A stretch of 20,946 bases of DNA. Origin: a virus. A program made the translations under genes and the position numbers. The notes beneath the pieces were generated by a model that saw nothing but the letters and a program-made list of their open reading frames with translations, did no database searches and was not told the DNA's origin. Below, one piece after another: positions 1 through 20,946 of the stretch. Every line of letters starts with the position of its first letter. Positions within the stretch are counted from its first letter, which is position 1. The stretch lies in the IMG/VR virus record IMGVR_UViG_3300009507_000164, positions 1-20,946 of that record; one strand, 5' to 3'.

Positions 1-435
1 ATACTCTTCATCACGTGCTTGTGGTCCAAACTCAGTATCTACGTCACCACTTTTAGAAAATGTTGCTGTAAAGTTTTCGCCTTCGGATCCAAAGCCTCTA
101 TCAACATCTTCAATTTGCCAAGATATGGTACCTTGCATGTCGTCATCATAATACTCTCCTTCTTTGGTATAAGGGTTTGATTCGTTAATATCATCAGTCA
201 TTCCCATTTTTGGTCCTATTGAAAGAGTAGGCATATCATCTTTACCGGCATCAATATTTGCTAGTGCTTTAAGCATTTGTGACATTTCACTAGCACTGCC
301 TGCAGACATGTTAAGTGTAACTGGAGTTGATGGCTTTGGCGGCATGCTGTTCATGCTTCCCATATCTCCGCCACATTCTTCTACACTTGATTCTATTAAA
401 TTAATCTTTTTTAAGATATCGTGCATATTGCTCAT
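1..435 (-). CDS. Unknown acidic protein, C-terminus cut by window edge
   Basis: An open frame of 145 codons runs from an ATG at 435 off the left edge without a stop, so the gene is partial. A GGAG Shine-Dalgarno lies in the last codons of the gene before it (stop at 437-439), which suggests coupled translation. The N-terminus (MSNMHDILKKINLIES) looks helical. A Met-, Ser- and Gly-rich stretch follows, then an acidic region with D/E clusters (KEGEYYDDDM near residue 100). L-I-E at 13-15 fits the L/I-x-E recognition pattern of T4 gp21 protease, so it could be a processed head protein, but that is inference. I do not recognise a family and assign no function. That it is a real gene is well supported by spacing and strand; its role is not. 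Confidence 0.75.
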   Translation of the reverse strand, partial: MSNMHDILKKINLIESSVEECGGDMGSMNSMPPKPSTPVTLNMSAGSASEMSQMLKALANIDAGKDDMPTLSIGPKMGMTDDINESNPYTKEGEYYDDDMQGTISWQIEDVDRGFGSEGENFTATFSKSGDVDTEFGPQARDEEY

Positions 436-436
436 T

Positions 437-982
437 TTAATCTCCAATTATACTTTTATTATTTTGTTTGTCTTCACTGTTTTCAAGTTTAAACCCATCG
501 ACACTAGTTTCACGTTCTTTACGAGCAGTTTCAAGTTCTTTCATTAAGTCCATTACTCTATTATTACCTACACTCTGTTGTGCAGATTCACCGCCCATAT
601 CATCTTGAGTTAGCAGTGTCTCATATGGAACGTTTTTCATTTCTTCGTTATCAGTTTCGACAGGTCCATCTGGATCTCTAACTATTATGTTTGCTCGCGG
701 AACAAAACAACATTGTGAAATGTACTCAGCTAATGCCGAATCAGTGGTTGGGTACAGGGTTTCTAGTTCCCAATATGTTACTTCGCAGTTGTGTAAATTA
801 GGAAAATCAAGAGGTGCTTTTTGTATTGGAGTTTTCTTGCCTTTACTCAAAGATACCACATTAAATTTATCAAGATAAGTTTTTAAATTCTCGCTAAAAC
901 CTTCTGGAAGTTCATTAGCAACTCCAATTTTAAATTTATATGTCTTTTTTGACTCTGTTAAATATTCTGTAAATGATTTCAT
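437..982 (-). CDS. Putative capsid-targeted internal head protein (CTS-like N-terminus)
   Basis: A 181-aa protein starting MKSFTEYLTES. This matches in layout the 10-residue capsid-targeting sequence of T4 internal proteins (MKTYQEFIAE), which the gp21 protease removes after Glu10. Here Glu10 ends an L-T-E site that fits the L/I-x-E cleavage rule. Residues 12-100 form a mixed alpha/beta core (KFKIGVANELPEGF..., VVSLSKGKKTPIQ), and the last 80 are charged and polar. The gene has its own late box (1004-1011) overlapping the gp16 stop codon, and an AAGG Shine-Dalgarno. I infer a protein packaged in the prohead with gp22 and trimmed by gp21. The core itself I recognise only as a type seen in marine T4-like phages of unknown function. 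Another reading is a DNA-packaging accessory, because it sits beside gp16. Confidence 0.8.
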   Translation of the reverse strand: MKSFTEYLTESKKTYKFKIGVANELPEGFSENLKTYLDKFNVVSLSKGKKTPIQKAPLDFPNLHNCEVTYWELETLYPTTDSALAEYISQCCFVPRANIIVRDPDGPVETDNEEMKNVPYETLLTQDDMGGESAQQSVGNNRVMDLMKELETARKERETSVDGFKLENSEDKQNNKSIIGD

Positions 983-1002
983 GGATACAACCTTATTATA
1001 TT

Positions 1003-1497
1003 TTATTTATCCTTATCAATGCCTTTTAATTTTTCTAATAGGCTATTTCTGTCACTTACAACAAACCCTTCGCCTTCAAATGTAGCTTCTTGAATATTTT
1101 GCGAGTCTTGCTTTTGTTTTTTAAGTTGTAAGTCGACCATTTTAAGTTTCTTATCAAATTTAGCAATTTTAGCATCAAGATTAGTTTTTAACATAGTTCC
1201 TGCAACTTCAAAAACTCTGCCACTATAACGACTTTCGACATTCATTCCAAGATCCATAAGATCTTCATATGCCTCCATTGCTTTATCTGCAACTTCAGTT
1301 AATTCCTTATCAGCTAATTCGCCAAGACCTTTTACTTGCGGCAATGCTTCTGAAATTTTATCAAATTCAGAAATATCACGCATGGTTTTTTCACGCTGAT
1401 TAACTATTTGAGTTTCTTTTTTATTTTTACGATTTTCGTCTTTGACAATCTTTTTTGACTCTGGTAAATTTAAAAGATCTTCTAATTTTTTAGTCAT
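1003..1497 (-). CDS. gp16: Terminase small subunit (gp16-like)
   Basis: 164 aa, the same length as T4 gp16, which forms rings that regulate the large terminase (gp17) during DNA packaging. An N-terminal LEDLLNLPES segment (residues 5-14) is followed by a charged linker. A long helical core (about 55-125, ending in KIAKFDKKLKMVDLQLKKQK) could give the coiled-coil oligomer. The C-terminal tail carries an EGFVVSDRNSLLEKL block resembling the T4 gp16 tail that precedes its end. A late box at 1523-1530 and an AGGA Shine-Dalgarno support the ATG at 1497. The large terminase gp17 is not next to it, unlike in T4. The assignment rests on length, helical pattern and neighbourhood; identity to T4 is low, so an alternative small head protein is possible. 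Confidence 0.65.
   Translation of the reverse strand: MTKKLEDLLNLPESKKIVKDENRKNKKETQIVNQREKTMRDISEFDKISEALPQVKGLGELADKELTEVADKAMEAYEDLMDLGMNVESRYSGRVFEVAGTMLKTNLDAKIAKFDKKLKMVDLQLKKQKQDSQNIQEATFEGEGFVVSDRNSLLEKLKGIDKDK
1004..1011 (-). promoter_or_regulatory. Late promoter box GATAAATA for the CTS-like gene
   Basis: GATAAATA overlaps the gp16 stop codon and lies 21 nt before the ATG at 982. AAGG is in the short leader. Confidence 0.65.
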
Positions 1498-1522
1498 ACT
1501 ATTATCCTATTATATGCTACTA

Positions 1523-1530
1523 TATTTATC
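1523..1530 (-). promoter_or_regulatory. Late promoter box GATAAATA for gp16
   Basis: GATAAATA 25 nt before the gp16 ATG. The predicted start near 1517 leaves a leader of about 20 nt with AGGA. Confidence 0.7.
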
Positions 1531-1547
1531 ATAGTTATATACTAGGT

Positions 1548-2546
1548 TTATCGAATATGCTTTCTTTTATTACTCTTGTAAACTTTAAGTTTGCCAGGTT
1601 TTTTCTTTTTGTATTTTGTTTTATATAATGACTTTAAATGATACCATGGTTCGCCGTTACGGGTCTCTGTTAATGTCCATTGACAGTATCCTAGATTAGC
1701 TAGCCATTGGTCTCTATCCATCGAAGTTTCTGACTCTAAATAAGAAAGATCATAGTTACTACATTCCCATGCCATACTACTGTTACACATACTAAAAGTA
1801 GGGATTCCTTCGCATATACTTTCAGTTAGTGCATTTGAATTAAAGCCAACTACAGCTCTTGCATTTTTAAAGTCTTCATGAAGTCCAGTTCCTCCTTCTT
1901 TATTTCCATTATTAATTATACCGTGCATGTTTTGACTAATCTCTATATTTTTTAAATTAATATTTTTTAACATTCTTAATTGTAGTGTTTGTTTTGCTGG
2001 ATGTAATCTTAATCTTATAGGTCTGTCAGTATGTTTACGAATTTGTTTAATAGTCGAACTTAAAAAATTTTCGTAGCTATTATATTTTAAAAATAAATTT
2101 TTTAAACTACTATCGCCTGGACGTTGCATTATGAGCAAAATATAATCACCAGAATATCGCCAGTCTTTAATTTGTATATTTTGTAACTTTTTAATTGTAT
2201 ACCATCTATCAGGACTACAATTTATATTGTTATAATCGCCTTCGTTTCTAAGATAGCTCATCCAACTCCATCTATGATAGGATTTTGGATGTGGATGTAA
2301 TAACATATTTCTTCTAAATACCGGTGCTTCTACACACAAGTATGGCTTACCTGAATCTTTTATATATTGATAGTAAATTTTTTTATGTTTACGCCCTTGT
2401 TCAATAATATTATTTTGTACAAATATATCAGCTGATTTTAATATATCTTTATCTTCAAATGAAACTAATTTAAAAAATGGCAGTTGAGGGAAAGGATGAC
2501 TGTTTTTATACATTTCCTTAATTCCAACTATTAGTGGATTATTCAT
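1548..2546 (-). CDS. Capsule-type glycosyltransferase-like protein (KpsS/KpsC-like fold)
   Basis: 332 aa. The C-terminal half has the hallmarks of GT-B-like capsule synthesis proteins: QRPGDSSL at 141-148, RLRLHP at 178-183, and an A-R-A-V-V-G-F-N-S-N segment with T-E-S-I-C-E-G-I-P at 229-249. In such folds the loops near the last segment contact the nucleotide sugar. This suggests transfer or recognition of a sugar, perhaps on a virion protein or the host surface. The tail is highly basic (KKKKPGKLK near 310). Its ATG overlaps the gp4 stop by 4 nt (ATGA), so translation is coupled to a head-completion gene. It is AT-rich like its neighbours and has no signal peptide. The family is inferred from motifs only; a catalytically dead sugar-binding protein is also possible. 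Confidence 0.6.
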   Translation of the reverse strand: MNNPLIVGIKEMYKNSHPFPQLPFFKLVSFEDKDILKSADIFVQNNIIEQGRKHKKIYYQYIKDSGKPYLCVEAPVFRRNMLLHPHPKSYHRWSWMSYLRNEGDYNNINCSPDRWYTIKKLQNIQIKDWRYSGDYILLIMQRPGDSSLKNLFLKYNSYENFLSSTIKQIRKHTDRPIRLRLHPAKQTLQLRMLKNINLKNIEISQNMHGIINNGNKEGGTGLHEDFKNARAVVGFNSNALTESICEGIPTFSMCNSSMAWECSNYDLSYLESETSMDRDQWLANLGYCQWTLTETRNGEPWYHLKSLYKTKYKKKKPGKLKVYKSNKRKHIR

Positions 2547-2971
2547 TTAACATTATGAAATATATCTTGTTCATTAATAATTCTAAAAATCATGCCTTTT
2601 TGCTTACACCAGTGTTGTGCAACTGCCCATTTTGCTTGGTTAAGTGCCCAGTGTGCTTGATTACGTCTGCTTTTAGCTTGTTCTTTAATTGTTTGATTCC
2701 TTGGTTTAATCTCAATAACTTCTGTATGAGTTTTTCCTTTAGCATCTATATAGTGTATTAAAAAGTCTGGTACATATATTGTATGTTTTCCAGTAAACGG
2801 ATTCTTATAAGGAATTTTTATTGACTCTGATGACCATTTCAAAATAGCTGGATTTTCATCACACATTTTCATAAACATAAATTCCCAACTCGAACGATAC
2901 ATAGGAGCTCTATTGCCTAAATATTTTTCGACATTTTTTATTTGAAATCTTCCTTGTGCGTAACTTGCCAT
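2543..2971 (-). CDS. gp4: Head completion protein gp4 (nuclease-like fold)
   Basis: 142 aa, close to T4 gp4 (about 150 aa), which acts after DNA packaging to make the filled head competent for tail joining. The start MASYAQGRF and the motif YRSSWE (25-30) are typical of the family. A PD-(D/E)xK-type arrangement is visible: Glu30, P68-D69 (VPDF), and E87-I-K89 in VIEIKP. This matches a restriction-endonuclease-like core that may trim protruding DNA. A Lys/Arg/Gln-rich helix and the NQAKWAVAQHWCK segment follow. It starts 3 nt after the preceding stop codon and shares ATGA with the glycosyltransferase-like gene behind it. I am confident in the family; whether it cuts DNA here is inference. Confidence 0.9.
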   Translation of the reverse strand: MASYAQGRFQIKNVEKYLGNRAPMYRSSWEFMFMKMCDENPAILKWSSESIKIPYKNPFTGKHTIYVPDFLIHYIDAKGKTHTEVIEIKPRNQTIKEQAKSRRNQAHWALNQAKWAVAQHWCKQKGMIFRIINEQDIFHNVK

Positions 2972-2974
2972 TGC

Positions 2975-3352
2975 TTAAATAATACTATTTCGAGTTATAA
3001 TATTTCTATATTCTTTACTTTTTGTAGCGTCTACCCTAAAGCCAATAGTTGTAACATTAGATCTAGCATTATTTAAAATAACTGCTATAGTTGAATTAAG
3101 TTTTACACTATCATAATTTTCTAATTCATCAAGTAATTCTAATGCAGACTTATTTTCACTTTTTGTTTGATCCATTAATACTGCTGCAACACTTTCAGCA
3201 GCTAGTCTAGAAAATTTACGCTTAACAAAAAACCCTACAACTGCATCAACTTCGGGTGACAATTGTACATTTTTATTAACATTAAGATTATTGAATACAT
3301 CTGTTGTGGTGTTACTATTTTTATTTGAAAGTATATTTTGTATGCTAGACAT
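2975..3352 (-). CDS. Conserved-type small structural or assembly protein, function unknown
   Basis: 125 aa with no signal peptide or membrane segment. Residues 1-30 are Asn/Ser-rich and probably disordered. The core from about residue 32 (LSPEVDAVVGFFVKRKFSRLAAESVAAVLMDQ) is predicted helical and is followed by an acidic helix (ALELLDELENY) and a C-terminal TTIGFRV block. It begins 1 nt after the stop of the tube-fold protein and ends 3 nt before gp4, so it is co-transcribed from the 4451-4458 promoter. Proteins of this look accompany the tail tube and baseplate genes in marine T4-like phages, but I know no assigned role. A tail assembly factor is a guess from position only. Confidence 0.75.
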   Translation of the reverse strand: MSSIQNILSNKNSNTTTDVFNNLNVNKNVQLSPEVDAVVGFFVKRKFSRLAAESVAAVLMDQTKSENKSALELLDELENYDSVKLNSTIAVILNNARSNVTTIGFRVDATKSKEYRNIITRNSII

Positions 3353-3353
3353 T

Positions 3354-4445
3354 TTAGAATATCCTTTGTATTGCAGAAGTTACTGTTTTTACATTTTGTG
3401 TTATTGAAGTAACTGGAAATACCACATTATTTAATAAGTTGTTTGTTACATTTGATAGAATACTACTTGAATTTGATCTAATAGACGACTGGGATAAACT
3501 AGTTATAGTATTAAGAACGTTACCGGTTGCATTTGCAAAATTAAGGAAATCACCATGTCTAAAACGATCAATATCGTTAGCAAGTCCGGCAATCTTACTA
3601 ATAACACTTGTAAATTTTGATAAATCATCTGGTGCCGATCCAAGAGGTGATGGAACTTTATCATAATGAAATTCTCCAAATCCAGCTGGTGACAATCCTA
3701 CTTGAGTATATCCTCTTCCATATTGTACTGATTCGTAAGAAATTGTTAGTGTATTTTGAGATAAATTACTTCCATCATTACTAACTCTATCGTGTTGAAA
3801 CTGATCAATTACTGGATTAATTAGTGTAAAGGAAGTATACCGTGATTTTCCTCCCTCAGGATGTAATTGATATATTTGTATACTAGTAAAAAATGGAGTA
3901 GTCTTATTAGGTTTATCAAGCCCGTATTTAAATCTTGTAAATATATCACTACTACCATAAACATTGTTAAGTCCAGCATTAACTCGACTGTATCCAACTG
4001 CGTCTATATATTCTGAGCCGTCGATATTTGAATTAGTATAATCACTATCGGCGTAGTAATATCTAAAATATGCTTCCCATAATAGTGTAGTTAACCCGGC
4101 ATTATCGTCATGAAATAATATATTAATTGGGTTATATTGTACTCCAGTTTGTATTATTTTTTTTCTATTGTATTGATTAACAACTTGTGATTCTACGGTA
4201 TAACGTGGCAAGTCTGCTTCTTTAGCTAACAAGTTTATTTCGTATTTTATTGAACTATTAAGAGCTGCAACATTTGCTTTAGGATTAATATTTAATACCA
4301 CATGAAAAAGGTGACTAAACTTTGGCGCAAGACGCATATTGTTATCAATATACAATCGTGATGCGTGTTGAAAGTCGCCGAGGTTTCCTTTTGAAGACTC
4401 AGCATTAGAAAAATTATCAAAATATTTACTTACAAAATTACCCAT
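3354..4445 (-). CDS. Tail-tube-fold baseplate protein (gp54/gp48-like candidate)
   Basis: 363 aa. After about 35 variable residues comes a tube-like beta domain. It runs from RLAPKFSHLFHVV (38-50) through LPRYTVESQVVNQYNRKK (78-95) to the LLWEAYFRYYYAD block near 120-132. These resemble the beta-sandwich and long-loop pattern of gp19-type tube proteins. The C-terminal third is Ser/Asn-rich and helical. T4 gp54 (320 aa) and gp48 (364 aa), the baseplate tube initiator and cap, share this fold and size, so this may be the platform on which gp19 polymerises. It begins a new transcription unit: the gp19 terminator lies just upstream and a late box stands 5 nt before the ATG. Which of gp54 or gp48 it matches cannot be told by eye. 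Confidence 0.6.
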   Translation of the reverse strand: MGNFVSKYFDNFSNAESSKGNLGDFQHASRLYIDNNMRLAPKFSHLFHVVLNINPKANVAALNSSIKYEINLLAKEADLPRYTVESQVVNQYNRKKIIQTGVQYNPINILFHDDNAGLTTLLWEAYFRYYYADSDYTNSNIDGSEYIDAVGYSRVNAGLNNVYGSSDIFTRFKYGLDKPNKTTPFFTSIQIYQLHPEGGKSRYTSFTLINPVIDQFQHDRVSNDGSNLSQNTLTISYESVQYGRGYTQVGLSPAGFGEFHYDKVPSPLGSAPDDLSKFTSVISKIAGLANDIDRFRHGDFLNFANATGNVLNTITSLSQSSIRSNSSSILSNVTNNLLNNVVFPVTSITQNVKTVTSAIQRIF

Positions 4446-4450
4446 ACTAA

Positions 4451-4458
4451 TATTTATC
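4451..4458 (-). promoter_or_regulatory. Late promoter box GATAAATA, leaderless type
   Basis: GATAAATA followed by TTAGT and then ATG of the tube-fold gene. With T4 spacing (box at -13 to -6) the first transcribed base is the A of the ATG. No Shine-Dalgarno is present, and the gp19 terminator (4483-4519) lies immediately upstream. Confidence 0.7.
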
Positions 4459-4482
4459 TATATATTAAAGTACATACATTAT

Positions 4483-4519
4483 TAAAAATAAAAAAGGAGA
4501 GTAAAAATACCCTCCTTTT
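4483..4519 (-). terminator. Intrinsic terminator after gp19
   Basis: The minus-strand RNA can form a 12-bp stem (4492-4503 with 4508-4519, one G-U pair) closed by a UUUU loop and followed by a U-rich run (4483-4491). It lies 25 nt past the gp19 stop codon and separates gp19 from the next unit. Confidence 0.85.
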
Positions 4520-4543
4520 ATATAACAATCATTTTTGTATTAG

Positions 4544-5167
4544 TTAGCCAGCGCCGGTTGAATTAGTACTAGTTGTTCTTCCTACATTTGTTCCTACACC
4601 TTCACCGTTTGGTGTTTGAACAGCATTATCATATTGTATTGATAACGACACTGTTACTGGTTCACTTGTTGCATAATTAAGTGTATTATAATTTGCTTCA
4701 GTTACAAAGCAGCCATAACATTCCCAAGTTTCTAAAACTGTTGGTGTAAACGAGCCGTTGCCACCGTCAAGTATTTCCATTCTTGTTAAAAACTTGTAAT
4801 CAAGTCCAGATGCAGCACTTGCCTGTTCCATAAAATCAAATTGTTTCTGTAGTTGCTCACCAACTAATTTTTGTACATTGTTACTTACATCTTCACGTAA
4901 ATTCAACGACAATGGGTTCCATGTATGTTTGCCAGCTAGATATACTTTGGAGTTATAAATTGGAATCTCCATAGATTCAAAGCTTACTGTTGGCCTACTA
5001 ACATCCATAACCTGTTTAGTTAACTCTGTTGTTGGTGTTGAAATACCAAAGTTTTCTAGTGTAACTCGAAAACGGTATTGTAGTTTTGGCATTAACAAGC
5101 CTTGTGACGAAGCACTATCGTTAGTTGCTAGTGGAACTGTTAATTTTGTTAATGATGAGATTGCCAT
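4544..5167 (-). CDS. gp19: Tail tube protein gp19
   Basis: 207 aa, longer than T4 gp19 (163 aa). It polymerises into the inner tube through which DNA passes. The N-terminal LTKLTVPLATNDSASSQGL is followed by LQYRFRVTLENFG (30-42), then the SRPTVSFESMEIPIYNSKVY segment and W83-N-P-L in the strand-loop-strand pattern of the tube fold. TWECYGCFV and the NYATSEPVTVSLSIQYDNA strand (about 165-183) close the beta barrel. The last 25 residues are a Gly/Thr/Ser tail that may lie on the tube surface. A late box (5190-5197) and an AAGGAG Shine-Dalgarno fix the start, and a terminator follows, so gp19 can be made as its own abundant mRNA. Confidence 0.93.
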   Translation of the reverse strand: MAISSLTKLTVPLATNDSASSQGLLMPKLQYRFRVTLENFGISTPTTELTKQVMDVSRPTVSFESMEIPIYNSKVYLAGKHTWNPLSLNLREDVSNNVQKLVGEQLQKQFDFMEQASAASGLDYKFLTRMEILDGGNGSFTPTVLETWECYGCFVTEANYNTLNYATSEPVTVSLSIQYDNAVQTPNGEGVGTNVGRTTSTNSTGAG

Positions 5168-5189
5168 ATATGATGCTCCTTATTACATG

Positions 5190-5197
5190 TATTTATC
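5190..5197 (-). promoter_or_regulatory. Late promoter box GATAAATA for gp19
   Basis: GATAAATA 22 nt before the gp19 ATG. The predicted start near 5184 leaves a short leader carrying AAGGAG. It sits directly behind the hairpin that follows gp18. Confidence 0.75.
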
Positions 5198-5198
5198 A

Positions 5199-5228
5199 TT
5201 TTAGGGTCAAGTTGCCCCGACCCTAAAA
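5199..5228 (-). repeat. Perfect 10-bp inverted repeat between gp18 and gp19
   Basis: TTTTAGGGTC (5199-5208) and GACCCTAAAA (5219-5228) pair perfectly around a 10-nt loop, 2 nt past the gp18 stop. On the coding strand the stem is followed by AAAATGATAAATA, not by a U-run, so it is not a standard intrinsic terminator. It may protect the 3' end of the gp18 mRNA or slow the polymerase ahead of the gp19 promoter. Confidence 0.8.
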
Positions 5229-5230
5229 AT

Positions 5231-8200
5231 TTATAAACCTGCAATTTCTCCTGTGTTTTTCAAACGCAATGGAATGTATATAAATTCAACTGCTTTTACT
5301 GGTTCTATAGCAATATCTACATATAGTTCATTCCTATCGATACGTGTACTTGTATTATTAGTAGTATCACATACTACTAGATAATCATAGATTGCGCGAA
5401 GGCCAACAAGTTCAACCAATAATCCTTCTACTTGCTGTTTAATTTCGTCTCTAGTTATTTTATCATTTGGTTCAAACAGATAAGGCTTAGCAAGTGCATT
5501 AAGTTGACTGCGTAGATAAATTACTAATCTAGCAACATTAACTCTATCAAGAGAACTTGCATTTTTTGCTCTAGTTTTTTGTCCAAATATAACTATTCCT
5601 GAACCTTGTAAGAATGTTATTGGATTTACATTATTAGAATATAATGTATCTCTTTGTCCGGCATTTAATGGAGAACTTATAAACTCTCCTTCGGCACTAA
5701 TATATCCAGTTGCAGTAGCATTAGTAACGCCGCCTCTTCTTGTTCCTGCTGGAGCAAACCAAGGATATGCAACTTGGTCATTAAGAGCTATTGTGCGCAA
5801 CACCATATGACTTGCTGGAACAACAATGTTATTACCTGCATTATCACTAGTGAATCCTGCAGGATAATATACACCTAAGTATTCGTCGTTAGTTACTAGA
5901 CCGTCGTCGTTATCTTCTGGTGCTAGTGCAGTATTAGTTACCCAATTATTAATATTTGTTGCAGTTGGACGTAGTCTCATTGGAGCATCACCAATAACAA
6001 ACGCAGTTAATCCTCTATCGTAATTAAGAGTTTTCATTTCTCCAATTAGTTCAGGATATCCTGGGCAAGCAATTAGGTTAAATAATTTTGACTCGTTATC
6101 TCTAATATCATCATTATCATTTACTGATGCTTGTAATTTTGATACTACAACTTTACGCTGTGCGTGTCTGCCAAAGCTTCCTGAGCCGTCTTGATTATTA
6201 GCTGATTCAGTAACCCAACGATTTGCATAATACCCGCTCATTGATGCATTTGCCATTCTAGTATTAAGTGCATCGGTATCAATGTGATTTTGTACATAAC
6301 GCTTTACATTAAACCCACTTCTGCGTGTATTCCATAGTATCATACCTTTTGGATATAGTGCTGGATCTGGGGAATCAGGATCTAAATAGTTGCTAGTTAA
6401 TAAGTCAACTATTGTCCCTGCTGTAGCACTATTTGCTCCTGAGGTATTATAACGTACATCATCAAATAATATACCATTTTCTGTAGTTTGATCAGTTTTA
6501 TCTAGAATGGCCCACTTTGCTGATGATGCATTCCAACGATACATAGTTGGATAATTTTCAAGATCAGCTGTGCTAATCCATATATCGCCTTCAACTAATG
6601 CCGACTTATCTGATTGTGTAGTTGGCTGTGACGCTGACACTATTGGACCAGCTGGGTCAAGTACACTACTAGCGCCAGTTGCACTTCCTCCTAATGGATC
6701 AAAATTATGCAATCCGACCCAAGTAGTTCCGTTATGTATTAATAGATCTACTTCGTCAACAATTGAGCTATACCAAAGTGTACCAGTTGCTGGGATAGTA
6801 GTTGGCTCAGTTGCTTTGGCTGTATATGTTAACACTTTCCACGAGCTTGCCATAAACTGTTTTGGCGATGTAGATGTGTTTGTTCCAGGAACAAAATAAA
6901 AGTTAGTAGTTGAACTTGCATTAGTTGAATCATATATTGTAAACAAAGATGCTAAAGCACCTGCTGTATCAACAAATCTAATGTCGCCGCCTAATGCATG
7001 TGAAACAGTAATTCTATTTACAGAATCGATCGTAGCAGTAATATTAGTAAATCCTGCTGAGTTAATTGCATTTGCAATTAGTTCAGCATCAGATGTTGCA
7101 CCGGTTGCTGTAAATGAAACAGTTACTGGTGTACTCATAGTAGCTATACCAGTTTTTGATTCTGAAACTGTGAATGAATAAGTACCTGCTGAATATGTGC
7201 TAGCTAAAACTTTGCCACTTGTTATTGTAGTTGCACCTGAATTATTTTTTCTATATACTTTAAATGTAGCTAGTTTTTCTGCTATTTCTGTAAGATTATT
7301 TTGAATATATAATGCGCCTTCAGAAATATTTGCGCCGCCACCTGTACTATCAAGAGAATAAATTGCTGCATAATTAGTATTATATATTGGTGCATCAATT
7401 GTAGTCCACACATCACTAGTTGAATTATATTGTTTTACTGACCAGTTTGCGCCTTTATTTGGATTAGTAGTTTTAATCCATATACTACCAGTTGGTCTTG
7501 GATTTGGATTAATTGCTTTAAATTCAGGAACATTAGTATGAGGTGCAATATTTAATTCTGGAGAATAATAATCACCTTGAGTTATTCCTAATGCTGTAGT
7601 AAGTGCAACATCTCCGTATATTTCTACTCTATCAACTGCTACTCCGCCTTGTGCAGTTGATCCATTGTAATAAATTGCTAGGCGATTACTTATTGCTTTA
7701 GCAGTAATACCTGCAGTTTGTAGTGTACTATTACCATTAATATCACCTACAATACTAGTTAGTGTAGTACCCGAAGTAACTTGGCTTATTTGTGTTCCGC
7801 CACTATCAACAAGACTAATATTAAAAGATAATGTTTGCCCAGCAACAATAGTTGGTGTAGATACAGTACCTGTTACCATTGGATGACTAGCTTTCCATGC
7901 AGAACTTCCAATTTCAACCCATGCTCCAACAGAATTTTTATACCACATTCTGTTAATATTAGTAACTGCAACTACAGCATAGTCGCCAATTGCGCCTACA
8001 CTACCTTTTGGTGTATAATCAGCACCTGCATAATCAACTACTTTAGTAGTGTCAGTAATAACAGTTGGAACTTTATTTGTAAAACTTTGACCGCCGGTTA
8101 CTGTCCCGGATGCACCGTTCCATTCAAATATACCAAATTTTGTATCATCTGTATCAAACCAATATGATGCATTAGCTGCTTTCCCAGCAGTTGCAGTTGC

Positions 8201-8566
8201 ACTTGCGCTAATATCAGCTAAATCAAGATTTGCACGAACTACAAATGCTCTATTAGCTACACCTAAAAATGAATATGCAGCTTGTAATCCGTATTCGTTT
8301 TGTTCGCTACCATGTAACATATTGTTACTAGCATCTTTATAAAATAAAGGGTCGCCAAATGTTTCAGACAGCTCTCTTTGTGAGCTGATTAAATAAGGCT
8401 TTCCTGCATTGGAAGCTAATGTTCCTAAAGCTGTACCTGTTGCTCCAGGATTTTGTTTATTTTCTTTTGTAGCTACAAATATAAGTGGTGTAGTACCAGG
8501 TTCAGCTGGAGTATAAAAACTCTCGTCGCTTACTGATACTGATACACCTGGTGATGTTAATGCCAT
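5231..8566 (-). CDS. gp18: Contractile tail sheath protein gp18, greatly enlarged
   Basis: 1111 aa against 659 in T4. It forms the contractile sheath around the gp19 tube. The N-terminal handshake region (ALTSPGVSVSVSDESFY, 2-18) and the first core piece to about 115 are standard. The conserved C-terminal core runs from roughly 735 to the end, with NDKITRDEIKQQVEGLLVEL and a final VEFIYIPLRLKNTGEIAGL that complete the sheath fold. Between them lie about 600 residues of Thr/Ser/Gly-rich beta modules, far more than in T4. At least five contain a G-x-(W/Y) turn followed by a W/Y-N-x-x-x-W-type motif (near 133-150, 193-220, 359-393, 595-622 and 660-690). These probably decorate the outside of the sheath. 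The start is set by an AAGGGGA Shine-Dalgarno and a late box at 8607-8614. Confidence 0.95.
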   Translation of the reverse strand: MALTSPGVSVSVSDESFYTPAEPGTTPLIFVATKENKQNPGATGTALGTLASNAGKPYLISSQRELSETFGDPLFYKDASNNMLHGSEQNEYGLQAAYSFLGVANRAFVVRANLDLADISASATATAGKAANASYWFDTDDTKFGIFEWNGASGTVTGGQSFTNKVPTVITDTTKVVDYAGADYTPKGSVGAIGDYAVVAVTNINRMWYKNSVGAWVEIGSSAWKASHPMVTGTVSTPTIVAGQTLSFNISLVDSGGTQISQVTSGTTLTSIVGDINGNSTLQTAGITAKAISNRLAIYYNGSTAQGGVAVDRVEIYGDVALTTALGITQGDYYSPELNIAPHTNVPEFKAINPNPRPTGSIWIKTTNPNKGANWSVKQYNSTSDVWTTIDAPIYNTNYAAIYSLDSTGGGANISEGALYIQNNLTEIAEKLATFKVYRKNNSGATTITSGKVLASTYSAGTYSFTVSESKTGIATMSTPVTVSFTATGATSDAELIANAINSAGFTNITATIDSVNRITVSHALGGDIRFVDTAGALASLFTIYDSTNASSTTNFYFVPGTNTSTSPKQFMASSWKVLTYTAKATEPTTIPATGTLWYSSIVDEVDLLIHNGTTWVGLHNFDPLGGSATGASSVLDPAGPIVSASQPTTQSDKSALVEGDIWISTADLENYPTMYRWNASSAKWAILDKTDQTTENGILFDDVRYNTSGANSATAGTIVDLLTSNYLDPDSPDPALYPKGMILWNTRRSGFNVKRYVQNHIDTDALNTRMANASMSGYYANRWVTESANNQDGSGSFGRHAQRKVVVSKLQASVNDNDDIRDNESKLFNLIACPGYPELIGEMKTLNYDRGLTAFVIGDAPMRLRPTATNINNWVTNTALAPEDNDDGLVTNDEYLGVYYPAGFTSDNAGNNIVVPASHMVLRTIALNDQVAYPWFAPAGTRRGGVTNATATGYISAEGEFISSPLNAGQRDTLYSNNVNPITFLQGSGIVIFGQKTRAKNASSLDRVNVARLVIYLRSQLNALAKPYLFEPNDKITRDEIKQQVEGLLVELVGLRAIYDYLVVCDTTNNTSTRIDRNELYVDIAIEPVKAVEFIYIPLRLKNTGEIAGL

Positions 8567-8606
8567 TTTTAGTTCCCCTTGTCTGATGGTAATATTTTGT
8601 TAATAG

Positions 8607-8614
8607 TATTTAGC
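8607..8614 (-). promoter_or_regulatory. Late promoter box GCTAAATA for gp18
   Basis: GCTAAATA 40 nt before the gp18 ATG, lying inside a palindrome (8609-8626, arms TTTAGCAT and ATGCTAAA). The gp13 promoter has the same GCTAAATA variant. Confidence 0.6.
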
Positions 8615-8626
8615 ATACATGCTAAA
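8609..8626. repeat. Palindrome overlapping the gp18 late promoter
   Basis: TTTAGCAT (8609-8616) and ATGCTAAA (8619-8626) are perfect inverted arms separated by 2 bp. They cover most of the GCTAAATA box, so a hairpin in read-through RNA or a protein-binding palindrome is possible. Confidence 0.6.
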
Positions 8627-8644
8627 AACTACCGGATTTTACCG

Positions 8645-8660
8645 TTAACTACATAGTTAA
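8645..8660. repeat. Palindrome just past the gp13 stop
   Basis: TTAACTA (8645-8651) and TAGTTAA (8654-8660) are inverted arms around 2 bp, immediately behind the gp13 stop codon. No U-run follows on the minus strand, so termination is not supported. It may mark a processing or pausing site. Confidence 0.5.
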
Positions 8661-8661
8661 T

Positions 8662-9420
8662 TCAGCCAATTAGGAAGGAATATCCAGTTCCGCCTGCTAC
8701 AGCAGTTGAAACTTCAATTTCAAGTTTTTCCATTTCTTGCTGGGCTTCTGCCTTTAAACTAGCACCATTAAGTGCAGTTCCGCCTTGTGGACCTGCAATG
8801 GTGGAAAATTTTTCTCGTGCTTCGCCTAGCATATATTTACAAGCTGCGAGTGTATAATCTTTAATCCATTGCTTTGCTAGATAATCAGCTAGTATTTGCG
8901 TATCAGGTCTATAATTATAACAAAATAACAATACCGATTCTTCTGATCCTGGACGTTGCAAAACTGTTAATTTTTTTGTTGCACTATTCCAAGTAAACTC
9001 AATAAATGCACCAAACATTCTAGCTACAAGTTCTTGGTGCTGAGAATACAATTCGTAAGTTGCTAATCCTCCCATACCAGATCCTGATAGTAAATATGTA
9101 TTAGTATATGCTAAATTAAATGGATCATATAATGTTCCGCCATCGCCGCCACCGCTTCGACTACCAACACTGCGTCTGTAAATTTGTCTAACTTCAATTA
9201 CTTCAGTGGGCAAAGTATAATGATTTTGATCTTTAACTAAATCAAGAGTAATATAACTCTCTTCAACTGAATTTTCAGATTTTTGTCTAAATTTTGATAA
9301 AGCTTTTGATAATGCAGTTTCATAATGTATAGGATCAAGTTCTACATCGATCATACCTCCGCCAAGGAATGCATGAATATAATCAAAAACTTCTTGTTTT
9401 TCAGTTTGTAAGTCTGCCAT
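8662..9420 (-). CDS. gp13: Neck protein gp13
   Basis: 252 aa (T4 gp13: 309). With gp14 it forms the neck that closes the filled head and receives the tail. The first 60 residues (EVFDYIHAFLGGGMIDVELDPIHYETALSKALSKFRQ) show the helical start typical of the family, where a conserved acidic stretch precedes an alpha helix. YITLDLVKDQNHYTLP (56-71) leads into the beta core, and a Gly-rich loop (SRSGGGDGG) is near residue 90. LAKQWIKDYTLAACKYMLGEAREKF (about 180-205) is the signature helix. A late box (9438-9445) and GGAG set the start. Unlike in T4, gp14 and gp15 lie on the opposite strand, divergent from gp13. Confidence 0.88.
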   Translation of the reverse strand: MADLQTEKQEVFDYIHAFLGGGMIDVELDPIHYETALSKALSKFRQKSENSVEESYITLDLVKDQNHYTLPTEVIEVRQIYRRSVGSRSGGGDGGTLYDPFNLAYTNTYLLSGSGMGGLATYELYSQHQELVARMFGAFIEFTWNSATKKLTVLQRPGSEESVLLFCYNYRPDTQILADYLAKQWIKDYTLAACKYMLGEAREKFSTIAGPQGGTALNGASLKAEAQQEMEKLEIEVSTAVAGGTGYSFLIG

Positions 9421-9437
9421 GTTTAAGTCTCCGCTAG

Positions 9438-9445
9438 TATTTAGC
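9438..9445 (-). promoter_or_regulatory. Late promoter box GCTAAATA for gp13
   Basis: GCTAAATA 18 nt before the gp13 ATG, with GGAG in the short leader. Its edge is 5 bp from the opposing plus-strand box at 9451-9458, forming a bidirectional late promoter. Confidence 0.7.
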
Positions 9446-9450
9446 GTAAC

Positions 9451-9458
9451 GATAAATA
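9451..9458 (+). promoter_or_regulatory. Late promoter box GATAAATA for gp14, leaderless type
   Basis: GATAAATA, then TAAGT, then the ATG of gp14 at 9464. The 5-nt gap is the same as at 4451-4458, again with no Shine-Dalgarno. It is the only candidate promoter seen for the plus-strand gp14-gp15-Nudix unit. Confidence 0.75.
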
Positions 9459-9463
9459 TAAGT

Positions 9464-10597
9464 ATGCCAAGATTAAGTTTATACCGACCAAATAAAACTG
9501 CCGATTATGAATTCTTAGATAAAGTTATCTATGAACAATTTTCAATTGGTGGCACTGATGTATTTGTCCATAAGTTTTTAGGTCCTGACAATCCATCAGT
9601 TGTCGAGTCAACAGCAGATAAGCCAAGATATAATGAAGTTGCTGAAACAAATATTCAAGATATGTTGTTTCTTGAAAACAGAGATCGAAAATACGATCCT
9701 GATATATATGAAATCCGTGGAATATATAATATTCAAGATAATGACTTTAATTTAAGTCAGTTTGGATTGTTTTTAAGTAGTGATACTTTATATCTAACTG
9801 TACACATTAATAGTAGTGTAAAAACAATTGGGCGTAAATTGATCAGTGGCGATGTAATTGAACTGCCGCATCTTGTTGATGAACATGCACTAAATGATTT
9901 TAGTGTTTCACTGAAAAGATTTTATGTAATTGAAGAAGTATCAAGGTCGTCAGAAGGATTTTCACAAACATGGTTCCCTCATTTATATAGATTAAAATTA
10001 ACACAGATTATTGATAGTCAACAGTATAAAGATATACTTGACAAATCTGCAGAAGATGATGAAGGAAATACCCTAAGAGATGTTCTAAGTACTTATAATC
10101 AAGAAAAAGCAATCAATGATGCTGTTGTTGCTCAAGCCGAAGTTGATGCTCCAAAAAGCGGATATGATACTAGTTATTTTTATACACTCCAAGTAGATAA
10201 TGATGGTAAACCCGAATTAGTTTCAACTGGTGCCGATTCAGCAATTGATAGAGCAAATGCACCTCCTGAAAGATCAGGGTATTCGGGCTATCTAGTTGGA
10301 GACGGATTGCCACCAAATGGAGAAGTATTTGGTAGCGGAATAGGATTTCCTGTAAGCAGTCAGAATGGAGACTATTTTTTAAGAACTGATTTCTTTCCTA
10401 ATAGACTATTTAGATTTAACGGAACAAGATGGATTAAAATGGAAGACAACGTAAGACAAACTCTAACTAATACTAATTCTAGAGATACACAACGTACATC
10501 GTTTATTAATAATACTAAAACTTCAACAATAGGCGGTACTACTGTAACAGAACGTCAGAGCTTGTCGAAAGCACTATCACCAAGGGCAGATAACTAA
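9464..10597 (+). CDS. gp14: Neck protein gp14
   Basis: 377 aa from the ATG at 9464 (T4 gp14: 256). It partners gp13 in the neck. MPRLSLYRPNKTADYEFLD and the GGTDVFVHKFLGP block (about 28-40) open the protein. LFLENRDRKYDPDIYEIRG (about 68-86) and VIELPHL precede the RFYVIEEVSRSSEGFSQTWFPHLYRLKL stretch, matching the gp14 region where T4 has DLIYFPMDNSLFEINWVEP. The last 150 residues are an extension absent from T4, with a G-D-Y-F...RFNGTRW motif at about 300-325. An in-frame ATG at 9419 would add 15 residues but lies in gp13's start and upstream of the promoter, so 9464 is preferred. The stop overlaps the gp15 ATG by one base (TAATG). Confidence 0.85.
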   Translation: MPRLSLYRPNKTADYEFLDKVIYEQFSIGGTDVFVHKFLGPDNPSVVESTADKPRYNEVAETNIQDMLFLENRDRKYDPDIYEIRGIYNIQDNDFNLSQFGLFLSSDTLYLTVHINSSVKTIGRKLISGDVIELPHLVDEHALNDFSVSLKRFYVIEEVSRSSEGFSQTWFPHLYRLKLTQIIDSQQYKDILDKSAEDDEGNTLRDVLSTYNQEKAINDAVVAQAEVDAPKSGYDTSYFYTLQVDNDGKPELVSTGADSAIDRANAPPERSGYSGYLVGDGLPPNGEVFGSGIGFPVSSQNGDYFLRTDFFPNRLFRFNGTRWIKMEDNVRQTLTNTNSRDTQRTSFINNTKTSTIGGTTVTERQSLSKALSPRADN

Positions 10598-12084
10598 TGT
10601 TACATTTTTATGATGGTCAAATAAGAAGATATTTAACACAGTCTATTCGGTTAATGAGTAATTTTAGCTATCAAGATGGCGACGGAGATTTACGTGAAGT
10701 ACCAGTTACTTATGGTGATTTATCACGCCAAGTAGCAAATATTATAAAAGATAATTCAGAAAACAAAATTCCAAGTGCTCCAAGAATTGCTATACATATT
10801 ACTAATTTACAACAAGATAGATCTAAAACATCTGATTCAACATATGTAAGTAAAGTTCATGTACGAGAAAGAGCATTAAATGCTGATGGTACTGAATATC
10901 TAAATGAACAAGGTAAAAATTATACAGTTGAAAGATTAATGCCAACTCCGTATATACTTGGGTTAAATGTTGATATATGGTCAACAAGTACTGATCAAAA
11001 ATTACAAATTTTAGAACAAATTTTAACTTTGTTTAATCCTTCTTTAGAAATACAATCAACTGATAATTATATTGATTGGACTAGTTTAACTAGTGTAAAT
11101 CTAGAAACAATTGTTTTCAGCAGCAGAAATGTTCCTGTTGGTATAGATACCGAAATTGATATAGCTACACTAACATTAACAACTCCTATCTATTTGTCTC
11201 CTCCTGCAAAAGTAAAACGTCTTGGAGTAATTACAAAAGTTATTGCTAGTATATACAACGAAGATTCAGGAGAGATTGAACTTGGAATTAGTACTCCAAT
11301 ATTACAATCTTATCAAGACGTTAAACATCCAGTAGAGCAAGTTACAACTAAGATTGAATCATCAACTGGCGAAGTTAATATTGAATCTGAACTTAATATT
11401 GATTTGTCAGATGTTGATCGTTCAACAATATCAACTACATATCAAAATTATGGATTGTATGTAACTGGTACTAAAGGTGAATTAGTTGTTAACGATATAG
11501 TTGGTAACGAAAGTTGGGAAATGATACTTCAAAGTTATCCAGGTCAATACAAAGCCGGAGTTAGTCAAATTCGTGTAAGACAACTAGATACTACTAACTA
11601 TCTTATTGGAACATTTACTTTAAATCCATTAAATGATAGAGAAGTTTCAATAGTATGGGATAGCGATACACTGCCAGCAAATACTATTATTAATAGTTCA
11701 TATCGTGATTCAAATAGTTTAACCAGTATTGATTATATTATTGAACCCGAAAGATGGAATCCCTCAACATATAAAGTATCAGGATTACGTGTGCTTATAT
11801 TATCTGCTATTAATAATAGTACAAATGCTAATGATGCAGCATATGACGGCCCTGATGCATGGAAAAATAATAACGGTACTGATGTAATTGCCGGCGAGAA
11901 TGATATTATTGAATGGAATGGAACCAGTTGGGATATTATATTTAATGCATCGAGTACTTCAAATATAACTTATATAAAGAATTTAAATACTAATATTCAA
12001 TATAAATGGAATGGAAAAATTTGGACTAAAAGTTGGGAAGGATTCTATTCAGGAGGAAACTGGATGGCATACTTGGATGGCTAA
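10597..12084 (+). CDS. gp15: Tail completion and sheath stabiliser protein gp15, extended
   Basis: 495 aa (T4 gp15: 272). It caps the sheath and tube and joins tail to neck. The first 210 residues carry family features in order: FYDGQIRRYLTQSIRLMSNF (4-23), LREVPVTYGD (32-41), APRIAIHITNLQQ, MPTPYILGLNVDIWSTSTDQ (about 113-132) and ILEQILTLFNPSLEI. The remaining 285 residues are an extension with beta repeats, including IIEWNGTSW (about 437-445) and YKWNGKIW (about 468-475). It follows gp14 with a 1-nt overlap and an AAGGG Shine-Dalgarno. The core assignment is firm. The role of the extension is unknown; outward decoration of the neck is a guess. Confidence 0.85.
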   Translation: MLHFYDGQIRRYLTQSIRLMSNFSYQDGDGDLREVPVTYGDLSRQVANIIKDNSENKIPSAPRIAIHITNLQQDRSKTSDSTYVSKVHVRERALNADGTEYLNEQGKNYTVERLMPTPYILGLNVDIWSTSTDQKLQILEQILTLFNPSLEIQSTDNYIDWTSLTSVNLETIVFSSRNVPVGIDTEIDIATLTLTTPIYLSPPAKVKRLGVITKVIASIYNEDSGEIELGISTPILQSYQDVKHPVEQVTTKIESSTGEVNIESELNIDLSDVDRSTISTTYQNYGLYVTGTKGELVVNDIVGNESWEMILQSYPGQYKAGVSQIRVRQLDTTNYLIGTFTLNPLNDREVSIVWDSDTLPANTIINSSYRDSNSLTSIDYIIEPERWNPSTYKVSGLRVLILSAINNSTNANDAAYDGPDAWKNNNGTDVIAGENDIIEWNGTSWDIIFNASSTSNITYIKNLNTNIQYKWNGKIWTKSWEGFYSGGNWMAYLDG

Positions 12085-12092
12085 ATTAATGT

Positions 12093-12527
12093 ATGTCTAG
12101 TATAATTTGTTCCGGGTCATTAATTTACACACTATCAACTAATAGATTTTTATTTTTACATCGAGCGCAATCACGACAAAAAAATGTGTGGGGATTACCT
12201 GGCGGAAGAAACGAAGATAACGAAACAGCATGGGAAGGTTTACAACGAGAAATTCAGGAAGAATTAGGTAATCTTCCAGATATTAAAAAAACTATTCCAC
12301 TAGAAACTTTTATCAGCAATGATGAAAATTTTAAATTTCATACTTATTTGTGTGTAATAGACAAAGAATTTATTCCATATTTAAATAAAGAACACAACGG
12401 ATATGCATGGGTAAGTTTTGGAAATTGGCCAAAGCCGTTGCATCAAGGATTATCAAATACATTAAGATCTAAAATAAATCAAAAAAAATTAGAAACTGTG
12501 TTTAAACTAATTGAGTTAGTTGTTTAA
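12093..12527 (+). CDS. Nudix hydrolase
   Basis: 144 aa, a small single-domain Nudix enzyme, which typically hydrolyses a nucleoside diphosphate linked to another group (a nucleotide, sugar, coenzyme or RNA cap). The Nudix box is visible at 38-59: Gly38, Glu44, then REIQEELG (52-59) with the metal-binding Glu pair 56-57. The last consensus position, usually I/L/V, is Asn60. NVWGLPGG leads into the box as in many NTP pyrophosphohydrolases. The gene starts 8 nt after the gp15 stop, so it is late, expressed with neck proteins. That is unusual for an enzyme that would serve early metabolism. Its stop overlaps by 4 bp the stop of the convergent minus-strand gene. Substrate cannot be read from sequence; sanitising NTPs or acting on sugar nucleotides or RNA 5' ends are options. 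Confidence 0.9.
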   Translation: MSSIICSGSLIYTLSTNRFLFLHRAQSRQKNVWGLPGGRNEDNETAWEGLQREIQEELGNLPDIKKTIPLETFISNDENFKFHTYLCVIDKEFIPYLNKEHNGYAWVSFGNWPKPLHQGLSNTLRSKINQKKLETVFKLIELVV

Positions 12528-12784
12528 TGCAAATCTACCCATGCGCCGTTTGCATAGCCCTGGAATTTATTTGTAGTGGTATTGTATATAGTACTACCAT
12601 TTGCCGGAGTAAGTGCGTCACGTTGTGTGGTTGTACAATTTGATAATGTAAAAGTATTTTGACCTGTTATTTTTACATAGCCGCCAAGTTCAATAGTGCC
12701 AGCATCAATATCAATCAATCCGTTACTTTTCACTTTTATTTTGTATAAATCTACATCGTAGTGTTGTACTTTAGATACTGCCAT
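12524..12784 (-). CDS. Small fibre-type structural protein
   Basis: 86 aa. The N-terminus (MAVSKVQHYDVDLYKIKVKSN) is followed by IDIDAGTIELGG beta turns. The C-terminal half holds the pattern Q-R-D-A-L-T-P-A-N-G-S-T-I-Y-N-T-T-T (54-71) with G-Y-A-N-G-A-W-V-D-L (76-85). That repeat is common at the ends of phage fibre and tail proteins, where an N-x-x-W turn closes a small beta unit. A GGAGG Shine-Dalgarno precedes the ATG. No promoter is visible, so it is probably read with the 153-aa gene. A virion appendage role is inferred from the motif, not shown. It runs convergently into the Nudix gene. Confidence 0.75.
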   Translation of the reverse strand: MAVSKVQHYDVDLYKIKVKSNGLIDIDAGTIELGGYVKITGQNTFTLSNCTTTQRDALTPANGSTIYNTTTNKFQGYANGAWVDLH

Positions 12785-12802
12785 AGTTCCTCCAATAGTT
12801 GT

Positions 12803-12831
12803 GTTAGGACAATCCTTAAAACTGTCCTAAC
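12803..12831 (-). repeat. 9-bp hairpin in the leader of the fibre-type gene
   Basis: GTTAGGACA (12803-12811) and TGTCCTAAC (12823-12831) are perfect inverted arms around an 11-nt loop, in the 65-nt gap between two minus-strand genes. There is no U-run after the stem, so termination is unlikely. mRNA processing or stabilisation would fit. Confidence 0.7.
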
Positions 12832-12849
12832 TAATACTAAAATTAATTA

Positions 12850-13311
12850 TTATGCGTCTTCAGTGAAATCATCATCATCTGTATCAGATAATGTGTTGTC
12901 ATCGCCAGCTTCTTCCATACGTACAATGCCAGCTGCTGCTGATCCTGTAAGTGCATATTTTATCGATGTTCCTGCTAATGCATTTGAACCAGTTGCACTT
13001 GGTGAAGCAACAGTAACTTTTCTGCCTGTAATTTTTGCAACACCGTATGTTTCTGAATCAGCGCCTTGTACTGAAATTGACATTTCGCCTGCTGATAATG
13101 CCGCTGGTAGTACACCAGTTTTTAGTGTGCAAGTAAATAAGCCTGCTGTTCCAATTTCTTCACAAACAAATTTCTTAGAACCTTTTTGTTTTACAATATA
13201 GCCCTCTTTAACTGCTGTTCCGTTATGAAAATTTACTTTGATTTCTGTTCCCGAAGCTGTAGGTCCTGTGCCTGCTACTCCAAACAATCTTTTATTAAGT
13301 GGTCTTCCCAT
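12850..13311 (-). CDS. Small virion-type protein, MGRPLNKR family, acidic tail
   Basis: 153 aa. The N-terminal MGRPLNKRLFG resembles a start seen in small proteins encoded near gp23 in marine T4-like phages; I know no assigned function for these. The middle is Gly/Thr/Ala-rich with predicted beta strands (EIKVNFHNGTAVKEGYIVKQK, 23-43; EMSISVQGADSETYGVAKI, about 76-94). The last 25 residues are strongly acidic (DDNTLSDTDDDDFTEDA). A late box at 13407-13414 lies upstream of a roughly 90-nt leader with hairpins, and AGGAG precedes the ATG. Expression as a separate strong late unit and the small beta-rich design suit a head or tail decoration protein, but this is inference from position and composition. 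Confidence 0.75.
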   Translation of the reverse strand: MGRPLNKRLFGVAGTGPTASGTEIKVNFHNGTAVKEGYIVKQKGSKKFVCEEIGTAGLFTCTLKTGVLPAALSAGEMSISVQGADSETYGVAKITGRKVTVASPSATGSNALAGTSIKYALTGSAAAGIVRMEEAGDDNTLSDTDDDDFTEDA

Positions 13312-13401
13312 TTTTTTTCTCCTATAAAAGTAGTCCTATCCGGGTTCTATCCGGTACGCTGTTGGGACAGCATAAGTGTGCTTAATAACACACTATCTGA
13401 C
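13312..13401 (-). promoter_or_regulatory. Structured 5' leader of the 153-aa gene
   Basis: About 90 nt from the predicted late start. It holds short hairpins (GTGTG...CACAC near 13376-13393; GCTGT/ACAGC near 13360-13373), a direct repeat of CCGGATAG (13336-13353 region) and an AGGAG site close to the ATG. The long structured leader contrasts with the short or absent leaders elsewhere in the window. Confidence 0.5.
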
Positions 13402-13406
13402 GTATA

Positions 13407-13414
13407 TATTTATC
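13407..13414 (-). promoter_or_regulatory. Late promoter box GATAAATA for the 153-aa gene
   Basis: GATAAATA lies 7 bp beyond the U-run of the small-RNA terminator. The RNA gene therefore ends just before a new late unit begins. Confidence 0.75.
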
Positions 13415-13420
13415 AAATAC

Positions 13421-13452
13421 AAAAAAAGGTCCTGCCACTGTAGCAGAACCTT
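13421..13452 (-). terminator. Intrinsic terminator of the small RNA gene
   Basis: The RNA stem AAGGTTCTGC/GCAGGACCTT (10 bp with one G-U; 13426-13435 and 13443-13452) with a 7-nt loop is followed by seven U (13421-13427, partly shared with the stem). Its 5' arm overlaps a competing helix (13449-13455 with 13470-13476). Confidence 0.9.
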
Positions 13453-13639
13453 CCTTAATTAATATTGATAGGAAGGAATTACTTATTACCTTCAACCGGG
13501 CACAAGTAGACTCGTGCAATTAACCCAGAACATGTATGCAGTCGCTAAACCAATCCGCTAAGATTCTTCTACATTACCTTGATGCCGTCTACCGACATCG
13601 CTTCAGTCACCATCTAAGTTAAACCGTCGCCTAACTTAT
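13421..13639 (-). ncRNA. Candidate autonomous structured small RNA downstream of gp23
   Basis: About 219 nt from the predicted start of a strong host-type promoter to a U-tailed terminator, with no plausible protein. The RNA can form a 5' hairpin (AAGTTA/TAACTT, 13616-13621 with 13632-13637), a 7-bp hairpin with a 5-nt loop (13581-13587 with 13593-13599), and a 7-bp hairpin with a UCUA loop (13500-13506 with 13511-13517). It can also form a CCTTCCT/AGGAAGG helix (13449-13455 with 13470-13476) that competes with the terminator stem. G-U pairs keep the stems intact. AAGGTAAT recurs after each of the two 7-bp hairpins, and TTAGCG occurs twice between them. The nearest flanking signals are the gp23 terminator upstream and a late promoter downstream, so it is a separate unit. 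It is not a tRNA: no acceptor stem or T-loop was found. Function is unknown. Confidence 0.75.
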
Positions 13640-13645
13640 GTACTT

Positions 13646-13674
13646 AATATAGCAAACTTATATGGTGTTGTCAA
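13646..13674 (-). promoter_or_regulatory. Sigma-70-type promoter for the small RNA
   Basis: Perfect -35 TTGACA (13669-13674), a 17-bp spacer, and -10 TATATT (13646-13651). An A/T-tract resembling an UP element lies upstream (about 13679-13691). This is unlike the NATAAATA late boxes of the structural genes, so the RNA could be made early by unmodified host polymerase. Confidence 0.85.
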
Positions 13675-13697
13675 CCGGTTTTTTTAAAAAAGTCAAG

Positions 13698-13723
13698 AAA
13701 ATAGGCGCCGCAGCGCCTATTTT
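13698..13723 (-). terminator. Intrinsic terminator after gp23
   Basis: A perfect 11-bp stem, AAAATAGGCGC with GCGCCTATTTT, around a 4-nt loop. It lies 17 nt past the gp23 stop and is followed by U-rich sequence on the minus strand. It should end the head-gene transcript before the small RNA promoter. Confidence 0.92.
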
Positions 13724-13740
13724 GTAATATAAAGTATAAC

Positions 13741-14916
13741 TTAGCTAAAAGTTAAGCTATTTGAAGTAACTCCGACTAGACCTAAGTAGTCAGCAGCATT
13801 ACCAAGAGAGCTAGCTGCGTTAGTTAGTTCTACATAACCATAACGAGTCATGAAGCTAACAACTGGCTCAAATGTTGCTGGATCTAGCACAACACCGGAG
13901 CTCATTAGCGGAATGTATGGGCAATAAAATGCTGCGGCATCAGATTCAGTTGAACCTTTATAGCCAACTAGAACATTATCGCTAGAAGCATATGTGTTAA
14001 CATATACTTTCATTGCATTGTTCAATGTACCAACTAGTTTTGTGTTAGTTGGTGCTTCGAATGTACCTTCTGTTGTACGTGCAAACGCTGAAGTAGTTGC
14101 ACTTTGTAGGATAGTTAGTACAGTTGGTGAAACAACTGCCCAGTTACCTGCGCCTCTACGTGTACGCTGTGCAATTAGGTTTGATACTCTGTTGATAGTA
14201 ACAGCTAGTGCAGCATGTTCGTCACCAACAAAAGTAGCAGTACCAGACACAGATGTTTGGTCGTATGTTTGTACAGCAGAACCAGCTAGTGTGGTTAAGC
14301 TACTAATTACCTCTTGATCAATTTCAGAAGTAATTTCTTGAGCAAGAGCAGCCATAATTTCTGCTTCTACATCAATGCCATGCTGTGATTGAGCATCTTG
14401 TGCAGATTCAAAAGTCCAGCGAGCGGATAGCTTGCGTGATTTTGCTTCTACAGTTTGCTTCAAGATCTGGATGCTTAGTCTGTTACCAGCTGTACCTTCC
14501 ATGGATCCTGTTGAAGCTGCTTTATCAGTTGCAGCAGCACCTGAGTAACCTTCGGCAATTTTGAATGGGCTTAATGCTTCTTCGCCTGCAGTTACATCTG
14601 TTCCACTAGTTGAATCAAACGTATCTGCATAACGCACTCTCAATGTGTGGATTTGACCGACTGGGCCGGTCATTGGTTGTACACCAACTAGTTCATTTGC
14701 AATGACAGTTGGCATTACACGTCTGATCACTGGTAGGATCACACGGTTAAGTGTCGCGACGTTACCCGCAGAAGTAGCACCAGCAGTTGCACTCTCTGAC
14801 AAATACTTGCGTGTATTTTCAAGAGTAGTGTCCATTACTGCCTTTTTGTTGCCTCCGAGGCCCTCGAGCAGAGCACCTTTAGTCTCTGTCCAGCGACTTT
14901 CTAGTAGTTCTGACAT
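13741..14916 (-). CDS. gp23: Major capsid protein gp23
   Basis: 391 aa, much shorter than T4 gp23 (521), so it probably lacks the T4 insertion domain. It builds the hexameric shell with an HK97-type fold. The first 65 residues form the prohead-only part: ALLEG at 15-19 and YLSES at 38-42 both fit gp21 cleavage (L-x-E), and the NVATLNRVILPVIRRVMP block follows at about 52-69. GPVGQIHTLRVRY (about 84-96) and the DVEAEIMAALAQEITSEID helix (about 180-198) are typical. The C-terminal FMTRYGYVELTNAASSLG matches the end of the family. AAGGAG sets the start 13 nt after gp22. A strong terminator follows. Which cleavage site is used cannot be read by eye. Confidence 0.96.
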   Translation of the reverse strand: MSELLESRWTETKGALLEGLGGNKKAVMDTTLENTRKYLSESATAGATSAGNVATLNRVILPVIRRVMPTVIANELVGVQPMTGPVGQIHTLRVRYADTFDSTSGTDVTAGEEALSPFKIAEGYSGAAATDKAASTGSMEGTAGNRLSIQILKQTVEAKSRKLSARWTFESAQDAQSQHGIDVEAEIMAALAQEITSEIDQEVISSLTTLAGSAVQTYDQTSVSGTATFVGDEHAALAVTINRVSNLIAQRTRRGAGNWAVVSPTVLTILQSATTSAFARTTEGTFEAPTNTKLVGTLNNAMKVYVNTYASSDNVLVGYKGSTESDAAAFYCPYIPLMSSGVVLDPATFEPVVSFMTRYGYVELTNAASSLGNAADYLGLVGVTSNSLTFS

Positions 14917-14928
14917 AATTATCTCCTT

Positions 14929-14958
14929 ATTATAATCCAGCTAGACGTTTAATGTCAA
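14929..14958 (-). promoter_or_regulatory. Possible sigma-70-like promoter before gp23
   Basis: TTGACA (14953-14958), an 18-bp spacer, and TATAAT (14929-14934). The predicted start (about 14922) falls at or after the AAGGAG Shine-Dalgarno, so a transcript from here would lack most of it. The match may be chance within the gp22 end codons. Confidence 0.35.
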
Positions 14959-16015
14959 CGACATTATGGTCTGATACTGGTTTGATTGAACTATTATTTC
15001 TATTGCCTGTTATTTCTTTTGCCTCGGTTATCTGTGCCTTCTGCTTTGCTGGACTATGACCATCAATTACTGACGGTAGGTATTTGTCAAATTGTCGACG
15101 TAGTCTACTAGTTTGTACCGACTCCAGTAAGTCATTCATGATTCCTCGTTGATCTCTGCTTAATGGCGTAGTCAACTCGTTCATAATAGCTATACGTTCT
15201 TTGGATTCAAGCAAACGCTTTACTTCAGCGTCTTTTGATTCTGCTATAGTTTTAGCTTTTACTGCAAGTGTTTTTGCATCAGCAAGTTGTTTATCTTTAG
15301 CTTCAAGAACTTTTAACAATTTTTTGGTTTCAGACGATTCACTAAGATGTGAATTTAAATATTCTGAAGAAAATGCTTCAAATATTTTACGACCGAAATC
15401 ATTTTTACGTGCTACTTCAATATCTTCTTTGAGTTGGCTAATTTCAGATGTTAATCCGTTGTTAACTGTTCTCTCAACTGCTTTTGCACTTCTTTCAACA
15501 AAAGTTTTCTTAATTTTGTTGAAGTGAACTTTAGCTTCACGTACTAAACGTACTTTTGTTTCAGCTAAGTCTTTCTTATCTTCTTGGAATTCTGCAATTT
15601 CGTTTGCAAGTTGATCTACAATAAATTCTTCTAAAATGGTAAATTTATTTGCCATTTCTTTTTGATCTTCATGTAGGTCTGAAATTTCTTTAACAAGAGT
15701 ATTGCTAACAAATGTCTTTAAAAGATTAGAATTTTCTCTCATAGCTTTAACATATTTTGTTTTAGCTTCCGAAAGTTGTAATCTATCTTCGTGGAATTCT
15801 GTCATTTCTTCTGATAGCTTTTCGCGTATCATTGAATCAATTGCTTCAACCATAACACCTTTATCGTGTTCGTACTTTGAAGCAAATTCTTCTCTTAGTT
15901 CTGATGCAACACTAAGACGATTTTCTTTTATCTTAGTATCCCATGCTTCTTGTATTTCAGATTTCATTTGCTCTGTAATTGCTTCACTCTCTAAAAGGGA
16001 TTTTATTGGGTCCAT
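14930..16015 (-). CDS. gp22: Prohead scaffold protein gp22
   Basis: 361 aa (T4 gp22: 269). It is the core around which gp23 assembles, and gp21 later digests it. Almost the whole protein is Lys/Glu-rich helix suited to coiled coils. A motif of the type E-(I/M)-x-x-(F/L)-x-E-D recurs four times (70-77, 110-117, 139-146, 191-198), and KTFV occurs at 100 and 170, so the middle arose from internal repeats. L-L-E at 7-9 fits a gp21 site. The tail (about 325-361) is short, polar and basic. It lies 11 nt after gp21 with AAAGGAG, and gp23 follows within 13 nt, the order and spacing expected for co-assembling proteins. Confidence 0.9.
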   Translation of the reverse strand: MDPIKSLLESEAITEQMKSEIQEAWDTKIKENRLSVASELREEFASKYEHDKGVMVEAIDSMIREKLSEEMTEFHEDRLQLSEAKTKYVKAMRENSNLLKTFVSNTLVKEISDLHEDQKEMANKFTILEEFIVDQLANEIAEFQEDKKDLAETKVRLVREAKVHFNKIKKTFVERSAKAVERTVNNGLTSEISQLKEDIEVARKNDFGRKIFEAFSSEYLNSHLSESSETKKLLKVLEAKDKQLADAKTLAVKAKTIAESKDAEVKRLLESKERIAIMNELTTPLSRDQRGIMNDLLESVQTSRLRRQFDKYLPSVIDGHSPAKQKAQITEAKEITGNRNNSSIKPVSDHNVVDIKRLAGL

Positions 16016-16026
16016 ATTATTCTCCT

Positions 16027-16650
16027 TTATTGGAGCCTGCTTATTATATTTAATAAGCTCTCTGCAATATATTTCTGTGCCTTTTTGTCGCCTGTTACTT
16101 CTTTACTTGTAATAAATGCCTTATATCCACCTTTTTCATTCATTAGGTGTTCATATATTGGTGTTGGATAAGCACCTGGTGCGCTAGGTTGAGCTACAAC
16201 ATCCACGGTGATTATCTCAAATTCGCTTACTTCGCCATTGCCGCTTTCGCTAACGTTGCCGGAGCCTCTTGATGAGACACCTAGTTTAACTTGTGCTTCA
16301 AGCATTGTTTTAACTAGTTGTCCCATCGGAGTAGGTAATATTTTTAATTTACCGTAACCATTTGCACCGTCCATCCACATTTCTGTAACCATATGGCATA
16401 CACGGTCAATGTTAATGTTAAGTCCTTCAGGATGATCTACTTCACCAAGAACTGAATAACCACCAGCAATTTGTTCATTGAGTGTGGTGACAGCCCTACT
16501 AATTTCATTTACGGGATATACACGCTGATTTGCGTTGCGTACTCCGCCTTGAATACAAATGCCTTTCATATAAAGATCTTTGCCTTCGTTAGCAGACTCA
16601 ACAACAATTTTAGCCTGGTCGAAACTCATATGTTCACGTAAATAGCTCAT
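16027..16650 (-). CDS. gp21: Prohead protease gp21
   Basis: 207 aa (T4 gp21: 212). This serine protease matures the prohead by cutting gp22, gp23 and internal proteins after L/I-x-E, opening space for DNA. The probable catalytic set is visible: His73 in GEVDHPE, Ser126 or Ser127 in GVSSRGSG, and Asp150 in ITVDVVAQPSAPGA. The start (KGICIQGGVRNANQRVYP, 29-46) is typical of the family. Translation starts at the ATG at 16650 with AAGGAA upstream; a second in-frame Met at 8 is possible. A 7-bp inverted repeat lies in its last codons (16039-16058). The gene sits between gp67-like and gp22, as in T4. Confidence 0.94.
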   Translation of the reverse strand: MSYLREHMSFDQAKIVVESANEGKDLYMKGICIQGGVRNANQRVYPVNEISRAVTTLNEQIAGGYSVLGEVDHPEGLNINIDRVCHMVTEMWMDGANGYGKLKILPTPMGQLVKTMLEAQVKLGVSSRGSGNVSESGNGEVSEFEIITVDVVAQPSAPGAYPTPIYEHLMNEKGGYKAFITSKEVTGDKKAQKYIAESLLNIISRLQ

Positions 16651-16677
16651 CCGTAATTCCTTAACTTATTTGCTGCT

Positions 16678-17646
16678 TCAAGTCAATGACTTTTTATCTG
16701 CAGCATTCTCTGGCTTGCCCTTTTTCTCAGCGCCGTGACCAGGTTCGTTTTTCATGCCTTTTTTGGCACTCATGCCGCCGGGCTTATTTCTATTGCCTGC
16801 GTCATCCACTTTTGGGGCAGCAGCCTTACCGCCTGCTTCGGTTGCACCTTTAGCAATATTTGCTGATGTTCCGCCCATATTATTTGGCTTTGCTACTATG
16901 CTTTTTGAATTTGCGCCGTTATCGCCACCAGATGGTGCAGATATTTTTTCAACATATTCACGCATTTGCTCAGTTGCTGATTTAGCAACTTCGTCAACTT
17001 CTTCTTCTGATTCGTCAACTTCTTCGTCAGACTCTTCAAATGCATACGACTCTTCAGTTTCGTCATCACCATCCATGTCGTCATCGTCCATGTCGTCATC
17101 GCCCATGTCGTCCATGTCGTCCATGTCGTCATCGCTATCCATGTCGTCATCACCCATGTCGTCATCGTCGCCCATCATAGCTTCAAATTCTTGTTGTAAT
17201 TCAGCTAGTGCGTCTTCTAAGTCAACTACACGATCTTCTATTTCCTCATCGTCGCCCATGTCGTCGCCCATGTCATCCATGTCGTCGCCGTCTTCAATGT
17301 CTGACATCATGTCATCAGTTGGATCGCCGCCCATGTCATCGTCTACTTCGTCAAGACCAAACATTTCGTCTAAATCGTCTTCGGATGATTCGTCTAAATC
17401 GTCTTCGGATGATTCGTCTAAATCATCTTCTGATTCGTCTAAATCGTCTTCGGATTCGTCTAAATCGTCTTCGGATGATTCGTCAACTTCTTCATCTTCG
17501 TCAACTTCTTCTTCAGATTCAATAATGTCTTGGTAAATTTCTCTTGATTTTGCTACAACTATTTCGTGAAATAGTTCTTCTGCGCCTGAACGGTCTTCGT
17601 TAATTAGACGTTCTAGCATTTCTTCAAATTTATTTTGATCAGTCAT
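16678..17646 (-). CDS. gp67: Highly acidic prohead core protein (gp67-like)
   Basis: 322 aa against 80 for T4 gp67. The first 45 residues are a helix-forming head (FEEMLERLINEDRSGAEELFHEIVVAKSREIYQDII), comparable to the gp67 N-terminus. After it come about 165 residues of Asp/Glu/Ser/Met repeats (ESSEDDLD and DDMDDMGDD units). The last 90 residues are basic and Gly/Ala-rich (GGKAAAPK, KKGMKNEPGHGAEKKG). Position between portal and gp21 and the acid-rich body match gp67, which helps form the prohead core. I infer the role from composition and order; the homology itself is weak. The Asp/Glu block may mimic DNA charge or buffer cations inside the head. AAAGGAG and a late-type box (TGTAAATA, 17685-17692) precede it. 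Confidence 0.6.
   Translation of the reverse strand: MTDQNKFEEMLERLINEDRSGAEELFHEIVVAKSREIYQDIIESEEEVDEDEEVDESSEDDLDESEDDLDESEDDLDESSEDDLDESSEDDLDEMFGLDEVDDDMGGDPTDDMMSDIEDGDDMDDMGDDMGDDEEIEDRVVDLEDALAELQQEFEAMMGDDDDMGDDDMDSDDDMDDMDDMGDDDMDDDDMDGDDETEESYAFEESDEEVDESEEEVDEVAKSATEQMREYVEKISAPSGGDNGANSKSIVAKPNNMGGTSANIAKGATEAGGKAAAPKVDDAGNRNKPGGMSAKKGMKNEPGHGAEKKGKPENAADKKSLT
17366..17479 (-). repeat. Tandem 21/24-bp repeat within the acidic gene
   Basis: Five units of the pattern TCGTCTAAATCGTCTTCGGA(TGA)T, with lengths 24, 24, 21, 21 and 24. They encode alternating E-D-D-L-D-E-S-(S) units. A second, shorter repeat (TCGTCATCGTCCATG-like) spans about 17065-17180 and encodes DDMDD units. Such arrays are prone to copy-number change. 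Confidence 0.85.
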
Positions 17647-17684
17647 GTTTTTCTCCTTTAAATGTACTTCAAGGCTGTCAGTTA

Positions 17685-17692
17685 TATTTACA
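17685..17692 (-). promoter_or_regulatory. Late-type promoter box TGTAAATA for the acidic core gene
   Basis: TGTAAATA about 39 nt before the ATG, with AAAGGAG in the leader. It is weaker than the GATAAATA boxes. An 8-bp hairpin (17695-17702 with 17710-17717) lies just upstream. Confidence 0.5.
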
Positions 17693-17748
17693 CGTTATAG
17701 TAAAAACTATACTATAATAGGTTCAAAACCGACAGTTTTATATTTTTT

Positions 17749-18498
17749 TTATTTAGATAAGTTATTTATAAAATTTTGTTTGGTAATATGTTTTAAATTC
17801 TCCATGTTGGTAATATTATCAGGAACAAAGCTATTTTCATCTTCGACTACTCGTATATACTTTATTTCAGGATATTTTCTTATGCATATACCAGTTTGTC
17901 TAGACCAGTTACCAAAATAAGTAGCTCTGTCATTACTGCCTTTGTAATTTTCAGTTCCACTATACAAATTATTAACTAGACCATTGTTTTCACCTACTCC
18001 TTGATAGTCAAAACCTAGTATATATATTGTTGAATATCCGTGTGTACTAGCTAAATTTAATGCACTTGGACCTGAACTCCAGCCTAAATTTGGAGTAAAC
18101 AAATTTATATTATCAAATTCTCTAGTGAAACGATTTGGATTAGTGTAAACTATATTAGTTTGATGATATCCAGATTGTATTATTTCTTTCATCATCTTAG
18201 TATCAACTGCAATTAAATAATCAGGTTGCGAAGTACGATATATTGCATTACACGCATATACTTTTCCATAGGTTTGTAATAGTGTAATATCTATATCTTT
18301 TCTGCTAATTCCGTTGCCAAGAACAAATGCAATCGGCGAATTAAGATTTTTATTAGTATCTAAATTATTATTATTGGATATATTGGTAGATTCTACAGTC
18401 TGTTTATCTAACGATTTTGATTGAAGTTTTTTTAATTTGTCAATAGTTTTTCTTTGTTTTCGTTCAGCTTTTGACTCACCTGGAATATATTTTTTCAA
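17749..18498 (-). CDS. GT42/DUF115-like Rossmann protein, TTG start
   Basis: 249 aa. The start codon is TTG at 18498: the frame is closed by TAA upstream, no ATG is available, and AAGGA sits 8 nt before it. About 50 basic, polar residues precede a Rossmann-like domain with LGNGIS (60-65), CNAIY (83-87), DYLIAVD (93-99), SSGPSALNLA (141-150) and LGFDY (161-165). These resemble GT42 sialyltransferases and DUF115 proteins, in which the first Gly-rich loop binds the CMP-sugar. A sugar-transfer or sugar-binding role is therefore plausible. It lies within the head operon between two assembly genes. No catalytic His is evident by eye, so activity is uncertain. A binding-only protein or another nucleotide-binding enzyme is possible. 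Confidence 0.65.
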   Translation of the reverse strand: MKKYIPGESKAERKQRKTIDKLKKLQSKSLDKQTVESTNISNNNNLDTNKNLNSPIAFVLGNGISRKDIDITLLQTYGKVYACNAIYRTSQPDYLIAVDTKMMKEIIQSGYHQTNIVYTNPNRFTREFDNINLFTPNLGWSSGPSALNLASTHGYSTIYILGFDYQGVGENNGLVNNLYSGTENYKGSNDRATYFGNWSRQTGICIRKYPEIKYIRVVEDENSFVPDNITNMENLKHITKQNFINNLSK

Positions 18499-18516
18499 TG
18501 TAAGATCCTTGTAATA

Positions 18517-18762
18517 TTACATTTCAGCAGGTGCTTGTGCAGATATTCCATACATTGCTCTTACATGATACAAGTCTTTAATTTTTTCTTCGCTATGCTT
18601 TTCGTCAGCTTTTCTTGCTTTATTAATGTCACCTAACGTTAATCTAGTCTGTCTTGTATCTGAAAAAGAATATGTTTTCTTATCTCTTTCAGGTTCATAA
18701 CGATGGTCCTCTTCAGGCTCCATTGTTTTTTTATCAAAGTAATATAGTTCTCTAAGTATCAT
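18517..18762 (-). CDS. Small charged protein between portal and gp67-like genes, unknown
   Basis: 81 aa, rich in Glu, Lys, Asp and Arg, predicted mostly helical, with no signal or membrane segment. The motif TYSFSDTRQTRLTLGDINKARKA (about 30-52) and the C-terminal KIKDLYHVRAMYG are the only distinctive parts. It starts 8 nt past the portal stop. A late-type box (CATAAATA, 18768-18775) overlaps that stop and stands 5 nt before its ATG, while a GGAG is unusually far (13 nt) upstream. T4 has the small core proteins gp67 and gp68 at this place, so a prohead core role is possible, but sequence support is lacking. Confidence 0.75.
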   Translation of the reverse strand: MILRELYYFDKKTMEPEEDHRYEPERDKKTYSFSDTRQTRLTLGDINKARKADEKHSEEKIKDLYHVRAMYGISAQAPAEM

Positions 18763-18767
18763 GTTAC

Positions 18768-18775
18768 TATTTATG
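18768..18775 (-). promoter_or_regulatory. Late-type box CATAAATA overlapping portal stop
   Basis: CATAAATA, then GTAAC, then the ATG of the 81-aa gene: the same 5-nt gap as at 4451-4458 and 9451-9458. The box shares its TAA with the portal stop codon. It could be chance, because read-through from the portal gene would also supply mRNA. Confidence 0.5.
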
Positions 18776-20516
18776 CTCCAACTGCTGTTTCTGCTGCCGG
18801 TGATGTTGCTGGGGCAGCTGCATCAGTGGGTAATGCGCTGTTTGCATCGTCCATTGGTTCTTCAGGTATCTCATCTTCGCCAGTTGCTGTCATATCGTCT
18901 GATATGCCTGCGCCAGTTATACCAGCGTCTCTCATATTAGCAGCAGCGTCTTGTGGCTCGCCAGTAAAGAATTCATCATTCTCTTCACGCCATAGTGCTT
19001 CATTTTGTTGAATTTCTTCATCAGATAGACCCAAGAACCTTTTTAAAGCAAAGCGATTTGAAATAAATGGCACAGCTTGCATTTGACTAAATGTAGAAAT
19101 TCTATTATTGTCTAGCTCTGCTAGGTTATAACTTGCAAAGTTTTGTGGAGTTTGTAGTTTTAAATCAAACATTGAAATATCAATGTTAATTCCTTTATGA
19201 TCTAAGTAAAGTTTAAATTCATTATTAAATACTTCTGTGAGCATACTTTGTAGTCGTTCGCAGTAATTATTAAATCTTAATTCTTGGATATAGGCTGTGC
19301 CAACACGACCGTCGTTGGATTGCGAAGCTGAATCGTCTGCACCAGTTCGCAAGTACGAACTTGGAATTCTCAATCCACGCACTAGTTTATTGGTGAAATA
19401 GCGTAAATCGTCAATTTCACCAAGGTTGGTTCCGCCTGGTAGTGTTTCAACTTTTGATCCACGACCTTCAGCAGTTTGTGGAAAGAAGTAGTCTTCGTTA
19501 ATTGACAACGGGTTGTAGCTACTGTCTATGACTGTTTGTCCTCCGCCGGTCTTTGATGGGATTCGTCTTTGATGAATTTCCGTCTTTACACGCTCCACAA
19601 ACTGCATAGCAAGGTGTGATGGCATGTTGCCCACATCAACGTAGAATACTCTGCGCTCTGGCGCACGTTGCACACGATAGATAATAATTGCATCTTCAAG
19701 TAATTCTTTTTGCTTGTATACTTTAAAGATAGTTTCAAGTAAACTATTACCAAATGGATAGTTATTATCTAATCCTTCGTTCATCGAAAGGTGTACAATG
19801 TGTTGAGCATCAACTGCAATTTCATTTGAGTCAGTTGAATATCTGTTGCTGTTGTTTGGAGTATTTGGAGATCCGGTCATGTATTTTTGATCAAGTGTTT
19901 GATAATTTTGTCCGGCTCCGTTAGCGCCAACGCCGTCGTTAATTGTATTGATTTTGGTAGCACTTAATGCTTCATATGATATATTAATATCTTTGATAAT
20001 GTACTGTTCTGGACGCTTGCCTTCACTTTCATTAACAATAACTTTGGTTAGGTTTGCAGGATCAACATGAAACCATTTTGAAGTTTGTGGATCTCTAATA
20101 AAAAATTGATCGCCATATTTAAACGTATTTCTAATGATTTTGAACATACGTTTTTCAAATTGTTGTAACTTACACCACTGTTTTAAATATTGTGACACAA
20201 TATTTACTTCAGTGCTAGTAGCAGTTTGATGAAATACAATACTAAACGGTGTACCATTTTGTTTGTTTGGTTGTGTACAAAATTCTCCAAGAATATCAAG
20301 GGCAGCATTAACTTCAGAATCAGTATCCATAGTATTATACTGGCCATATCTTTCAATACGGTTTGGTGATCCTACGTATACATCAGGCAAATGACTTGAG
20401 TAATTTGCCGCTGCTGGACCTACGCCGCCATTGCTTTTGTTAAAGCTAAAAGGACTATAACTACCTGTTGTATTCTTGCTTGCGGGTACTGGTGTAAAAT
20501 GTTTTTTCCAACTCAT
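18771..20516 (-). CDS. gp20: Portal vertex protein gp20
   Basis: 581 aa (T4 gp20: 524). Twelve copies form the ring at one vertex through which DNA enters and to which the neck binds; it also starts prohead assembly. Gp20-family segments are clear: RIERYGQYNTMDTDSEVNAAL (about 54-74), FKIIRNTFKYGDQFFIRD (about 140-157), PERRVFYVDVGNMP (about 285-298) and GSKVETLPGGTNLGEIDDLRYF (about 345-366). The last 70 residues are Ala/Asp/Glu-rich and low complexity, longer than in T4. The start overlaps the preceding stop as ATGA. Head genes follow in the T4 order. Confidence 0.95.
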   Translation of the reverse strand: MSWKKHFTPVPASKNTTGSYSPFSFNKSNGGVGPAAANYSSHLPDVYVGSPNRIERYGQYNTMDTDSEVNAALDILGEFCTQPNKQNGTPFSIVFHQTATSTEVNIVSQYLKQWCKLQQFEKRMFKIIRNTFKYGDQFFIRDPQTSKWFHVDPANLTKVIVNESEGKRPEQYIIKDINISYEALSATKINTINDGVGANGAGQNYQTLDQKYMTGSPNTPNNSNRYSTDSNEIAVDAQHIVHLSMNEGLDNNYPFGNSLLETIFKVYKQKELLEDAIIIYRVQRAPERRVFYVDVGNMPSHLAMQFVERVKTEIHQRRIPSKTGGGQTVIDSSYNPLSINEDYFFPQTAEGRGSKVETLPGGTNLGEIDDLRYFTNKLVRGLRIPSSYLRTGADDSASQSNDGRVGTAYIQELRFNNYCERLQSMLTEVFNNEFKLYLDHKGINIDISMFDLKLQTPQNFASYNLAELDNNRISTFSQMQAVPFISNRFALKRFLGLSDEEIQQNEALWREENDEFFTGEPQDAAANMRDAGITGAGISDDMTATGEDEIPEEPMDDANSALPTDAAAPATSPAAETAVGA

Positions 20517-20946
20517 GTGTTAATGCCTCTGTAATAATCAGTTCCTATTCCTGCAACACTTTTAGCGGTTTGACCTTGATACATTGCAATAGTTTGCAAC
20601 AGTGATACAGCTTGATTCATAGTTGTATTTAACTGTTGTATAGTTCCTCCAGCCCCAGTCTGACTGTTGTATGCTGCTGCTTCTTGTGAATTTAGCACAC
20701 GTTCGCCTTTGTGAATTTTTGCAGTTAAATCAGCAGGTTCAGTTGTTCTTCCTGTAGCTCTTAGTGTTCCTATATTGCGACCGGCAATCAACTTCTCAAT
20801 TTTTTCATCGGTATAGAATGTTCCTTCAAAATTTAAAGCATCATTTAGGGCCTGTAAGCCTGAATTCTCAGCGAGTTTATTCATCCATGCCCCGAAACCA
20901 CCTTGCTTTTCAGCACTTTCATTAACTAATGTTCGTATTAGATCTG
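20513..20946 (-). CDS. C-terminal part of an unknown structural-type protein
   Basis: An open frame continues from the window's right edge into the portal gene overlap, so the N-terminus is missing. The Met at 20884 is internal: in-frame codons (LVNESAEKQGGFGAW) precede it without a stop. A Gly/Thr/Glu-rich stretch is followed by AKIHKGERVLNSQEAA (about residues 54-69 counted from 20884), of the kind found near the ends of phage tail and tape-measure proteins. The last 40 residues are predicted helical (LLQTIAMYQGQTAKSVAG). The stop overlaps the portal ATG (ATGA). Family and role are not recognised; the tail-protein resemblance is weak. Confidence 0.65.
   Translation of the reverse strand, partial: DLIRTLVNESAEKQGGFGAWMNKLAENSGLQALNDALNFEGTFYTDEKIEKLIAGRNIGTLRATGRTTEPADLTAKIHKGERVLNSQEAAAYNSQTGAGGTIQQLNTTMNQAVSLLQTIAMYQGQTAKSVAGIGTDYYRGINT

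Follow-up and report, generated by a model that had tools for sequence, protein, structure and literature searches.

Downstream of gp23, the major capsid protein gene of this T4-like bacterial virus, lies a gap with a candidate structured RNA. It raises two questions: whether this RNA is a gene of its own or the leader of a neighbour, and whether it belongs to a family that has already been described. We address them using the whole stretch of DNA analysed, a sequence of 20.9 kb (20,946 nucleotides) that we call the window.

The locus and its transcription signals

The RNA gene lies on the minus strand, between gp23 (14916-13741) and an ORF at 13311-12850. The features of the region, in the direction of transcription, are the following:

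13741-14916, minus strand: gp23 major capsid protein gene, upstream neighbour (Pfam PF07068 Gp23, E 2.8e-101; PHROG 138)
13698-13723, minus strand: gp23 transcription terminator, an 11-pair stem followed by a T-rich tail
13669-13674, minus strand: -35 box TTGACA
13646-13651, minus strand: -10 box TATATT, TG-extended
13422-13640, minus strand: predicted discrete transcript of about 219 nt, comprising the manA-like RNA and its terminator (start placed by the spacing from the -10 box)
13615-13638, minus strand: 5' hairpin P1 at the transcript start (manA match and fold)
13462-13636, minus strand: end-to-end match to Rfam manA RF01745, 44.4 bits, below the gathering score of 55.2
13467-13615, minus strand: conserved multibranched core (R2 match, see below, and covariation)
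13422-13456, minus strand: intrinsic terminator of the RNA gene, a 16-pair stem and a T run
13407-13414, minus strand: late-promoter-like box GATAAATA of the next gene
13309-13392, minus strand: freshwater-2 RNA (RF02980), leader of the next gene, 74.3 bits against a gathering score of 49.9
12850-13311, minus strand: next ORF, 153 aa, starting MGRPLNK, with its own late promoter

A preliminary description of the sequence had proposed a host-type promoter, for which it gave no strand, a structured RNA of about 219 nt and a U-tailed terminator, bounded by the gp23 terminator and the late box of the next gene. All of these are found. The sigma70 promoter, on the minus strand, has a 17-nt spacer and matches the consensus at 11 of 12 positions, and the 219-nt RNA folds at -70.7 kcal/mol (z = -3.64), with none of 200 shuffles being equally stable. 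With its own promoter and its own terminator, the locus has the sequence features of a free-standing bacterial-type sRNA gene, and the gp23 terminator insulates it from gp23. Only one other promoter site in the window reaches 11/12, inside a coding region. The promoter scan as a whole did not rise above shuffles (13 sites found vs 12.2 expected), so that the weight of this promoter lies in its quality and in its conservation in relatives. The 3.5-kb neighbourhood contains 8 terminator-like sites, vs 1.8 +/- 1.4 in shuffles. A perfect TTGACA-18-TATAAT is also present before gp23 (14929-14958, minus strand), mostly inside the final coding stretch of the upstream ORF; the same -10 sequence is missing from many relatives, and the promoter is probably a chance occurrence.

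On the downstream side, the next ORF matches no Pfam and no PHROG profile. Its leader, freshwater-2, is the only Rfam name in the gap at gathering thresholds, and it also occurs in the gp23 region of 7 of the 20 related contigs scanned. In two contigs (L041, 4234-4281; L055, 4236-4282), a Glutamine riboswitch aptamer (RF01739) lies directly 3' of gp23 and 5' of the manA-like RNA. Further GATAAATA boxes, mostly near ORF starts, are found in the window at 1004-1011, 1523-1530, 4451-4458 and 5190-5197 on the minus strand and at 9451-9458 on the plus strand; these begin with G and are probably late promoters. The tail sheath ORF (5231-8566, minus strand) encodes 1111 aa and is longer than the PHROG sheath profiles that it matches (915, 496 and 962 positions). 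The isolate gp23s nearest to that of the window, at 66-71% identity, are those of the jumbo phages Phosso, Vibrio 2.275, PA5oct and CBB, and none of these four genomes gave a manA match.

Relationship to the manA RNAs

The manA RNA was described in marine metagenomes, in two gamma-proteobacterial copies and in T4-like cyanophages (Weinberg et al. 2010, PMC2864571). It has been classed since then as cis-regulatory, possibly a riboswitch (PMC2864571), and its Rfam class is likewise cis-regulatory. Its structure was corrected in Rfam 14 (PMC7779021), and S-CREM1 carries a copy (PMC9964418). In the open literature, we found neither a functional study of manA, the few papers that name it adding no function, nor a statement that it is a single-copy RNA gene.

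A permissive Rfam scan of 481 bp matched the window RNA to manA over model positions 1-192 of 192 (E 2.8e-10), with a score that falls short of the gathering score. The RNA had been thought to be neither a tRNA nor a member of a recognised family. The first part stands, ARAGORN having found 0 tRNA or tmRNA genes, but the second is contradicted by the full-length manA match and by syntenic relatives that score above gathering, and the Rfam search envisaged as a check of novelty thus returned a name. Nor is the gap devoid of known RNAs, as it had appeared: it holds the manA-like RNA and, just outside the interval 13421-13674 first singled out, the freshwater-2 RNA. Weak Rfam matches to STnc40 and STnc130 (E 0.06-0.4) were rejected, as they are driven by the terminator hairpins.

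The manA consensus structure can be traced through the whole window RNA, from the 5' hairpin over the closing stem and the inner hairpins to the 3' hairpin; one inner arm contains some non-standard pairs. The RNA shares common descent with the syntenic manA copies, and nhmmer and blastn searches with it give matches downstream of gp23 in relatives. Among 20 related phage contigs, found via gp23 and scanned with Rfam, two have manA above the gathering score in the same post-gp23 gap (L059, 78.6 bits; L070, 56.4 bits), and Pelagibacter phage Mosig has it, also above gathering, elsewhere in its genome (64 bits). A search of 20 related records gave 12 matches at E <= 0.01, and none in 14 control genomes. 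A blastn search of the window itself against phage isolates gave no close match to the gap.

An independent link comes from R2, a covariance model built from 36 relatives with the window left out. R2 recovers the window (37.6 bits, E 9.4e-9; alignment over 1-181, all pairs intact in the parts shown), the canonical manA of cyanophage isolates (E 4e-9 to 4e-4) and the Mosig copy (E 2.6e-34). Because one model finds all three, the window RNA is, as far as comparison of sequences and structures can tell, a homologue of manA on a diverged branch. We treat it as a manA-like variant and not as a listed member, since it scores below the curated cut-off and does not lie, as the published class does, in the 5' UTR of a regulated gene: its own terminator and a separate late box and leader come ahead of the next gene.

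The alignment A1, of 37 sequences, gives a structure of six helices and 28 pairs, in which 95.9% of the cells are paired. Two-sided changes that keep the pair occur at 17 of the 28 pairs, and at 24 of the 43 pairs of the canonical copies; these counts use RNAalifold structures drawn from the same alignments and hence lean towards structure, the slid controls being far lower. The covariation score of A1 is 0.525, vs 0.165 in simple shuffles and at most 0.126 in slid alignments. The check proposed beforehand, a covariance model from related phages, was borne out with these controls. So was the proposal of a discrete RNA with a sigma70 promoter inside the late structural region, kept with covariation in related phages. 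In the core, the closing stem pairs 13613-13610 with 13471-13468, and the 3' hairpin pairs 13493-13489 with 13476-13472. Conservation is highest in the residues of junctions and internal loops (0.81, 0.93), while the hairpin loops are variable (0.61, 0.78).

Anatomy, copy number and genomic place across relatives

At least 76 distinct copies of the window type and at least 85 canonical ones were collected from two pattern scans made without reference to gp23 and from the gp23 set. A promoter scoring at least 10/12 precedes 70 of the 76 window-type copies listed (7% in shuffles) and 81 of the 83 canonical copies listed (4% in shuffles), and these promoters sit at a few preferred distances. In 78 of 81 canonical copies listed, the first hairpin begins 5-7 nt past the -10 box, and thus coincides with the expected transcription start. 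In several cyanophage isolates, the -35 box lies within an upstream hairpin of terminator form. An own terminator follows 38 of the 73 window-type copies listed, as compared with 0 of 219 shuffles; its onset is 8-17 nt past the RNA end in 37 of the 73, and at 63 nt in one more. Terminator-ended copies are the largest class in the window-type lineage, among the copies listed, and only 7 of the 85 canonical copies listed have a terminator. An ORF without a detected terminator follows 20 of the 73 window-type and 64 of the 85 canonical copies listed, tRNA genes follow 3 and 8, respectively, and nothing obvious follows the remaining ones. What is new is this anatomy, that is, an own promoter here and in most relatives, and often an own terminator.

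Exactly one manA copy was present in each of the 16 manA-carrying isolate genomes examined and in each of the 18 viral contigs of the window type having a match. All of the isolates and several contigs had been selected for holding a copy, so that these data speak to copy number and not to prevalence, and the count of one per genome may be due in part to diverged copies escaping detection. Its place varies. Six cyanophage isolates (S-TIM4, P-RSM4, metaG-MbCM1, S-SSM5, P-HM1 and MED4-213) have it downstream of gp23, and in P-HM1 and MED4-213 a terminator-like hairpin comes next. It is found upstream of gp32 in P-HM2 (NC_015284.1, 4771-4969), downstream of pstS in P-SSM3, P-SSM4 and S-SSM4, and upstream of talC in P-RSM6 and P-TIM40 and also in P-TIM68, with one opposite-strand ORF between. 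In P-SSM2 it sits between regA and purL, in P-SSM7 it follows a ferredoxin gene, and in Mosig it precedes a rubrerythrin gene. P-HM1 and P-HM2, with the copy after gp23 and before gp32, respectively, belong to the same species by taxonomy. RNA-seq of Prochlorococcus MED4 infected with P-HM2 has been published and mapped to NC_015284.1 (PMC5082946). Among the 73 window-type copies listed with at least 400 nt upstream, 49 come after gp23 and 13 lie immediately before a gp32-like gene, in a set partly collected through gp23; in contigs related by gp23, the RNA lies downstream of that gene in 22 of 62.

Annotated hypothetical proteins overlap manA in P-HM2 (L339, 1555-1729), S-TIM4 (L340, 1625-1816), P-SSM4 (L344, 1246-1419), S-SSM5 (L347, 1207-1413) and P-HM1 (L348, 1155-1331), and the ORFs concerned in these five cyanophages are probably spurious. 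In cellular genomes, a strict pattern searched over 84,980 species returned three stretches, two of which are manA. These two are strong matches in a Prochlorococcus single-cell contig (L381, 2633-2820) and in a Flavobacteriales MAG contig (L380, 126-327), which are possibly phage sequence binned with hosts.

A trans-acting RNA gene or a leader

We consider that the window element is probably a discrete, trans-acting phage RNA of the manA superfamily. This reading is favoured because the promoter, and often the terminator, is kept while the neighbours change, and a sensing leader should keep its gene. Host-type RNA polymerase would start at the sigma70 promoter; the RNA would begin at +1 with a hairpin and fold into a multibranched structure whose core is closed by a long-range stem, and the transcript would end at its own terminator about 219 nt on, as sequence and comparison suggest. 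The next gene, equipped with a late promoter and a leader of its own, would be left unregulated, and the RNA would most likely act in trans, early in infection, a timing that we infer from the promoter type. Its partner may possibly be a host or phage protein or ribonucleoprotein rather than one mRNA to pair with: the conserved unpaired residues lie in junctions and the hairpin loops vary, which hints, weakly, at protein binding as the likelier of the two.

The published view would make manA a cis-regulatory leader or riboswitch, and in the window this would mean attenuation at the adjacent terminator, with control of readthrough into 13311-12850. The placement of manA in potential 5' UTRs (PMC2864571) speaks for it, as do the many listed copies in which an ORF comes next without a detected terminator. 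In the window, moreover, CCTTCC in the 3' strand is complementary to a GGAAGG in the terminator, a potential pairing of -14.5 kcal/mol such as an attenuator would show. However, this strong pairing between the 3' end and the terminator arm is not found in the relatives as a group: the listed duplexes have no common position, the stability of those compared is roughly half that of the terminator, and duplex tests of the RNA 3' end against the terminator arm found no conserved antiterminator across relatives. An initial permutation test with 45 copies yielded P < 0.001. Without the window and the canonical copies, own and swapped duplex energies are close (-6.74 vs -6.03, P 0.0055); with one copy per terminator arm P is 0.0375, and within subtypes the difference is not significant (P 0.09 and 0.29). 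We judge the signal to reflect relatedness and a coincidence specific to the window. Anti-Shine-Dalgarno mimicry by the canonical 3' CCUCCC was also rejected, the window type having CCUAUC there. The next gene of the window is served by a late box and a freshwater-2 leader of its own, and manA is present once in each carrying genome examined, ahead of unrelated genes, tRNAs or terminators, all of which makes control in cis unlikely.

The position of the RNA at +1 of the transcript, its complex fold and its frequent location directly before a terminator also recall the put RNA of phage HK022, which lies at a transcript start, near a terminator. A promoter-proximal RNA of this kind would modify RNA polymerase and lead to antitermination through the adjacent terminator. 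This is improbable here: the terminators after the RNA are strong, in the window another gene's late promoter then follows, and the HK022 put RNAs are much shorter than the manA-like RNA. Just as improbable, in our opinion, is a 5' module with a stabilising or enhancing effect on any sequence behind it (gp32, talC, a tRNA), with terminator-ended copies as degenerate leftovers. The canonical copies do lie mostly ahead of metabolic or replication genes or tRNAs, but copies with and without a terminator stand together in the strongly covarying alignment, nearly all copies of either sort have a promoter, and leftovers would hardly be the largest class of the window-type lineage among the copies listed. 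A chance arrangement without a functional RNA is scarcely credible, since covariation and the conservation of promoter and terminator exceed their controls.

Extending the trans-acting RNA gene from the window to the whole class is more tentative. All manA could perhaps be a family of phage RNA genes and not of riboswitches: single-copy, moving between intergenic sites, self-promoted, made at the onset of infection and acting in trans on the host, common to the phages of cyanobacteria and Pelagibacter and to an uncultured lineage with jumbo-phage-like capsid proteins. If so, the search for a sugar-related ligand would be misdirected, and the right question would be which molecule the RNA binds to when marine bacteria are infected.

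Among known systems, the freshwater-2 RNA shares the gap, directly downstream of the RNA gene, but it is a separate element above threshold that lies past the late box and belongs to the next gene. The wcaG RNA (RF01761) is a sister candidate riboswitch of cyanophages (PMC2864571) and adjoins manA in S-CREM1 (PMC9964418), whereas in the window neither the gathering nor the permissive Rfam scan matched it. The manA RNA itself is the closest system. The window RNA differs from it in scoring below gathering and in ending at its own terminator instead of being a leader, and most gp23-linked relatives carry CAAG/CUUG at the base of the second stem, where the window keeps GTGACTGAA/AAGGT. The two are alike in the full-length structural match, in their occurrence in T4-like marine phages, in the post-gp23 position seen in the six cyanophage isolates, and in the core motifs GTGACTGAA and AAGGTNATG, the closing stem and the 3' GGTA hairpin.
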